64,000 nt of DNA from Bacilli bacterium (GTDB taxonomy: Bacteria > Bacillota_I > Bacilli_A > RF39 > UBA660). The stretch covers positions 1 to 64,000 of the forward strand of contig JAFRIJ010000014.1 in NCBI GenBank assembly GCA_017432825.1, in the 5' to 3' direction. Both the position numbers and the translations under genes were made by a program. Numbering within the stretch: the stretch's first letter is position 1; each line of letters starts with the position of its first letter. Positions 1 to 64,000 of the stretch are shown here, in pieces. The notes beneath the pieces were generated by a model. The model was not told where the DNA came from and did not search any database. It saw only the letters and a list, made by a program, of their open reading frames with translations.

Positions 1-66
1 AAGGTAAAAGTTGAATCTAGTGAATTAAACTTAACAAAAGAAAAAAAACACATATTATTAAAGTAA
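1..66 (+). CDS. 3' end of an upstream gene (partial)
   Basis: The first 66 bases read in frame 1 as 21 codons ending in TAA at 64-66, rich in Lys, Glu and Leu. A terminator-like hairpin follows at once, which supports a true gene end. Too little is visible to name a product. Confidence 0.6.
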   Translation, partial: KVKVESSELNLTKEKKHILLK

Positions 67-69
67 AAT

Positions 70-104
70 AACAAGAAGTATTAACTGATACTCTTGTTTT
101 TATT
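70..104 (+). terminator. Rho-independent terminator
   Basis: An AACAAGA(A)GTAT arm pairs with ATACTCTTGTT, with one bulge, and a T run follows. It closes the gene that enters from the left edge. Confidence 0.7.
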
Positions 105-109
105 TAAAT

Positions 110-138
110 TTGACAATAAATTATATATATGATAAAAT
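110..138 (+). promoter_or_regulatory. Sigma-A promoter
   Basis: TTGACA at 110-115 and TAAAAT at 133-138 are separated by 17 bp. An AGGAGGG ribosome binding site at 148-154 follows, ahead of the ATG at 163. Confidence 0.8.
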
Positions 139-162
139 ACAACATTCAGGAGGGAAAAAGAT

Positions 163-609
163 ATGAATTTATTAGTTAAAGGGAGTATTTTTCCAAGTGT
201 TGAAGCGCTAGATGAATTAAATGTAAAGTATATTTGTCATAAAGACTATGTTTTAATCAGATTACCGCAAATAACTAAAGTAGGTAAAAACTATGATAAT
301 AAGTATTTAAAAGATAAAAATACACCTTACTATTATGGTGAATTGTTAAGAAATTATTCTCAAAGTGAAGATAATAGTTTGGAAAATTTAATTGTAATAA
401 ATCATAAAATAGTTGCATCTGGAAATATTAAAAATGATAAAAGAGATAAAGAATTACTTATTTGTGAAGGAGCATTAAGATTATATAAACAATTGTTTAC
501 AACATTTAGTCTTATCAATGCTGGAGAAATTGGTGGAGAAGATCTAGCAAATTATTACGAAGCCATGTTAAAAGATAGCGAAACAACACAAAAAGTAAAA
601 TCAAGATAA
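163..609 (+). CDS. Hypothetical protein, 148 aa
   Basis: No family was recognised. It is a soluble, Lys/Asn/Glu-rich protein with no signal peptide or membrane segment. The start is set by a strong AGGAGGG site eight bases upstream. It is a single-gene transcription unit, with its own consensus promoter in front and a terminator behind. The C-terminal third (around residues 95-140) looks helical and charged. The strong promoter and Shine-Dalgarno site suggest it is well expressed, but no function can be inferred. Confidence 0.8.
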   Translation: MNLLVKGSIFPSVEALDELNVKYICHKDYVLIRLPQITKVGKNYDNKYLKDKNTPYYYGELLRNYSQSEDNSLENLIVINHKIVASGNIKNDKRDKELLICEGALRLYKQLFTTFSLINAGEIGGEDLANYYEAMLKDSETTQKVKSR

Positions 610-613
610 TATA

Positions 614-641
614 AAACAAGGGAAAAAAATCCCTTGTTTTT
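614..641 (+). terminator. Rho-independent terminator
   Basis: AAACAAGGG pairs with CCCTTGTTT around an A-rich loop, followed by a short T run. It separates the 148-aa gene from uvrB. The TTGTTT at its 3' edge (634-639) may double as the -35 of uvrB, 17 bp from TAAAAT at 657-662. Confidence 0.8.
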
Positions 642-685
642 AACTATGAATAATGATAAAATAATTAGAGAAAAAAGGTGATAAT

Positions 686-2638
686 ATGTTTAAATTAGTA
701 AGTAATTATAAACCATCAGGAGATCAACCAAAAGCTATTAATGAATTAATAGAAGGGTTAAATAATGGAAAAAAGAATCAAGTATTATTAGGAGCAACTG
801 GAACAGGAAAAACATTTACTATAGCAAACGTAATAGCAAATGTTAATAAACCAACTTTAGTCCTAGCACATAATAAAACCCTAGCAGGTCAATTATACTC
901 TGAATTTAAAGAATTATTTCCTGATAATCATATAGAATATTTTGTATCTTACTATGATTATTATCAACCTGAAGCATATGTACCATCAACTGATACATAT
1001 ATTGAAAAAGATTCATCAATAAATGATGAAATAGATGAATTAAGGCATAAAGCAACATCTGCACTAATATCAAATAGAGACGTTATAGTAGTAGCATCAG
1101 TATCATGTATATATGGTATAGGAGAAGTAGAAGACTATAAAAATAAAATGCTTACTTTAAATGTAGGGGATGTAATAGAAAGAAATGAAGTATTAAAAAA
1201 ACTAATAGAAATGCTATATGAAAGAAATGAACTAGATTTAAAAAGAGGAACCTTTAGAAGTAAAGGTGACTCTATTGAAATAATACCAGCAAATGAGCAC
1301 AATAACGGATTACTAATAGAATTCTTTGGTGACGAAATAGATAGAATAAGTGAATTTGATGCCGTAACAGGACATATTTTAAAAAATAAAAAAACAGTAT
1401 CTATTTTTCCAGCATCACACTTTGTAACAGATGATGAAAAATTAAAAATAAGTATTAAAAGAATTAGAGAAGAACTAGAAGAAAGATGTAAATACTTTCA
1501 TGAAAACGGTAAATTAATAGAAGAACAAAGAATAAGAGAACGATGTAACTATGATATGGAAATGTTAGAAGAAACAGGTTTTTGTAGAGGTATAGAGAAT
1601 TATTCTAGACATATAGCATTAAGAGGTGAAGGAGAAACACCAACCTGTTTATTAGACTTTTTTCCTGAAGATTACTTATTGGTAGTAGATGAATCTCACG
1701 TAACCCTACCACAAGTAAGAGGAATGTATAATGGAGATAGAGCAAGAAAACAAAATTTAGTAGATTATGGATTTAGATTACCTAGTGCACTAGATAACAG
1801 ACCATTAAAATGGGATGAATTTACTAAGAAAATAAACCAAGCAATATATATTTCAGCAACACCAGGAGATTACGAATTAGAATTAGTAAATAATAAATTT
1901 GTTGAACAAATTATAAGACCTACAGGATTACTTGATCCATTAATAGAAGTAAGGCCAAGTAAAAATGGAATAGATAATTTAGTAGAAGAAATATACAAAA
2001 GAATAGAAAAAAACGAAAGAGTTTTAATAACAACATTAACTATAAGAATGGCAGAAGAACTAACAAATTATCTTAAAAATACAGATATTAAAGTAGCTTA
2101 TCTACATAACGAAGTAAAAACATTACAAAGGATGCAAATAATACATGATTTGCGTACAGGAAAATATGATGTAGTAGTAGGAATAAATCTTCTTCGTGAA
2201 GGAATAGATATTCCAGAAGTAAGTTTAATAGCAATTATGGACGCTGATAAGCAAGGATTCTTAAGAAGTACAAGGAGTTTAATTCAAACAATAGGTAGAT
2301 GTGCCAGAAATGTTAATGGTAAAGTAATAATGTATGCAGATTCAATATCAGAAAGTATGGAAGAAGCAATAGAAGAAACAAAGAGAAGAAGAACTATTCA
2401 AGAAGAATATAACAAAAAACACAATATAATTCCAAAAACAATAATAAAAGAAATAAGAGATGTAATAAGCAATATAGATGAAGAAAAGATGACTGAATCA
2501 AATAAAAAGATGACTAAGAAAGAAAAAGATAGAACAATTCACGATTTAACTGAAGAAATGAAGAAAGCAGCTAAAGATTTAGACTTTGAAAGAGCAATGG
2601 AATTAAGAGATATAATATTTGAATTACAAAGTGAATAA
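686..2638 (+). CDS. uvrB: Excinuclease ABC subunit B
   Basis: UvrB is the damage-verifying helicase-like subunit of nucleotide excision repair. It is loaded by UvrA2 and then recruits UvrC, which is encoded at 55917 in this window. The 650 residues match the family's usual length. The Walker A motif GATGTGKT lies at residues 36-43. The aromatic beta-hairpin ([10 protein letters not shown]) that probes DNA lies near residue 90, a DESH Walker B is in the middle, and a helicase C domain with an IGRCARN motif follows. A C-terminal UVR coiled-coil (about 610-648) is the UvrC contact. The start is set by AAAAGGTGATAAT just upstream. No uvrA is visible in the window. Confidence 0.97.
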
Positions 2639-3255
2639 TGGTAACAATCTATTTAATATCAAATAATATAACTAATAAAAACTTTATAAATGATAAAAAC
2701 AATGATAATATAGAATTTAGAATAAAAAAATTGTCTCTTAATAATACAGGAAATAATAATGCAATAAAAATAAGTAAATTAGATTATTTTAAAAATACAA
2801 ACTATATCTATTCTAGTAGTTATAATACTGCAATAGAAACCTCAAAATATCTATCAAAAAAGATAAATAGAAAAATAAATATAGATAATAGATTAGATTT
2901 GAAAACAATAGGAATAATAAAACTAAGTGAATTACCAAATTATTATTATGAACAATCCTACTTAGATAGTAATTACAAACTATCAAAAGGAGAGTCTCAA
3001 GAAGAAGTAAGAAATAGAATGTATAATTTTATAAATGAAATAATACATAAATATAATAATAAAAAGGTATTAGTAATAACACATTACATATGTATAATCT
3101 ATTTACTTAGAATTTGGTGTAATATAAAATATAAAGAAAATATAATATTTAATAATAAAATAATATCAAAAAGTACCAATGATGATCCAAATATATATAA
3201 ACTAGTATTTGATAACAATAAATTAACAGAAATAGAATATATAACTATTGACTAA
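2638..3255 (+). CDS. Histidine phosphatase family protein, apparently catalytically degenerate
   Basis: The start overlaps the uvrB stop by one base (TAATG), so the two are translationally coupled. The fold signature of the phosphoglycerate mutase/histidine phosphatase superfamily is visible. A YSSSYNTAIETSKYL segment stands where the family has its SPLxRAxETA helix. GESQEEVRNRM and VLVITHY follow, the latter carrying the second catalytic His. The N-terminal RHG motif that supplies the phosphorylated histidine is missing; the first strand reads YLISNNIT. At 205 aa the length is normal. By inference this is a pseudo-phosphatase or a protein with a different role. Confidence 0.65.
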   Translation: MVTIYLISNNITNKNFINDKNNDNIEFRIKKLSLNNTGNNNAIKISKLDYFKNTNYIYSSSYNTAIETSKYLSKKINRKINIDNRLDLKTIGIIKLSELPNYYYEQSYLDSNYKLSKGESQEEVRNRMYNFINEIIHKYNNKKVLVITHYICIIYLLRIWCNIKYKENIIFNNKIISKSTNDDPNIYKLVFDNNKLTEIEYITID

Positions 3256-3289
3256 ATAAAAATAAAATATTAAAATATAAATAACTAAT

Positions 3290-3412
3290 ATGAAAAGCGA
3301 AGATATAGAGTGGCGTCTATGGAGCAATTATTAAAGAGAGATTCTTACGAATAAATAAGGTGGAACCGCGGAAAAATTTTCGTCCTTATATAATAAAGAA
3401 TCTCTCTTTTTA
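3290..3412 (+). promoter_or_regulatory. T-box leader for glycyl-tRNA synthetase
   Basis: The canonical T-box AGGTGGAACCGCGG lies at 3358-3371. Its UGGA bulge would pair with a tRNA ending UCCA, which fits tRNA-Gly (discriminator U). A GGC triplet at 3312-3314 in the 5' domain is a plausible glycine specifier. GAGAGATTCTT (3336-3346) can pair with AAGAATCTCTC (3397-3407), followed by a T run, to form the long terminator. The leader is short, as in glycine T-boxes. Uncharged tRNA-Gly should favour the antiterminator and switch on the synthetase. Confidence 0.93.
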
Positions 3413-3428
3413 ATAAAAGGAGGATAAA

Positions 3429-4799
3429 ATGAAAGAATTAACTATGCAAGAATTAGTAAACTATTGCAAACAATATGGATTTATATTTCAAGGAAGTGAA
3501 ATATATGGAGGATTAGCAAATACATGGGATTATGGTCCTTTAGGAAGTAGACTAAAAAATGCAATAAAAGATTCTTGGAGAAAAAGATTTATTCAAGAAA
3601 AGGATAATGCGTATGAAATAGATGCAGATATATTTATGCATCCAAAAGTATGGGAAGCATCAGGTCATGTATCTAGTTTTTCAGATCCATTAATAGATTG
3701 TAAATACTGTCACACAAGACATAGAGTTGATAACTTAATAGAAAGTTATGATGATAAAGCTCGTGCAGATAGTATGACAGAAGAAGAAATGATGAAATAT
3801 ATAAAAGATAATAAAGTACCTTGCCCAAATTGTGGTAAAAGTGATTATACTGATTTAAGACAATTTAATTTAATGTTTGAAACACAAAGAGGAGTAGTAA
3901 AAGATAGTAAAAGTATTGTATATTTAAGACCTGAAAATGCTCAAGGAGAATATGTTAATTTCTTAAATGTCCAAAGAACTATGAGAGCAAAATTACCATT
4001 TAGTATTGGACAAATAGGAAAAGCCTTCAGAAACGAAATAACTCCAGGTAATTTTACCTTTAGAACAATAGAATTTGAACAAATGGAATATCAGACATTT
4101 TGTAAAGAAGGAAATGATACAGAAATATATAATTACTATAAAGAATACGCTAAAAAATATTTTACTGATTTAGGTCTACCGGAAAATAAACTAAGATATC
4201 ATGATCACGAAAAACTAGCACACTATGCCAAAGAAGCCTGTGATATAGATTATAAATTTAATTTTGGATGGGGAGAAATAAATGGTACGCATAATAGAAC
4301 TAATTATGACTTATCAAGACATCAAGAATACTCTGGAGAATCACTTATGTATTTAGATCCAGAAACAAACGAAAAATTTATACCATATATTATAGAATCT
4401 ACAGTAGGATGTGATAGATTAGTACTAGCAATATTAGACAATGCCTATACAAAAGAAACATTAGATAACGGGGAAGAAAGAGAAGTATTAAAACTAATAC
4501 CATATTTAGCTCCTTATAAATGCTCTATATTACCATTAGTAAAAAAATATCATACAGAAAAATCTAAAGAAATATATCAAAAACTAAGTAAAAAATTTAT
4601 GGTTTCTTATGATGAAACAGGATCAATTGGAAAAAGATACAGAAGGCAAGACGCTATAGGAACACCATTCTGTATAACAATAGATAATGAAACTATAGAA
4701 AACAATACAGTCACAATAAGAGACAGAGATACAATGGAACAAATCACATTAAAAGTAGATGAAATTGAAAAATATATAGAAGAAAGAATTAATTTTTAA
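3429..4799 (+). CDS. glyQS: Glycyl-tRNA synthetase, dimeric type
   Basis: This single-chain class II synthetase charges tRNA-Gly. Its 456 residues match the alpha2-type enzyme, not the alpha2beta2 GlyQ+GlyS form. The N-terminal motif GLANTWDYGPLGSRLK, the class II motif 2 region FRNEITPGNFTFRTIEFEQ and the C-terminal anticodon-binding domain (about 360-456, LAPYKCSILPLVKK) are all seen. A CxxC pair (CKYC, CPNC) in the insertion probably binds zinc. The gene stands alone behind a glycine T-box and ends at a strong terminator. Confidence 0.96.
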   Translation: MKELTMQELVNYCKQYGFIFQGSEIYGGLANTWDYGPLGSRLKNAIKDSWRKRFIQEKDNAYEIDADIFMHPKVWEASGHVSSFSDPLIDCKYCHTRHRVDNLIESYDDKARADSMTEEEMMKYIKDNKVPCPNCGKSDYTDLRQFNLMFETQRGVVKDSKSIVYLRPENAQGEYVNFLNVQRTMRAKLPFSIGQIGKAFRNEITPGNFTFRTIEFEQMEYQTFCKEGNDTEIYNYYKEYAKKYFTDLGLPENKLRYHDHEKLAHYAKEACDIDYKFNFGWGEINGTHNRTNYDLSRHQEYSGESLMYLDPETNEKFIPYIIESTVGCDRLVLAILDNAYTKETLDNGEEREVLKLIPYLAPYKCSILPLVKKYHTEKSKEIYQKLSKKFMVSYDETGSIGKRYRRQDAIGTPFCITIDNETIENNTVTIRDRDTMEQITLKVDEIEKYIEERINF

Positions 4800-4828
4800 A
4801 AGATAACTAATGATTAGTTGTCTTTTTA
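4798..4828 (+). terminator. Rho-independent terminator after glyQS
   Basis: AAAGATAACTAA pairs with TTAGTTGTCTTT (one G-U pair), followed by TT. It separates glyQS from the pot operon. Confidence 0.8.
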
Positions 4829-4870
4829 TTTGCTATTTGATATAATTAATATGATAAAGGATGGATGATA

Positions 4871-5953
4871 ATGAATAAAGTACTAGTTAGATTAGAAAAT
4901 ATATCAAAAAAGTATAATGATAAATACGTAATAAAAAATTTAAGTCTAGATGTATACGAAGGAGAATTCTTGACATTATTAGGTTCTTCTGGATGTGGTA
5001 AAACTACCATATTAAGAATGATATCAGGTTTAGAACATGTAACAGAAGGAAAAATATATATAGATGATGTTGATGTAACAGAAGTTGACCCTACCAAAAG
5101 AGAAGTTAATACAATATTTCAAAATTTTGCATTATTCCCTCATATGAATACGTGGGATAATATAAGTTTTGGACTAAGAATGAAAAAAATACCAAGTGAA
5201 GAAATAGAAAAAAGAGTAAAGAAAGTAATAAAATTAGTTAAACTAGAAGGCTTTGAAGATAGACTTCCATCACAACTGTCAGGTGGCCAGCAACAAAGAG
5301 TAGCAATTGCAAGAGGAATAGTAATGAATCCAAAGGTATTATTATTAGATGAGTCATTATGCTCATTAGATTTAAAACTTAAACGAAAGATGCAATTAGA
5401 ATTAAAAAAAATACAAAAGCAATCTGGAATAACCTTTATTTATGTAACACACGATCAAGATGAAGCGCTAACTATGAGTGATAGAATAGTTATAATTGAA
5501 AAGGGACAAATTGAGCAAAATGATACACCACAAAATATTTATAGAAATCCTAAAACTGTTTTTGCAGCAGACTTCATTGGAGAGTCAAATATTATTCCAA
5601 GTATAATAAAAGAAGTATTAGAAGACTCTATTAAAGTAATAACAAATGAAGATAAAATACCATTTATTTTTTCAAAATATGAAAGTGACAAAAAAAATGA
5701 TAAGATAAATTTATTAATAAGACCAGAAAATATAAAACTATCAAAAAATGAATTAAAAAATAGTATTAAAGGAGTTGTAAAAGACGTTGTATATGACGGC
5801 TCTGTAACAAAATTATTTATAGATACAGAAGGAGACCTAAATTTAAAAGTAAATACCAATGGTAATATAGATATAAAAGAAGAAGAAGAAATATATCTTA
5901 AGTTAGATGAGGAATTTGTAGTACCAATAAGAGGAAAGCAAAATGAAAAGTAA
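4871..5953 (+). CDS. potA: Spermidine/putrescine ABC transporter ATPase
   Basis: ATPase of a polyamine importer and first gene of potABCD. The Walker A GSSGCGKT is at residues 38-45. The signature LSGGQQQRVAIARG, the Walker B LLLDES and the switch His in THDQDEAL all follow. A C-terminal TOBE-like regulatory domain runs from about 230 to 360. Walker B continues SLCSLD where the family usually has PLSALD, a mild divergence. An in-frame ATG six bases upstream (4865) sits inside the AAGGATGG ribosome binding site, so 4871 is the better start. The stop overlaps potB by 11 bases. Confidence 0.95.
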   Translation: MNKVLVRLENISKKYNDKYVIKNLSLDVYEGEFLTLLGSSGCGKTTILRMISGLEHVTEGKIYIDDVDVTEVDPTKREVNTIFQNFALFPHMNTWDNISFGLRMKKIPSEEIEKRVKKVIKLVKLEGFEDRLPSQLSGGQQQRVAIARGIVMNPKVLLLDESLCSLDLKLKRKMQLELKKIQKQSGITFIYVTHDQDEALTMSDRIVIIEKGQIEQNDTPQNIYRNPKTVFAADFIGESNIIPSIIKEVLEDSIKVITNEDKIPFIFSKYESDKKNDKINLLIRPENIKLSKNELKNSIKGVVKDVVYDGSVTKLFIDTEGDLNLKVNTNGNIDIKEEEEIYLKLDEEFVVPIRGKQNEK

Positions 5954-6800
5954 TAATAAAGTATTTAAATACATATTTCTATCTCCCGTAGTAATTTATA
6001 GCATTATTTTAATATTATTACCATTAATATATATATTATTCTTAAGTTTTTGTAAAAGTGATTCCTATGGAGGAGTAATATACAATTTCACATTATCTAA
6101 TTATTTAACAATAATAAATACAACTTACATAAAGATATTATTAAAATCAAGTTTAATAGGAATACTTACTACATTTATATGTATATGTATATCATATCCT
6201 TTTGCCTTAATATTAAGAGAAAAAAAAGAAGAAGTAAGAAACTTAATGACCAAACTAGTAATGATACCCTTCCTAACTAATTCCCTAATAAGAACATATG
6301 GATGGATAGTATTATTAAGAAAAAATGGTGTAATTAACAATACATTACTAGGAACAAATATAATAACTAAACCATTAGAACTAATGTACAATAACTTTGG
6401 TATCATTATAGGTATGACTTATACATTATTACCATTTATGATATTACCAGTATGTAGTGCAGTATTTAAAATAGATAATAATATAATAGAAGCTGCCAGA
6501 GACCTAGGAGCTAAACCATTACAAATATTTAAAAACATTATTATACCAGAAACAATATCTGGAGTATTTAATGGTTCATTAATGGTCTTTATGCCTGCTA
6601 TCGGATATTTCTTTATATCAGATATCTTAGGCGGTGGTAAAGTGATGATAATAGGTAACTTAATTAAGAATCAATTTCTAACAGCAAGAAACTGGCCATT
6701 AGGCTCTGCCATATCAATATTCCTAATAATAGTAACATTCTTGTTAGTTAGAGTATACCAAAAAACAGGTGGAAAATTAGATGATTTAGGAGGTATGTAA
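5943..6800 (+). CDS. potB: Spermidine/putrescine ABC transporter permease PotB
   Basis: An inner-membrane permease of 285 aa with about six hydrophobic helices. The cytoplasmic EAA loop, EAARDLGAKPLQIFKNIIIPE, is the docking site for the PotA ATPase. It overlaps the end of potA, with GAGGAAAGCAAA acting as the ribosome binding site, and its stop shares a base with the potC start. Both overlaps imply coupled translation and equal stoichiometry. Family assignment rests on the EAA loop, the length and the operon order. Confidence 0.94.
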   Translation: MKSNNKVFKYIFLSPVVIYSIILILLPLIYILFLSFCKSDSYGGVIYNFTLSNYLTIINTTYIKILLKSSLIGILTTFICICISYPFALILREKKEEVRNLMTKLVMIPFLTNSLIRTYGWIVLLRKNGVINNTLLGTNIITKPLELMYNNFGIIIGMTYTLLPFMILPVCSAVFKIDNNIIEAARDLGAKPLQIFKNIIIPETISGVFNGSLMVFMPAIGYFFISDILGGGKVMIIGNLIKNQFLTARNWPLGSAISIFLIIVTFLLVRVYQKTGGKLDDLGGM

Positions 6801-7588
6801 TGAAAAATAAAACATTAAAAAATATTTTTATAGCTCTAGTATTCATCTTCTTATTCTTACCAATAATAATATTAGTAATCTATTCATTTAATACATCTAA
6901 AATGAACATAATATTTGAAGGCTTTACTTTTGAATGGTATAAAACAATGCTGACAAATACTGATTTATTAGAGGCTTTTGCTAATACATTAATAATAGCA
7001 ATAACAAGCACAATAGCATCAACCATAATAGGTACCATTGGAGCTGTAGGACTATATAAATATAATTTTCCATTTAAAGGATTAATAAACAAATTAATAT
7101 ATATACCAATAGTAATACCAGAAATAGTATTAGGTATATCATTATTATCAATTTATACCCTAATGAAATTAGAATTAGGAATGCCAACATTAATATTGTC
7201 ACATATTGCATTCTCTATACCATTTGTAATAGTAAGTGTAAGATCAAATTTATCACCATTAATAACAACATATGAGGAAGCAGCTCAAGACTTGGGAGCA
7301 AATCCATTAAATACGTTCTTTAAAGTAACGTTACCCGCTATAATGCCAGGAGTTATAAGTGGAGCAACATTATCATTTACATTATCATTAGACGATGTAG
7401 TAATAAGCTATTTTACAGCAGGACCAGGAAGTAACACTTTGCCACTAAAAATATATTCTATGATAAAAACAGGCATAACTCCTGATGTAAATGCCTTATC
7501 TACTATAATGCTATTAGTAACAACTGCTATAATAACAGTATCTGCTATCTATCAATCAAGAAACATTGCTGAAGGTGGTAAATCATGA
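6800..7588 (+). CDS. potC: Spermidine/putrescine ABC transporter permease PotC
   Basis: Second permease, 262 aa, with six predicted membrane helices and the EAA loop EEAAQDLGANPLNTFFKVTLP. The downstream segment SFTLSLDDVVISYFTAGPG is typical of PotC. It overlaps potB by one base and potD by four (ATGA). With PotB it would form the heterodimeric channel of the polyamine importer. Confidence 0.95.
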   Translation: MKNKTLKNIFIALVFIFLFLPIIILVIYSFNTSKMNIIFEGFTFEWYKTMLTNTDLLEAFANTLIIAITSTIASTIIGTIGAVGLYKYNFPFKGLINKLIYIPIVIPEIVLGISLLSIYTLMKLELGMPTLILSHIAFSIPFVIVSVRSNLSPLITTYEEAAQDLGANPLNTFFKVTLPAIMPGVISGATLSFTLSLDDVVISYFTAGPGSNTLPLKIYSMIKTGITPDVNALSTIMLLVTTAIITVSAIYQSRNIAEGGKS

Positions 7589-8580
7589 AAAAATATATTA
7601 TGTTATTAATGATATTAATACTATTTACAGGATGTAATAATAAAGATAACAAACAAATAGTAAATGTTTTAAATTGGTCATCATATATACCAGACGAAGT
7701 AATAGATGACTTTGAAAAAGAATATAACATCAAAGTAAATTATGGAACATATTCATCTAATGAAGAATTATTAGCAAAAATAACATCTTCTAAAAAAGGA
7801 ACTTATGATGTAATATTTCCTAGTGATTATATGGTAGAATTAATGAAATCAAGAGGATTAATTCAAAAAATAGATAAGTATAGATTACCCAATAGATTAA
7901 ACTTAAATAAGATATTTTTAAACCAACCATATGATTATAATAATGAATATTCATATCCTTTCTTAAGTACTATAGTAGTAATAGCGGTAAACAAAGATAA
8001 TATAAAAGATAATATAAGAGGATATAATGATTTATTAAATAAGAAATATAAAAATAATATTGTTTTAATAGAAGATCAAAGAATAGTAATAGGTATGTCT
8101 TTACTTGCTAATAGATACAGCATGAACGAAACAAACGAAGATTCATTAACTAAAGCTAAAGAATGGCTATTAGAATTAAAAAATAATATTAAAGCATATG
8201 ATAGTGACAGTCCCAAAACATTCTTTATTACAGAAGAAACAGATATAGGTATAATGTGGAATGCTGAAGCAGAAATAGCAAAACAAGAAAATCCAAATAT
8301 AGAAATAATAGATCCAATAGAAGGACATGCAATAAGTACAGATAATTACTGTATAGTAGATGGATCTAAAAATATAGATAATGCTTATCTATTTATAAAT
8401 TATTTATTAAGAAATGAAGTAAGTAAAAAAATTGTAGAAGAATATCCATATATAAGCCCAAACAATATAATTCAAGAAAGTAATATAGAACCAGAAAATA
8501 TTTTTAAAAATGGATATTATGTTAAAAACATAGGTGAACATATAACATCGTATGATAGATTATGGGCAGATATAAAGTAG
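7585..8580 (+). CDS. potD: Spermidine/putrescine-binding lipoprotein PotD
   Basis: The signal peptide ends in a lipobox, LFTGC, with the lipidated Cys near residue 17, so the protein is membrane-anchored outside the cell. The mature part begins VNVLNWSSYIPDEVIDDFEKEY, the hallmark opening of polyamine-binding proteins. IMWNAEAEIAKQ lies in the ligand domain. At 331 aa it has normal length. It completes potABCD. Polyamine import fits well with the agmatine and putrescine metabolism encoded from 10 kb. Confidence 0.95.
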   Translation: MKKYIMLLMILILFTGCNNKDNKQIVNVLNWSSYIPDEVIDDFEKEYNIKVNYGTYSSNEELLAKITSSKKGTYDVIFPSDYMVELMKSRGLIQKIDKYRLPNRLNLNKIFLNQPYDYNNEYSYPFLSTIVVIAVNKDNIKDNIRGYNDLLNKKYKNNIVLIEDQRIVIGMSLLANRYSMNETNEDSLTKAKEWLLELKNNIKAYDSDSPKTFFITEETDIGIMWNAEAEIAKQENPNIEIIDPIEGHAISTDNYCIVDGSKNIDNAYLFINYLLRNEVSKKIVEEYPYISPNNIIQESNIEPENIFKNGYYVKNIGEHITSYDRLWADIK

Positions 8581-8589
8581 GAGATAAAA

Positions 8590-8862
8590 ATGAACAATAA
8601 ATATATAATAAATGAAAATAAAAGAGTAAATAGTGGTGCAATAAACAGTAAAGAAAAAAATATTGAAGAAAATATTGAAACATTAGATATAAGTAATGGG
8701 GAACAAAGTACAAAAATTAATGTATTAAAATCAATTAAGAATAATATAGAATATAATAGAAGAATAACTAATGAGTTTAATAAAGAATTATATAATAGAA
8801 TAAATAAAGAAATAAAAAAAATAGCACAAGATGAAAGGGTTAATCGTCATGCATCAAGATGA
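8590..8862 (+). CDS. Hypothetical protein, 90 aa
   Basis: No family was recognised. It is small, soluble and highly charged (Asn, Lys, Glu rich), and probably helical or coiled-coil over its second half. The ribosome binding site TAGGAGATAAAA places the start nine bases after the potD stop, so it probably shares the pot transcript. Its end overlaps the beginning of the acetyltransferase gene. A role tied to polyamine uptake is possible, but only by position. Confidence 0.6.
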   Translation: MNNKYIINENKRVNSGAINSKEKNIEENIETLDISNGEQSTKINVLKSIKNNIEYNRRITNEFNKELYNRINKEIKKIAQDERVNRHASR

Positions 8863-9472
8863 TTTAATAATAAGAAAGCCAACTAAAGAGGATAATCTAG
8901 AAAAAATAGCAGAATTATTATATAATACAGATCCCTATATATATCCTTACTGGTTTAAAACATTAGATAATTGTAAAAAAGAATTATCACCTTTATTATT
9001 AGAAGATAAATTTTTCTTTAATATTAATAATTTATATATTTCAATAAACAAAGACAATAACGACATAGTAGGAGTAATATGTATTGTTAATAAAAATACA
9101 GATTTGGATTATGATTATAGTGATTTAAAAGCCAAAAACGAAAGATATTGTTTTACAATAATAAACTATATAGAAGGGTTAATTAAAGAAGTAAAAGAAT
9201 CAGATCTTGCTTATATCTCTAACGTATGCGTAGCTAAAAAATACAGGGGAAAACATATTGAAAATATAATGTTAAGTTATGTAATAGAAATATACAAAGA
9301 AAAATTATTTAAAAGTATTGACTTAGATGTTCTTGCAAATAATCCAGGAGCAATAAAACTATATCAAAATTTAGGATTTGAACAATTCACAGAAATATTT
9401 TCAGGATTTAACAATCCAAAAGAAGAAAAAACAGCAAGTTTTTTCGATGAAAGCAAAATTAAAATAGTATGA
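8849..9472 (+). CDS. GNAT family N-acetyltransferase
   Basis: The acetyl-CoA-binding core is recognisable: SNVCVAKKYRGKHIENIMLSY carries the R/Q-x-x-G-x-G/A-type pyrophosphate loop in degenerate form. LDVLANNPGAIKLYQNLGFEQF is the classic C-terminal GNAT signature. About 207 aa. An in-frame ATG at 8831 exists, but GAAAGGG at 8832-8838 is placed for the ATG at 8849. It overlaps the 90-aa gene and is followed by an ATGA overlap with the next gene. The substrate cannot be told. Position behind potABCD allows a polyamine acetyltransferase as a guess only. Confidence 0.8.
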   Translation: MHQDDLIIRKPTKEDNLEKIAELLYNTDPYIYPYWFKTLDNCKKELSPLLLEDKFFFNINNLYISINKDNNDIVGVICIVNKNTDLDYDYSDLKAKNERYCFTIINYIEGLIKEVKESDLAYISNVCVAKKYRGKHIENIMLSYVIEIYKEKLFKSIDLDVLANNPGAIKLYQNLGFEQFTEIFSGFNNPKEEKTASFFDESKIKIV

Positions 9473-9984
9473 ATATAAATTTTATATTAATCCAATTAAT
9501 AGGTTTATTAGCAGGAATAATATTAATATTAAGTTATTTTAGAAAAGATACAAATAAAGTATTATCTTTTCATATAATATCAAATACATTAGATTTTATC
9601 CATTATTTATTACTAGGAGCGTATAGTGGAGCATTCATTTATTTATTAGAGGGCACAAGAGATTTCCTATATTATAAAACAGATAAAGATAAATATATTT
9701 TTATAGTTAGCACTATAATATATTTATCAATAAGTTTTTTTGGAGTAAGAAGTTGGATAGACTACTTACCAATACTTGCTAGTATAATAGATGGATATTC
9801 ATTAACCTTAGAAAAGAAATATGTAACAATAGGAGCAATAATGTCATACTCAATATGGGTAATATACAATATATATGTATTATCATGGGCAGGATTATTA
9901 ATTGATGGCATTATAGCAATATCAAATATAATTATATTATTAAGTTATTATAAAAAACAAATAAAATTTAAAAATAAAAGATAA
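9469..9984 (+). CDS. YgjV-like inner membrane protein
   Basis: A 171-aa membrane protein with about five to six hydrophobic helices. Its pattern resembles the YgjV family: an N-terminal LIGLLAGIILILSYFRKD, then FHIISNTLDFIHYLLLGAYSGA. The family's biochemical role is not established. It overlaps the acetyltransferase gene by four bases (ATGA), so it is the last gene of the pot transcript, and is followed by a terminator. Confidence 0.65.
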   Translation: MNINFILIQLIGLLAGIILILSYFRKDTNKVLSFHIISNTLDFIHYLLLGAYSGAFIYLLEGTRDFLYYKTDKDKYIFIVSTIIYLSISFFGVRSWIDYLPILASIIDGYSLTLEKKYVTIGAIMSYSIWVIYNIYVLSWAGLLIDGIIAISNIIILLSYYKKQIKFKNKR

Positions 9985-10004
9985 AAATCTTTTATTTTTT
10001 TTTA
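9973..10004 (+). terminator. Rho-independent terminator of the pot operon
   Basis: AATAAAAGAT pairs with ATCTTTTATT, followed by a run of T residues. It overlaps the stop of the YgjV-like gene. Confidence 0.75.
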
Positions 10005-10012
10005 CAAAAAAA

Positions 10013-10041
10013 TTGAAAATAAGACATTAATATGGTATACT
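10013..10041 (+). promoter_or_regulatory. Sigma-A promoter of the agmatine deiminase operon
   Basis: TTGAAA at 10013-10018 and TATACT at 10036-10041, spacing 17 bp. A GAAGGAGGAG ribosome binding site precedes the ptcA ATG at 10068. Confidence 0.8.
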
Positions 10042-10067
10042 AAAAACATAATAGAGAAGGAGGAGAG

Positions 10068-11057
10068 ATGAGAGTAAAAGATTATATTACAACCCAAGAT
10101 TTTACAAAAGAAGAATTAATGGATATTTTAAACCTAAGTATTCTTATAAAAAAGAATATTAAAGCAGGATATCCACTTAATGTTTTATATCACAAAACAT
10201 TAGGAATGATATTTGAGCAATCATCAACTAGAACTCGTGTTTCTTTTGAAACTGCTATGACTCAATTAGGTGGACATGCTCAATATCTAGCGCCTGGCCA
10301 AATACAACTAGGAAAACACGAAAGTATGAAAGATACATCTATTGTTCTATCGAGACTAACAGATATTATTATGGCCAGAGTACAACAACATAAAACAGTA
10401 GAAGAACTTGCTAAATATTCAACAGTACCAGTTATTAATGGTATGAGTGACTACAATCACCCAACACAAGAAATGGGAGATATTATAACAATATTTGAAC
10501 ACATGCCAGAAGGAAAGAAGATAGAAGACTGTAAAGTTGTTTTTGTAGGTGATTGTACACAAGTATGCGCATCTTTAGGAATGATGATAACAAAAATGGG
10601 TGGTCACTATGTACATTTTGGACCAAAAGATTTTCAATTAAAAGGTGATTATGTAAAATCACTAGAGGAAAACTGCAAAAAAAGTGGAGGAAGTTATTTA
10701 ATTACAGATAACGAAGAAGAAGCACTAAAAGATGCTGACTTTATCTATACTGATGTATGGTATGGATTATATGAATCAGAACTTCCAAAAGATGAAAGAA
10801 TGAAAATATTTTATCCAAAATATCAAGTAAACCATGAAATGTTAAAAAAATGTGCACCTAATGTTAAATTTATGCACTGCCTACCAGCTACTAGAGGAGA
10901 AGAAGTAACGGATGAGGTTATGGATGATCCAAAAGTATCAATTTGTTTTGATGAAGCTGAAAATAGATTAACTGCCATGAGAGGATTACTTGTATATTTT
11001 ATGGGTAAAATGGAGGAAACAACTGAGATATGCAAAAAGAATTTAGGAATTAAATAG
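10068..11057 (+). CDS. ptcA: Putrescine carbamoyltransferase
   Basis: Catalyses phosphorolysis of N-carbamoylputrescine to putrescine and carbamoyl phosphate, the second step of the agmatine deiminase pathway. The carbamoyl-phosphate loop SSTRTR sits near residue 51. [29 protein letters not shown] and [14 protein letters not shown] distinguish it from ornithine carbamoyltransferase, for example arcB at 16109, which reads DSTRTR and HCLPSFHN. At 329 aa it is slightly short at the C terminus, where the enterococcal enzyme has a longer tail. It is first in an operon with the antiporter and two agmatine deiminases. Confidence 0.95.
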
Positions 11058-11066
11058 GAGTAAATT

Positions 11067-12473
11067 ATGGAAAAAGGAAAGAAAAAATTTAAATTGGTCG
11101 ATGCCATACTAGGAACGGTTTGTTTAACTTTAGTATGTGAATCAGTAATGCCAACAGCCGCAATAGGAAATACTCAATATTTCTGGTGGCTATTCTTACT
11201 AATTGCATTTTGCGTTCCATACGGAATGATTACAGCAGAACTTGGAACAACATATCCAAGTGAAGGGGGTATGTATGATTGGGTAAAAAGAGCATTTGGT
11301 CCTAAATGGGCTGGACGTGTAGCATGGAATTATTGGGTAAACTTCCCACTTTGGATTGCTTCACTAGCTGTTGCCGTAACAGATATAGTAGCAGGAATGT
11401 TTGATATAGAATTAAATATTGTAACATTATTATTATTACAATTAATCTATGTATGGATAGTAACATTCCTATCAACAAAAAGAATTGGCGAAAGCAAATA
11501 TGTAGTTAATTTAGGAACGGCATTAAAAATAATACTATTATTAGGAATTGGATTATTAGGAATATATACAGTTATTAAAACTGGAGAAAGTGCTAATCCA
11601 ATAACAAGTTTTAAAGATTTAATGCCAGATTTATCATTAAATATTGACACTGGATTACCATTTATTTCAATTATTTTATTTAATTTTATGGGATTTGAAG
11701 TAGTTGGAACATGGGCAGAAGACATGGATGATCCTAAAAAAGATATACCAAAAGCACTAATATTTGGTGGATTATTAATGGCAATATTCTACGTATTACC
11801 TGCAACAGGATTTAATATAGCGTTATCTCCAGAAGTAGTTGGAAATATGGATCCAGAAAATGTTGTAGAAGTATTAACAGCATTATTTACTGCTGTAGGA
11901 TTAAGTGCTGCATCAATTAAATTTATTGTTATTGTAGCTGGATTTATGTTTATATATACATTTATTGCAAATATTGCATCATGGTCATTTGGTGTAAATG
12001 AAGTAGCAAAATATGCTGCAGAAGATGGAAGCATGCCTAAAATGTTTGCACCAGTAAACGAAGAAGGAGTGCCATATAAGGCTGCTATCATTAATGGAGT
12101 AGTAGCTTCAATAATAGTAATAATAGGAATTATTGCTAATGCAATCAACCCTGATATTGGAGCAACATTTAGCTTATTCTTCTGCTTAAGTTGGATTACA
12201 TTATTAGTTGGATATATTCCAATGTTCTTAGCATTCCTTAAACTAAGAAAAACTGAACCAAATAAAGAAAGACCTTATAAAGTACCAGGTAATGAAATAG
12301 TAATTAAGCTAATGGCGTGGGTACCATTTGTAATACTAATAGCAGGAGTAGTATTTACAATCTTTGGAGATTTTTCTGCAGAATATATTCAAGATAATAT
12401 GCCTTTAATAGTAGGTGTAATACTATCGTTTATTTGTGAAGAAGTATTAGTAGCAAGAATAAAAGAAAAATAG
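11067..12473 (+). CDS. aguD: Agmatine:putrescine antiporter (APC superfamily)
   Basis: A 468-aa APC-superfamily transporter with about twelve membrane segments. TVCLTLVCESVMPTAAIGNTQYF and YPSEGGMYDWVKRAFGPKWAGRVAWNYW form the substrate-binding N-terminal region typical of amino acid/polyamine exchangers. The substrate follows from context, since ptcA lies nine bases upstream and two agmatine deiminase genes lie downstream. Exchange of agmatine for putrescine would make the pathway electroneutral and need no energy for uptake. Confidence 0.88.
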   Translation: MEKGKKKFKLVDAILGTVCLTLVCESVMPTAAIGNTQYFWWLFLLIAFCVPYGMITAELGTTYPSEGGMYDWVKRAFGPKWAGRVAWNYWVNFPLWIASLAVAVTDIVAGMFDIELNIVTLLLLQLIYVWIVTFLSTKRIGESKYVVNLGTALKIILLLGIGLLGIYTVIKTGESANPITSFKDLMPDLSLNIDTGLPFISIILFNFMGFEVVGTWAEDMDDPKKDIPKALIFGGLLMAIFYVLPATGFNIALSPEVVGNMDPENVVEVLTALFTAVGLSAASIKFIVIVAGFMFIYTFIANIASWSFGVNEVAKYAAEDGSMPKMFAPVNEEGVPYKAAIINGVVASIIVIIGIIANAINPDIGATFSLFFCLSWITLLVGYIPMFLAFLKLRKTEPNKERPYKVPGNEIVIKLMAWVPFVILIAGVVFTIFGDFSAEYIQDNMPLIVGVILSFICEEVLVARIKEK

Positions 12474-12474
12474 A

Positions 12475-12507
12475 ATTTATAGGAATCCTTTATGGATTCC
12501 TATAAAT
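12475..12507 (+). other. Perfect 14-bp intercistronic hairpin
   Basis: A 14-bp uninterrupted inverted repeat, 12475-12488 against 12494-12507, with a five-base loop lies between aguD and aguA. It overlaps the region just after the aguD stop. No T run follows, so it is not a standard terminator. Likely roles are mRNA processing or protection, or partial termination that sets the ratio of transporter to enzyme. Confidence 0.6.
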
Positions 12508-12524
12508 ATAATTAAGGTGAAATA

Positions 12525-13619
12525 ATGAAAAGAATAGTAAATAGTACACCTAAAAGAGATGGCTTTAGAATGCCAGGAGAATTTGAACCACAAAAAAGAA
12601 TATGGATGATATGGCCAGAAAGGCCAGATAATTGGAGAAATGGCGCAAAGCCAGCACAAGAAACATTCAAAAATATTGCCACTACAATATCAAAATACAC
12701 GCCTGTTACTATGTGTGTTTCTCATGAACAGTTTGCCAATTGTAGACATATGCTTCCTGAAGATATTAGAGTAGTTGAAATGTCTAATAATGATTCTTGG
12801 ATGCGTGACTGTGGTCCAACATTTGTAAAAAAAGATAAAACAGGAGAAGTAAGATGCGTTGATTGGGACTTTAATGCATGGGGAGGACTATATGATGGAT
12901 TATATTTTCCATGGGATAAAGATGATGCCATACCAGAAAAGGTATGTGAAATAGAAGAACAATTTTGTTACAAAGTAAAAGATTTTGTCTTAGAAGGAGG
13001 ATCAATATCTGTAGATGGAGAAGGTACACTACTTACCACAGAAATGTGCTTACTATCTAAGGGAAGAAATCCGCATCTAGATAAAAAACAAATAGAGCAA
13101 AGATTAAAAGAGTATCTAAATTTAGAAAAAATAATTTGGATAAAAGACGGAATCGATCCAAATGAAACAAATGGGCACGTTGATGATGTAGCATGCTTTG
13201 CAAGGCCTGGAGAAGTGGTTTGTATTTGGACAGATGATGAAAAAAATCCATATTATAAAGCATGCCAAGACGCATATAACACATTAATTAATGCAATAGA
13301 TGCTAAAGGAAGAAAACTAAAAGTTCATAAATTATGTATGCCTAAAGAAGATGTAAAAATAGGAAAAAACTTTAAAATAGATAGTGTTGATGGAAGTAAG
13401 CCAAGAGAAGAAGGAGAACCATGTGTAGCATCTTATATGAACTTTTTAATTACCAATGATGCAGTTATCGTTCCACAGTTTGGAGACGATAATGATAGAT
13501 TAGCTATAAAACAGTTAAAAGAAATATTCCCAGATAAAGATATAGTAGGAGTATTTTCTAAAGAAGTAATTTATGGTGGTGGAAATATACATTGTATAAC
13601 TCAACAACAGCCTAAATAG
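12525..13619 (+). CDS. aguA: Agmatine deiminase, copy 1
   Basis: Hydrolyses agmatine to N-carbamoylputrescine and ammonia. At 364 aa it has the family length. The nucleophile is Cys357 in GGGNIHCITQQ. The catalytic NGHVDD, EGGS and SNNDSWMRDCGP segments are present. One odd point: the usually conserved EGGSxHVDG reads EGGSISVDG, with Ser for His. It is followed 17 bases later by a second copy. In some Firmicutes two aguA paralogues lie side by side and are not equally active. Confidence 0.94.
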   Translation: MKRIVNSTPKRDGFRMPGEFEPQKRIWMIWPERPDNWRNGAKPAQETFKNIATTISKYTPVTMCVSHEQFANCRHMLPEDIRVVEMSNNDSWMRDCGPTFVKKDKTGEVRCVDWDFNAWGGLYDGLYFPWDKDDAIPEKVCEIEEQFCYKVKDFVLEGGSISVDGEGTLLTTEMCLLSKGRNPHLDKKQIEQRLKEYLNLEKIIWIKDGIDPNETNGHVDDVACFARPGEVVCIWTDDEKNPYYKACQDAYNTLINAIDAKGRKLKVHKLCMPKEDVKIGKNFKIDSVDGSKPREEGEPCVASYMNFLITNDAVIVPQFGDDNDRLAIKQLKEIFPDKDIVGVFSKEVIYGGGNIHCITQQQPK

Positions 13620-13636
13620 AAAGAAAGAAGGGAATT

Positions 13637-14743
13637 ATGAAAAGATTAAAAACAACACCAAAACAAGATGGCTATAGAATGCCAGGTGAATTTGAACCAC
13701 AAGAGGGAGTATATATGCTATGGCCACAAAGAACAGATAACTGGAGAAATGGTGCAAAGCCAGCACAAAAAGTATTTGTTAAGGTAGCTAGCACAATTGC
13801 GAAATATGAAAAAATGACAATGCTAGTAAATAGAGATCAATATGCCAATGCAAGAAATATGTTACCAGATAATGTAAGAGTAATTGAATTATCTAATAAT
13901 GACTCATGGGCAAGAGATACAGGAGCAACGTTTGTTGTAAACAAGAAAGGCGAAATGAGAGGAATTGACTGGGGATTCAACGCTTATGGAGGATTCTATG
14001 ATGGAATATATTTTCCATGGGATTTTGATGAATGTATAGGTCAAAAAATGAGTGAAATTGAAGAAGTTGATTACTATCAAATAAGAGATTTTGTATGTGA
14101 AGGGGGATCATTCCATGTAGATGGAGAAGGAACATGCATGGTAACAGAAGAAACTCTATTATCACCAGGAAGAAATCCTGACAAATCAAAAAAACAAATT
14201 GAAAAAATATTAAAAGAATATTTAAACGTTGAAAAAGTATTATGGATACCAAAAGGATTATATAACGATGTAGACACAAATGGACATGTAGATAATATAT
14301 GTAATTTCGTTAAACCAGGGGTAGTAGTACTTGCGTGGTCAGATGATAAGAAAGACCCACAATACAAAATTAGTAGAGAAGATTATGAATATCTAAGTAA
14401 AGTAAAAGATGCAAGAGGAAGAAAATTAGAAATACATAAATTATATTGTCCATCTCCACAATATATAACTGCCGAAGAAAGTGGTGGAATTGACTACGTA
14501 GAAGGTACCTTGCCAAGAAACGAAGGAGATAGAATGGCAGCTTCATATGTTAACTATCTAACAGGAAATGGTTTTGTGGCACTACCTGTATTTAATGATC
14601 CAATGGATGAAAAAGCAATTGAAACATTACAAAAATTATATCCAGATAGAAAAATTGAACCTATCTATGCAAGAGAGATATTATTAGGTGGAGGAAATAT
14701 CCATTGCATTACACAACAAGTACCAAAACATAGTAATAAATAA
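13637..14743 (+). CDS. aguA: Agmatine deiminase, copy 2
   Basis: Paralogue of the preceding gene, 368 aa, with the nucleophile again at Cys357 in GGGNIHCITQQ. It differs at sites conserved in copy 1. SNNDSWARDTGATF replaces SNNDSWMRDCGPTF, NGHVDN replaces NGHVDD, and a Cys precedes the catalytic EGGS (VCEGGS). It retains EGGSFHVDG, which copy 1 has lost. The two copies may have split substrates or regulation, or one may be weakly active. The ribosome binding site AGAAAGAAGGGAAT precedes the ATG, and a strong terminator follows. Confidence 0.92.
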   Translation: MKRLKTTPKQDGYRMPGEFEPQEGVYMLWPQRTDNWRNGAKPAQKVFVKVASTIAKYEKMTMLVNRDQYANARNMLPDNVRVIELSNNDSWARDTGATFVVNKKGEMRGIDWGFNAYGGFYDGIYFPWDFDECIGQKMSEIEEVDYYQIRDFVCEGGSFHVDGEGTCMVTEETLLSPGRNPDKSKKQIEKILKEYLNVEKVLWIPKGLYNDVDTNGHVDNICNFVKPGVVVLAWSDDKKDPQYKISREDYEYLSKVKDARGRKLEIHKLYCPSPQYITAEESGGIDYVEGTLPRNEGDRMAASYVNYLTGNGFVALPVFNDPMDEKAIETLQKLYPDRKIEPIYAREILLGGGNIHCITQQVPKHSNK

Positions 14744-14766
14744 GCACTTAACGAAGTGCTTTTTAT
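14742..14766 (+). terminator. Rho-independent terminator of the agmatine operon
   Basis: AAGCACTT pairs with AAGTGCTT around an AACG loop and is followed by TTT. Confidence 0.88.
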
Positions 14767-14780
14767 TTCACAAAATACCC

Positions 14781-14809
14781 TTTACATTTTATAAAATAAT
14801 TGATATACT
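14781..14809 (+). promoter_or_regulatory. Sigma-A promoter of the arginine deiminase operon
   Basis: TTTACA at 14781-14786 and TATACT at 14804-14809, 17 bp apart. The 5' leader of about 50 nt contains two tandem purine-rich AGGAGGAT motifs, at about 14831-14838 and 14857-14864. Only the second is placed to serve the arcA ATG. Confidence 0.75.
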
Positions 14810-14867
14810 TAAACTAAGATAATAATAATAGGAGGATTATTATCAATATTAATAGAAGGAGGATAAA

Positions 14868-16115
14868 ATGGGAAATATTCATGTAACAAGCGAAATAGGG
14901 AAACTAAAAAAAGTATTGCTTCATAGACCAGGAAATGAATTATTAAACTTAACACCAGATACACTTGAAAGATTATTATTTGATGATATACCTTTCTTGC
15001 CAGATGCAAAAAAAGAACATGATGCTTTTGCTAAAGCATTAAGAGATAACGGCGTAAAAGTTGTATATCTAGAAGATTTAATGGCAGAAGTAATAGCAGA
15101 CAATAAAGAAGTAAGAGAAAAATTTATTAGGCAATTTATTAAAGAAGCAGGAATAAATACCATAAAGTATGAAAGACTTGTATTTGACTACTTAGATAAC
15201 ATTAAAGACCCTAAAAAACTAGTATTAAAAACAATGGAAGGAATACAAGTTGGAGATATTCCAAAACAAAAAAGAGATATTGAAAAAACTCTTGTTGATT
15301 TAATTAATACACCTGATAAATTTATAGCAGATCCAATGCCAAATTTATATTTTACAAGAGATAATTTTGCAACGGTAGGAACTGGAGTGGATATTAACAG
15401 AATGTATTCTGTTACCAGAAATAGAGAATGCATTTATGGTGAATATATCTTTAATTACCACAAAGATTATAAAAAAACTCCTAAACTTTATAACAGAAGT
15501 TATGACTACCATACTGAAGGAGGCGATCTACTTAACATCAACGATAAAATAATTGCCATAGGTATTTCACAAAGGACAATGCCAGAAGCTATAGATCAGT
15601 TAGCTAAGAATTTCTTTAAAGAAAAAACTTGTAAAATAGAAACAGTATTAGCATTTAATATTCCTTCAAGTAGAGCATTTATGCATCTAGATACAGTATT
15701 TACACAAATAGATAAATACACATTTACATATCATCCAGGCATAATGGATACACTACAAGTATTTGAAATAACTGAAGGATTTGATCCAACTACGTTTGAA
15801 GATTTAAATGTCAAAGAAATTAATGCACCACTAGATAAAATATTGGAAAAATATCTTGGACACAAAGTAAAATTAATTCCCTGCGCAGGTGGAGATAAAG
15901 TAGCTGCTGAAAGAGAGCAATGGAATGATGGTTCTAATACATTATGTATAGCTCCTGGAGTAGTAATAGTCTACGATAGAAACGAAGAAACAAATAAAGT
16001 ACTACGAAAGAATGGAATAAAAGTAATCGAAATACATGGAGCAGAACTATCTCGTGGAAGAGGTGGACCACGATGTATGAGCATGCCACTAGAAAGAGAA
16101 GATGTTAAATGGTAG
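14868..16115 (+). CDS. arcA: Arginine deiminase
   Basis: Converts arginine to citrulline and ammonia, the first step of arginine fermentation. The 415 residues match the family. N-terminal [24 protein letters not shown], the HTEGGDLL region, HLDTVFT and the nucleophile Cys403 in [15 protein letters not shown] are all present. It is the first gene of arcA-arcB-arcD and overlaps arcB by seven bases. Confidence 0.97.
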
Positions 16116-17101
16116 ACTTAAGAGGCAGAGATTTTTTAAAACTACTTGATTATACACCAAAAGAAATAAATCACTTATTAAAAGTAGCAGCAACATTGAA
16201 AAAACAAAAACATAACCATATATCACATAAACATTTAAAAGGAAAACAAATAGCTCTACTATTTGAAAAAGATTCAACTAGAACAAGATGTGCCTTTGAA
16301 TCTGGAGCAGTAGATTTAGGTATGCAAGCTACATATATAGGACCAACAGGATCCCAATTAGGTAAAAAGGAAACAATAGCTGATACAGCTAGAGTACTAT
16401 CAAGAATGTATGATGGTATAGAGTATAGAGGTTTTGGACAAGACATAGTAGAAGAATTAGCAAAATACTCATCTGTACCTGTATGGAATGGATTAACTGA
16501 TGAATTTCATCCAACGCAAATGTTAGCAGATGTAATGACCATAAAGGAAGAATTTGGTAAATTAAAAGGAATAAAACTTGTTTTTTTAGGTGACGCAAGA
16601 AATAATGTAGGTAATTCTTTAATGGTCGTAAGTGCAAAATTAGGAATTGATTTTACATGCTGTGCTCCTAAAGAATTATTTCCAGAAGATAAATTAGTAA
16701 AACAATGTATGGAAATAGCAAAAGAAACGGGAGCTAAAATAACTTTAACAGAAAATGTAGAAGAAGGAACTAAAAATGCTGATGTAATATATACAGATGT
16801 TTGGGTTTCAATGGGTGAACCAATGGAAAAATGGGAAAGTAGAATAAAATTACTATCAAAATATCAAGTAAACAAAAAAGTAATGGAAAACGCTAACCCA
16901 AAAGCAATATTCTTGCACTGCTTACCTTCATTTCATAACATAGATACAAAAATAGGATATGAAATCTATGAAAAATATGGAATTAAAGAAATGGAAGTAA
17001 CAGATGAAGTATTTGAATCAAAAAAGTCGAGAGTATTTGAAGAAGCAGAAAATAGACAACATACAATAAAAGCAGTAATGCTAGAAACTTTGAAAAAGTA
17101 A
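16109..17101 (+). CDS. arcB: Ornithine carbamoyltransferase, catabolic
   Basis: Phosphorolyses citrulline to ornithine and carbamoyl phosphate. The carbamoyl-phosphate motif [10 protein letters not shown] and the ornithine site motifs [12 protein letters not shown] and HCLPSFHN are present. 330 aa. The start codon lies inside the last codons of arcA (overlap 7 bp) with only a weak ribosome binding site, which implies translational coupling. It is called catabolic because it lies between arcA and arcD and no biosynthetic arginine genes are in view. Confidence 0.94.
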
Positions 17102-17114
17102 AGGAGAAAAAAGA

Positions 17115-18566
17115 ATGGAAAGTAAAAGAAAAAATAAAAAAAGGCCAACCGCCTTATCTGCGTTTACAATAATTTTGATATTAACTTTTATATTAGCAAT
17201 AATATCACATTTATTACCAAAAGCAGTTTTTTCAGGTGAAGTATTAGTAAATGGAAGCGGTGTTGTAGGAGCTACATTATCACAAACATTATTAGCACCA
17301 ATATTAGGATTTTCTGATGCAATAGATATATGTCTATTTGTATTAGTATTAGGAGGATTCCTAAAAGTAATTAATCATACTAAAGCAATAGAAACAGGAA
17401 TACAAGTATTAATTAAAAAATTACATGGAAAAGAATTAGTATTAATTCCTATATTAATGTTTTTATTCTCAATAGGTGGAACAACCTATGGAATGCTAGA
17501 GGAAACAGTTGGATTTTATGCATTACTAGCAGCTGTAATGGTAGCTAGTGGAATGGATACAATAGTATCTTCTGCAATAGTATTATTAGGAGCAGGAAGT
17601 GGTGTTTTAGGTTCAACTATTAACCCATTTGCTGTAGGAGCAGCAATTAGTGCTTTACCAGAAGGAACAACTGTAAACCAAGGAATTATAATTGGATTAG
17701 GAGTAGTTCTATGGCTATCAACACTATTAATCTCAATTTACTTTGTAACAAAATATGCTAAGAAAGTAATATCTAAAAAGGGTTCAACATTCTTATCTTT
17801 ACAAGAACAAAAAGATATGGAAGAAACATATGGAACTAAAAGTGATAAGAAAATTGAAGCAACTTTATCAGGAAAACAAAAAATTACATTACTATTATTT
17901 GCCTTAACTTTTGTAGTAATGATAATTGGATTTATTCCATGGGAAGACTTTGGAGTAACATTCTTTAGTAAAACAACAGGATGGTTAACAGGTTCTCCAT
18001 TAGGTTTATGGTATTTTAATGAAGCAACATTATGGTTCTTAATTATGTCAATAATTATTGGTGCTATGAACGGATTAAAGGAACATGATTTTGTAGACAT
18101 CTTCATTGATGGTGCAGACGATATGGTAGGAGTTATTTTAATAATTGCTATAGCTAGAGGCGCTAGTGTATTAATGAAAGTAACTTATTTAGACAATTAT
18201 ATCATTATAAATGCAGCTAGAATGTTACAAAATGTACCAGCTTATGTATTTGCTCCAATGAATTATATATTACATGTAGGATTATCTGTATTAGTACCAT
18301 CATCATCAGGATTAGCAACATTATCTACACCAATAATGGGACCACTTGCACAACAAGTAGGATTTAGTGTAGAAGCAACAGTAATGGAAATGGTAGCAGC
18401 AAACGGATTAGTAAATCTATTTACTCCAACATGTGGTGCCATAATGGGAGGACTTGCATTAGCTAAAGTTGACTACACAACTTGGTTAAAGTGGGTAGGA
18501 AAAGTAATTGTTACTATCGCAATTGCTAATATAATTATTCTTACAATAGCAATGGTTATATTATAA
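17115..18566 (+). CDS. arcD: Arginine/ornithine antiporter, YfcC/ArcD2-type membrane transporter
   Basis: A 483-aa protein with about a dozen hydrophobic segments. It belongs to the YfcC-like family of carriers (ion-transporter fold) and is not an APC antiporter. GGTTYGMLEETVGFYALLAAVM, LGAGSGVLGSTINPFAVG and the C-terminal VPSSSGLATLSTPIMGPL are characteristic. The substrate follows from its place directly after arcA-arcB, and this family provides arginine/ornithine exchange in several lactic acid bacteria. A terminator follows. Confidence 0.85.
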   Translation: MESKRKNKKRPTALSAFTIILILTFILAIISHLLPKAVFSGEVLVNGSGVVGATLSQTLLAPILGFSDAIDICLFVLVLGGFLKVINHTKAIETGIQVLIKKLHGKELVLIPILMFLFSIGGTTYGMLEETVGFYALLAAVMVASGMDTIVSSAIVLLGAGSGVLGSTINPFAVGAAISALPEGTTVNQGIIIGLGVVLWLSTLLISIYFVTKYAKKVISKKGSTFLSLQEQKDMEETYGTKSDKKIEATLSGKQKITLLLFALTFVVMIIGFIPWEDFGVTFFSKTTGWLTGSPLGLWYFNEATLWFLIMSIIIGAMNGLKEHDFVDIFIDGADDMVGVILIIAIARGASVLMKVTYLDNYIIINAARMLQNVPAYVFAPMNYILHVGLSVLVPSSSGLATLSTPIMGPLAQQVGFSVEATVMEMVAANGLVNLFTPTCGAIMGGLALAKVDYTTWLKWVGKVIVTIAIANIIILTIAMVIL

Positions 18567-18570
18567 AAAT

Positions 18571-18600
18571 AAAGCACTAGCTTCTAGTGCTTTTCTTTTT
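18571..18600 (+). terminator. Rho-independent terminator after arcD
   Basis: AAAGCACTAG pairs with CTAGTGCTTT, followed by T-rich sequence. Confidence 0.85.
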
Positions 18601-18618
18601 ACAAAAGGAAGTGATATA

Positions 18619-19341
18619 TTGAAAAAAGTATTATTTTTAATATTATTAATATTATTATGTAGTTGTAGTAGAAACAATAATAAACTAGTATTAGTAACAG
18701 AGGCTAGTTTTGCCCCATACGAATATTATTCAGACGGAAAAATAAGTGGAGTGGATATTGCAATAGGAGAAGAAATAGCAAAATATTTAGGAAAAGAATT
18801 AAAAGTAAAAGATGTGGCCTTTGATTCCATAATTAGCGAAGTAAAAACAGGGAAATCAGATATAGGAGCAGCAGGAATAAGCTATACTGAAGAAAGAGCT
18901 AAACAAGTTAATTTTACAATTAACTATGCTGAATCTAAACAAGTAGTAATAGTTAAAAAAAATAGCACAATAAAAACACCAAATGATTTAAAGAATATAA
19001 AAGTCGCTGTACAACTAGGAAGCGTTGCCGACGGTTTTGTAGAGGAAAATTATCCCAAAGTAAAACTAGTAAGAGAAAAAAAATTTTTAGCAGCAATACA
19101 AGATTTAAAAGATGGGAAAGTAGAAGCAGTCGTAATGGACGAATTACCTGCTAAAAAATATTTAACTAATGAATTAGAAATACTAGAAGAAGAAGTGACA
19201 ACAGATTATTATGGAATGGTTATAAATAAAGAAAATGAAGAATTATTAGAAGCAGCAAATACAGTAATTAATAAATTAAAACAGGAAGGTAAAATAGATG
19301 AATATATAATGTATTATATGGAAAGGAGTCAAGATAATTAA
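18619..19341 (+). CDS. Amino acid ABC transporter substrate-binding lipoprotein
   Basis: A family 3 solute-binding protein of 240 aa. The signal peptide ends in a lipobox (LLCSC, Cys near residue 14). The mature part starts LVLVTEASFAPYEYYSDGKISGVDIAIGEEIAKYL, and DIGAAGISYTEERAKQVNFT is the conserved ligand-domain motif. The start codon is TTG, chosen because AAGGAAG lies eight bases upstream and the signal peptide begins there. Its place between arcD and arcC makes arginine the likely ligand, by inference. Confidence 0.92.
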   Translation: MKKVLFLILLILLCSCSRNNNKLVLVTEASFAPYEYYSDGKISGVDIAIGEEIAKYLGKELKVKDVAFDSIISEVKTGKSDIGAAGISYTEERAKQVNFTINYAESKQVVIVKKNSTIKTPNDLKNIKVAVQLGSVADGFVEENYPKVKLVREKKFLAAIQDLKDGKVEAVVMDELPAKKYLTNELEILEEEVTTDYYGMVINKENEELLEAANTVINKLKQEGKIDEYIMYYMERSQDN

Positions 19342-19342
19342 T

Positions 19343-20026
19343 ATGAACTATATAATAGAAAATTTTTATTATAGTGTAATTTATGATAATAGATATAAAT
19401 TTATTTTAGAGGGATTAAGAAATACCTGCTTAATAGCATTTTTAGCAGTTATATTAGGAACAATAATAGGAGTAGTAATTGCAATAATAAGAAATTATCA
19501 TGAGAATACAAATAAATTGCCAATATTAAATTATTTAGCAAAAGTATATGTAACAGTGATACGAGGAACTCCTTCAATATTACAATTAATGATAATATAT
19601 TATATAATATTTAAATCAGTAGATGTAAATATAGTATTTGTTGGAGTACTTGCTTTTGGAATAAATTCAGGTGCATATGTAGCTGAAATAATAAGAGCAG
19701 GTATTAATTCAATAAACAAAGGCCAAATAGAAGCAGGATATTCCTTAGGATTAAATTATTCAAAAGTAATGAGATATATAGTATTTCCACCTGCCATTAA
19801 GAATATATTACCAGCACTAGGAAATGAATTTATAACACTAGTAAAAGAAACAGCAGTTGGTGCATATATAGGTATAGTAGAATTAACAAAAGCTTCAGAT
19901 ATAATTGCCTCTCGCACATACGATTATTTCTTTCCATTAATAATAATAGCAATAATATACCTAAGTTTAACAATATTTATTAGTAAATTATTAAATATTA
20001 TGGAAAGAAGGTTAAAAAATGATTGA
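19343..20026 (+). CDS. Amino acid ABC transporter permease
   Basis: A 227-aa HisM/ArtQ-type permease with about five membrane helices. VIRGTPSILQLMIIYYIIF and the EAA loop EAGYSLGLNYSKVMRYIVFPPAIKNILPALGNEFITLVKETAV are diagnostic of polar amino acid importers. It starts one base after the binding-protein stop and overlaps the ATPase by eight bases. A single permease gene implies a homodimeric channel. Confidence 0.94.
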   Translation: MNYIIENFYYSVIYDNRYKFILEGLRNTCLIAFLAVILGTIIGVVIAIIRNYHENTNKLPILNYLAKVYVTVIRGTPSILQLMIIYYIIFKSVDVNIVFVGVLAFGINSGAYVAEIIRAGINSINKGQIEAGYSLGLNYSKVMRYIVFPPAIKNILPALGNEFITLVKETAVGAYIGIVELTKASDIIASRTYDYFFPLIIIAIIYLSLTIFISKLLNIMERRLKND

Positions 20027-20744
20027 GATAAAAAACTTGAAAAAAAATTTTGGCGAAAAAAAAGTATTAAAAGGAATAAATTTAATAGTAGAAAAAGGAG
20101 ATAGAATTGGACTTATAGGACCATCCGGATGTGGTAAATCAACCTTATTAAGATGTGTTAATTTATTGGAAAAACCAACAGAAGGAGAAATAATATTTAA
20201 TAATAATGACATATGTAAATTAAGTGATTTATCAAATATAAGAAGAAAAATAGGGATGGTATTTCAACAATTCAATTTATTTGAACATCTTACCGTTTTA
20301 GATAATATTACTTTAGCGCCTATAAAACTAAAAATAATGGATGAAACAACAGCCAAAAAAGAAGCTATAAAATTATTAAAAGAAATAAAACTAGATAGTT
20401 ATGCTAATAGCTATCCAAAAGAATTATCAGGTGGTCAAAAACAAAGAGTAGCAATAGTAAGAACCCTAATAATGAATCCAGATATAATATTATTTGATGA
20501 ACCAACAAGTGCTCTAGATCCAGAAATGATAGGTGAAGTAACAGAATTAATTAGCACATTAGCAAATAACGGAATGACTATGGTAATAGTATCACATGAG
20601 TTAAATTTTATAAAAAGCTTCTGTAACAAAGTAGCGTTTATAAATGATGGAAAAATACTAGAAATAGGAACAAGTAAAGAAATATTTAACAATCCAAAAA
20701 ATGAAAAACTAAAATCATTTCTATCAAAAATAAAGAACAAATAA
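20019..20744 (+). CDS. Amino acid ABC transporter ATPase
   Basis: A 241-aa ATPase of the GlnQ/ArtP type. Walker A GPSGCGKST, Q-loop FQQFNLFEHLTVLDNI, signature LSGGQKQRVAIVRTL and Walker B ILFDEPTSALDPEM are all intact. The signature reads VAIVRTL where most homologues have VAIARAL. It completes a three-gene polar amino acid importer, likely for arginine given the surrounding arc genes. Confidence 0.95.
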   Translation: MIEIKNLKKNFGEKKVLKGINLIVEKGDRIGLIGPSGCGKSTLLRCVNLLEKPTEGEIIFNNNDICKLSDLSNIRRKIGMVFQQFNLFEHLTVLDNITLAPIKLKIMDETTAKKEAIKLLKEIKLDSYANSYPKELSGGQKQRVAIVRTLIMNPDIILFDEPTSALDPEMIGEVTELISTLANNGMTMVIVSHELNFIKSFCNKVAFINDGKILEIGTSKEIFNNPKNEKLKSFLSKIKNK

Positions 20745-20765
20745 TGTAAAAAAAATATAAAAATA

Positions 20766-20794
20766 TTGTAATAGAATATAATAGATGATAAAAT
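20766..20794 (+). promoter_or_regulatory. Sigma-A promoter of arcC
   Basis: TTGTAA at 20766-20771 and TAAAAT at 20789-20794, spacing 17 bp. Carbamate kinase thus has its own promoter, separate from arcABD. Confidence 0.6.
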
Positions 20795-20818
20795 AATTAT
20801 AGAAAGTAAGGTGTAAAT

Positions 20819-21757
20819 ATGAGCAAAATAGTAATAGCTCTAGGAGGAAATGCTTTAGGAAATAGCCCAGAAGAGCAACTAAAATTATTAGAACACGTTG
20901 CTAGAATAATAGTTGGATTAGTAAAAGAAGGGAATCAAATAGTACTAACCCACGGAAATGGACCTCAAGTAGGTCAAATATTTTTAGCAATGGATTATTC
21001 AGCAAATGGAGAAGTAAAAACACCATCAATGCCATTCCCTGAATGTGGAAGCATGAGTCAAGGATATATAGGATATCAATTACAACAATGTTTACAAGAT
21101 GAATTAGAAAGACAACACATACAAAAAGATTGTGCAACACTAATTACCCAAGTTTTAGTTGACCCAAAGGATAGTGCTTTTAATAATCCTACAAAACCAA
21201 TAGGAAGATTCTATACTAAAGAAGAAGCTCAAGCTATAGAAAAAGAAAAGCATTATCAATTTGTAGAAGACTCTGGAAGAGGATATAGAAGAGTAGTTCC
21301 GTCTCCAAAACCAATGGATATAATAGAAAAAAGAGTAATTAAACAGCTAGTTGAAAATGACACAATAGTAATTTCAGTTGGTGGTGGAGGAATACCGGTA
21401 ATAAAAACTGATAAAATAGAATTATTAGAAGGAGTAGAGGCAGTAATTGACAAAGATAGAAGCGCTTCATTACTAGCAAAATTAATTGAAGCCGATACAT
21501 TACTAATTCTAACAGCAGTAGATAAAGTATGTATAAACTTTAATAAGCCAAATCAAAAAAAATTAGATAAATTAACAATAAAAGAAGCAGAAAAATATAT
21601 GAGAGATGGACATTTTGCCAAAGGAAGTATGCTACCAAAAATTGAAGCATGTCTAGATTTTGTAAAAAACAATCCAGGCAAAAAAGCAATTATAGGCTCT
21701 TTAGATAAAGCAGAAGAAGCAATTAAGGGAACATCAGGAACAACAATAGTTGGATAA
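20819..21757 (+). CDS. arcC: Carbamate kinase
   Basis: Transfers the phosphate of carbamoyl phosphate to ADP and so makes ATP. 312 aa. The N-terminal phosphate loop IVIALGGNALG, THGNGPQVGQI, the central ISVGGGGIPV and the C-terminal AKGSMLPKIEACLDFV are all present. It is the only carbamate kinase gene in the window. By inference it takes carbamoyl phosphate from both ornithine and putrescine carbamoyltransferases. It has its own promoter and a GTAAGGTG ribosome binding site. Confidence 0.96.
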   Translation: MSKIVIALGGNALGNSPEEQLKLLEHVARIIVGLVKEGNQIVLTHGNGPQVGQIFLAMDYSANGEVKTPSMPFPECGSMSQGYIGYQLQQCLQDELERQHIQKDCATLITQVLVDPKDSAFNNPTKPIGRFYTKEEAQAIEKEKHYQFVEDSGRGYRRVVPSPKPMDIIEKRVIKQLVENDTIVISVGGGGIPVIKTDKIELLEGVEAVIDKDRSASLLAKLIEADTLLILTAVDKVCINFNKPNQKKLDKLTIKEAEKYMRDGHFAKGSMLPKIEACLDFVKNNPGKKAIIGSLDKAEEAIKGTSGTTIVG

Positions 21758-21772
21758 TGTAACAAAAAAAGG

Positions 21773-21801
21773 TTGACATGATAAAATAGATATGCTATTA
21801 T
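21773..21801 (+). promoter_or_regulatory. Sigma-A promoter of rpsP-khpA
   Basis: Consensus TTGACA at 21773-21778 and TATTAT at 21796-21801, spacing 17 bp. A perfect TATAAT overlaps at 21799-21804 with 20 bp spacing. A GAGGAGG ribosome binding site precedes rpsP. Confidence 0.8.
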
Positions 21802-21829
21802 AATAAAGAAAAAAAGAGGAGGAAATATA

Positions 21830-22102
21830 ATGGCAGTTAAAATAAGATTAAAAAGAATGGGAGCAAAAAAACAACCATTTTATAGAATTATTGTAGCAGA
21901 TTCAAGAAGTCCAAGAGACGGAAGATTTATTGAAGCTTTAGGAACTTATAATCCTTTAACTAATCCAGCATCTATAAAACTAGAAGAAGAAAGTATTTTA
22001 AACTGGTTGGGTAAAGGTGCAGAGCCTACTGATACTGTAAGAAATATTTTAAGCAAAGCAGGAATTATGGAAAAATTCCATAATAGCAAGAAAAATAAAT
22101 AA
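21830..22102 (+). CDS. rpsP: 30S ribosomal protein S16
   Basis: A small-subunit ribosomal protein of 90 aa, normal length. The N-terminal [33 protein letters not shown] is the S16 signature. It forms a two-gene unit with khpA, as in the conserved Firmicutes order, but rimM and trmD, which usually follow, are absent here. Confidence 0.98.
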
Positions 22103-22104
22103 AT

Positions 22105-22353
22105 ATGGATTTAGTATTATTAACTGAAACTATAATTAAAAAAATAGTAAGTGAAAGTGAAGCAGTATCTGTAAAAGAATTTGAATCAGAAGAAGAAAAT
22201 ACTATTCAAATAGAAGTAGTCGTATCGGAATCTGATTTAGGTAAAGTAATTGGTAAAAATGGCAGAACTATTAATTCAATAAGAACAATAGTTCAAGCAT
22301 CAGCAAGTTTAAATGACAACAAAAAAGTAAGAATAAATGTTGAATCATATTAA
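22105..22353 (+). CDS. khpA: KH-domain RNA-binding protein KhpA
   Basis: An 82-aa single KH domain protein (YlqC family). The GKVIGKNGRTINSIRTIVQ segment carries the GxxG loop that contacts RNA. It lies two bases after rpsP, the usual position. The family partners with KhpB in RNA binding and cell-size control in streptococci. Confidence 0.93.
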   Translation: MDLVLLTETIIKKIVSESEAVSVKEFESEEENTIQIEVVVSESDLGKVIGKNGRTINSIRTIVQASASLNDNKKVRINVESY

Positions 22354-22356
22354 AAA

Positions 22357-22387
22357 ATAAGATTTTAAAATAAATCTTGTTTTTTTA
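22357..22387 (+). terminator. Rho-independent terminator after khpA
   Basis: AAGATTT and AAATCTT arms with an intervening A/T loop, followed by a T run. Confidence 0.75.
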
Positions 22388-22427
22388 TTATTAATTATGT
22401 ATAATAAATAATAGGAAGAGTGATAAT

Positions 22428-23120
22428 ATGGAAGATACGAATGATTTAAAAAGATTATCATTAGCAATATCATTTGTTGGAATACTATTATTAACAATAC
22501 TATATTTAACATATTCAATGAATCAAGGAAATAGCAGGAAAGAATTAACAGGAAGCATAATAAAGATAGATGAAGAAGCATATGGTAAAACAGAATTTAA
22601 TAATGATAAATTAGAATTAAAACCAATATTAGATAAAAATGTAAATAAAGAATCTAATAACGTAATATATATATCATTTAATGTAGGAGGATCAAAAGAA
22701 AATAATACTGATCAAATAATTTATGATATAGCTTTAGCAGATTTAAATATAGACTGTAACCTTTTAAGTCCCTATGTTAAATGGAAACTAATAAAAAATG
22801 GTTTAGAATTATCAGCAGGAAGTCTAGATTATAAATTTGACACTGTAAAAGATAATAGACTAGTTCTTACAAATATGCAACAAGATCTAGTAAAATATAA
22901 TGAAGATAAATCAATATATGATAAATATGAATTCTATATGTGGCTATCAGATTCATGCCAAGAAGAAAATATATTAAAGTGTAAAAACAATGAATCACAA
23001 AAGAATTTATTAAATAAAAAATTATCTGGAAAAATAGAAGTAGAGTTATATGGTGGAAGTAAAAAAGAATTAGAAAGACACCCGCAAGAAACACTAAATA
23101 AAGAAACGTGTATCGAATAA
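22428..23120 (+). CDS. Hypothetical membrane-anchored extracytoplasmic protein, 230 aa
   Basis: One N-terminal membrane segment (about residues 12-30, SLAISFVGILLLTILYLTY), probably a signal anchor, is followed by an extracellular domain of about 200 residues. That domain has alternating hydrophobic residues suggesting beta structure, plus a few Cys residues. The segment WKLIKNGLELSAGSLDY followed by YEFYMWLSDSC faintly recalls the N-terminal domain of the 800-aa surface protein at 40756. Family unknown. The gene stands alone between terminators. Confidence 0.7.
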   Translation: MEDTNDLKRLSLAISFVGILLLTILYLTYSMNQGNSRKELTGSIIKIDEEAYGKTEFNNDKLELKPILDKNVNKESNNVIYISFNVGGSKENNTDQIIYDIALADLNIDCNLLSPYVKWKLIKNGLELSAGSLDYKFDTVKDNRLVLTNMQQDLVKYNEDKSIYDKYEFYMWLSDSCQEENILKCKNNESQKNLLNKKLSGKIEVELYGGSKKELERHPQETLNKETCIE

Positions 23121-23143
23121 AGCAATATTAACTATTGCTTTTT
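23120..23143 (+). terminator. Rho-independent terminator
   Basis: AAGCAATA pairs with TATTGCTT, followed by TTT. Confidence 0.8.
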
Positions 23144-23156
23144 AAATGAGAAAATA

Positions 23157-23185
23157 TTGACAAAGAATATAAAACATAGTAAAAT
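23157..23185 (+). promoter_or_regulatory. Sigma-A promoter of tRNA-Ser
   Basis: TTGACA at 23157-23162 and TAAAAT at 23180-23185, spacing 17 bp, about 20 bp upstream of the mature tRNA. Confidence 0.85.
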
Positions 23186-23206
23186 TAAACATGTAAGCTT
23201 TTTTAT

Positions 23207-23297
23207 GGAGACATACTCAAGAGGCTGAAGAGGCGCCCCTGCTAAGGGTGTAGACTGGGAAACTGGTGCGAGAGTTCAAATCTCTCTGTCTCCGCCA
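23207..23297 (+). tRNA. tRNA-Ser(GCT)
   Basis: A class II tRNA of 91 nt with a long variable arm. The acceptor stem GGAGACA pairs with TGTCTCC, then G and encoded CCA. The anticodon loop CTGCTAA places GCT at 23241-23243, reading AGC/AGT serine codons. It has its own promoter and terminator. Confidence 0.96.
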
Positions 23298-23308
23298 TTA
23301 AAATAATT

Positions 23309-23334
23309 AATCCTTGGAAACAAGGATTTTTTTG
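23309..23334 (+). terminator. Rho-independent terminator after tRNA-Ser
   Basis: AATCCTTG-GAAA-CAAGGATT hairpin followed by a T run. Confidence 0.9.
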
Positions 23335-23375
23335 CTTTTATAAGAATAATATATATAGAGGGTAATGCAGAATAA

Positions 23376-23441
23376 TGTCGATTAAATAATTTTTCTAGTT
23401 ATGTCGAATTAGTTTAATATTAAAAAATAGAATGTTAAAAT
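23376..23441 (+). promoter_or_regulatory. Candidate Spo0A-controlled promoter of the spoIIA-like operon
   Basis: TGTCGAA at 23402-23408 is a perfect match to the core of the Spo0A-box consensus, and TGTCGAT at 23376-23382 differs by one base. Downstream, ATAGAAT at 23427-23433 fits the sigma-H -10 pattern RnnGAAT. TAAAAT at 23436-23441 could be a sigma-A -10 with no good -35, as at Spo0A-activated promoters. In Bacillus the spoIIA operon is switched on by Spo0A with sigma-H. Confidence 0.6.
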
Positions 23442-23462
23442 GAAGTAGCAAAGGGTGATAAT

Positions 23463-23774
23463 ATGAAATGTTTTGACGTAGAATTTAGAAAAGGCATATT
23501 ATTTGTAAGATTAGAAGGAAATATAGATAACAATAATTATCTAAAAGAAGTAAATAGTATAATTGAGAATATTGGTATAAAGTATATTGTATTAAATATA
23601 GATAAAATAAAAAACTTTAATGTAAATGATATTAATAATATAGTAAATTATAATAATAAAATATTAAAGGAAAAGAAAAAAATGCTAATATGTGATAATC
23701 ATAAAAATAGAAACAATGTATTTAATAGTATACCAAATATAAAAAGTGAAATAGAAGCTTTTCCTTTAGTATAA
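23463..23774 (+). CDS. spoIIAA: STAS-domain protein, SpoIIAA-like anti-anti-sigma factor
   Basis: A 103-aa single STAS domain. The beginning (GILFVRLEGNID) and the core YIVLNIDKIKNFNVNDINNI align with SpoIIAA (CIRLTGELD, HIVLNLEDLSFMDSSGLGV). The serine that SpoIIAB phosphorylates in the DSSG loop is replaced here, around residues 53-56 (NVND), and no Ser or Thr lies in the loop. The sigma factor follows after 12 bases and no spoIIAB lies between them. Position, size and Spo0A boxes support a sporulation role. The usual phospho-switch cannot operate as in Bacillus. Confidence 0.68.
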   Translation: MKCFDVEFRKGILFVRLEGNIDNNNYLKEVNSIIENIGIKYIVLNIDKIKNFNVNDINNIVNYNNKILKEKKKMLICDNHKNRNNVFNSIPNIKSEIEAFPLV

Positions 23775-23786
23775 GGAAAGGATAAA

Positions 23787-24440
23787 ATGAATGATATAGA
23801 ATTAAGCAAAATAATCAAAGAAAATAAAGGTTTAATATGTCAAATAATTAGTAAATATACTAAATATTATGAATTCGAAGACTTATATCAAATAAGTGTA
23901 ATAGGAATTATTAAAGCATATAAGAATTATAACAAGAATAGTAATGCTAAATTTACTACTTATGCATATAAATACATATTAAGTGAAGTAATAAATTATG
24001 TAAATAATTCTAAACTAATAAAAACTTCAAGAAAATATAATTCAATATATAAAAAAATATTAGAAGCTAAAAATATTTTAACTCAGCGACTCATGAAAGA
24101 ACCAACAAACTATGAATTATCTTTATTTTTAGAAATAGATGAAAACATAATAAATGACATAATGAATCTAAAAGAAAATGTAAATAGTTTAGATTATACA
24201 CTAGATAACGATATAAAAATAATAGATAATGTAGTAGGAGATAATGATATAAATATAGATAATATTTTATTAAAAGAAGGGCTAAATAAACTTGATAATA
24301 AAGAATTAGAATTAATAAATTTAAGATATTTTAAAGAACTAACCCAAGAAGAAACAGCAAAATATTTAAAAACAAATCAAGTACAAGTATCTAGAAATGA
24401 GTCAAAAATTCTAAAAAAATTAAAAAATAGCATCTGTTGA
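23787..24440 (+). CDS. sigF: Sporulation-type RNA polymerase sigma factor, sigma-F-like
   Basis: A 217-aa sigma-70 family protein without region 1, the size class of the sporulation sigmas. Region 2 reads YYEFEDLYQISVIGIIKAYKNYN...AKFTTYAYKYILSEVINYV, with the -10 recognition helix. Region 3 is about 90-130. Region 4 ends in ELTQEETAKYLKTNQVQVSRNESKILKKLK, close to sigma-F (SEVAERLGISQVQVSRLEKKILKQIK). Linkage to a STAS gene and to spoVA nearby favours sigma-F over sigma-B or sigma-G, but the identity is inferred. The stop is TGA. Confidence 0.72.
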   Translation: MNDIELSKIIKENKGLICQIISKYTKYYEFEDLYQISVIGIIKAYKNYNKNSNAKFTTYAYKYILSEVINYVNNSKLIKTSRKYNSIYKKILEAKNILTQRLMKEPTNYELSLFLEIDENIINDIMNLKENVNSLDYTLDNDIKIIDNVVGDNDINIDNILLKEGLNKLDNKELELINLRYFKELTQEETAKYLKTNQVQVSRNESKILKKLKNSIC

Positions 24441-24469
24441 TTCCTTATAATAAAAGGTTTGATAAAAAT

Positions 24470-24490
24470 GTAACCGAATGGGTTACATAA
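24470..24490. promoter_or_regulatory. Inverted repeat between the sigma factor and an XRE regulator
   Basis: ATGTAACC-GAATG-GGTTACAT is a perfect 8-bp dyad with a five-base spacer. On the plus strand A residues follow. It could be an operator for the XRE-type regulator that starts 40 bases downstream, or a stem-loop read on the minus strand, where T residues follow. Confidence 0.5.
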
Positions 24491-24530
24491 AAAAACAAAA
24501 AATTATGAGACAATCAATTAGGTGATATAA

Positions 24531-24815
24531 ATGAGAAGAAATAACAAAAGAAACACCGATATCTATGATATTATAGCTGCTAATATAAAGGAAAATAGAA
24601 AAAAAGCTAATTTAACACAAGCAGAATTAGCTGATTTAACAGAGTATTCTCATGAATTCATAAGAAGAATTGAAGCACCAAATATAAAAAAATATTTCTC
24701 AATTGATACTTTAGCACAAATAGCAAAAGCATTAAATATTAAAATGGAAGATTTGTTTATTGGAGTCGACCCAATAAACTTAAAAGAAAAAATTAAAGAA
24801 GAGAATAATAAATGA
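24531..24815 (+). CDS. XRE-family helix-turn-helix regulator
   Basis: A 94-aa DNA-binding protein. An HTH_3 domain spans about residues 12-75: IAANIKENRKKANLTQAELADLTEYSHEFIRRIE, then FSIDTLAQIAKALNIKMEDLF. No ligand domain is present. It lies between the spoIIA-like pair and spoVA, with an inverted repeat upstream that may be its operator. It ends at a strong terminator, so it is transcribed apart from spoVA. Its targets are unknown. Confidence 0.88.
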   Translation: MRRNNKRNTDIYDIIAANIKENRKKANLTQAELADLTEYSHEFIRRIEAPNIKKYFSIDTLAQIAKALNIKMEDLFIGVDPINLKEKIKEENNK

Positions 24816-24842
24816 AATTATTAAATAATTTCATTTTTTTTG
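24811..24842 (+). terminator. Rho-independent terminator
   Basis: AATGAAATTA pairs with TAATTTCATT around a short TAAA loop, then a run of T residues. It overlaps the stop of the XRE gene. Confidence 0.85.
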
Positions 24843-24884
24843 TATATAAAAATAAAAATAATAAATAATATTAATGGTGATTAT

Positions 24885-25322
24885 ATGAATAACAAAGAAT
24901 ACAAAGAATTTATAAAAAAATATATTCCTAAGCCTAAAATAATAGAAAACGCAATTGTTTCTTTTATAGGTGGTGGAATAATGGGTCTATCTAGTGAATT
25001 ATTATTGGAAGCATACCAAACATGGCTTCATTTACCAAGAAAAGAATCGGGAGTATTAGTAATACTAACATTAATAGTAATAGCTTCAATATTAACGGCA
25101 TTAGGAGTATTTGATATATTAGTAACAAAATTTAAAAGTGCATTAATAATACCAATAACGGGATTCTCTCATTCAATAACAAGTGCTGCTATTGAATATA
25201 GAAAAGAAGGATTAGTATTAGGAATAGGAGCTAATATATTTAAATTAGCAGGTACAGTAATACTATATGGAACAGTAGCAGTATATCTTTTTGGACTAGT
25301 AAGATTATTAATAGGAGGATAA
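24885..25322 (+). CDS. spoVAC: Stage V sporulation protein AC
   Basis: An integral membrane protein of 145 aa. SpoVAC is part of the channel that moves dipicolinic acid into the forespore and out at germination. Matching features are PKPKIIENAIVSFIGGGIMGLSSELL, an extracellular loop, then FDILVTKFKSALIIPITGFSHSITSAAIEYRKEGLVLGIGANIFKLAG. About four membrane helices. The start at 24885 follows AATGGTGATTAT; an in-frame ATG at 24840 lies in the terminator and is rejected. Confidence 0.95.
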   Translation: MNNKEYKEFIKKYIPKPKIIENAIVSFIGGGIMGLSSELLLEAYQTWLHLPRKESGVLVILTLIVIASILTALGVFDILVTKFKSALIIPITGFSHSITSAAIEYRKEGLVLGIGANIFKLAGTVILYGTVAVYLFGLVRLLIGG

Positions 25323-25323
25323 T

Positions 25324-26319
25324 ATGACAATAAAATATAATAATGTATATATAAAAAATACAGCCACAATAGCAGGAATATATGAAGCAAATGGACCGCT
25401 AAACAAATACTTTGATAAAACTTATACAAACGATTTATACTTTGGAGAAGATACTTGGGAAAAAGCTGAAATAAAATTATTAAAAGATACTATTAAATTA
25501 TTATTAAAAAAAGAAAAAGTAAAAGATAAAGATATAGATTTAATTATATCAGGAGATCTACAAAACCAAATTGCTGCTTCTGATTATGCTATAAGAGATT
25601 TAGATATTCCATTTTTAGGAATATTTAATGCATGTGCTACAATATCTGAAGCACTTAATATTGCTTCTACTTATATAGATAGTAAAAAAATAAAAAATTG
25701 TATATGTACAACAGTAAGTCATAATATGAGTGCAGAAAAACAATTTAGAAATCCAACCGAATATGGAACTCTTAAACCCGAAACATCGACATTTACTGTA
25801 ACTGGAGCTGCAAGTATATTATTAACAAGTGAAAAAACAAAAATTAAAATAACATCAGGAACAATAGGGAAAGTAATAGATAAAGGAATAAAAGATGTTA
25901 ATAATATGGGAGCTATTATGGTACCAGCAGCAGCAGATACAATATATAGACACTTAAGTAATTTAAAAATCAAACCAGATTATTATGATTTAATATTAAC
26001 AGGAGATTTAGGTAAATATGGTAAAAAAATATTAATTAATTATTTAAAAGAAGTATATAAAATGGACATAACTAATAATTATAATGATTGTGGTACCATT
26101 ATATACGATACAGATAAACAACCAGTCATAGCAGGTGGATCAGGTCCAGCATGTAGCGCATTAACAATATTCAGTTATATATATACCAAAATGAAAAATA
26201 AAGAATTAAAAAAAGTACTAATAGTACCAACAGGAGCAATTTTTTCTCCAACAATGTTTTTTCAAAAAGAAACAATTCCAGGAATAGCACACGCTATTAG
26301 TTTGGAGGTAGTAGAGTAA
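25324..26319 (+). CDS. spoVAD: Stage V sporulation protein AD
   Basis: A soluble partner of the SpoVA channel with a thiolase-like fold that binds dipicolinic acid in Bacillus. 331 aa. The conserved opening VYIKNTATIAGIYEANGPL, then DIDLIISGDLQNQIAASDYAIRDLDIPFLGIFNACATISEAL, and the C-terminal AGGSGPACSALTIFSYI are seen. It starts one base after spoVAC ends and shares its last base with the start of spoVAE. Confidence 0.97.
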   Translation: MTIKYNNVYIKNTATIAGIYEANGPLNKYFDKTYTNDLYFGEDTWEKAEIKLLKDTIKLLLKKEKVKDKDIDLIISGDLQNQIAASDYAIRDLDIPFLGIFNACATISEALNIASTYIDSKKIKNCICTTVSHNMSAEKQFRNPTEYGTLKPETSTFTVTGAASILLTSEKTKIKITSGTIGKVIDKGIKDVNNMGAIMVPAAADTIYRHLSNLKIKPDYYDLILTGDLGKYGKKILINYLKEVYKMDITNNYNDCGTIIYDTDKQPVIAGGSGPACSALTIFSYIYTKMKNKELKKVLIVPTGAIFSPTMFFQKETIPGIAHAISLEVVE

Positions 26320-26669
26320 TGATATATATAAATGCATTTTTATTTTGTGGATTTATATGCTTAATATCACAATTAATATTAGATAATACTAAATTAACTC
26401 CAGGACATATAACAAGTTTATTTGTTGTAATAGGAGCATCATTAGATTTATTTGGTATATATGACAAATTTGTTTTATATTGTGGAGCAGGAGCAATAAT
26501 ACCAATAACCTCATTTGGACATCTATTAGTACATGGTGCTATGGATACAGCAAATGACATAGGGCCATTAGGTTTATCATTTGGAATATTTAATTTAACA
26601 TCAGCAGGAATATCAGTAGCATTAGTAATGGGATTTTTAATGAGCGTTTTATTTAAACCCAAACATTAA
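26319..26669 (+). CDS. spoVAE: Stage V sporulation protein AE (AEB type)
   Basis: A 116-aa membrane protein with about four helices. FLFCGFICLISQLILDNTKLTPGHITSLFVVIGASLDLFGIYD and PITSFGHLLVHGAMDTANDIGPLGLSFGIFNLTSAGISVAL are diagnostic. It completes the minimal spoVAC-AD-AEB unit. AA, AB and AF genes are not present here. A bidirectional terminator follows. Confidence 0.95.
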   Translation: MIYINAFLFCGFICLISQLILDNTKLTPGHITSLFVVIGASLDLFGIYDKFVLYCGAGAIIPITSFGHLLVHGAMDTANDIGPLGLSFGIFNLTSAGISVALVMGFLMSVLFKPKH

Positions 26670-26699
26670 AAATAGTATTCATTCGAATACTATTTTTTC
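26668..26699. terminator. Bidirectional terminator between spoVAE and the GspE-type ATPase
   Basis: AAATAGTATTC-ATTC-GAATACTATTT hairpin with T residues on both strands. It serves the convergent genes on either side and overlaps the stop of the minus-strand ATPase. Confidence 0.85.
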
Positions 26700-28048
26700 A
26701 TATCATCAATTTCATCATCTAATTCAATAAGTTTTAATACTTCAGTAATAGTAGTAAAGCCAGCTAAAACTTTATAAAAACCATCTTGAATCATAGTAAT
26801 AACATCTTTATTATAAACTAAACTTCTTAGTTCTTCACGATTCAAATTATTACTTATTGCATCCCTTATTTCTTGAGAAATAAGAAGAACTTCTTGTAAA
26901 GCAATACGACCTTTAAATCCAAAACTACATTCAGGACATCCAACAGCTTCATATGTTTGATTAACTTCAAGACCTAAAACAGTTCTAAATAAATTCTTTT
27001 CATATTCATTAACCGGTCTAATTCTCTTACATTTATCGCATAGTTTTCTGGCAAGTTTTTGAGAAATAATACCTTCTAAAGCACTAGATAATAAATATCT
27101 CTCAACATCCATATCCAGCAATCTTTCAATAGTAGATAAAGAATTATTAGTATGTATTGTAGATAAAACCAAGTGTCCAGTAATAGAAGCTCTAACTGCT
27201 ATCTGTGCAGTCTCACTATCTCTTATCTCACCAATCATAATAACATTTGGATCTTGTCTTAATATACTTCTAAGTACAGTAGCAAAGTCAAGACCAATCT
27301 CACTATTAACTTGAACCTGATTAATGCCATCAATTTCCATTTCAACCGGGTCTTCAACAGATATTAAATTAGAATCAGGAGTATTCAATCTTTGTAATAT
27401 AGAATATACAGTAGTAGATTTACCACTACCAGTAGCACCAGTTACAAGAATAATACCATTAGGTTGACTAATCATCTTTAAAACTTTTTTATAATTAATA
27501 TCATTAAACTTTAAAGACTCCAAACCCTGTAAACTCATAGAATAATCCATAATTCTTATAACAATCTTTTCACCAATCTTAGTAGGTAAAGAAGATACAC
27601 GCATATCTAAAGCAACACCCTCAATAGTAGTTCTAATAGCACCATCTTGGGGTAATCTAGTTTCAGTAATATTCATACCTGACATAATTTTAAGCCTAGC
27701 AACCAAATTAGATTTAGCAGTATTAGGAACAACAGTAAAAGTATCCAATTTACCATCGATTCTAAATCTAACTTTCATACAATTATCAGCAGGATCAAAA
27801 TGAATATCAGATGCTCCCTTACGTGATGCTTCTAATAAAATATAATTAACAACATCAACAATAGGAGTAGTATCAAAATTAATAACCTTTTTAGTATTAG
27901 TAGCTAAATCATTAAAATTATTATTAGCAGTATTTACAGATAAATTAGAATTAGCTACTACATTAGTATTATTAGAATTAATATTATTATTAACAACGTT
28001 AGAATTATTAACTGTAGTCATATTATTATTAACACTTGTATTATTCAT
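26690..28048 (-). CDS. GspE/PilB/ComGA-type secretion ATPase
   Basis: A hexameric ATPase that drives pseudopilus assembly in type II secretion, type IV pili or Gram-positive competence. The core is complete: DIHFDPADNCMKVRFRIDGKLD, Walker [10 protein letters not shown] near residue 204, the Asp box IRQDPNVIMIGEIRDSETA, the His box TGHLVLSTIHTNNS, and a zinc tetracysteine (CDKC...CPEC). The N-terminal domain of PilB/GspE is replaced by an Asn-rich stretch of about 45 residues. The start at 28048 is preferred to an upstream in-frame ATG at 28123 that overlaps the promoter. The divergent prepilin genes and comEA/comEC at 37 kb favour a competence role. Confidence 0.92.
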   Translation of the reverse strand: MNNTSVNNNMTTVNNSNVVNNNINSNNTNVVANSNLSVNTANNNFNDLATNTKKVINFDTTPIVDVVNYILLEASRKGASDIHFDPADNCMKVRFRIDGKLDTFTVVPNTAKSNLVARLKIMSGMNITETRLPQDGAIRTTIEGVALDMRVSSLPTKIGEKIVIRIMDYSMSLQGLESLKFNDINYKKVLKMISQPNGIILVTGATGSGKSTTVYSILQRLNTPDSNLISVEDPVEMEIDGINQVQVNSEIGLDFATVLRSILRQDPNVIMIGEIRDSETAQIAVRASITGHLVLSTIHTNNSLSTIERLLDMDVERYLLSSALEGIISQKLARKLCDKCKRIRPVNEYEKNLFRTVLGLEVNQTYEAVGCPECSFGFKGRIALQEVLLISQEIRDAISNNLNREELRSLVYNKDVITMIQDGFYKVLAGFTTITEVLKLIELDDEIDDMKK

Positions 28049-28094
28049 AATAAATCCCGTTCCATTCTTTTTTACTTTACAACATTCTGTATTT

Positions 28095-28123
28095 ATTATA
28101 TAATATATTTGAAATAATATCAA
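28095..28123 (-). promoter_or_regulatory. Sigma-A promoter of the GspE-type ATPase
   Basis: On the minus strand TTGATA (28118-28123) and TATAAT (28095-28100) are 17 bp apart. This supports the ATPase start at 28048. Confidence 0.7.
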
Positions 28124-28140
28124 TAATAAAGGTGATAAAA

Positions 28141-28731
28141 ATGAAGAAAAATAACAAAGGATTTATGCTAGCAGAAGTAGTTGTAACATCTACAATACTG
28201 TTAGTAATAATGGTAAGCTTATTTTTTACATTTAATAAAATATATTCAAGATACAATGCTGTTACAGCGTATAAAAATATAGACGGAATGTATGCATTAG
28301 ACAATTTTATGGAATATATATTTAATGAAAGAGAAGACGATAATATTAATAATATAATATCTAAAGTAACTGAAGATTACCTTTTTATAATAGAAAATAG
28401 TGAATGTAACAATATAATTAATAATGATTATTGTACGAGTATAAAAGAAGGATACAACATAGTTAATTTAATAATTGTAAGACAAAGAGAAGAATCAGTC
28501 GAAAAGCTATTAAATGATATAAATACAGATACAGAAAAATACAATAATACTTTTAGAGATTATTTAAACTATATAAAGAAATATTATGCATTATGGAAAA
28601 ATAAAGATGATGTAGATAAAAAAGTAAATGATTATAATAAAAATAGTTATCTACTTATAGTAGAGTTTAAAACAACAGAATCGGAAGAAAAAGATAATAT
28701 ATTTAACTATTCTAGCCTAGAATTGAGGTAA
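28141..28731 (+). CDS. Prepilin-like protein, type IV pilin/ComG family
   Basis: A 196-aa protein with a class III signal peptide. The leader MKKNNKG is cleaved after Gly, giving FMLAEVVVTSTILLVIMVSLFF, with Glu at mature position 5 as in true pilins. The rest is a poorly conserved, charged, extracellular domain with two Cys. An upstream GTG at 28132 is part of the ribosome binding site, so ATG 28141 is used. It is divergent from the pilus ATPase and four bases from the next prepilin. Likely a minor pseudopilin. Confidence 0.85.
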   Translation: MKKNNKGFMLAEVVVTSTILLVIMVSLFFTFNKIYSRYNAVTAYKNIDGMYALDNFMEYIFNEREDDNINNIISKVTEDYLFIIENSECNNIINNDYCTSIKEGYNIVNLIIVRQREESVEKLLNDINTDTEKYNNTFRDYLNYIKKYYALWKNKDDVDKKVNDYNKNSYLLIVEFKTTESEEKDNIFNYSSLELR

Positions 28732-28734
28732 AAT

Positions 28735-29751
28735 ATGAAAAAATTGAATAATAAAGGGTATATGTTAATAGAAATAATTCTAGCATCTGTAATAACTTTT
28801 ACAATAGCATTTTCCCTAATTAATTTAATATTAAAACTAAAAAATACCAATGAAGATCTTTATAATGAAACAAATATATTAAATGATAAAATAAGTATAA
28901 CTAAAAATATTATGGATGATATAAAAAATTATAATTTAATAGAATTAGATGAAGAAAAAATAGAAAGCAAAAGAATAATAACAATAAAATTAGAAGATGA
29001 AGAAGAAAATCAAATAGAAAAAAGATTAGAAATAACCAATAATTTAATTGAATATGGAGATTATACAAATACAGGATTTAAAAAAAATAGATCGTACTAT
29101 AAAAAGGAAATAAAAAATTCAACAGAAATAGGAGAAGTAACTACAGAAAAAAAGAACGATACTTTATCATTAAAAATACCAATAAGCTCAATATATTCAA
29201 AGAAAAAATATGATATAATGCTACTATTCAAAGTAAAGAACAAACCAGTATTATCTACATTACAAGAAGTAGTCAATAATGAAAAAATATGGAAAGATGA
29301 ATATAAAGAAGACATTACAAAAATAATAATAGAGCAAAGAACCTCACCTATAGAAGAATCAATAGAATACGTCTTATCTGAAGACGAAAAAATAAAGGGA
29401 TATGTAAAAGATAATACTATTTATATAATGAGCAAAGAAAAAATAAAATTAAACTCCAATAGCGCTAACTTATTTAGTGATTTTAAAAACGTTACTATGA
29501 TAGAAGGATTAGAAAACTTGGATACAAGTGATGTAGTAAATATGAACAATATGTTTAAAGGAATGGAGAAAATAACTGAATTAGAATTATGTTCTTTCGA
29601 TACATCAAAAGTAACAAATACAGATGGACTATTTGGAGGAACATTACAATTAACTGAAATATATGTAGGAAAAAAATGGACTCTTGTTGAATCTGATAGT
29701 ATGTTTACCGGAAGAGAATCATTATCTTTTATAAAAGATCAGTGTCAATAA
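28735..29751 (+). CDS. Prepilin fused to a BspA-like (DUF285) repeat domain
   Basis: The N terminus MKKLNNKGYMLIEIILASVITFTIAFSLINLILKL is a prepilin signal with Gly cleavage and Glu at mature position 5. A coiled, charged segment follows (about 40-220). The C-terminal third (about 245-330) has the BspA/DUF285 pattern: MIEGLENLDTSDVVNMNNMFKG, then FDTSKVTNTDGLFGG, and a final MFTGRESL. DUF285 repeats are common on surface proteins of gut Firmicutes and mycoplasmas. Here they are carried on a pilin, which suggests a tip adhesin. Second gene of the prepilin pair. Confidence 0.78.
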   Translation: MKKLNNKGYMLIEIILASVITFTIAFSLINLILKLKNTNEDLYNETNILNDKISITKNIMDDIKNYNLIELDEEKIESKRIITIKLEDEEENQIEKRLEITNNLIEYGDYTNTGFKKNRSYYKKEIKNSTEIGEVTTEKKNDTLSLKIPISSIYSKKKYDIMLLFKVKNKPVLSTLQEVVNNEKIWKDEYKEDITKIIIEQRTSPIEESIEYVLSEDEKIKGYVKDNTIYIMSKEKIKLNSNSANLFSDFKNVTMIEGLENLDTSDVVNMNNMFKGMEKITELELCSFDTSKVTNTDGLFGGTLQLTEIYVGKKWTLVESDSMFTGRESLSFIKDQCQ

Positions 29752-29799
29752 ACGACAAAATAACTAACAAAATAGGTATATACTTTTAATGGTGATAAA

Positions 29800-30270
29800 A
29801 TGAAAAAACTATTAAAAAAAGTATTTTTACCTATTTTTTTATCTGTAATATGTGGAAGTATTTGTGGTAAATTAATATATGATATATATGATAAAGATTT
29901 ATCCAAAGAATTAGAAGGAGAAAAAATATATCTACTTCAAGCAGGAGCATATTCTAATTATGATAATATGGTAAAAAACACATTAGTAAATAATTATATT
30001 TATTATGAAGATTATGATGGCTTATATAAAGCAATAATAGGTATAACAGAAAAATATACTAATATAGAAAAAATAAAAAAAATTTATGGCAAAGAAATAA
30101 TAATAAGTGAATATTATTCTAAGAATAAAGAATTAAACAAAAAGATAAAAGAATATGATAAAAAAATAAGTAAGTCAGAAAATGCAGAAGAAATACAAAA
30201 CAATGTATTAGAAATGTTAACTTTATATAAAGATAATGATGATAAAACATTAGTAAAAATAACAACATAG
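29800..30270 (+). CDS. Membrane-anchored protein with SPOR-like segment
   Basis: 156 aa. An N-terminal membrane anchor (about residues 8-30, VFLPIFLSVICGSICGKLIY) is followed by IYLLQAGAYSNYDNMVKNTL. That segment resembles the first strand and helix of SPOR peptidoglycan-binding domains, with Tyr and Ile strands after it. The C-terminal half is a Lys/Glu-rich helix. SPOR proteins act at division septa or in sporulation, but the match is short. Its own GGTGATAAAA ribosome binding site precedes the ATG. Confidence 0.55.
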   Translation: MKKLLKKVFLPIFLSVICGSICGKLIYDIYDKDLSKELEGEKIYLLQAGAYSNYDNMVKNTLVNNYIYYEDYDGLYKAIIGITEKYTNIEKIKKIYGKEIIISEYYSKNKELNKKIKEYDKKISKSENAEEIQNNVLEMLTLYKDNDDKTLVKITT

Positions 30271-30317
30271 TATTTATAAAAATTATAAATTATGCTATAT
30301 TTAATATGGTGATATAA

Positions 30318-31520
30318 ATGGATGAAAAATATATAGAATTATTAATAAATAAATGTACTAATTTAAAAAATAATAAAATACTATTTATAAGTTATAAAAA
30401 AGAAATAAAAGATTTTATAAATAAAATAGTAAAATATGCTAAAAGTATTGGAGTAGAAGACATTTATTTAGATGAAGAAGACATATATAAAACACATGCT
30501 ATATTAAAAGATATTAAAGAAGAAGAAATAAAAAACAACCCATATTTTGATAAAAGTATATGGGATGAATATGCAAAAAAGAAAGCAAGTTTCCTAATGT
30601 TTGAAACAGAATACCCAGGATTAATGGATGATATAGATCCTAAAATAATAGGATTAGTAGGAAAAAGAAAGCAAGAAACAAGAGAATTATTTAGGGAAAT
30701 GGAAGAAAGATGCGAATTACCTTGGTGCATAGCAGCATATCCAGGAGAATTATGGGCTAAAAAAATATTTAATAATGATAATTCATATGATAAATTAAAA
30801 GAATATATATATAAAATATGTATGATAGATAAAGATAATCCAGAAATTGAATGGAATAAACTAATTGATAGGAATAATATAATAATAAATAAATTAAACA
30901 AATTAAATATTGAAAAGTTACACTATAAAAATTCAATAGGGACAAATCTTGACATCTATTTGCCAAATAATTATCAATATAGTAGTGCTAAAGATAAAAT
31001 ATGTATAGTTAATATGCCAAGCTATGAAGTATTTACAAGTCCAATATACAATAAAACGAAAGGAATAGTATATGCATCAAAACCATTATGTTATAACGGA
31101 GGATTAATAGATAAGTTTTGGATAAAATTTGATAAAGGGAAAGTAATAGATTACGATGCTAAAGTAGGAAAAAATCTATTAAAAGAAATAATAGAAACCG
31201 ATAGTAATTCATGTTATTTAGGAGAGGCTGCATTAGTAGAAAAAGATAGTCCAATAAATAAACTAAATATTAATTTTAATACAACATTAATTGATGAAAA
31301 TGCTTCTTGCCATTTAGCCTTAGGAGCAGGATTTCCCGAATGTATACAAGATGGATTAATGCTAGAAGATAAAGAATTATTAAAAAAAGGAATAAACGTA
31401 TCAAAACAACATGTAGATTTTATGGTTGGAACAGATGATTTAGAAATAATAGGATATACAAAAGATAATAAAGAAATAAAAATATTTGAACAAGGAAAAT
31501 TTAGTAAGGAATTATTATGA
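30318..31520 (+). CDS. M29 family metallo-aminopeptidase
   Basis: A 400-aa cytosolic aminopeptidase of the AmpS/PepS type (peptidase family M29), a two-metal enzyme that removes N-terminal residues from peptides. Matching segments are [72 protein letters not shown] and [15 protein letters not shown], ending in [12 protein letters not shown]. It overlaps yidD by four bases (ATGA). It could supply arginine for the arc pathway, by inference only. Confidence 0.92.
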
Positions 31521-31723
31521 AGAAAATAAGCATAAAACTAATAAAACTATATCAAAAAATACCTCTATCAAGTCATAATAGTTGTAGATTTTATCCTACA
31601 TGTTCAAACTATGCAATAGAGGCAATAGAAAAATATGGTTTTTTTAAAGGATGGTTTTTAGCAATAAAAAGAATAATAAGATGTAATCCCTTTGGCAAAA
31701 AAGGATATGATCCAGTACCTTAA
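31517..31723 (+). CDS. yidD: Membrane protein insertion efficiency factor YidD
   Basis: 68 aa, with the signature [20 protein letters not shown]...[17 protein letters not shown] almost complete. YidD helps YidC insert proteins into the membrane and is often next to rnpA/yidC. Here it is instead coupled to an aminopeptidase gene by a four-base overlap. A strong terminator follows. Confidence 0.96.
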
Positions 31724-31753
31724 AAGAAGATAAATTTTATCTTCTTTTTTTTA
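31723..31753 (+). terminator. Rho-independent terminator after yidD
   Basis: AAAGAAGATAAA pairs with TTTATCTTCTTT, followed by a T run. TGTTATAAT at 31762-31770 just downstream is an extended -10 promoter for cdaA. Confidence 0.85.
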
Positions 31754-31798
31754 TAAAAATATGTTATAATTAAAAAAGAATAAGAAAGAAGGTAAAAA

Positions 31799-32635
31799 AT
31801 GACATTAAATTTTCTAACAATATTACAAAAAGTTGTAGATATATCATTAGTATGGATAATAATTTATTATATTTTAAAAAGTCTAAAAAATAATATAAAA
31901 ATGGTCTTAATATTTAAAGGAGTAATAATAGTATTAATAATAAAAATATTAAGTGATTTATTACATTTAACAACCGTAGGATTATTATTAGAGTATGTAA
32001 TAATGTGGGGACCATTAGCATTAATAATAATATTCCAACCAGAAATAAGAAATATATTAGAACACTTAGGAAGAAAACAAATATTAACAAAACATAGAGT
32101 ATTAACAATGGATGAAAGAGAAAAATTAATATATGAAATAATGAACGCTATAGATTATTTAAGAAAATCCAAAATTGGAGCTCTAATAGTAATAGAAAGA
32201 GATGTTAGTTTAAATGATTATATAGTAAGAAGTAAGAGAGTAGATGCTGATATATCATCTGAATTATTAATTTCACTATTCTTCCCAAGAAATCCATTAC
32301 ACGATGGAGGAGTAATAATTCAAGGAAATAGAATAACATGTGCAGGAGCAGTATTTCCAATAAGTTTAAATACAAAAATAAATAAAAGATTAGGAACAAG
32401 ACATAGAGCTGCATTAGGAATAAGTGAAGAATCAGACGCTATTGCTATTACAGTAAGTGAAGAATCAGGGAAAATATCTATTGCCCTAGGAGGCGTATTA
32501 AACCACGGCTTATCTATAGATGATGCAAGAATTATGTTAGTAGAAGAATTAAAACCTAAAACAGAAGTATTACTTGATGATGAATTTGATGAAGAAGACG
32601 AAATAAAGGATGGTGAGAATAATGAAAGTAATTAA
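31799..32635 (+). CDS. cdaA: Diadenylate cyclase CdaA
   Basis: Makes c-di-AMP from two ATP at the membrane. About three N-terminal membrane helices (residues 10-80) are followed by the DAC domain. The active-site motifs are DGG near residue 169 (HDGGVIIQ; DGA in most homologues) and RHR at residues 201-203 (GTRHRAALG). 278 aa, normal length. It overlaps cdaR by 14 bases, the conserved arrangement in Firmicutes. No glmM is adjacent. Confidence 0.96.
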   Translation: MTLNFLTILQKVVDISLVWIIIYYILKSLKNNIKMVLIFKGVIIVLIIKILSDLLHLTTVGLLLEYVIMWGPLALIIIFQPEIRNILEHLGRKQILTKHRVLTMDEREKLIYEIMNAIDYLRKSKIGALIVIERDVSLNDYIVRSKRVDADISSELLISLFFPRNPLHDGGVIIQGNRITCAGAVFPISLNTKINKRLGTRHRAALGISEESDAIAITVSEESGKISIALGGVLNHGLSIDDARIMLVEELKPKTEVLLDDEFDEEDEIKDGENNESN

Positions 32636-33989
32636 AAATATATTCTTAACCATAGCAGCAATAATTCATGCTATATATAAAACAATTGACAAGTTTATAA
32701 TAATTCCAGTAACAAAATTTTTTATAATGATAAGAGATAAATTTGGCAAAAGAACAGATAGATTTGAAAAATGGTTAGTAAAGAAAAATACACTAATCTT
32801 TATATCCTTATTACTAGCAATACTATTATTCTTATATGTAGATAGTGAATCTACGATTATTATTAATAATAGTGCAGAAGTATTATATGGTCAAAAAGTA
32901 AAAGCAACATACAATAGCAATGCTTATGTAGTAGAAGGATTACCAGAAAGTGTTGATGTAACCTTAATAGGAAGAAAAGTAGATTTATATTTAGCAAAAC
33001 AATTATCAAAAGGTAGTGTAACTGCAGATTTATCTAAATTAAAAGAAGGTACTCATAGTATAACTCTAGATTATGATTGTTCAATTAATTCTGTAGAATA
33101 TAAACTAGATCCATCATTTGTTAATATTACAATTTATCCAAAAGTTAGTGAAACAAGAACTGCAACTATAGATATAATAAACACAAACAAATTAAATAAA
33201 AAACTTTCTATTGCAGATGTAACATTAGATGAAAAAGAAATTGTAATAAAAGGATCAGAACACACACTATCAAAAGTATCAACAGTAAAAGCATTAGTTG
33301 ATGTAAGTAAAATGATAAATCCCGATATTGGAGTAAAAGAATTAGGAGATATTAAATTAGTAGCATATGATGATAGTGGGAATGTTGTTAAAAACATTGA
33401 AATAGAGCCAAATAAACTATCAGCTAAAATAACGATAGAATCTCCAAAGAAAGAAGTTCCACTAAGAGTAATACCAACAGGAAGCTTACAATTTGGAAAA
33501 GCAATTGATAGTATGACAACAAGCGTAAACAAAATAACAGTATATGGTGATAAAGATATATTAGATAGTTTAGATAATATACCTGTAGAAGTAGATATTT
33601 CAGGACTTAATGAGGATAAAACATATGATGTAATAATATCAAAGCCAGCTGGAATAAAAGAATTATCTACAACAAATGCTAAAGTAACAATTAGATTAGG
33701 AACTGAAATAACCAAAGAAATAGAAGATATACATATTGAAACAATCAATTTAAATCCTAATTATAAAGCCGTTGCAATTGGAGAAAATTCAAGTAAGACA
33801 ACAGTAGTAGTAAAAGGAACGAAAAATGTATTAGATAGTATTGATTCAACAATGATAACAGCAAAAGTTGATTTAAAAGACTATACAGAAGGTGAAAGAG
33901 AAGCAACAGTAAAAGTAGAGGGAACGGATAATAGAGCAACATATACATCTAAAACAACAAAAATTAAGGTAAGAATAACAAAAAAATAA
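32622..33989 (+). CDS. cdaR: YbbR-domain regulator of CdaA
   Basis: A membrane-anchored protein of about 455 aa. One N-terminal helix (residues 45-70, NTLIFISLLLAILLFLYVDSES) precedes four YbbR-like extracellular repeats (for example VTLIGRKVDLYLAKQLSKGSVTADLSKLKEG). CdaR homologues modulate the diadenylate cyclase encoded just upstream. An in-frame ATG at 32610 lies within the ribosome binding site GGATGGTGAG, so 32622 is preferred. The segment before the anchor is longer than usual. Confidence 0.9.
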   Translation: MKVIKNIFLTIAAIIHAIYKTIDKFIIIPVTKFFIMIRDKFGKRTDRFEKWLVKKNTLIFISLLLAILLFLYVDSESTIIINNSAEVLYGQKVKATYNSNAYVVEGLPESVDVTLIGRKVDLYLAKQLSKGSVTADLSKLKEGTHSITLDYDCSINSVEYKLDPSFVNITIYPKVSETRTATIDIINTNKLNKKLSIADVTLDEKEIVIKGSEHTLSKVSTVKALVDVSKMINPDIGVKELGDIKLVAYDDSGNVVKNIEIEPNKLSAKITIESPKKEVPLRVIPTGSLQFGKAIDSMTTSVNKITVYGDKDILDSLDNIPVEVDISGLNEDKTYDVIISKPAGIKELSTTNAKVTIRLGTEITKEIEDIHIETINLNPNYKAVAIGENSSKTTVVVKGTKNVLDSIDSTMITAKVDLKDYTEGEREATVKVEGTDNRATYTSKTTKIKVRITKK

Positions 33990-34013
33990 AAGCACTTTTA
34001 TAAGTGCTTTTTA
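33987..34013. terminator. Bidirectional terminator between cdaR and cotJC
   Basis: AAAAGCACTT-TTAT-AAGTGCTTTT hairpin with T runs on both strands. It overlaps the ends of the convergent cdaR and cotJC. Confidence 0.88.
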
Positions 34014-34571
34014 TTTATAACCTTTTTCTTTATATTCCTTATATAAAGCCTTAAATCTAGCAAAATGAACAATTTCTCTTTGCCTTAAAAATAATAACGG
34101 ATTAATAACATCAGGATCCTCAGCTAAATTAATTAAATTTTCATAAACTGCTCTTGCTTTTTGTTCCGCAGCCATATCTTCAGAAATATTTGCAACAGGA
34201 TCACCTACAGCGGCAAAATAAGCAGAAGTAAAAGGAACTCCATTAGTATTTTCAGGGAACAAATCCAAACCATGTTCAGTATAATACTTATCTAAACCAG
34301 CTTCCTTCATTTCTTTTAAAGTAGCTCCTTTAGTAAGTTGATATAAAATTGTACAAATCATTTCAACATGACTAAGTTCTTCCATACCAATATCAGTAAG
34401 TAGAGCTTTACCTTTATTATCAGGCATTGTAAATCTTTGATTTAAATAACGAAGAGCAGCAGCTAGTTCACCTTGTGGACCGCCATATTGAGAAATAATA
34501 TATTTAGCCATTTTTAAATCTTTTTTCTTGATATTAATTGGATATTCTAAACTTTTAACATATTTAAACAT
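34011..34571 (-). CDS. cotJC: Spore coat protein CotJC (manganese catalase-like)
   Basis: A 186-aa protein of the CotJC/manganese catalase family. FKYVKSLEYPINIKKKDLKMAKYIISQYGGPQGELAAALRYLNQRFTMP is the family signature. The carboxylate and His ligands of a dimetal site are visible in ELAAALRYL, IGMEELSHVEMI, EQKARAVYENLI and REIVHFARF. It starts at the last base of the fused cotJAB gene, so the two are coupled. CotJC is part of the spore coat in Bacillus. Confidence 0.95.
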   Translation of the reverse strand: MFKYVKSLEYPINIKKKDLKMAKYIISQYGGPQGELAAALRYLNQRFTMPDNKGKALLTDIGMEELSHVEMICTILYQLTKGATLKEMKEAGLDKYYTEHGLDLFPENTNGVPFTSAYFAAVGDPVANISEDMAAEQKARAVYENLINLAEDPDVINPLLFLRQREIVHFARFKALYKEYKEKGYK

Positions 34572-35065
34572 TATTTAACACCTTCCCATGGGAAATTACC
34601 ATTATCCCAATTCCATGAACCATCTGCAATATATTTACTAGATAAATCAAGAGGTCCAAATTTATTTTCATATTTATCAAGAAGTTGTTTTTTTATATTC
34701 AAATAATTATTGTATAAATTTAAAGCATTACTATCGTTAGGATTAATATCAAGATATAAATCTAAATCAATTAAAGCAAAATTATATTGCATTAATTGTT
34801 GTATTAAGGCATCTTTTTCATTACTTGGATCAATTTTTTTAATCTTATAATCTTTATATGGCTCATATAAATTATCAAACAAATTACCACGTATAAATCC
34901 TTCATATGGATTAGAAGTAATATTATTTGTATAATTATTTTCATTAGTAGGAATAAAATAATTAGTATTACCATTCATCATATAATTAGGTTCTGGCATA
35001 ATATTATTAGGAATACCATTAATAAAATCTAAGTATTCAAAATTATAACCATTCACATTTATCAC
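34571..35065 (-). CDS. Fused spore coat protein CotJA-CotJB
   Basis: A 164-aa protein combining two normally separate coat proteins. Residues about 45-75 (NPYEGFIRGNLFDNLYEPYKDYK) match CotJA. Residues about 82-164 (DALIQQLMQYNFALIDLDLYLDINPNDSNALNLYNNYLNIKKQLLDKYENKFGPL) match CotJB. The first 45 residues are Asn-, Pro- and Tyr-rich. In Bacillus, cotJA, cotJB and cotJC are three genes. Here JA and JB share one frame and JC follows with a one-base overlap. A sigma-K/E-like motif lies just upstream. Confidence 0.88.
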   Translation of the reverse strand: MINVNGYNFEYLDFINGIPNNIMPEPNYMMNGNTNYFIPTNENNYTNNITSNPYEGFIRGNLFDNLYEPYKDYKIKKIDPSNEKDALIQQLMQYNFALIDLDLYLDINPNDSNALNLYNNYLNIKKQLLDKYENKFGPLDLSSKYIADGSWNWDNGNFPWEGVK

Positions 35066-35074
35066 TCCCTAAAA

Positions 35075-35101
35075 TAGACTATGATACTATGTAATATGTG
35101 T
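35075..35101 (-). promoter_or_regulatory. Candidate mother-cell sigma (sigma-E/K) promoter of cotJ
   Basis: On the minus strand AC (35100-35101), 16 bp, then CATAGTCTA (35075-35083) fit the AC-N16-CATAnnnTA pattern of sigma-K promoters; sigma-E recognises a similar -10. It lies ten bases upstream of the cotJAB start codon, so the leader would be very short. Confidence 0.45.
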
Positions 35102-35170
35102 ATAAACTATAGCCTATAATTGCACAATAATAAGTATTTTGTTATAATAAACAATTAAAGAAGGGATAAT

Positions 35171-36094
35171 ATGAAAGATTTAGAAAATGCAATAAATATA
35201 ATAAATAATAAAAGCCATAACATAAATTATCAATCAATTTATTTATTTACAAATGAGAATCTCAACGCATTAAATAATAAAATAAATTTAAATAATAAAA
35301 GAATCCTTACAGTATGTTCAAGTGGTGACCAATATTTTAATTTTCTAATGCAAAACCCATTAGATATAGTGTTATATGATATAAATGTATTAACTGAATA
35401 TATCTTTTATTTAAAAAAGAAATCAATAGAAAACCTAGAATTTGATGAATATAAAGATTTTTTTATAAATAAAAAACTATCAAACAAATACATATTATCC
35501 AAAGACATATATAACAAAGTAAGAGAAGATTTACCTGATAAAATAAAGATATTCTGGGATGAATTATATAAAAGATATACTAATAAAGAACTATTTAAGT
35601 CAAATTTGTTCTATAAGAATAAATATTCAACTAAAGAAATAATAAATAATAACGAATATTTAAAAGGAGAACTAGAATATAAATTGTTAAAAGAAAAAAT
35701 AAAAAAAAATAAAGCACCAGTATTTTATAACATAAATATATTTGATGAATTTATAAATGAAAAGATTAAATTTGATTTCATATACCTATCAAATATACTA
35801 GATTATCTATCAATATCAAATATAAAAGAATACTATATAAAATTAAAACAAATAATAACAAAATTATCTAATTATTTAACATATGAAGGAGAAATAGGAA
35901 TAAATTACATCTTTAATTATTTAGATGAATTATGGTTAAAAACAAATCATTATTTAATACCAAAAGTAAGAGATGAAATAATATATTTAAGAAAAAAAAC
36001 ACTAAATTATAGACTGATAGATTTACCAAGTGGTCAAAACTATAAAAGTAAAAGAATAAAAGACAAAGATGCTCTATTATTATATAGAAGATAG
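35171..36094 (+). CDS. DUF3419-like, putative SAM-dependent enzyme
   Basis: A 307-aa soluble protein. KRILTVCSSGDQYFNFLMQNPLDIVLYDINVLTEYIFYLKKKSI resembles the nucleotide-binding region of the DUF3419 family (BtaA-like 3-amino-3-carboxypropyltransferases). KFDFIYLSNILDYLSISNIKEYY follows in the Rossmann fold. No BtaB methyltransferase is next to it. The substrate is unknown. The promoter is an extended -10, TGTTATAAT at 35140-35148. Confidence 0.6.
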   Translation: MKDLENAINIINNKSHNINYQSIYLFTNENLNALNNKINLNNKRILTVCSSGDQYFNFLMQNPLDIVLYDINVLTEYIFYLKKKSIENLEFDEYKDFFINKKLSNKYILSKDIYNKVREDLPDKIKIFWDELYKRYTNKELFKSNLFYKNKYSTKEIINNNEYLKGELEYKLLKEKIKKNKAPVFYNINIFDEFINEKIKFDFIYLSNILDYLSISNIKEYYIKLKQIITKLSNYLTYEGEIGINYIFNYLDELWLKTNHYLIPKVRDEIIYLRKKTLNYRLIDLPSGQNYKSKRIKDKDALLLYRR

Positions 36095-36141
36095 CTATTT
36101 ACAAATAATAAAAAATAAATTATATTATAATTGGTGGTAAT

Positions 36142-37050
36142 ATGATAGTAATAGATAATTTAGATATAAATAAGGATAAAAAAGATATATTAAAAAAATA
36201 TAGAACATATTTATTAACAGAAAAACATCTAAGTGATAATTCAATTGATTCCTACATGGAAGATGTATATCAATATTTAAAATATGTTAATAAAAAAGAT
36301 CCGATTACACTAAAAGATAAAGATATATTATCATATTTAGAATATTTAGATAAAGAAAAATATAGTATATACAGTGTAGTAAGAAAAATATCATCTTTAA
36401 GAAATTTTCATCACTACTTAAGTAAAATATATAATATAGAAGATATAACAAATAAATTAGAAAATCCCAGATTTTATAAAAAATTACCCAATGTATTATC
36501 AATAGAAGAAGTAGAAAAATTATTAAACATTAAATTAACAGACGCATACTCATACAGAAATAAAGCAATGTTAGAATTAATGTACGCTACTGGATTAAGG
36601 GTAAGTGAATTAATTAACTTAGATATAAATAATATAGATTTGGAAGAAAAAATAGTAAGATGTTATGGTAAAGGTGGTAAAGAAAGAATAGTACCAATAG
36701 GTGATATTGCATTAAATTATTTAGATATATACTTAAAAGAATATAGAGATAAATTAAAAAAACAATACCTAAACGAAAAATTATTCTTAAATAATCATGG
36801 TAAAGAAATGACTAGACAAGGATTTTTTAAAATAATTAAAAATATAGCTAAAGAGCAAGGAATAAATAAAAACATATCTCCACATATATTGAGGCATTCT
36901 TTTGCAACTCACTTACTTAATAATGGAGCAGATCTTCGTAGTATTCAAACAATGTTAGGACATTCAAATTTATCAACTACACAAATATATACAAATATAA
37001 ATAATGAAACATTAAAAGAAAATTATGATTTATATCATCCAAGAAGCTAA
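36142..37050 (+). CDS. Tyrosine recombinase, XerC/XerD family
   Basis: A 302-aa integrase. A SAM-like core-binding domain (about 15-100) precedes the catalytic domain. The catalytic residues are Arg in ATGLRVSELINL, Lys in GKGGKERIVPIG, HxxR in HILRHSFATHLL, and the second His and Tyr in LGHSNLSTTQIYTNI. The C-terminal sequence is typical of Xer chromosome dimer resolvases and not of phage integrases. No attachment site is visible beside it. XerC or XerD cannot be decided. Confidence 0.9.
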   Translation: MIVIDNLDINKDKKDILKKYRTYLLTEKHLSDNSIDSYMEDVYQYLKYVNKKDPITLKDKDILSYLEYLDKEKYSIYSVVRKISSLRNFHHYLSKIYNIEDITNKLENPRFYKKLPNVLSIEEVEKLLNIKLTDAYSYRNKAMLELMYATGLRVSELINLDINNIDLEEKIVRCYGKGGKERIVPIGDIALNYLDIYLKEYRDKLKKQYLNEKLFLNNHGKEMTRQGFFKIIKNIAKEQGINKNISPHILRHSFATHLLNNGADLRSIQTMLGHSNLSTTQIYTNINNETLKENYDLYHPRS

Positions 37051-37079
37051 ATACTTAATAATAATTAAGTATTTTTTTA
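37049..37079 (+). terminator. Rho-independent terminator after the Xer gene
   Basis: AAATACTTAAT pairs with ATTAAGTATTT, followed by a T run. Confidence 0.85.
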
Positions 37080-37141
37080 TTTAAAAGGAAATATAGAATT
37101 AATATCGAATTATTATTGTAGAGGGCATAGAAAGGATTAAG

Positions 37142-37837
37142 ATGAATATATTAAAAAAATATATAAAAATTATATTAATTATAATAATAATTATAATAAT
37201 TGGTTCATTAATATTACTAAAAATATACTTAGAAAAAGATAATAAAAATATAGAAATAAAAAAGGAAAATATTATAGAAATAGATAAAAAAGAGGAAGAA
37301 ATAAATGTAGAAAAAAAATATGTAGATATAAAAGGAGCTATAAAAAAACCAGGAGTATATGAAATAGAAAATAATACTAGAACAATAGATATAATAACAA
37401 AAGCAGGTGGTTTAACAGAAGAAGCCGATACAACTTATACCAATCTATCACAAAAATTAAAAGACGAAATGATAATAATAATATATACTAAAGAACAAAT
37501 AAAAAAATCTAAAGAAAAAGATACATTATCAGTAAAAGAAGTAAGCAATACATGTATATGTCCCAAAATAAAAAATGATACTTGTATTAATAATGAAATA
37601 ACAGCAAAAACAGAAACAGTAAAAGATAATAAAACAGAAACAAATAATAAAATAAATATAAACGAAAGTACACTAGAAGAATTACTAACTATAACAGGAA
37701 TAGGAGAAAGCAAAGCTAAAGCAATAATAGAATATAGAGAAAAGAATGGAAAATTTACTAAAATAGAAGATATAAAGAATGTAAGTGGTATAGGTGAAGC
37801 ATTATACGAAAAAATTAAAGACAGTATTACAGTCTAA
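37142..37837 (+). CDS. comEA: Competence DNA receptor ComEA
   Basis: A membrane-anchored DNA-binding protein for transformation, 231 aa. One N-terminal helix (about 8-28) and an SLBB-like domain (YVDIKGAIKKPGVYEIENNTRTIDIITKAGGL, about 61-110) are followed by a Cys-containing linker (CICPKIKNDTC). A C-terminal helix-hairpin-helix pair (ININESTLEELLTITGIGESKAKAIIEYREKNGKFTKIEDIKNVSGIG) completes it. comEC overlaps its end. Confidence 0.94.
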   Translation: MNILKKYIKIILIIIIIIIIGSLILLKIYLEKDNKNIEIKKENIIEIDKKEEEINVEKKYVDIKGAIKKPGVYEIENNTRTIDIITKAGGLTEEADTTYTNLSQKLKDEMIIIIYTKEQIKKSKEKDTLSVKEVSNTCICPKIKNDTCINNEITAKTETVKDNKTETNNKININESTLEELLTITGIGESKAKAIIEYREKNGKFTKIEDIKNVSGIGEALYEKIKDSITV

Positions 37838-39857
37838 ATATATTTTTAAATTACTAGCACTTATATTTTTAATATATGCCATACTAATAACAAACATAAT
37901 AACAACCAAAAGCAAATATAGTATTAAAACAAATACAATAACAGGAATAATAACTAGATATAAAGAAAAAAATAATACATTAACAATATACATAAAAGGA
38001 AAAGAAACAATAATAGGTAAATACTATATAAATAATAATTTAATAAATAGAAAATATAAATTAGGAGATAAAATAAAGGTAATAGGAGAACTAACAATAC
38101 CAGAAAATAATACAGCACCAAACACCTTTAATTATAAAAAATATTTATACAATAACAACATACACTACATTATGAAGATAAAAACCATCAAGAAAATAAA
38201 AAATAATACTAGCATATTATATTACATAAAGAATAAAATAATTAACAAATTAAATAAAATAGATAAAAAAGGTTATATTTATATATTTATTTTAGGAGAT
38301 AAATCTATAATAGATGAAGAAACAATAAAAAACTATCAGTTAAATGGAATATCACACCTATTTAGTATATCAGGAATGCATATATCGATATTAGCAGGAA
38401 TAGTACTATATTTACTAAAAAAAATATCTTACAATACAAAGTTAAATTATCTAATTATAATTTTAATACTATTATTTTATACAATAATTACAGATTTTCC
38501 TCCATCTCTAATAAGAGCATTAATAACGTATATATTACTAGCAATAAATAAAAGTTATAATCTAAAAATAAAATCAATAGATATATTATTAATTGTATTA
38601 ATAATTATAGTAATAATTAATCCAAAATACATATACAATATAGGATTTCAATATTCATACATAATAAGTTTCTCTATAGTTATATGTAAAAATAAAATAA
38701 AGAATATAAAAAATAAAATACTAAATAGCTTATATATATCATTAATATGTTTTATATCAGTATTACCAATTACAATAAATAATTTTTATCAAATAAATAT
38801 TATAGGGTTATTATTAAATATAATATTAATTCCTTTAATAACAATAGTATATATATTAGTATTATTATCATTTATAGCAACAATATTTATACCAATACTA
38901 AATATTATAATAACACTATTAGAATATATAAATAATATAGCTTCAACAATAACATTTACACAAATAATACTATCTAAAATAAACATATATGTAATTATAA
39001 TATACTATATATGTATAATAATAACTATGTATAAAATAAAATATATATCAATACTAATAACACTAATAATAATTCATACAAATTATATATATTTAGATAA
39101 TACAATAAATATAACAATAATAGATGTAAAGCAAGGAGATTCAATATTAATAAAATTAAATAATAATAAATCAAATATTTTAATAGATACAGGAGGATTA
39201 CGAAATAGTAATAATATAGTAAAAAGCAAGACAATACCATATTTAAAATCAATGGGAATAAAACAAATTAATTATTTAATAACATCACATGGAGACTATG
39301 ATCATATGGGATGGTCTATTAATTTAGTCAATAATTTTAAAGTAGAGAAAGTAATATTTAATTGTGGAGAATATAATGATTTAGAAAAAGAACTGATAAA
39401 AGTTTTAGATAATAAAAAAATAAAATATTATTCATGTATTAAAGAATTAAATATTGATAAGAATAAATTATCCTTTTTACAAACAAAAAAATATGATAAT
39501 GAAAATGATAATAGTAATGTTATTTATACAGAACTTGATGGATATAAATTTATATTTATGGGAGATGCATCAATAACTACTGAAAAAGAAATATTAAATA
39601 AATATAATTTACCTGATATAGATGTATTAAAAGTAGGACATCATGGAAGTAGGACAAGTTCAAGTATTGAGTTTATAGATGAGATAAACCCTAAATATGG
39701 GGTTATTAGTGTTGGAAAAAATAATAGGTATGGTCATCCAAATAAAGAAGTATTAGAAAACTTAAAAGATTCCAAAGTATATAGAACAGACGAAGATGGG
39801 AGTATTATGTTTAAAATTAAAAATAATAAATTACAAGTTGAGACTTGTAGTCCATAG
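37794..39857 (+). CDS. comEC: Competence DNA channel protein ComEC/Rec2
   Basis: A 687-aa integral membrane protein that passes single-stranded DNA into the cell. The OB-like N-terminal part, the Competence domain with many helices (HLFSISGMHISILAGIVLYLL, about 170-430) and a C-terminal metallo-beta-lactamase domain (IIDVKQGDSILIKL, SHGDYDHMGW, FMGDASITTEKE, VLKVGHHGSRTSSS) are in the usual order. The only long frame begins at GTG 37794, 44 bp inside comEA. The start codon is uncertain. Confidence 0.92.
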   Translation: MKHYTKKLKTVLQSKYIFKLLALIFLIYAILITNIITTKSKYSIKTNTITGIITRYKEKNNTLTIYIKGKETIIGKYYINNNLINRKYKLGDKIKVIGELTIPENNTAPNTFNYKKYLYNNNIHYIMKIKTIKKIKNNTSILYYIKNKIINKLNKIDKKGYIYIFILGDKSIIDEETIKNYQLNGISHLFSISGMHISILAGIVLYLLKKISYNTKLNYLIIILILLFYTIITDFPPSLIRALITYILLAINKSYNLKIKSIDILLIVLIIIVIINPKYIYNIGFQYSYIISFSIVICKNKIKNIKNKILNSLYISLICFISVLPITINNFYQINIIGLLLNIILIPLITIVYILVLLSFIATIFIPILNIIITLLEYINNIASTITFTQIILSKINIYVIIIYYICIIITMYKIKYISILITLIIIHTNYIYLDNTINITIIDVKQGDSILIKLNNNKSNILIDTGGLRNSNNIVKSKTIPYLKSMGIKQINYLITSHGDYDHMGWSINLVNNFKVEKVIFNCGEYNDLEKELIKVLDNKKIKYYSCIKELNIDKNKLSFLQTKKYDNENDNSNVIYTELDGYKFIFMGDASITTEKEILNKYNLPDIDVLKVGHHGSRTSSSIEFIDEINPKYGVISVGKNNRYGHPNKEVLENLKDSKVYRTDEDGSIMFKIKNNKLQVETCSP

Positions 39858-39870
39858 AAAGGAAGATAAA

Positions 39871-40674
39871 ATGAATATAATAAAAGAATATACTGAAAAA
39901 GTATTTGAAGATATTAAACATATAGATGAAGAAAATAATGAGTACTGGCTAGCAAGAGAATTAGGGAAAATTTTAGAATATGGTGAATATAGAAAGTTTT
40001 TACCTTCAATAAAAAAAGCAATGATTTCCTGTGAAAAGAGTGGTCAAAATGTTGATAACCATTTCGCCCAAATGGACGTAATGGTGAATATAGGTTCAAA
40101 TGCAAAAAGAAAGTTAAAAGATTATAAATTAACGCGATATGCATGTTATTTAATAGTTCAAAATTCTGATTCTTCAAAACCAGTAGTGGCTCTTGGACAA
40201 ACTTATTTTGCTATCCAAACTAGAAAACAAGAATTATCTGAATTAGAATATAATAATCTAACTGAAGATGAGAAAAGATTATATAGAAGAAATCAAGCAA
40301 GGAAAGGTAATTATAATTTAAATAAAACTGCAGTCAATAGTGGAGTAAAAGATTTAGCTAGATTTCATAATGCAGGATATAAAGGACTTTATAATGGTGA
40401 GACAGCTGACGATATTTTTAAAAGAAAGAAATTAAGATACAGAGAGGATATATTAGACAATATGGGTAGTGAAGAACTTGCTGATAATATATTTAGAATT
40501 GCTCAGACGGATGCTAAATTAAAAAGAGATAAAGTAGATAATGAATATACTGCAAACTCTATTCATTATGAAGTAGGCAAAGAAGTAAGAAATAGTATTA
40601 AAAGATTAGGAGGTACTATGCCAGAAGATTTACCTACACCAAATAATAGTTTAAAAGAATTAGGAATAAAATAG
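39871..40674 (+). CDS. dinD: DinD-like DNA damage-inducible protein
   Basis: A 267-aa protein, close to the usual DinD length. EYWLARELGKILEYGEYRKFLPSIKKAMISCEKSGQNVDNHFAQM (BRO-N-like region) and GSNAKRKLKDYKLTRYACYLIVQNSDSSKPVVALGQTYFAIQTRKQEL are characteristic. E. coli DinD is SOS-induced and inhibits RecA filaments. The longer frame from 39796 lacks a ribosome binding site, while GAAAGGAAG precedes 39871. Base composition is visibly less AT-rich than comEC just upstream, which fits acquisition by transfer. Confidence 0.88.
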   Translation: MNIIKEYTEKVFEDIKHIDEENNEYWLARELGKILEYGEYRKFLPSIKKAMISCEKSGQNVDNHFAQMDVMVNIGSNAKRKLKDYKLTRYACYLIVQNSDSSKPVVALGQTYFAIQTRKQELSELEYNNLTEDEKRLYRRNQARKGNYNLNKTAVNSGVKDLARFHNAGYKGLYNGETADDIFKRKKLRYREDILDNMGSEELADNIFRIAQTDAKLKRDKVDNEYTANSIHYEVGKEVRNSIKRLGGTMPEDLPTPNNSLKELGIK

Positions 40675-40755
40675 AAAAAAAAGAATTAAAAATCTTTTTT
40701 TATTTTGTAAAAATATGATATAATATAATTTGAATAATAGGAAGGAGAATATAGT

Positions 40756-43158
40756 ATGGGAAAGAATAATAAAGAAACAAAAACAACTAATTTAATAATA
40801 CTAATAACATTTCTTTGTATTGTATTCCTTACTATAGGATTCTCAGCAATAGAATATGTATTAAATGTAAGAGATATAAATGCAGTAATAAGAATAGAAA
40901 AAGATATAAGAATAACAAATCTAAGAAAAATGTCTGAACTAAATAACGCTACATCAACAGCAGAAGATTTTAACTACGATTTTATTACAAGTAGCATAAG
41001 TTTACCAAATAGTAATTCATCTATAACATATGATATTGAGATAACTAACATTGGTAATGTAGAAATGGGCTTAACTGATATTACTGGCCTACCAAGTAAT
41101 TTAGAATATACAGTAACAGGATATACTATGGAAGCAGCATTATGTGACGATATTGATAATACCAAATGTAGTTTAGGTTCAGTAACGACAATTCATTTAA
41201 CAATAGGTTATGGAGAAAACGGATACAATGAATTAAATACAAATTATAATCTAAATTTAACATTTGTTTTTGAAGAAATGCTATATACAGCAAGAATTGG
41301 TAGTCAATATTATCTAACAATACAAGAGGCAATAGATGCATCTCCAACGGATGGGACAGAAACAACAATTGTATTATTAAAAAATGTATATCAACGTATT
41401 CAAATATGGCGTGGAAATAATATCGTATTAGATATGCCAAATTTAGTACTTCACAACAAAGAATTTGTAGCCGGATCAGTTGGTGATCCAGTTGTAGAAA
41501 TATTTGGAGCAAGAGACAAACAACATAAAAACAGTGATAACACATCAAATGTTGGCACAGCAATTTTTAAAATGATTAACGGATCAATTATAACCGAAGC
41601 CAATCAAGGAGCAATAAACGTTGAATTAGGCGGGTCATTTATAATGACAGGAGGAAGCATTATAGCTAGTGGTAATAGACAAGCTGTTTTTGTTAAAGCA
41701 GGAGCTACTGCAAATATTAGTGGTACATCATATCTGAATGCAACTGCCGAAATAGATACATCTACTAATCCGCCAAATTATAGAGCAACAGTACAGAATA
41801 AAGAAGGAACTTTAACAATTACCGGGGGAACAATTGAAGCATCTGGTCCAAATGGAATAGCACTTACTTCAGAATCTACCACAACAATTGGAACAAAAGA
41901 TGGAACCGTAAGTACAACAACCCCGTCATTTATAAGTACAGATACTGGAATATACGTAAAATCTAATACCACTTTCAATTTCTATGACGGAATAGCTAAA
42001 GGAAAAGCTAAAGCATTTACAGATGAAAATGAAATAGATGATATAGAAACAGGATACGATATAGCACATTCAGGAGAAATAATAGAAAGCGAAGAATATC
42101 ATACTGCATTTTTAGGGCAAACTGTTTTGATTACTTTTGATCCAAATGGAGGTACTTTGCCAGCATCAGAACTTACAAGAAATGTTGCAATAGGTTCTGC
42201 AATTGGGCCTTTACCAGTGCCAACTTATATAGGTCATGAATTAATAGGTTGGTATAATAGTAATAATCAATTAGTACAACCTGGAACAATTATAAATGCA
42301 GCCGATACTCTAACAGCAAGCTGGAAAGAATCAGCAGTTGCAATAAACGTAAACAATAATACAGAATATACATCTTTACAAGCAGCAATAAATGCTGCAC
42401 CAGCAAATACTAAAATAACAATACAACTACTTAAAAATACAAGTGAAAAAATAACAATAGGCGCAAATAAAAATATAGAATTTGATTTTGGCTCATATAT
42501 ACTAAGCAATACAGGAAGCGTTGACGTAATAACAAACAATGGAACACTTTCTATAATAAGTGGAACATTAAAAAACACCGGAACAAAATCAGTTATAGTC
42601 AATAACAAAATATTGACAATAAGTGGAGGAACAATAGATACATCATCAGCTAATGCATCAGCAATAAACAATACAGCAGGAGCAACATTAGAAATAACTG
42701 GTGGTAGCATAACTGCAACAGGATTAAGGCAAGCAATTTATGATACCGGAGGAGTAGTAAGAATAAGCGGTTCAGTAATATTAAGTTCAAAAGCCAAAGT
42801 AGAATCAGGAAAACCAAGGGCAACAGTTCAAAGCGATTCTGCATCAAGTAACATTTACATAACAGGAGGAACAATAATTTCAACTGCAACGAATGGAATA
42901 GCAGTAACAAATAAAGGAACCTTAACAATTGGAACAGAAGATGGAAACATATCAACAACATCTCCTGTTATTAGAGGAACAGGAAAAGGTGTATATAGTA
43001 CTTCTACATTATATATATATGATGGAATACTAGAGAGTATAAGTACACCATTAGATGGAACTACAACTGCAATCGAAGCAAATAGTACTCCAGCAACAGG
43101 TACAGAAAATATTGATGGCCAAACATATAATACATGGTATTTACAAAGCACTAGCTAA
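40756..43158 (+). CDS. Large surface protein with two beta-helix-like modules and one InlB-type repeat
   Basis: An 800-aa extracellular protein anchored by an N-terminal helix (about 13-35); no LPXTG motif. A TasA-like or spore-coat-like beta domain may span about 40-180 (SITYDIEITNIGNVEMGLTDI). Two related modules follow: about 185-440 (YYLTIQEAIDASP...LTITGGTIEASGPNGIALTSE) and about 530-800 (EYTSLQAAINAAP...IYITGGTIISTATNGIAVTNK). Both are built of GGTI/GGSI rungs as in right-handed beta-helices. Between them lies one Flg_new/InlB B-repeat (ITFDPNGGTLPASE...IGWYNSNNQLV...LTASW, about 457-525). It is probably an adhesin or carbohydrate-contacting protein. Confidence 0.82.
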   Translation: MGKNNKETKTTNLIILITFLCIVFLTIGFSAIEYVLNVRDINAVIRIEKDIRITNLRKMSELNNATSTAEDFNYDFITSSISLPNSNSSITYDIEITNIGNVEMGLTDITGLPSNLEYTVTGYTMEAALCDDIDNTKCSLGSVTTIHLTIGYGENGYNELNTNYNLNLTFVFEEMLYTARIGSQYYLTIQEAIDASPTDGTETTIVLLKNVYQRIQIWRGNNIVLDMPNLVLHNKEFVAGSVGDPVVEIFGARDKQHKNSDNTSNVGTAIFKMINGSIITEANQGAINVELGGSFIMTGGSIIASGNRQAVFVKAGATANISGTSYLNATAEIDTSTNPPNYRATVQNKEGTLTITGGTIEASGPNGIALTSESTTTIGTKDGTVSTTTPSFISTDTGIYVKSNTTFNFYDGIAKGKAKAFTDENEIDDIETGYDIAHSGEIIESEEYHTAFLGQTVLITFDPNGGTLPASELTRNVAIGSAIGPLPVPTYIGHELIGWYNSNNQLVQPGTIINAADTLTASWKESAVAINVNNNTEYTSLQAAINAAPANTKITIQLLKNTSEKITIGANKNIEFDFGSYILSNTGSVDVITNNGTLSIISGTLKNTGTKSVIVNNKILTISGGTIDTSSANASAINNTAGATLEITGGSITATGLRQAIYDTGGVVRISGSVILSSKAKVESGKPRATVQSDSASSNIYITGGTIISTATNGIAVTNKGTLTIGTEDGNISTTSPVIRGTGKGVYSTSTLYIYDGILESISTPLDGTTTAIEANSTPATGTENIDGQTYNTWYLQSTS

Positions 43159-43174
43159 CACTAGTGCTTTTTTG
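43145..43174 (+). terminator. Rho-independent terminator after the surface protein
   Basis: AAGCACTAG pairs with CTAGTGCTT, followed by a T run. Confidence 0.85.
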
Positions 43175-43204
43175 TCATTTTGTAATAATTTCTAATAAAA
43201 GGAA

Positions 43205-43310
43205 TATACTAATTTAGAAAGCAATAAAATGCTTTCTAAATTAGCCGCGAGTTCGCAAGAATTTGCGTTTAATATATATAAGAACTAATTATCAAAATTA
43301 GTTCTTTTAT
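43205..43310 (+). ncRNA. Candidate small structured RNA (three hairpins)
   Basis: Between two terminators and the ftsK promoter lie a perfect 15-bp hairpin (43209-43223 with 43230-43244), a small GC-richer hairpin (CGCAA-GAAT-TTGCG, 43254-43267) and an 11-bp hairpin with a short T run (43280-43308) that could be a terminator. TTGTAA at 43180 and TATACT at 43205 are a possible promoter, but with 19 bp spacing, and the start site would fall inside the first stem. No protein frame is seen. Class unknown. Confidence 0.35.
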
Positions 43311-43322
43311 TATGTACATTAA

Positions 43323-43351
43323 TTGACTAAAACAAAAGTTTATTATATAAT
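43323..43351 (+). promoter_or_regulatory. Sigma-A promoter of ftsK/spoIIIE
   Basis: TTGACT at 43323-43328 and TATAAT at 43346-43351, spacing 17 bp. A GAAGGTGAT ribosome binding site follows. Confidence 0.8.
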
Positions 43352-43383
43352 TTAAGTAGTGTAAAAATATAGAAGGTGATTAT

Positions 43384-45618
43384 ATGACAAAAAAGAAAAC
43401 AAAGAAAAATAAAAGCAATACAAAATTTGAATATAGTAATGAAATAGTAGGAGTAATAATAATACTAATAGGAGTAATTGGACTATTAGGTACAGGAATA
43501 ATTGGAAACATGGTAAAAAGTTTCACAATATTTTTAGTAGGTACAATTTATTTATTACTATTAATTCTATTAGTATTAATAGGTATATTATTAATATTTC
43601 AAAAAGAAAAAATTAATCTATTATCAAGTAAAATGATAGGAATATATATTATAATTATTTCCTTCCTAGTATTACTACACATAAAATATATAGAAATAAA
43701 TGGGGCCAGTGGTACAAAAATAATAACGGATACATTTGATAATCTAATGCTTGCATTTAAAAACCAAAGTGCTTTAAGCAATGCAGGAGGAGGAATTATA
43801 GGAGCGATATTTAGTTACATATTTGTATCTTTCTTTGGTGGAGGTGCTAAAATAATAGTATATACATTATTTGTCTTAGGAATTGTATTAATAACAAATA
43901 TAAGTATCCAAAATACTTATGAGAAAATTAAACCAAATTTAATTAAACTATTTAAGAAAGAATACGAAGATGAAGAAGCTGAAGGAATTAAAGAAGAAGA
44001 TGAAAAAGAAGTATCACCAATAAAAGTTAACACACCAATAGAAGAAGATAATGATGAAGAAATTGTATCAGTAGTAAAAGAACCAGTTAAAATAGAAAAC
44101 TTTGATAATGATGTCCCAATTGCCGTAACAAGCCCTAAAGAAGCTAAAGAAGAACCAGCAATTATAAATAGCACAAATGTAAATTATAAACTACCACCAA
44201 TTAGCTTGTTAAATACAGTAAAAAACGCTAGCAACAAAGCCAATGAAGACTGGGCTAAAGAAAATATAGGGAATTTAGAAAAAGTATTAAAAGATTTTGA
44301 AATAACTGGTAAAGTAGTACAAGTAAATATAGGCCCTACAGTAACTCAATTTGAAATAGAAATAAAAGCTGGAACAAAGGTAAGTAAAATATTATCAATA
44401 CAAAGGGAAATAGCATTAGCTTTAGCGGCAAAAAATGTACGTATAGAAGCTCCAATTCCTGGAAAGAATACAATTGGAGTAGAATTACCAAATAAAGTAA
44501 ATAGTTCGGTATCATTCAAAGAAGTATTAACAAAAATGCATGAAATAAATGAAGAAAACATTCTAGAAGTATGTCTAGGAAAAGATATTATGGGACAAGT
44601 TAAAAGCATGAAAATAAATAAAACGCCACACTTATTAGTAGCAGGTGCAACTGGTAGTGGTAAATCAGTATGCATGAACTGTATAATAACTTCAATACTA
44701 ATGAGAACAAAACCAGACGAAGTAAAGCTAGTAATGGTAGACCCTAAAAAAGTAGAATTAAGTATTTATAATGGTGTTCCTCATTTATTATGCCCAGTAG
44801 TAACAGATCCTAAAAAAGCATCAATAGCATTAAAAAATATTGTTGCAGAAATGGAAAAAAGATACGATATATTTGAAAATACAAAAAATAAAAATATAGA
44901 AGGTTATAATAAATTTTGTGAAAAAAATCCAGAATATCAAAAAATGCCATATATAGTGGTAATAATTGATGAGTTAGCTGATTTAATGCTAGTAGCAGCA
45001 AAAGAAGTTGAAGATTCTATAATGAGAATAACACAAATGGCAAGAGCTGCAGGTATTCATTTAATTGTAGCAACACAAAGACCATCAACAGACGTAATAA
45101 CAGGAGTAGTTAAAGCAAATATTCCATCAAGAATATCTTTTGCAGTATCATCACAAATAGATTCAAGAACAATATTAGATTCTGCAGGAGCTGAAAAATT
45201 ATTTGGAAAAGGAGATATGCTTTTCTTACCAATGGGAGATAACCATGCGACAAGAATACAAGGAGCATATGTAAGTGAAGAAGAAATACAAAGAGTAGTT
45301 AATTATGTATGTAAAGAACAAAAAGCTCAATATGATAATTCTTTGACTGAAATGAGAAATGACTCAGGAAGTCAAAATGATGGATATGTATCAGAAGAAG
45401 AATATGAAGACCCATTATATAATGAAATAGTTGATTACGTAATGCAAGCAGGAAAAGTAAGTGCGTCTTTAATACAAAGAAAATATAGACTTGGTTATAA
45501 TAGAGCAGCAAGAATAATAGATTTATTAGAAGAAAGAGGAATAATAGGGCCACCAAACGGTTCAAAGCCTAGAGAAGTATTAATAAAAAAAGAAGATATA
45601 AATGAAGTAAACGAATAA
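43384..45618 (+). CDS. ftsK: DNA translocase FtsK/SpoIIIE
   Basis: A septum-located DNA pump, 744 aa. About four N-terminal membrane helices (25-180), an acidic linker (190-270), the motor with Walker A GATGSGKS at 421-428, Walker [14 protein letters not shown], and the C-terminal winged-helix gamma domain ([42 protein letters not shown]) that reads polar DNA motifs. In spore formers the same protein pumps the chromosome into the forespore. The M16 peptidase pair downstream recalls the Bacillus spoIIIE-ymf neighbourhood. Confidence 0.95.
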
Positions 45619-45637
45619 AAACATAAGGAGTGATAAA

Positions 45638-46372
45638 ATGCCAACACCACATAATGAAGCAAAAAAAGAAGATATAGCTAGAATAGTATTAACATCTGGC
45701 GATCCAAAAAGATGTGAATATATAGCAAAAACATATTTAGACAATATAAAACTAGTGAATAACGTAAGAGGAATGACAGCATATACAGGAGAATATAAAG
45801 GAAAAAAAATTACAATTTTTCCCATGGGAATGGGAATGCCAAGTTTAGGAATATATGCTTATGAATTATATAAATTCTATGACGTAGATATAATTATAAG
45901 AATGGGTACATGTGGGACTCCAGATAAAGATATTAAAATATTAGATACGATAATATTAGAAGGTTCATATACTGAAGGTAATTATGCTTTATCAATAAAT
46001 AGAGACAAAGAAACACATTTTATACAATCAGATAATAGTATAAACAAAATAATAGAAGAAACAGCTATAGAAGAAAAAATAAATTATAAAAAAGGATTAG
46101 GAATTTGTAGTGAAGTATTTGATGTATATTTATCAGAAGAAAAATATCAAGATATGATAAATAATTTGCCAAAAGATAAAAGATTTATAGCAACCGAAAT
46201 GGAAGCATTTGCCTTATTCTATATTGCCAAAATGCTAGGTAAAAAAGCAGCATGCATCTTAAATGTAGTAGATTCTAGATATAAACCAGAAATAACAATT
46301 TCAAGTGAAGAAAGAGAAAAAAAATTAAATAAAATGATTGAATTAGCATTAAAAAGCAGTTTAAAATTATAA
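45638..46372 (+). CDS. deoD: Purine-nucleoside phosphorylase, DeoD type
   Basis: Cleaves purine nucleosides with phosphate to free base and ribose-1-phosphate. 244 aa. MPTPHNEAKKEDIARIVLTSGDPKR, the phosphate-site GMGMPSLGIYAYELY, RMGTCGT and the substrate motif ATEMEAFALFYIAK are typical of the hexameric trimer-of-dimers type. It lies 19 bases after ftsK and probably shares its transcript. Confidence 0.96.
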   Translation: MPTPHNEAKKEDIARIVLTSGDPKRCEYIAKTYLDNIKLVNNVRGMTAYTGEYKGKKITIFPMGMGMPSLGIYAYELYKFYDVDIIIRMGTCGTPDKDIKILDTIILEGSYTEGNYALSINRDKETHFIQSDNSINKIIEETAIEEKINYKKGLGICSEVFDVYLSEEKYQDMINNLPKDKRFIATEMEAFALFYIAKMLGKKAACILNVVDSRYKPEITISSEEREKKLNKMIELALKSSLKL

Positions 46373-46404
46373 AAAAAGGTAATAATAACATTAAAGGAGG
46401 ACTT

Positions 46405-47673
46405 ATGAAATACGAAAAAATAAATATGGGAGCATATAACCTCCATCTAATTCAAACAAATAAATTTAAAACAATAACAGTAGAAATAAATTTTAGAGAA
46501 AAAATAAATAAAGAAAGTATAACAAAAAGAAATCTATTAAAAGCAGTGTTATTAAATACAAATAAGAATTTTAAAAAAGAAAGAGAATTAATTAAAGAAA
46601 CAGAAAATTTATACGATTTAAAATTACTAAGTTCTAATATAAGAATAGGAAACTATAGTAATCTATCATTTAAAATAAGGTTTTTAAATGAGAAATATAC
46701 AGAAGAAAACATGAATAATTATTCTCTTTCTTTTCTTCTAGATATAATATTTAATCCAGATATAGAAAATAATTCTTTTAAAAAAGAGTCAGTAGATAAT
46801 TGTAAGATAAAAATAGAAAAAAGTATAAAAAGCATAAAAGATAATAAATTAAAATATAGTTTATTACAATTGTTATCAACAACAAATAACAAACCATATT
46901 CATATAATTCATATGGGTATATAGAAGATTTAGAAAAAATAAACGAACAAAATTTATATGAATATTATAAGCAAGTATTAAATGATAACTATATAGATAT
47001 ATTTGTAGTAGGAGATATAGATAAAGATAAAATAAAAGAATTATTTAAAGAAAAATTTAAGGTAAATACATTTAAAAAAATAAAAAAAGATATTCTTATT
47101 CCAGAATTAAAAATAAAATCTAAACCAACTATATCAACAGAAAAAGACGATGCAAACCAAACTCAATTAACTATGTTATATAGTTTAAATAGATTAACAG
47201 AATTTGAAAGAAAATACGTAATACAAGTATATTCAGAATTATTAGGAGGATCATCAAACTCAATATTATTTGATAATGTAAGAGAAAAAAATTCATATGC
47301 ATATTACATAAATAGTAATGCAAAACCATATGATAATATAATGATGATATATTCAGGAATAGAGCCAGGTAACAGTGAAGCAGTAATAAAACTAATTAAA
47401 AAAACTATTCAAGAAGTAAGTAAAGGAAATATTGATGAAGAATTACTAAAAAATTCTAAAGAAACAATAATATCAAGTATTAAAAATAGTTCTGATAGTC
47501 CAAATGGAATAATAAATACTTATTATGCTAAAGAACTAGTTAATTCAAAAAATATAGAAGAAAGAATAGAAAATATAAATAAAACAACTAAACAAAACAT
47601 AATTAACATAAGTAAAAAAATACATCTAAATACAATATATATACTAGAAGGAGATAATAATGAAAGAGATTAA
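46405..47673 (+). CDS. M16 family peptidase-like protein, inactive-type subunit
   Basis: A 422-aa protein of the M16 (insulinase/processing peptidase) fold, YmfF-like. The zinc motif HxxEH is absent from the N-terminal half, so it should not be a peptidase alone. The C-terminal half has the conserved R/Y region (YSELLGGSSNSILFDNVREKNSYAYYINSN) that shapes the substrate cavity. It overlaps the active-type partner at 47660 by 14 bases, the expected pair. Confidence 0.85.
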   Translation: MKYEKINMGAYNLHLIQTNKFKTITVEINFREKINKESITKRNLLKAVLLNTNKNFKKERELIKETENLYDLKLLSSNIRIGNYSNLSFKIRFLNEKYTEENMNNYSLSFLLDIIFNPDIENNSFKKESVDNCKIKIEKSIKSIKDNKLKYSLLQLLSTTNNKPYSYNSYGYIEDLEKINEQNLYEYYKQVLNDNYIDIFVVGDIDKDKIKELFKEKFKVNTFKKIKKDILIPELKIKSKPTISTEKDDANQTQLTMLYSLNRLTEFERKYVIQVYSELLGGSSNSILFDNVREKNSYAYYINSNAKPYDNIMMIYSGIEPGNSEAVIKLIKKTIQEVSKGNIDEELLKNSKETIISSIKNSSDSPNGIINTYYAKELVNSKNIEERIENINKTTKQNIINISKKIHLNTIYILEGDNNERD

Positions 47674-48949
47674 ATTAAATGGAATAGAAGAAACAATATA
47701 TTATAAAAAACTAGATAATGGATTAGATGTATATTTATATAATAAGAGTAACATAACTAACAATTATGTCACATTTACAACAAAATTTGGTTCTATATAT
47801 AATGAATTTATTCCAATAAATAAAGATAAATATATTAAAGTTCCCCACGGAGTAGCACACTTTCTAGAACATAAAGTATTTGCCCAAAAAGAAAATCCAC
47901 AACCAGAAGAATTTTTTGCAAGAAGTGGGGCTATATGTAATGCTTATACGACATTTAAAAATACAACATATCTATTTTCAGGCCCAAAAAATCTAAAAGA
48001 AAATATTTGTTTTCTCCTAGATTTTGTACAAGAGCCATATTTTACAGATGAAAACGTAAAAAAAGAAAAAGGAATAATTAATCAGGAAATAAATATGTGT
48101 AACGATAATTTATCAGACGTATTATATGAACACATAAGAAAAAATAGTTTTAATAGCAACCCATTTAAAGAAAGCATAATTGGAGAAAAAAAAGATATAT
48201 CAAAAATAACACCAGAAATATTAAATACCTGTTATGAAACATTCTACCATCCTAAGAATATGTTCCTAGTAGTAACAGGAAATTTTAACAAAGAAGAAAT
48301 ATTAAAAGAAATAGAGGATAATCAATCAAGAAAGAAATTCAAAGAATTTAAAGAAATAAAAATAAAAGAATTTAAAGAAAAAGATAATGTATTAAAAAGT
48401 AAAGAAATTATAGAAAAAAACACTAATATATCTAAATATTCTTATAATATAAAAATAAAACAAAATAATAAAATATCTAAAAGAAAGTACAATTTATATC
48501 TATTCATACTATTTTCAATACTATTTGATGATACGTCAGAATTTGATGAAAAAATGAAAAAAGAAGGAGTAATAACAAATTCTTTATACACAAATATATT
48601 AAATTGTGATACTCATACAATAATATCATTAATAAATGAAACAAATAATTATGAAGAATTAGAAAAAAATATAGAAAAAGAATTAAAAAATATAAATATT
48701 AAAGAAGAGGATTTAGAAAGAAAAAAGAAAGTATTAATAAGTAATGAAATATTTAGCTTTGAAAATATAGAAGTAATTAATGATATGATAGTAGATAATA
48801 TAATATTTGATAATAAAATTGAAAATAATATGATAAAACTAATAAAAGAAATAAATAAAGAAGAATTAGATAGTATTTTAAAAAATATAGATCTATCGAA
48901 TAAATCTATTGTAGTACTTAAAAGCAATAACTCTAAAAAAAGTAAATAA
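47660..48949 (+). CDS. M16 family zinc peptidase, catalytic subunit
   Basis: A 429-aa YmfH-like protein. The inverted zinc motif is intact: HFLEH in PHGVAHFLEHKVFAQKENPQPEEFFARSGAICNAYTTF, with the downstream Glu in EKGIINQEINM. It probably works with the catalytically empty partner encoded just upstream. The substrate is unknown. In Bacillus the homologous pair lies near spoIIIE. The 3' end of the gene forms part of a terminator stem. Confidence 0.9.
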   Translation: MKEIKLNGIEETIYYKKLDNGLDVYLYNKSNITNNYVTFTTKFGSIYNEFIPINKDKYIKVPHGVAHFLEHKVFAQKENPQPEEFFARSGAICNAYTTFKNTTYLFSGPKNLKENICFLLDFVQEPYFTDENVKKEKGIINQEINMCNDNLSDVLYEHIRKNSFNSNPFKESIIGEKKDISKITPEILNTCYETFYHPKNMFLVVTGNFNKEEILKEIEDNQSRKKFKEFKEIKIKEFKEKDNVLKSKEIIEKNTNISKYSYNIKIKQNNKISKRKYNLYLFILFSILFDDTSEFDEKMKKEGVITNSLYTNILNCDTHTIISLINETNNYEELEKNIEKELKNINIKEEDLERKKKVLISNEIFSFENIEVINDMIVDNIIFDNKIENNMIKLIKEINKEELDSILKNIDLSNKSIVVLKSNNSKKSK

Positions 48950-48974
48950 AATTACTTATTTTTAGAGTTATTAA
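48925..48974 (+). terminator. Terminator-like hairpin overlapping the M16 gene end
   Basis: AATAACTCTAAAAA within the last codons pairs with TTTTTAGAGTTATT downstream, followed by AACTTT. The T run is weak. Confidence 0.6.
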
Positions 48975-48989
48975 CTTTATATTTAATAA

Positions 48990-49018
48990 TTGACATACAA
49001 AATTAAATGTGATAAAAT
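48990..49018 (+). promoter_or_regulatory. Sigma-A promoter of tRNA-Met
   Basis: TTGACA at 48990-48995 and TAAAAT at 49013-49018, spacing 17 bp, about 19 bp before the mature tRNA. Confidence 0.85.
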
Positions 49019-49036
49019 TAATACGTTATCGATTAA

Positions 49037-49113
49037 GGCGATGTAGCTCAGCTGGCTAGAGCGATCGGTTCATACCCGATAGGTCGAGGGTTCGATCCCC
49101 CCCGTCGCTACCA
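49037..49113 (+). tRNA. tRNA-Met(CAT), elongator type
   Basis: 77 nt with encoded CCA. The acceptor GGCGATG pairs with CGTCGCT (one G-U). The anticodon loop TTCATAC places CAT at 49071-49073. The paired 1-72 position and the overall match to elongator tRNA-Met of Bacilli argue against the initiator. A tRNA-Ile with a lysidine-modified CAT is less likely. Confidence 0.92.
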
Positions 49114-49125
49114 AATATAATAATT

Positions 49126-49150
49126 ACTCTGACAATTGTCAGAGTTTTTA
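49126..49150 (+). terminator. Rho-independent terminator after tRNA-Met
   Basis: ACTCTGACA pairs with TGTCAGAGT and is followed by TTTT. Confidence 0.88.
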
Positions 49151-49235
49151 TTTATTAAATGAAGATTAAATTATGTCTTTTAATAAGGTATGTAAATTTC
49201 AAAGAATAAATAATCTCATTATTTTATAAAAAATA

Positions 49236-49264
49236 TTGAAGAAAACACAAAAATATATTATACT
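49236..49264 (+). promoter_or_regulatory. Sigma-A promoter of the metal ATPase
   Basis: TTGAAG at 49236-49241 and TATACT at 49259-49264, spacing 17 bp. Confidence 0.7.
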
Positions 49265-49292
49265 AAATGCATAAAATGAATAGAGGTGTATA

Positions 49293-51302
49293 ATGAAAAA
49301 ATATAAATATAAAATAATGAATTTAGATTGTGCTAATTGTGCTAAAAATCTAGAAAATGAACTAAATAAAAAGCTAAACAATGTAATAGTTAATTTTTCA
49401 CAATCAACCATATCATATGAAAGTGATAAGGAATTAAGCTTAAATAATTTAAATAAACTAGTAAGGGAAATAGAACCTGAAGCTGAAGTAATAGATATTA
49501 ACGAAGAAAGAAAAACAAAGGAATATAATATATATACATTATTAATAGGAATAATAATAGGAATAATAGGCATTTATATTAAAAAGGATATCTTAATAAT
49601 TATTTCCTATATCATATTATTATATAAACCATGCAGTAAAGCAATCAAAATACTAATAAAAAGTAGATTATTAAATGAAAATGCTTTAATAACAATATCA
49701 TGCATAGGGGCATATTTAGTAAATCAAAAAATGGAAGGAATAATGGTCGTATCATTATATTTATTAGGTAAAATATTAGAAGAAAAAGCATTAAATAACA
49801 CAAGAAAAGAAGTAAAGAATTTAATAAATATAAGGCAAGAATACGCAAATAAAAAAGAAAAAAATGAAATAATAAAAATAAATGTTGAAGAAGTAAAAGT
49901 AAACGATATATTAGTAGTAAAAAAAGGCGAAAAAATACCTGTAGATGGTATAGTAATAAAAGGATGTACTAAATTAAATACAGAATCAATAACAGGAGAA
50001 TCAGAATTAAGAAGTGTAAACACAAATGAAATAGTATTATCAGGTTGTATTAATACAGAAGATATAATAGAAATCAAAGCAACTACAACATATAATAATT
50101 CAACAATAGCAAAAATAATAGAATTAATAAGTGAAGCTACAGATAAAAAATCTAAAACAGAAACTAAGGTTTCTAATATAGCTAAAATATATACACCAGC
50201 AGTATTAATATTAGCGATATTGGTAGTAATATTATTACCAATAATATTTAATATATCATTTAATGAAAGTTTATATAGAGGATTAACATTCCTAGTTATA
50301 GCATGTCCATGTGCTATAGCAATATCTGTACCTTTATCATATTTTACAGGAATTGGAGTAACTTCCAAAAAAGGAATACTAATAAAAGGAAGTAATTATT
50401 TAGATAATCTATCTAAAATAAATAAAATAATATTTGATAAAACAGGTACACTTACAAATGGAACATTTGAAATAACTAAAATAGATATTATAGATAAAAA
50501 ATATAATAAAGATGAATTAATTAAATTAATAATAAAAGGAGAGAGTTTATCTAATCATCCAATAGCAAAATCATTTTTAAAACTATCAAATAAAAAAATA
50601 GATAACAGTGATGTATTAGATTTTAAAGAAATTCCAGGAAAAGGAATAAGTTACAAAATAAAAGATAAAGAAATAAAAATAGGAACAATTAAAAATTGTA
50701 TTAATTGTAACGCTGATGCTGATATCCACGTAAATATAAACAATAAACATGTAGCTTCCGTTACAATAAATGATGGAATTAAAGGTAACTCAAAAGAATG
50801 TATAGAATATCTAAATACAAATAATATTGAAACATACATGTTTACAGGAGATTCTAAAGAAATAAGTAACGAAATTGCTCAAAGAATAGGAATTAAAAAT
50901 GTAATGTCAGAAATGCTACCAACAGATAAATATAATGAATATGAAAAAATAAAAAAAGATAGTGATGTAATAGCATTTGTAGGAGATGGTGTAAACGATG
51001 CACCAATATTAAAAAGAGCTGATATTGGAATATCTATGGGCAGCATTGGCCAAGAAATAGCAATTGAATCATCTGATATAGTAATTGCAAATGATGAAAT
51101 AATAAAAATAAGAGATGCAATAGAAATATCAAAATATACAAATAAAGTTATAAAAGAAAATTTAATTTTTGCTTTAGCAACTAAAGCTATAATACTAATT
51201 TTAAGCATCTTTGGATTATCAACAATGTGGTTTGCCGTATTTGCAGATACTGGAGTAACATTATTAACAATACTAAATACATTAAAAATTTTAAAAAAAT
51301 AA
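49293..51302 (+). CDS. Heavy-metal P1B-type ATPase (Zn/Cd/Pb class likely)
   Basis: A 669-aa metal efflux pump. An N-terminal HMA domain carries the metal site DCANC (about residues 12-16). The A domain has TGES, the membrane metal site is Cys338-Pro-Cys340 (IACPCAIA), and the phosphorylated Asp382 lies in DKTGTLTNG. An HP-type dipeptide (SNHPIAKS) and GDGVNDAP follow. CPC occurs in both Cu and Zn/Cd pumps. The short HMA domain and overall look favour the CadA/ZntA group, by inference. It is a single-gene unit with its own promoter; no metal regulator is adjacent. Confidence 0.92.
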   Translation: MKKYKYKIMNLDCANCAKNLENELNKKLNNVIVNFSQSTISYESDKELSLNNLNKLVREIEPEAEVIDINEERKTKEYNIYTLLIGIIIGIIGIYIKKDILIIISYIILLYKPCSKAIKILIKSRLLNENALITISCIGAYLVNQKMEGIMVVSLYLLGKILEEKALNNTRKEVKNLINIRQEYANKKEKNEIIKINVEEVKVNDILVVKKGEKIPVDGIVIKGCTKLNTESITGESELRSVNTNEIVLSGCINTEDIIEIKATTTYNNSTIAKIIELISEATDKKSKTETKVSNIAKIYTPAVLILAILVVILLPIIFNISFNESLYRGLTFLVIACPCAIAISVPLSYFTGIGVTSKKGILIKGSNYLDNLSKINKIIFDKTGTLTNGTFEITKIDIIDKKYNKDELIKLIIKGESLSNHPIAKSFLKLSNKKIDNSDVLDFKEIPGKGISYKIKDKEIKIGTIKNCINCNADADIHVNINNKHVASVTINDGIKGNSKECIEYLNTNNIETYMFTGDSKEISNEIAQRIGIKNVMSEMLPTDKYNEYEKIKKDSDVIAFVGDGVNDAPILKRADIGISMGSIGQEIAIESSDIVIANDEIIKIRDAIEISKYTNKVIKENLIFALATKAIILILSIFGLSTMWFAVFADTGVTLLTILNTLKILKK

Positions 51303-51332
51303 CATTAACATATAGTAAGTAAAAAAAAAGTA

Positions 51333-51341
51333 TGCTATAAT
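51333..51341 (+). promoter_or_regulatory. Extended -10 promoter
   Basis: TGCTATAAT at 51333-51341 is a perfect extended -10 (TGnTATAAT), ahead of the 103-aa membrane protein gene. No clear -35. Confidence 0.65.
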
Positions 51342-51364
51342 AATCTCAAGATAGGAGATTATAT

Positions 51365-51676
51365 ATGGATGTAATTTTAATAGTAATAGTAACCTCACTA
51401 GTAATAGTAGGATTAATATTTAAAGATTTTAAAAGTGAAGTATATTTTGTAGGTACAATTGATATATTATTTAGATTATTACATAAGTTAATAGAATTAA
51501 TAAATATTAAACCTTTAGCAAAAATAATTAATACTTATATACCAGATTCATTAGAGTCGTTAATAAATTATTACTCAAGCGGAATATTGAATACGATACT
51601 AATATGGATTCTATTTATAATATATTGTTATTTTACATATTTTTTAATAACATATTGGTTAAAGAAAAGAAAGTAA
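51365..51676 (+). CDS. Small membrane protein, 103 aa
   Basis: No family was recognised. Two hydrophobic helices, about residues 2-20 and 74-98, flank an amphipathic middle (VGTIDILFRLLHKLIELINIKPLAKIINTYIPDSLESLINYY). The C terminus is KKRK, so it probably lies inside. It has its own extended -10 promoter and a strong terminator. It lies directly upstream of the spore gene cotE, but the terminator separates them. Confidence 0.65.
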   Translation: MDVILIVIVTSLVIVGLIFKDFKSEVYFVGTIDILFRLLHKLIELINIKPLAKIINTYIPDSLESLINYYSSGILNTILIWILFIIYCYFTYFLITYWLKKRK

Positions 51677-51716
51677 ATGAATAATAAAATTTTTACATTT
51701 TATTATTCATTTTTAT
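51675..51716 (+). terminator. Rho-independent terminator
   Basis: AATGAATAATAAAAT pairs with ATTTTATTATTCATT, 15 bp, followed by TTTATT. It overlaps the candidate -35 of the cotE promoter. Confidence 0.85.
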
Positions 51717-51735
51717 TTATATATATACATACATT
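51707..51735 (+). promoter_or_regulatory. Candidate sigma-E promoter of cotE
   Basis: TCATTTT at 51707-51713 matches six of seven positions of the sigma-E -35 (KMATATT). After exactly 14 bp, CATACATT at 51728-51735 matches the sigma-E -10 (CATACANT) in full. The same -10 also reads CATAnnnTA (51728-51736), the sigma-K form. In Bacillus cotE is first transcribed by sigma-E. Confidence 0.68.
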
Positions 51736-51755
51736 AAAATAGAGGGGTGATAATA

Positions 51756-52295
51756 TTGTCAGCATATAAAGAAATAGTTACCAAAGCAATAATTGGTAAA
51801 GGGAAAAAATATTATAAAAATACTTACACAATAGAAACAGAAAATGAACCAACAACAGTATTAGGATGTTGGGTAATAAATCATAAATTTAAAGGATCAG
51901 AAGTAGGAGAAAAAATAGTAGTAGATGGTAGTTTTGATGTAAATATATGGTATTCATATGATAATGACACCAAGACAACAGTAATAACAAAAAAAATTAA
52001 ATATTCTGAAAATGCAAATGTTAGGCAAAGAGAAACAACTGATAGCGCATCTAAGGATATAATAGTAAGAAGTTTAAAACAACCAAATTGTATAAATGCA
52101 GAAAAAGAAGGAAAAACAATAAAAATTGAAATAGAAAAAGAAATAGGAATAGAAATAGTAGGAGATACAAAAATAAAAGTTGCTATAGAAGACGAAGAAG
52201 AACCTTGGGATATAATTGAAGATAATAATTATAACGAAGAAGTAGAAAAAGAAATAAATGATAGTATTAAAGAAGATTATTTAAAGAAAGAATAA
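51756..52295 (+). CDS. cotE: Outer spore coat morphogenetic protein CotE
   Basis: CotE assembles the outer coat of the endospore. This 179-aa protein closely follows the Bacillus protein: SAYKEIVTKAIIGKGKKYYKNTYTI, then TVLGCWVINHKFKGSEVGEKIVVDGSFDVNIWYSYDNDTKT, then LKQPNCINAE, IEIVGDTKIKV and an acidic C-terminal tail. The start is TTG at 51756, set by AGAGGGGTGATAATA and by alignment to MSEYREIITKA of Bacillus. It opens a run of spore genes ending with gerM. Confidence 0.96.
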   Translation: MSAYKEIVTKAIIGKGKKYYKNTYTIETENEPTTVLGCWVINHKFKGSEVGEKIVVDGSFDVNIWYSYDNDTKTTVITKKIKYSENANVRQRETTDSASKDIIVRSLKQPNCINAEKEGKTIKIEIEKEIGIEIVGDTKIKVAIEDEEEPWDIIEDNNYNEEVEKEINDSIKEDYLKKE

Positions 52296-52350
52296 CTTCT
52301 TTTTTAGTATAAATAAATAATAATAGATAAAACTATTATTAGGTGATAAA

Positions 52351-52797
52351 ATGAAAAAGTTATTAATACTATTATTGTTACTACTAATAGGATGTTCTTT
52401 AAGCAATACTCCAACTTCTAAAATAGAAGAATTACTAAATAAATATCAATCTTTAAATAAAGAAATAGAAATTGATACAAATATAATAAATAATAATAGA
52501 GAATATGAAAATGAAATAAAAGAAATTATAAAAAAACAATATAAAAACATGTCATATGAAATAAAAGACGAAGAAATAGATGGAAAAACTGCAACTGTAG
52601 TAGTAGAAATAGAAGTATATAATTATAAAGATATATTAGATAGGGAAGCAGAAACAAATAAGATAATAAAAGAATTAAAAGAAACAAAAAATAAAATAAC
52701 GTATACAATAGAATTTAAACTATTTAAAGAAAAAGATAATTGGATAATAGAAGAATTAACAGATGAGCAAAATAATAAATTATTAGGTATTTTCTAA
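52351..52797 (+). CDS. Small lipoprotein, 148 aa
   Basis: The signal peptide ends in a lipobox (LLIGC, Cys near residue 15). The mature domain of about 130 residues has a helix (KIEELLNKYQSLNKEIEIDT) followed by beta strands (MSYEIKDEEIDGKTATVVVEIEVYNYKD, then KITYTIEFKLFKEKDNWIIEELTDEQ), a pattern like small NTF2/DUF4878-like lipoproteins. It lies between cotE and spoIIIAH, so a sporulation role is plausible but unproven. The ribosome binding site is TTAGGTGATAAA. Confidence 0.72.
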   Translation: MKKLLILLLLLLIGCSLSNTPTSKIEELLNKYQSLNKEIEIDTNIINNNREYENEIKEIIKKQYKNMSYEIKDEEIDGKTATVVVEIEVYNYKDILDREAETNKIIKELKETKNKITYTIEFKLFKEKDNWIIEELTDEQNNKLLGIF

Positions 52798-52814
52798 AAG
52801 TTTTATCATATATT
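52787..52814 (+). promoter_or_regulatory. Possible sigma-E promoter of spoIIIAH
   Basis: CATATATT at 52807-52814 matches the sigma-E -10 CATACANT in all but one defined position. GTATTTT 13 bp upstream (52787-52793) matches five of seven -35 positions. It lies inside the 3' end of the lipoprotein gene. Weak on its own, but the downstream gene is a sigma-E target in Bacillus. Confidence 0.35.
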
Positions 52815-52835
52815 TAATTAGAAAAGAGGAAATAT

Positions 52836-53333
52836 ATGATAAATAAAAAGAATCTATGGTTTTTAACACTATTTAGTTTAGTATTAGTATTAAGTGTATA
52901 TTATGTAACTATGCCAAGTGATCTATTAAAAGCACAAACATATAATGAAAACAACAAAAACAAATTAGAAGTATCAGTAGAAGAAACAGATGCAATATCC
53001 GCATTAAAAGTAGAAGATGATGCTAATACAAAAGAAAAAATAAATGAATTACAAAAAAAATTAACAGATAGCAAATTAAAAGTAGAAGAAAAAAATACAG
53101 TATATGAAGAAATAAAAAATCTAAATAATAATAGTAGTATAGAAAATAATATAGAAGAAAAAATAAAAAAAGAATACAAATGTGAATCATTTACTAAAGT
53201 AGAAAACAACACAGTAAAAGTAATAGTAGATAAATGCGAAAACTCTAAAACTTTAGCAAATAATATAATGAGATTAGTACAAGAAGAATTTAATGATAAA
53301 ATGTATATTTCTGTGCAATTTAAATCAAAATAA
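52836..53333 (+). CDS. spoIIIAH: Stage III sporulation protein AH
   Basis: The mother-cell half of the SpoIIIAH-SpoIIQ channel joining mother cell and forespore. 165 aa. The N-terminal anchor KKNLWFLTLFSLVLVLSVYYVTMPSD is nearly the Bacillus motif (VWLLTMLSLVVVLSVYYIMSPE). Then comes a coiled linker and the YscJ/FliF-like ring domain (about 105-163: IKKEYKCESFTKVENNTVKVIVDKCENSKTLANNIMRLVQEEFNDKMYISVQF). It is shorter than the Bacillus protein, mainly in the linker. The other spoIIIA genes are not in this window. Confidence 0.92.
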   Translation: MINKKNLWFLTLFSLVLVLSVYYVTMPSDLLKAQTYNENNKNKLEVSVEETDAISALKVEDDANTKEKINELQKKLTDSKLKVEEKNTVYEEIKNLNNNSSIENNIEEKIKKEYKCESFTKVENNTVKVIVDKCENSKTLANNIMRLVQEEFNDKMYISVQFKSK

Positions 53334-53339
53334 ATCCTC

Positions 53340-53366
53340 ACCAAAATACTAATTATTCATAAAATA
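53340..53366 (+). promoter_or_regulatory. Candidate sigma-K promoter of gerE
   Basis: AC at 53340-53341, exactly 16 bp, then CATAAAATA at 53358-53366, a full match to the sigma-K pattern AC-N16-CATAnnnTA. In Bacillus gerE is a sigma-K gene. It lies about 40 bp upstream of the gerE start codon. Confidence 0.6.
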
Positions 53367-53406
53367 TATTGAATATAGTATCCACCCTTTGGGAAGTGAG
53401 GAATTT

Positions 53407-53613
53407 ATGAATAAAAAAATATTAACTAAAAGAGAAGAAGAAGTGTTTAATCTCCTAGTTAAGAATAAAACAACAAGAGAAATAGCAGAAGAGTTAAAAA
53501 TAAGTGAAAAAACAGTAAGAAATCATATATCAAATGCAATGCAAAAACTAGGGGTTAAAGGAAGAGCACAAGCAGTGGTAGAATTAATTAAATTAGGTAA
53601 TATAACAATATAA
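53407..53613 (+). CDS. gerE: Late sporulation transcription regulator GerE
   Basis: A LuxR-type HTH protein of 68 aa with no receiver domain, the GerE size. ILTKREEEVFNLLVKNKTTREIAEELKISEKTVRNHISNAMQKLGVKGRAQAVVELIKLG is almost residue-for-residue Bacillus GerE, which controls late coat genes together with sigma-K. The ATG at 53407 follows AGTGAGGAATTT. A TTG at 53389 is in frame but overlaps that ribosome binding site. A terminator follows, then gerM. Confidence 0.97.
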   Translation: MNKKILTKREEEVFNLLVKNKTTREIAEELKISEKTVRNHISNAMQKLGVKGRAQAVVELIKLGNITI

Positions 53614-53636
53614 AAGTCACATAGTGACTTTTTTTC
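53613..53636 (+). terminator. Rho-independent terminator after gerE
   Basis: AAAGTCAC-ATA-GTGACTTT hairpin followed by a T run. Confidence 0.85.
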
Positions 53637-53662
53637 ATAAATTGTAAATAAAAGCATAAATA
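53635..53662 (+). promoter_or_regulatory. Possible sigma-E promoter of gerM
   Basis: TCATAAA (53635-53641), 13 bp, then CATAAATA (53655-53662): a partial match to KMATATT and CATACANT. gerM is a sigma-E gene in Bacillus. Weak evidence alone. Confidence 0.35.
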
Positions 53663-53677
53663 TTATTAGGTGGTAGT

Positions 53678-54640
53678 ATGTTAAAAAAAATGTCTATAAG
53701 AAAAATAACTGTATCTTCATTAGCTTTATTAGCGCTTCTATTAATATATATAATGCCTGATACTGAAAATAATAATACATATAAACTATCAACAAAAAAT
53801 ATAGAATATATATATAATAATACAAAAGAAGTAATATATACTTTAGATAAAAATAATTATGTAGCAAGAACTCTAATAAATGGAAGTAATAGTGATATGG
53901 AAGATAGAATAAAAAACATAATTGAAACATTAGTAATAGATGGAAAAAATAGTAATAATATACCAAACGGATTTAGAAGCATAATACCTGAAGGAACAGA
54001 AATATTAAGTTTAGATTTAAAAGATAAGATACTAACAATTAATTTTTCTAAAGAATTATTAGACATAAAAGAAGAATATGAAGAAAAAATGATAGAATCA
54101 ATAATATATTCATTAACTAGTATAGATGGAATAGATAAAGTAATAATAAAAGTAGAAGGTAAAACACTAGAAAAACTCCCTAATAGTGGTAAAATAATTA
54201 GTAAAGAACTAGATAAACACTATGGAATAAATAAAAAATATAACATAGTAAGTCCTAAAAATATAGAATCATATACTATATACTATGTTAGTAAATATAA
54301 TGACAATGAATATTATGTACCAGTAACAAAATATATAAATAATGATAAAAAAGATAAAATAAAAATTATTATTAATGAATTAAAAACATCTCCAATTTAT
54401 GAAGAAAATTTAATGAGTTATTTAAGTAGAGAAGCAAATTTAATAGATTATGAATTAAAAGATGACAAAATGACTTTAAATTTTGATGAATCAATATATA
54501 ACAACAATAGTAATAATATATTAGAAGAAGTAATATATACAATAAGCCTATCTTTAGGAAATAATTATGATATAAAAGAAGTAATATTTGAAGTTAACGA
54601 CAAAGAAATTTATAAAAAAAACATAAAAACTATTGAATAA
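53678..54640 (+). CDS. gerM: Spore germination/sporulation protein GerM
   Basis: A 320-aa membrane-anchored protein (anchor about 10-28) with two GerMN domains. Domain one is about 60-165 (YVARTLINGSNSDMEDRIKNIIETLVIDG...RSIIPEGTEILSLDLKDKILTINFSKELLD). Domain two is about 195-310 (YYVPVTKYINNDKKDKIKIIINELKTSP...YELKDDKMTLNFDESIY). GerM stabilises the SpoIIQ-SpoIIIAH channel in Bacillus. The gerE-gerM neighbourhood also exists in Bacillus. The anchor lacks a clear lipobox Cys. Confidence 0.93.
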   Translation: MLKKMSIRKITVSSLALLALLLIYIMPDTENNNTYKLSTKNIEYIYNNTKEVIYTLDKNNYVARTLINGSNSDMEDRIKNIIETLVIDGKNSNNIPNGFRSIIPEGTEILSLDLKDKILTINFSKELLDIKEEYEEKMIESIIYSLTSIDGIDKVIIKVEGKTLEKLPNSGKIISKELDKHYGINKKYNIVSPKNIESYTIYYVSKYNDNEYYVPVTKYINNDKKDKIKIIINELKTSPIYEENLMSYLSREANLIDYELKDDKMTLNFDESIYNNNSNNILEEVIYTISLSLGNNYDIKEVIFEVNDKEIYKKNIKTIE

Positions 54641-54661
54641 AAATAGAAAATGATGTATAAT
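54633..54661 (+). promoter_or_regulatory. Sigma-A promoter of tRNA-Arg
   Basis: TTGAAT at 54633-54638 and TATAAT at 54656-54661, spacing 17 bp. It overlaps the gerM stop. Confidence 0.75.
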
Positions 54662-54681
54662 CTAAATATCTTGTGACCTAT

Positions 54682-54758
54682 GTCTCCATAGCTCAGCTGG
54701 ATAGAGCAATCGCCTTCTAAGCGATCGGTCTGGTGTTCGAATCACCATGGAGACGCCA
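54682..54758 (+). tRNA. tRNA-Arg(TCT)
   Basis: 77 nt with encoded CCA. The acceptor GTCTCCA pairs with TGGAGAC. The anticodon stem ATCGC/GCGAT encloses loop CTTCTAA, so TCT lies at 54716-54718, reading AGA/AGG. AGA is the dominant arginine codon in the window. Confidence 0.96.
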
Positions 54759-54768
54759 TAAGATATTT

Positions 54769-54795
54769 AATCCTTGCTATCAAGGATTTTTTTAT
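54769..54795 (+). terminator. Rho-independent terminator after tRNA-Arg
   Basis: AATCCTTG-CTAT-CAAGGATT hairpin followed by a T run. Confidence 0.9.
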
Positions 54796-54826
54796 ATAAA
54801 TTAATTAACTGTATGTGTATAATAAT

Positions 54827-54855
54827 TTGACAAAATACATATAATATGATAAAAT
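54827..54855 (+). promoter_or_regulatory. Sigma-A promoter of the large ncRNA
   Basis: Consensus TTGACA at 54827-54832 and TAAAAT at 54850-54855, spacing 17 bp. Transcription should start near 54862. Confidence 0.85.
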
Positions 54856-54859
54856 GAAT

Positions 54860-55308
54860 ACACATGGTGCATTATTCTAGTCATTTACACTAAAGGAAGA
54901 TAGGGCTAAAAATCTATCAATTGCGAAAGAAAGAAACTTTGTATATTTGCTTTTTTCGCCCAGATTAGGGTGAATATACAATTTAAAGATTAAGGAACTT
55001 TATAACGGCATATAAAGCAAATCCTTTTTCTACTTCGTTCCATAAACATATGCATGTCGTGAGTGAATGTATGGGATAGAAATTGAAAATACATTTGCAA
55101 AAGCGAATAATTTTAGCAAGTAAATGTTTGGGAAAACCTCTAGAATGTATATATTATAAGTATTGAAGTGCGGACCGAATGGCAATCGAGTAATTAAGCT
55201 GGTAACACTTAATTGTTTCCTTTAAATAGAAATAGCCGGTGGGTAACCTAAGGTAGGAAATAGAGAAATTCAACTCGACCTCAGCCGTAAAATTAATTTA
55301 TAATATAC
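54860..55308 (+). ncRNA. Large structured non-coding RNA, candidate OLE RNA
   Basis: This stretch of about 450 nt starts at a consensus promoter and has no open frame, yet it is clearly less AT-rich and more structured than ordinary gaps here. Local stems include GATAG/CTATC (about 54898-54917), GTATATT around a CGCCC/GGGTG hairpin, AAGGA...CTTTAT/ATAAAG...TCCTT (54992-55025), ACATTT/AAATGT (55090-55127) and AATTAAG/CTTAATT (55192-55214). GGTAAC occurs twice in loops. The RNase P CR-I motif and tmRNA ends are absent. The next gene encodes a small membrane protein that looks like OapA, the partner of OLE RNA. That context is the main basis for the OLE call. It is shorter than typical OLE. Confidence 0.55.
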
Positions 55309-55338
55309 CATAAATAAGTTTATTGAATAGGTGATATA

Positions 55339-55845
55339 ATGAAAAGAGATGATTGGATCTCTATTGTATTTATACTTACCTTTGTATTATCATTTATATT
55401 CAGTGCTTTTTCTAAATTAGCATCGAATATAAATGTTTTTATATTGTTAGGAGTATTAATAATAATATTATTAATAGGTATCATATTTGATATGATAGGT
55501 GTTGCAGTATTAAGTGCCAATGAAGCAAATTTTCATGCCAAAGCTGCAAATAAAATAAAAGGTGCAAAAGAAAGTATAAAACTAATAAAAGAAGGAAGCA
55601 TTACAAGTAGTATTTGTAATGACGTCATAGGAGATATATGCGGTATAATATCAGGAAGTATCGCTACAACTTTAGTAATACTATTATTAAAAAATAACGA
55701 TATGTCGCTAATAATAGTAACTGCCCTAATTTCCTCTTTAACAGTAGGAGGAAAAGCTATAGGGAAAAGAATTGCAGTTAAAAAAAGTGATGAAATAACT
55801 TTTATTGTTGGTAAAATAATAAATAAAATAAAAATAAAAAAATAG
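55339..55845 (+). CDS. Small multi-pass membrane protein, candidate OLE-associated protein (OapA-like)
   Basis: 168 aa with about four hydrophobic helices (10-30, 34-55, 105-122, 127-145). GIIFDMIGVAVLSANEANFHAKAANKIKGAKESIKLIKEGSITSSICNDVIGDICGIISGS resembles small proteins with a CNNM/DUF21-like (CorB-type) transmembrane region. That is the group to which the OLE RNA partner OapA is related, and OapA has been linked to magnesium homeostasis. It lies about 30 bases after the structured RNA and probably shares its transcript. The identification is from remembered family pattern plus context, so alignment is needed. Confidence 0.58.
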   Translation: MKRDDWISIVFILTFVLSFIFSAFSKLASNINVFILLGVLIIILLIGIIFDMIGVAVLSANEANFHAKAANKIKGAKESIKLIKEGSITSSICNDVIGDICGIISGSIATTLVILLLKNNDMSLIIVTALISSLTVGGKAIGKRIAVKKSDEITFIVGKIINKIKIKK

Positions 55846-55866
55846 AGTGATAATATCACTCTTTTA
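55844..55866 (+). terminator. Rho-independent terminator
   Basis: AGAGTGAT pairs with ATCACTCT around AAT, followed by TTT. It ends the ncRNA and membrane protein unit. An extended -10 (TGTTATAAT, 55882-55890) then starts the uvrC transcript. Confidence 0.8.
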
Positions 55867-55916
55867 TTTAATCACAAATTTTGTTATAATATAAATGAAA
55901 GAAAATGGTGTTAAAT

Positions 55917-57704
55917 ATGGATAAAAATATAATGATAGATAAAAAATTATTGCTAGTACCACATAAACCAGGTTGCTATTTAATGAAAGATAAAAACGGA
56001 ATAATAATATATGTAGGCAAATCAAAAAATTTGAAAAATAGATTAACATCTTACTTTAAACAAAAACATACAGGAAAAACAGCTATGTTAGTAAGAGATA
56101 TAGAAGATTTTGAGTATATATTAACATCATCAGAATTGGAAGCCTTGCTACTAGAAATAAACCTAATAAAAAAACATGATCCAAAATACAATATTTTATT
56201 AAGAGATGATAAAACATATCCATATATAGAAGTAACTAATGATAAAGTATTTAGATTATTAGTAGTAAGAAATGCTAATATGAAAAAAAATAGAAATACT
56301 AAATTATTTGGCCCATATCCCAATGTAACAGCAGCAAGACGAGTAGTAGATATGATAAATAGAATCTACCCTTTAAGAAAGTGTAGACACTATGAAAAAA
56401 AAGAATGTTTATACTATCATATAGGAGAATGCCTTGGATACTGTGTAAAGAAAATAGATGATAGCATATTAGATAATATGAAACAGGAAATAATATCATT
56501 TTTAAATGGAAATAACACAATAATAACACAAAAATTAAAAGAATTAATGAATGATGCATCAGATAAATTACAATTTGAAAGAGCTAAAGAATATAAAGAA
56601 TTATTAGATTATATTAATATAACTTTAGAAAAACAAAAAGTTGAATTAGATGATAATTTAAATAGAGATATAATAGGATATTATGAACAAAACAATTATT
56701 TATCAATGCAAATACTTTTTATAAGAGGAGGAAAATTATTAGATCACAAAAGTGATATATATCCAATGATAGATACATTAGAAGAAGAAGTAACTACATA
56801 TATATCTAAATTTTATGATAAACATAAAATAAAGCCTAACGAAGTAATAGTACCAGAAATAGTAGATACTAATTTACTATCAAATGCATTTGATATAAAC
56901 TTCTTTATACCACAAAAAGGAAAAAAGAAAAAAATGTTAGAGTTATCTTGTGAAAATGCCAAAAACTATTATAATGAACAAATAACACTAATATCAAGAA
57001 ATGAACAAGTATTAGAAAGTTCTCTAGAAGAATTAAAAAAATTATTAAAATTAGAAAGTATACATAGAATTGAACTATTTGATAATGCTCACTTATTTGG
57101 AACATATAACGTATCTGGAATGGTAGTATTTAAAGATGGAAAGCCAAGTAAAAACGATTATAGAAAATATAAAATATCTGTAGATAAAAATGATGATTAC
57201 AATACTATGAGAGAAGTAATATACAGAAGATATTTTAGAGTAATAAAAGATAAATTAGATAAACCTGATTTAATAATAGTAGACGGTGGAATAGGACAAG
57301 TAAATGTAGCAAGAGAAGTAATAGAAGAATTAAATTTAAATATTCCAATAGCAGGATTAAAAAAAGATGATAATCACTCAACAAACACATTAATAGGACT
57401 ATACCCATTAAAAGAAATAACAATAGACAAAAAAAGCAATTTATTTCTATTATTAACTAAAATGCAAGACGAAGTACATAACTTTACTATAAATTATCAC
57501 AGGAGGATTAGAAGTAAAGGTAGTCTATCAAGCATATTAGATAATATAGAGGGAATAGGTGAAGTAAGAAAGAAAAAATTATTAAAAAAATATCATACAA
57601 CTAGTAAAATAGAAGAAACAAGCATAGACGAATTAAAAGAAATACTACCAGAAAACGTTGCAATAGAATTAAAAAATGTCTTAAATGATATATTAAACAA
57701 TTAG
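55917..57704 (+). CDS. uvrC: Excinuclease ABC subunit C
   Basis: The dual-incision nuclease of nucleotide excision repair, about 595 aa. The N-terminal GIY-YIG domain (PGCYLMKDKNGIIIYVGKSKNLKNRL, about 14-95) makes the 3' cut. A UVR domain binds UvrB (about 195-230, ELMNDASDKLQFERAKEYKELLDYI). The RNase H-like domain makes the 5' cut (IELFDNAHLFGTYNVSGMVVF, DLIIVDGGIGQVNVA), and helix-hairpin-helix motifs are at the end. ATG 55905 lies in the GGTG ribosome binding site, so 55917 is used. Confidence 0.97.
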   Translation: MDKNIMIDKKLLLVPHKPGCYLMKDKNGIIIYVGKSKNLKNRLTSYFKQKHTGKTAMLVRDIEDFEYILTSSELEALLLEINLIKKHDPKYNILLRDDKTYPYIEVTNDKVFRLLVVRNANMKKNRNTKLFGPYPNVTAARRVVDMINRIYPLRKCRHYEKKECLYYHIGECLGYCVKKIDDSILDNMKQEIISFLNGNNTIITQKLKELMNDASDKLQFERAKEYKELLDYINITLEKQKVELDDNLNRDIIGYYEQNNYLSMQILFIRGGKLLDHKSDIYPMIDTLEEEVTTYISKFYDKHKIKPNEVIVPEIVDTNLLSNAFDINFFIPQKGKKKKMLELSCENAKNYYNEQITLISRNEQVLESSLEELKKLLKLESIHRIELFDNAHLFGTYNVSGMVVFKDGKPSKNDYRKYKISVDKNDDYNTMREVIYRRYFRVIKDKLDKPDLIIVDGGIGQVNVAREVIEELNLNIPIAGLKKDDNHSTNTLIGLYPLKEITIDKKSNLFLLLTKMQDEVHNFTINYHRRIRSKGSLSSILDNIEGIGEVRKKKLLKKYHTTSKIEETSIDELKEILPENVAIELKNVLNDILNN

Positions 57705-57714
57705 AGGTGAAAAT

Positions 57715-59478
57715 ATGAGCAAAATAAAAGTAATGGATGAATTACTATCCAATCAAATAGCAGCAGGAGAAGTAGTAGAAAGATGCGTATCAATAGTAAA
57801 AGAACTAGTAGAAAATAGTATTGATGCTAAAAGCAGTGAAATTAAAATATATCTAAAAGAAGCAGGATTAAGAGAAATTAAAATAATAGATAACGGAATA
57901 GGAATGGATAAAAATGATGCCTTATTAGCCTTTGAAAGACACGCTACTAGTAAACTATATACTAAAGATGATTTATTTAATATAAATTCATTAGGCTTCC
58001 GTGGTGAAGCATTACCTTCTATAGCGAGTGTATCTGAAGTAGAATTAAAAACATGTCAAGAAAATATTGGAACTTTAATTCATATAAAAGGTGGTAAAAT
58101 ACTAGAAAACAAAGAATGTGAAGCCAGAGTAGGAACAACTATTACTGTAACAAATTTATTTTATAATACACCAGCTAGACTAAAACATTTAGGTAATTAT
58201 TATACAGAATTAGCTCATATAACAGATTATATAAATAAAATAGCCTTATCATACCCTAATATTAAAATAACCTTAAATAACGACGAAAAAGAACTATTAA
58301 ATACAGATGGTAAAGGAAATTTATTAAAAGTAATTAATTCTATATATGGAACAGAAATAACTAAAAAAATGATTAAAGTATCATCATCCAACGACGACTA
58401 TAAAATAGAAGGATATATATCAATGCCAGAAGTAAATAGAGCATCAAGAAATTATATGACAACAATAGTAAATGGAAGAGTAATAAAAAATATAATATTA
58501 AATAAATGTATAAATGATGCTTACTCAAGTTATAAAGAAGATACAAGATATCCAATAGTAGTATTACTAATAAATACAGATCCAAGTTTAATAGATGTAA
58601 ATATTCATCCATCTAAACAAGACATAAAATTTAGTAATTTTGAAGAACTAAAACAATTAATAAATAATACAATAAAAGACGCAATAAAAGATAAGTTACT
58701 AATACCAAAAATAGAAATAAAAGAAGAAACTGAAGAAAAATATGAAAATTATACACTAAATTTAGAAAGAGATATAATTAAAGAAGAAACTAATAATTAT
58801 AATAATGAATACAAAGAAAAAATAGAAAATTTAATAAACTTTAACAATAAAGAAGAAGATAAGTATATAGAAGAAATAAAAGAAGAAAAAAATAAATTAC
58901 CAGAATTATATCCAGTAGGATTAGTGCATGGAACATATATAATATGTGAAAATGAAAAAGGAATGTATTTAATTGATCAACATGCAGCACAAGAAAGAAT
59001 AAATTATGAAAAATATTCATATTTTTTATCTCATCCAAGCAATAATACAATAGATATGGTAGTACCAATAATAATAGAACTACCATCTAATGAATATTTG
59101 ATAATAAAAAATAATATAGATATAATCAAAAATTTAAATATAGAAATAGAAGAATTTGGAACAAATTCATATAGAATAACATCACACCCAACCTGGTTTC
59201 CTAAAAACAAAGGAGAACAAGTAGTAAGAAATATATTTGAACAAATTATAAAAGAAGAAAATAATTTTAATTTAGCAAAATTTAATGATCATTTAGCCGC
59301 TACTATGGCATGTAAAGCTAGTATAAAAGGAAACACCAGAATCACCATAGAAGATATGGAAAGCATATTAAATCAATTAAGAGTATGTAAAAATCCTTTT
59401 AACTGTCCGCATGGAAGACCAACAATAATAGAATTTACAACATATGAATTAGAAAAAATGTTTAAAAGAAGTATATAA
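57715..59478 (+). CDS. mutL: DNA mismatch repair protein MutL
   Basis: A 587-aa GHKL ATPase of mismatch repair. N-terminal ELVENSIDAKSSEI, DNGIGM and GFRGEALPSIASV are complete. An acidic linker (about 335-395) follows. The C-terminal endonuclease domain has DQHAAQERINYEKY, ACKASIKGN and the CPHGRP end motif, so this should be the nicking type of MutL. It starts ten bases after uvrC. mutS is not in the window. Confidence 0.97.
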   Translation: MSKIKVMDELLSNQIAAGEVVERCVSIVKELVENSIDAKSSEIKIYLKEAGLREIKIIDNGIGMDKNDALLAFERHATSKLYTKDDLFNINSLGFRGEALPSIASVSEVELKTCQENIGTLIHIKGGKILENKECEARVGTTITVTNLFYNTPARLKHLGNYYTELAHITDYINKIALSYPNIKITLNNDEKELLNTDGKGNLLKVINSIYGTEITKKMIKVSSSNDDYKIEGYISMPEVNRASRNYMTTIVNGRVIKNIILNKCINDAYSSYKEDTRYPIVVLLINTDPSLIDVNIHPSKQDIKFSNFEELKQLINNTIKDAIKDKLLIPKIEIKEETEEKYENYTLNLERDIIKEETNNYNNEYKEKIENLINFNNKEEDKYIEEIKEEKNKLPELYPVGLVHGTYIICENEKGMYLIDQHAAQERINYEKYSYFLSHPSNNTIDMVVPIIIELPSNEYLIIKNNIDIIKNLNIEIEEFGTNSYRITSHPTWFPKNKGEQVVRNIFEQIIKEENNFNLAKFNDHLAATMACKASIKGNTRITIEDMESILNQLRVCKNPFNCPHGRPTIIEFTTYELEKMFKRSI

Positions 59479-59532
59479 TTATTGTTTAAACATAAATAAT
59501 TTGATATAATCTTTAATAGGATAGGTGATAAA

Positions 59533-60411
59533 ATGAATGGTAAACAAATAAAAGTAACAGAGTATAATTTAACATTTGGTAGCAGTGCCAGAATAGTAAA
59601 TATACTAGGTTTATTTAAATATAAAAAGAATAATAACCTATACGTATTATATTCTGATTTATATAATAAATATAATATTATATATTATGGAAACTCTCAC
59701 ATAAAAGAAACAACAATTCTATCAATGGAATCTAAAAATAAAGAAGACGAAGAAATAATTAAAGAATATATTTATAAAATTACAAATAATGAAAATTTAG
59801 ATGATTATGAAGAAATATCATTAGATAAAATAGAAGGAATAGAAATAATTTCTTCAAATAAAATAGAAATAAAAAAAGAAATACTAGATAGTTTAATAGA
59901 TAAAAAAATACCTAAAAAAGAAGAAATAAACAATAAACCTAAAACTAAAAAAAAGAAAAAAGGAAAAGGAATAATTATTTTATTATTTTTGATAATAATT
60001 GGAGTAGGAGGATACTTTATCTATAATAACATCATAAATAAAGAAGAAGTAATAAAACAAATGATATGTATAACAAAATACAATCACGATGTATTAGAAG
60101 CTACAGTAAATGAAGAACTAGTATTAAATTTTGATATAAATGATGTACTAGAAAAGAAAGAAATAACAAAAGAATACAAATTTAATAATGAAACAGAATA
60201 TTATAACTTTATAAATACAGGTAATTATTATAAATACATGCCAGAAGATACTACAGAAGGTGGTTGGGATAAAGATGACAGTAATTATACATATAAAACA
60301 ATAGAAGTAGAAAGAATAAAAGTTGACTATAAAGAACCAACTAACTATGAAGAAGTATTATCATATTACAAAAATAAAAATTATAATTGCGAAGAAAAAG
60401 TGATAAATTAA
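59533..60411 (+). CDS. Hypothetical membrane protein, 292 aa
   Basis: No family was recognised. A cytoplasmic N-terminal domain of about 140 residues (strand-rich opening KVTEYNLTFGSSARIVNILGLFKYKKNNNLYVLYSDLY) precedes a very basic stretch (KPKTKKKKKGKG). One membrane helix (about 150-168, IIILLFLIIIGVGGYFIY) and an outer domain of about 120 residues follow. The charge pattern places the N terminus inside. The stop shares a base with the holA start. Confidence 0.72.
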   Translation: MNGKQIKVTEYNLTFGSSARIVNILGLFKYKKNNNLYVLYSDLYNKYNIIYYGNSHIKETTILSMESKNKEDEEIIKEYIYKITNNENLDDYEEISLDKIEGIEIISSNKIEIKKEILDSLIDKKIPKKEEINNKPKTKKKKKGKGIIILLFLIIIGVGGYFIYNNIINKEEVIKQMICITKYNHDVLEATVNEELVLNFDINDVLEKKEITKEYKFNNETEYYNFINTGNYYKYMPEDTTEGGWDKDDSNYTYKTIEVERIKVDYKEPTNYEEVLSYYKNKNYNCEEKVIN

Positions 60412-61349
60412 TGAAGAATTTCTATATCTTATATGGAGAAGATAAATCCATTATAGAAAATGAATTAAATATTTTATTAAAAAAAGAAAATAAACAAGAT
60501 ATAATAAAATATTCATTAGATAATACTAAAATAGAAGATATTATTGAAGATGCTTCTATGATAAGTATGTTTTCTAATAAAAAAATAATATTAATAGAAA
60601 ACAGCAATTTCTTAGGAGCTAGTAAATCTTTAGATAATATAGAGATACTAGAGAATTACATAAATAATTATAACCCAAATACTTATATAATCTTTATAGC
60701 AAATATCGAAAAAGTTGATACTAGAAAAAAAATATATAAACTAATAAATAAAACTGGAACTATAATAGAATGTAACAAAAAAGACAATACTTATATAATT
60801 AATTTTATAAATAATTATTTAAAAGAAAATAAGTATAAATTAAATGATATAAACTATTTTCTAAATATAGTAGGAACCAATCTAGATAATATAAAAAATG
60901 AGTTAGACAAACTATTTATGTATAAAATAGAAGATAAAACTATTAATAATGAAGATATAAATAAAATATGTCTTAAAAATATAGAGGAAGAAGTTTTTGT
61001 GCTAACAGATTCAATAATAGCAAAAGATAAAAATAAAGCATTAAACCTATTAAAAGATTTTTTAAATAAAAACTATGAAGAGATAACATTATTAATAATG
61101 CTAGCAAATCAATTTAGATTTCTATTTCAAGTAAAAAGATTAGAAAATAAGAGTATTAATTACAATGAAATTGCTAAAATATTAGAAGTAAATCCTTATA
61201 GAGTAAAATATACAGAAAGAAAAATATATAACTATAGTGAAAAAGAAATAACAGATAAAATAAAAGAACTAGCCAAATATGACCATGATATAAAGCTAGG
61301 ATTAATAGATAAAAAATTAGCACTAGAATTATTTATATTAAATTATTAA
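60411..61349 (+). CDS. holA: DNA polymerase III delta subunit
   Basis: The clamp-loader delta subunit, 313 aa. It has the expected opening FYILYGEDKSIIENELNILLKK, a degenerate AAA+ core (MFSNKKIILIENSNFL, NPNTYIIFIANIEKVDTRKKIYKLI), and the C-terminal collar domain (ITLLIMLANQFRFLFQVKRLENKSINYNEIAKILEVNPYRVKY). The start overlaps the upstream stop (TAATG). A frame extension to 60387 lacks a ribosome binding site. Confidence 0.9.
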   Translation: MKNFYILYGEDKSIIENELNILLKKENKQDIIKYSLDNTKIEDIIEDASMISMFSNKKIILIENSNFLGASKSLDNIEILENYINNYNPNTYIIFIANIEKVDTRKKIYKLINKTGTIIECNKKDNTYIINFINNYLKENKYKLNDINYFLNIVGTNLDNIKNELDKLFMYKIEDKTINNEDINKICLKNIEEEVFVLTDSIIAKDKNKALNLLKDFLNKNYEEITLLIMLANQFRFLFQVKRLENKSINYNEIAKILEVNPYRVKYTERKIYNYSEKEITDKIKELAKYDHDIKLGLIDKKLALELFILNY

Positions 61350-61361
61350 AAGAGGTGTAAT

Positions 61362-61751
61362 ATGAAATTAAATAATAGAGGCTTTGCTATATCTGCAATA
61401 TTATATGCCTTATTAATATTATTTACCCTAACATTAATATCCTTAATAACAGGATTAAATTCAAGAAATAGAATATTAGAAAAATCAATAGAAACAATAG
61501 AAAGAAAATATAACTGGAGTTGTAAATACAAAGACGACCCAACTGCCCAAAATATTTCAGAAATAAGAACAACACAATATAGAGGTAAATATATTTTTTC
61601 AGTTGATGGAGAAATATCATATGATAGTAGTAATGAATGTAGTACATATTTAGAAAAATCAATTGATATTAGAGATCCAAAAGAATTAATATTTACTAAT
61701 CCAGAATGCAATAATAAAGAAAATTTAGAATTAATAGCTGTTTGCTATTAA
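61362..61751 (+). CDS. Prepilin-like small protein, 129 aa
   Basis: The N terminus MKLNNRGFAISAILYALLILFTLTLISLITGL has the look of a class III signal: short basic leader, Gly-Phe cleavage site, then a hydrophobic helix. The Glu at mature position 5 is missing (FAISA). Minor pilins of the GspK type also lack it. The rest is a short extracellular domain with four or more Cys (SCKYKDD, NECSTY, NPECNN, AVCY), unusual for this genome. The ribosome binding site is AAGAGGTGTAAT. Confidence 0.62.
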   Translation: MKLNNRGFAISAILYALLILFTLTLISLITGLNSRNRILEKSIETIERKYNWSCKYKDDPTAQNISEIRTTQYRGKYIFSVDGEISYDSSNECSTYLEKSIDIRDPKELIFTNPECNNKENLELIAVCY

Positions 61752-61767
61752 ATAGGAAGTGAATATA

Positions 61768-62379
61768 ATGGAAAAAAGAAAAATAAATATACCAAAGACA
61801 ATTTGGATATCATCAATATTTGCTTTTTTAATAGCAGTATTAATAATGGTAATGGATTATAAAATAAATTATCAGTATAGTAATAGTGGAACAAATAAGC
61901 TATATTTTTATAATTGTAATAATGAATTATGTACATCAGAATCAAAAATGACAAATAAAAAACTATATTCTGAATATACCTGTTATGGAGTATGTCCATC
62001 ATACAAAGGAAAAATAGACGATGAATATGCTCTACTCAAAAATAATGATGAATACATATTATATAATTATAAAAAAGGAATTAAAATATCAGAAGGATAT
62101 GATGAATATATTCCAATTGATAGCGAATACATTATAGTAAAGAAAAAAGATTTAGAAGGAATTATTAATATAGAAAACACAGTAGTTATAAACATAGAAT
62201 ACAATCAAGTAGGATATTATAAAAATAACAAATTAATAGGATATAATACAGAAAATATAATAATAAAAAAAGGTAATGAATATGGAATTATTAATTATAA
62301 AACAGGAATAATAGTAGAAGAAATAAAATATAAAGAAAATGATATAAATAAATTATTAGAAATAATTAATAACAAATAA
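61768..62379 (+). CDS. Hypothetical membrane-anchored protein with WG-like repeats
   Basis: 203 aa. An N-terminal helix (about 10-30, TIWISSIFAFLIAVLIMVM) is followed by an outer domain. That domain contains a CNNELC segment and CYGVC, then beta repeats resembling WG/KWG repeats (EYILYNYKKGIKISEGYDEYIPI, EGIINIENTVVINIEYNQV, EYGIINYKTGIIVEEIKYKEN). Family function unknown. GTG 61759 lies inside the GGAAGTG ribosome binding site, so ATG 61768 is used. Confidence 0.68.
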   Translation: MEKRKINIPKTIWISSIFAFLIAVLIMVMDYKINYQYSNSGTNKLYFYNCNNELCTSESKMTNKKLYSEYTCYGVCPSYKGKIDDEYALLKNNDEYILYNYKKGIKISEGYDEYIPIDSEYIIVKKKDLEGIINIENTVVINIEYNQVGYYKNNKLIGYNTENIIIKKGNEYGIINYKTGIIVEEIKYKENDINKLLEIINNK

Positions 62380-62381
62380 AA

Positions 62382-62412
62382 ACTCATATACAAAAGTATA
62401 TGAGTATTTTTA
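62382..62412 (+). terminator. Rho-independent terminator
   Basis: ACTCATATAC-AAAA-GTATATGAGT hairpin followed by a T-rich tract. It lies against the 3' end of the convergent tRNA-His gene. Confidence 0.85.
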
Positions 62413-62416
62413 TATC

Positions 62417-62493
62417 TGGGACGGATGGTGGGAATCGAACCCACGTGTGTTGGAACCACAATCCAATGTGTTAACCACTTCACCACATCCGCC
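62417..62493 (-). tRNA. tRNA-His(GTG)
   Basis: 77 nt on the minus strand with encoded CCA. The extra 5' G (position -1) faces C73, the tRNA-His identity element. The acceptor GCGGATG pairs with CATCCGT with one shift for the -1 pair. The anticodon loop TTGTGGT places GTG at 62457-62459. Confidence 0.95.
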
Positions 62494-62505
62494 ATGACGA
62501 AAACA

Positions 62506-62534
62506 ATTATACCATAAATATTAAATAAAATCAA
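62506..62534 (-). promoter_or_regulatory. Sigma-A promoter of tRNA-His
   Basis: On the minus strand TTGATT (62529-62534), 17 bp, TATAAT (62506-62511), with TGG just before the -10, an extended form. Confidence 0.8.
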
Positions 62535-62554
62535 TATTTATAATAAAAAAAGCT

Positions 62555-62655
62555 AAAAACAAAGAGACTAATCCCTAAGGACAGTCTCCCAAAAAGAATA
62601 AAAAGGGGTTGGCTAGTGTGATACTAGCACCAATTCATGTAAATTTGAATTGGTG
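62555..62655 (-). ncRNA. Predicted small RNA, about 100 nt
   Basis: On the minus strand a consensus promoter (62662-62690) is followed by three hairpins. The first is a perfect 10-bp CACCAATTCA/TGAATTGGTG stem (62628-62655). The second is GCTAGT/ACTAGC (62612-62628), which shares its edge with the first. The third is a GAGACT/AGTCTC stem with inner TCC/GGA pairs (62564-62588), followed by TTTGTTTTT as terminator. No frame with a ribosome binding site lies inside. It does not show the SRP or 6S RNA signatures I know. Class unknown. Confidence 0.65.
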
Positions 62656-62661
62656 ATTTAT

Positions 62662-62690
62662 ATACTAATCTATAACCAATTATTTGTCAA
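62662..62690 (-). promoter_or_regulatory. Sigma-A promoter of the small RNA
   Basis: On the minus strand TTGACA (62685-62690), 17 bp, TAGTAT (62662-62667). Confidence 0.75.
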
Positions 62691-62801
62691 TACTAAAATT
62701 AAAAAAAATAGAAAAAAATATTCACCGTTTACTTTAAGTAAAAATAATAAAAATAGAAGCTAAAGATGTTATAATAATTATTAGTAAAATTAGGTGATAT
62801 T

Positions 62802-64000
62802 ATGAACTATATAAAAGGAACATACATAAAAAACATATATAATAATAAAGAAAACGGATATACAGTAGGCATAATGAAAATAAAAGAAACTGATTTAGAT
62901 ATAATAGAATCAACAGTATATTTTACAGGTACATTTTATGACTTAAAAATTAAAAGTAATTATACACTATACGGAGAATTAATCAATCATCAAAAATATG
63001 GAATACAATTTAATGTATCAAATTATGAAATATTACTGCCAAGTAAAAAAGAAGAATTAATAGAATTTTTATCAAGTGATTTATTCCCAATTGGAGTAAA
63101 AACCGCTACTAGAATAGTAGATAGATTTGATAATGATACACTAAACGTAATATTAGATAATCCAGAATCGTTACAATTAGTACCAAAATTACCAAAATCA
63201 AGAATAGATAAAATACATAATATACTAGTAAATTACCAAAATACAAGCCAAATAGTCATGGATTTAACAGCACTAGGTTTTTCTACTCAAAAGTCATTAT
63301 CTATAGTAAATAAATATAAAACTAAAACAATGGATTTAATTACAGATAACATTTATAAATTAATAGATGAAATGGATTTTAATTTTAAAGATATTGATGC
63401 AATCGCGCTAAACACTGGAATTGATGAATTAGATGATAGAAGAATACAAGCATTAATAATATATGTAATAAACGATACAACATTTAATACAGGAAACACA
63501 TATATGGAATTTGATGAAATATTAAATGCTATAAACGAAATAACTAAAAAAATTGACAGTGAAATGCTAGAATACAATATTATAAAATTAAATGAAATAG
63601 GCAAAATAATAATAGAAGAAAACAAATATTATTTAAAGGAATTTTATAATGCCGAACATTATATAGTAGATAAACTATGTTTTTTAAATGACTTAGAAAG
63701 AAGCAACTATCCAAATATAGATAATAAAATAAAAAAAATAGAAGAAGAAAACAATATAAAATATGATGATATTCAAACATATGCTATAAAAACAGCTATA
63801 AACAATAATCTAACAATAATAACTGGAGGACCTGGTACAGGAAAAACAACAATAATAAATACAATAGTAACACTAATTAAAGATATATTTAAAGCAAAAG
63901 ACGAAGAAATAGCTTTATTAGCACCAACTGGGAGAGCAGCCAAAAAATTATCAGAAACAACAAATCTAAAAGCATCTACAATACATAAATATCTAAGTTG
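62802..64000 (+). CDS. recD2: RecD2-like ATP-dependent DNA helicase (truncated by window edge)
   Basis: The first 399 codons of a superfamily 1B helicase; the gene continues past the window. The N-terminal OB-like domain (YIKGTYIKNIYNNKENGYTVGIMK) and helix-hairpin-helix region (FPIGVKTATRIVDRF, VPKLPKSRIDKIHNI) are typical of RecD2/YrrC, not of RecBCD RecD. Walker A GGPGTGKTT lies at about 342-350, followed by motif Ia LLAPTGRAAKKLSE and STIHKYL. The promoter is an extended -10 (TGTTATAAT, 62767-62775), with TTAGGTGATATT as the ribosome binding site. Confidence 0.93.
   Translation, partial: MNYIKGTYIKNIYNNKENGYTVGIMKIKETDLDIIESTVYFTGTFYDLKIKSNYTLYGELINHQKYGIQFNVSNYEILLPSKKEELIEFLSSDLFPIGVKTATRIVDRFDNDTLNVILDNPESLQLVPKLPKSRIDKIHNILVNYQNTSQIVMDLTALGFSTQKSLSIVNKYKTKTMDLITDNIYKLIDEMDFNFKDIDAIALNTGIDELDDRRIQALIIYVINDTTFNTGNTYMEFDEILNAINEITKKIDSEMLEYNIIKLNEIGKIIIEENKYYLKEFYNAEHYIVDKLCFLNDLERSNYPNIDNKIKKIEEENNIKYDDIQTYAIKTAINNNLTIITGGPGTGKTTIINTIVTLIKDIFKAKDEEIALLAPTGRAAKKLSETTNLKASTIHKYLS

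Follow-up and report, generated by a model that had tools for sequence, protein, structure and literature searches.

The locus at 54827-55845 of the window (the whole 64,000-nt stretch of DNA analysed here) raises the question of whether a structured non-coding RNA followed at once by a small membrane-protein gene is an OLE RNA with its partner OapA and, if so, which parts of OLE such a compact form retains. To our knowledge, OLE is among the largest bacterial RNAs whose biochemical function is not known, and natural deletion forms tell which of its parts are needed. The original prediction had proposed a shortened OLE system in a low-GC host, with an unnamed large RNA class as its fallback, and had named a covariance search with the Rfam OLE model, an HMM comparison of the 168-aa protein and comparative folding of homologues as ways of checking it.

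OLE identity and layout of the locus

The covariance search answered the first part of this question, as the Rfam OLE model RF01071 matched 54848-55327 of the forward strand with 208.7 bits (cmscan, E 3e-57) against a gathering cut-off of 50 bits, and the match spans model positions 1-616, i.e. the full length, within only 480 nt. The other window RNAs above their gathering thresholds in cmscan are four tRNAs only, and the 1.16-Mb assembly contains a single OLE. The RNA, which had been described beforehand as about 450 nt of structured non-coding sequence, folds at -100.1 kcal/mol compared with -85.5 +/- 5.6 kcal/mol for shuffled sequences, none of which (0 of 100) was as low, and together with the OLE match this upholds the description. 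That 54848-55327 might be another large RNA class, such as RNase P or tmRNA, or an unnamed one, is refuted by the OLE match, with no other family matching the interval, and we consider its probability vanishingly small. The proposed shortened OLE system in a low-GC host was therefore right and its fallback is excluded; such shortened forms have already been published as OLE variants 1 and 2 (PMC11332333).

The following features make up the unit:

54827-54855 (+): promoter of the ole-oapA unit, TTGACA, 17 nt, TAAAAT, 11 of 12 consensus positions matched
54848-55327 (+): OLE RNA, compact form, by RF01071 at 208.7 bits; 125 pairs, 97.3% of cells paired
55329-55335 (+): likely ribosome-binding site AGGTGAT of oapA, by its sequence
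55339-55845 (+): oapA, assigned as the 168-aa OLE-associated membrane protein A (CNNM/DUF21-like) by DxxxD, the missing CNNM proline and the predicted fold
55844-55862 (+): intrinsic terminator-like hairpin closing the unit, overlapping the oapA stop codon

Both the consensus promoter and the terminator that had been claimed were thus recovered. The promoter is the best of the region, and a TATAAT-like box recurs at the 5' start of most compact relatives (alignment A2, see below). Because the -10 box falls inside the 5' edge of the RF01071 match, the 5' end of the RNA is probably near 54862, and the OLE transcript is likely to extend over about 54862-55315, ahead of oapA, with a length of ~450 nt. 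Since the tRNA-Arg gene directly upstream has its own terminator-like hairpin at 54769-54788, OLE-oapA looks like a separate transcription unit, in which the RNA and oapA are probably co-transcribed from one promoter.

On one flank the unit is bordered by genes for a Germane-domain protein, a SpoIIIAH-like protein and CotE, and on the other by uvrC- and mutL-like genes (from ORF reading). The first three of these, of sporulation type, lie just upstream at 51747-54640 of the window, in a genome of 1.16 Mb; a statistical link between OLE and sporulation genes is on record. In several compact relatives an L31-Firmicutes ribosomal leader follows soon after oapA (L060:3442-3475, L048:3592-3624, L041:3572-3605, L119:1161-1191).

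Folding of the RNA and its protein partners

Comparative folding of 36 compact OLE RNAs (alignment A2) gave an RNAalifold consensus of 125 pairs, 81 of them with at least one compensatory double change, showing that the homologues strongly covary, and an independent count over the same relatives found standard pairs in 97.3% of pair cells. Double-changed cells numbered 662, compared with a mean of 177 in shuffles and at most 110 with partners slid by 1-3 columns, a control in which the consensus, derived from the same sequences, favours itself; none of 500 shuffles reached any covariation measure. Every consensus helix forms in the window RNA, with one failed pair, in P4a. With stems named after their places in the Rfam alignment and in the published model, the elements are:

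54864-54868 with 55307-55311 (+): P1, closing helix joining the 5' and 3' ends, assigned by position
54873-54880 with 55140-55147 (+): P2, with palindromic CUAG element near the mapped OapA site, 99.7% paired
54882-54886 with 55122-55126, and 54890-54894 with 55112-55116 (+): P3/P3.1, proposed membrane-crossing stem (consensus helices 3-4)
54899-54918 (+): P4 hairpin with A-rich loop CUAAAAAUC, its equivalent being dimer bridge B1 in the cryo-EM structure
54922-54926 with 55050-55054 (+): P4a, region of the second mapped OapA site, weakly formed in the window (4 of 5 pairs)
54939-54981 (+): P5, with loop GCCCA at 54958-54962, half of kissing bridge B2
54987-55031 (+): P6, whose GGC loop supplies the second half of B2, with an AAGGA/UCCUU pairing (consensus helices 8-9)
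55032-55049 (+): short linker in place of P7 and P8, which are absent
55057-55060 with 55103-55106, and 55063-55072 with 55089-55098 (+): short P9, without the P9.3 arch and the palindromic kissing loop (bridge B3)
55151-55160 with 55297-55306, 55169-55173 with 55285-55289, 55181-55191 with 55273-55280, 55193-55213, and 55214-55262 (+): domain 2 helices (helices 13-22), within 55151-55306, length fully kept

The OapA site near P2 was mapped in other species, and the membrane-crossing model of P3 comes from the same work (PMC12265935), while L4 was assigned as dimer bridge B1 in the cryo-EM structure (PMC12286853). The window RNA has the B1 loop L4 (GCUAAAAAUC), whose adenosines are invariant across the 36 compact relatives, plus the B2 kissing loops GCCCA (L5) and GGCAU (L6), and the elements for both dimer contacts, for OapA docking and for P3 are all present. 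In Halalkalibacterium halodurans, bS21 binds an SD/anti-SD mimic in P6 of OLE (PMC12054373). The AAGGA/UCCUU pairing of the window RNA (54992-55026) sits at this position, its GG/CC being invariant in 36 of 36 compact relatives, although the host genome yielded no bS21 gene.

The protein encoded downstream, which had been claimed to be a small four-helix membrane protein, is indeed predicted to form four long helices, with an AlphaFold2 model of pLDDT 84 and pTM 0.75. In the HMM comparison it scored 32.3 bits against Pfam CNNM (cut-off 28.4) and matched an OapA profile built from OLE neighbours in relatives, the window protein included; NCBIfam holds no useful OapA model. As given in the text of PMC11332333, OapA is recognised by a DxxxD motif together with a missing CNNM proline. 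The motif is found at residues 95-99 (D95-VIG-D99), and both aspartates, G98 and C93 are invariant in 22 OapA sequences; the window protein contains no proline at all, and therefore lacks the CNNM proline. Comparison of the model with known structures placed it closest to CNNM proteins, i.e. MtCorB (7m1t, Z 14.0 over 129 residues, rmsd 2.4) and TpCorC (7cff, Z 12.2), whereas the first unrelated chain scored 8.4. A PDB sequence search with the OapA profile gave no match even at E 10, the fold comparison alone finding these relatives. By sequence and modelled fold we identify the 168-aa ORF at 55339-55845 as OapA, so that the OLE-OapA pair originally proposed is substantiated on both its RNA and its protein side, and the match of the predicted fold agrees with the published relation between OapA and CNNM proteins. 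Metal transport by OapA is not assured, as DxxxD has been gained and the CNNM proline lost.

Further known OLE partners were searched for in the host genome, which is 93.5% complete, so that single absences could be assembly gaps. No OapB gene lies between adk and infA in the host genome, where adk is directly followed by infA; in the distant OLE host G193, OapB is found between map and infA (PDB 7k9b, E 6.8e-32). The family-wide search detected OapB in 0 of 193 genomes, a weak negative obtained with one distant query and with no positive control inside the family. Pfam KOW was rejected as an OapB test, as the OLE control genomes gave only L24- and NusG-sized matches though one of them has a real OapB, and synteny was used instead. 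An OapC-type L7Ae protein was found neither in the host genome nor in the family above the cut-off, with controls such as B. subtilis positive. Ribosomal protein bS21, present in 176 of the 193 family genomes, was found neither in the host genome nor in its congener G123. Searches for CNNM proteins in the host genome returned OapA as the single one, and no CorC/HlyC-domain protein (MpfA) was detected in the 193 family genomes.

Linkage and module loss among relatives

Across the 193 family genomes, OLE was found in 128 and OapA in 129, with 126 genomes containing both, 62 neither, two OLE only and three OapA only. Contig ends explain three of the five mismatches; those away from contig ends, both possible exceptions to the pairing, are oapA without an adjacent OLE (L163, genome G150) and OLE with no oapA found (L164, genome G034). 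The 19 nearest relatives of OapA that were scanned (20 loci when the Lederbergia-like L085 is counted) all have OLE at or just upstream of the OapA match, two of them being cut by contig ends. The congener G123 has neither, meaning either that the system is dispensable in the genus or that it is missing from the 90%-complete G123 assembly. In genome G025, a second OLE-like locus (L148:1756-2224 (+), 191 bits) was observed in addition to the full-length OLE at C14; it matches from model position 1 under laxer filters, is cut by a contig end, and may be a duplicate, a contaminant or an assembly artefact.

The close spacing of the two genes also bears on whether the RNA is only a cis-acting leader of oapA, e.g. 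a metal-sensing riboswitch, instead of a trans-acting OLE. Such a leader would fit with the RNA ending no more than about 25 nt before the oapA start codon, and with OLE lying 0-75 nt upstream of oapA in most compact relatives, but P1 closes the RNA ahead of the ribosome-binding site, and in other genomes the two are apart: OLE and oapA are separated by more than 1 kb in G005 and G036, they lie on different contigs in G003 (OLE at C3:30733-31341, oapA at C12:5011-5511), and the OLE of G034 has no oapA beside it. Considering, in addition, that OLE is the RNA of a characterised trans-acting RNP in H. halodurans (PMC9723947, PMC12054373), we regard the leader reading as quite improbable and interpret the RNA as a trans-acting OLE.

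Comparison of module lengths, taken from an alignment-based count that draws module boundaries less sharply in some full-length rows (e.g. L005, L027) and in the 378-nt rows, located the shortening in two places. The stretch from L6 to P9, where P7 and P8 would lie, measures 49 nt in the window RNA compared with 86-143 nt in relatives of about 600 nt and 44-70 nt in shorter forms, and P9 measures 39 nt (37-76 nt in the compact clade) compared with 80-91 nt in relatives with the arch. The P9 loop of the window RNA has no palindrome, which in long-P9 relatives is mostly GGCC or AGCU, the tetranucleotides through which dimer bridge B3 covaries (PMC12286853). Where boundaries are clean, other parts have near-constant lengths, with 57-60 nt for the 5' part up to L4, 42-46 nt for the P3/P2 return strand and 183-199 nt for domain 2; the window RNA retains the stems of the OapA sites, the P3 stem, L4 with its A-rich sequence, both kissing loops (L5 and L6) and the whole of domain 2.

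In a 73-row OapA tree, with module states set by length thresholds, the compact forms constitute one clade (support 99/97), within which the window groups with L032 and L033 (100/97). This tree requires at least three changes in P7/P8, two in the P9 arch and a single one in P5/P6. Four loci (L116, L117, L118 and L120) have lost P7/P8 but kept a long P9 with a GGCC or AGCU loop, whereas L025 has lost the P9 arch and kept P7/P8, indicating that the two losses were separate events.

These losses could also be read as the decay of an OLE relic in a shrinking genome, its function gone, as P7, P8 and the P9 arch are missing, the known RNA-binding partners were not found, and the score of 208.7 bits falls below the up to 434.8 bits of full-length relatives. 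A relic, however, does not account for the formation of all consensus pairs but one in the window RNA, the compensatory changes in most helices among relatives, the retained promoter and intact oapA, or the module lengths that stay constant across a well-supported clade, and we therefore judge decay to be very improbable compared with a maintained compact OLE.

A further form came from three relatives (G106, G170 and G035), with OLE RNAs of 378-381 nt scoring 134-139 bits and lacking P5, P6 and P7/P8:

L149:1769-2146 (+): 378-381-nt OLE RNA without P5-P8
L150:1816-2193 (-): 378-381-nt OLE RNA without P5-P8
L151:1763-2143 (+): 378-381-nt OLE RNA without P5-P8

In these RNAs P4a closes as a simple hairpin, the P9 loop carries a TGATCA palindrome, and oapA follows 4-6 nt downstream. 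All three genomes have bS21 though P6 is lost, so that P6 and bS21 are uncoupled both ways, the window genome having P6 without bS21. The 378-381-nt form appears not to be among variants 1 and 2 as the text of PMC11332333 describes them, and a search of openly available article texts found no description of an OLE lacking P5-P8.

Taken together, we consider it moderately probable that the OLE RNAs of this family were pared stepwise to a minimal core by loss of P7/P8 and the P9 arch, and in G106, G170 and G035 of P5/P6 too, with P1-P4, P4a, P3 and domain 2 never lost. That core would then be the functional heart of OLE, the bS21 and OapC sites would be optional, as would two of the dimer's three bridges, and the 378-nt form would represent a further OLE variant outside the published ones. 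With P7/P8, the P9 arch and every mapped partner other than OapA gone, the stems that dock OapA, the proposed membrane stem and domain 2 have been retained. An OLE of ~450 nt or 378 nt is also an easier structure target than the 577-620-nt forms, which are resolved only for the 5' domain.

Proposed working and comparison with known systems

We are highly confident that the locus is a two-gene OLE RNP unit, consisting of a trans-acting compact OLE RNA (variant 2-like, lacking the P9 arch in addition to P7/P8) and OapA, its partner at the membrane. Work on other species reports that OLE dimerises and binds OapA at P2 and P4a, that the RNP is located at the membrane, possibly with P3 passing through it, and that it helps cells to adapt to excess Mg2+, cold, alcohol and the carbon source (PMC12265935, PMC12286853, PMC12054373). 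By analogy, the window RNA would dimerise via L4-L4 (B1) and L5-L6 (B2), and OapA would hold it at the membrane via P2 and P4a, where P3 would either span the bilayer or lie along it. The RNP may act in divalent-metal (Mg2+) and stress adaptation, a role of MpfA/CorC transporters in other Bacillota, and would do so in this host without OapB, OapC and bS21. We thus infer an OLE-OapA core particle with a putative metal and stress role, which would be the only CNNM-type device found in the host, a member of an uncultured lineage.

Like the full-length RNP of H. halodurans and the dimer of Clostridium acetobutylicum (PMC12286853), the window system has P1-P6, the A-rich L4, the L5/L6 kissing loops, domain 2 and an adjacent oapA, whereas it has neither P7 and P8 nor the arched P9 whose kissing loop makes bridge B3, all present in those RNAs of about 580-620 nt. 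In H. halodurans, OapB and OapC are required as well, and bS21 is required under cold and ethanol stress; none of the three was found in the window host. OapA shares its predicted transmembrane fold and the Pfam CNNM match with the MpfA/CorB/CorC (CNNM) magnesium transporters, but it lacks CBS and CorC/HlyC domains (only CNNM matched), and in it DxxxD is present and the CNNM proline missing.

Closer counterparts are the published variants, which the text of Fernando and Breaker 2024 (PMC11332333) describes as variant 1 from TANB77, with short P7, P8 and P9, and variant 2 from RF39, without P7 and P8, OapB and OapC being largely missing in the hosts of both. Because these variants, as described there, share such losses, a short P9 and missing P7/P8 do not exclude membership in OLE. 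With variant 1 the window system has in common the short P9 and the reduced partner set, although P7/P8 are shortened there and absent in the window RNA. With variant 2, following the same text, it shares the compact form, the origin from gut genome-reduced Bacilli, the lack of P7/P8, the retained OapA and the missing OapB and OapC, and the compact clade includes Candidatus Coprovivens, placed by GTDB in order RF39, the order of variant 2, so that the host most probably belongs to RF39 too. It differs from variant 2 as the text describes it in that P9 is cut to 39 nt, the palindromic kissing loop is lost and the host is also without bS21. Within the description available in that text, the window RNA is, from its sequence, assigned as a new member of variant 2 with a short P9, the OLE system and its shortened forms having been described already; the new details are that modules were lost step by step along the OapA tree, that P6 occurs without bS21, and that three relatives have a 378-381-nt OLE.
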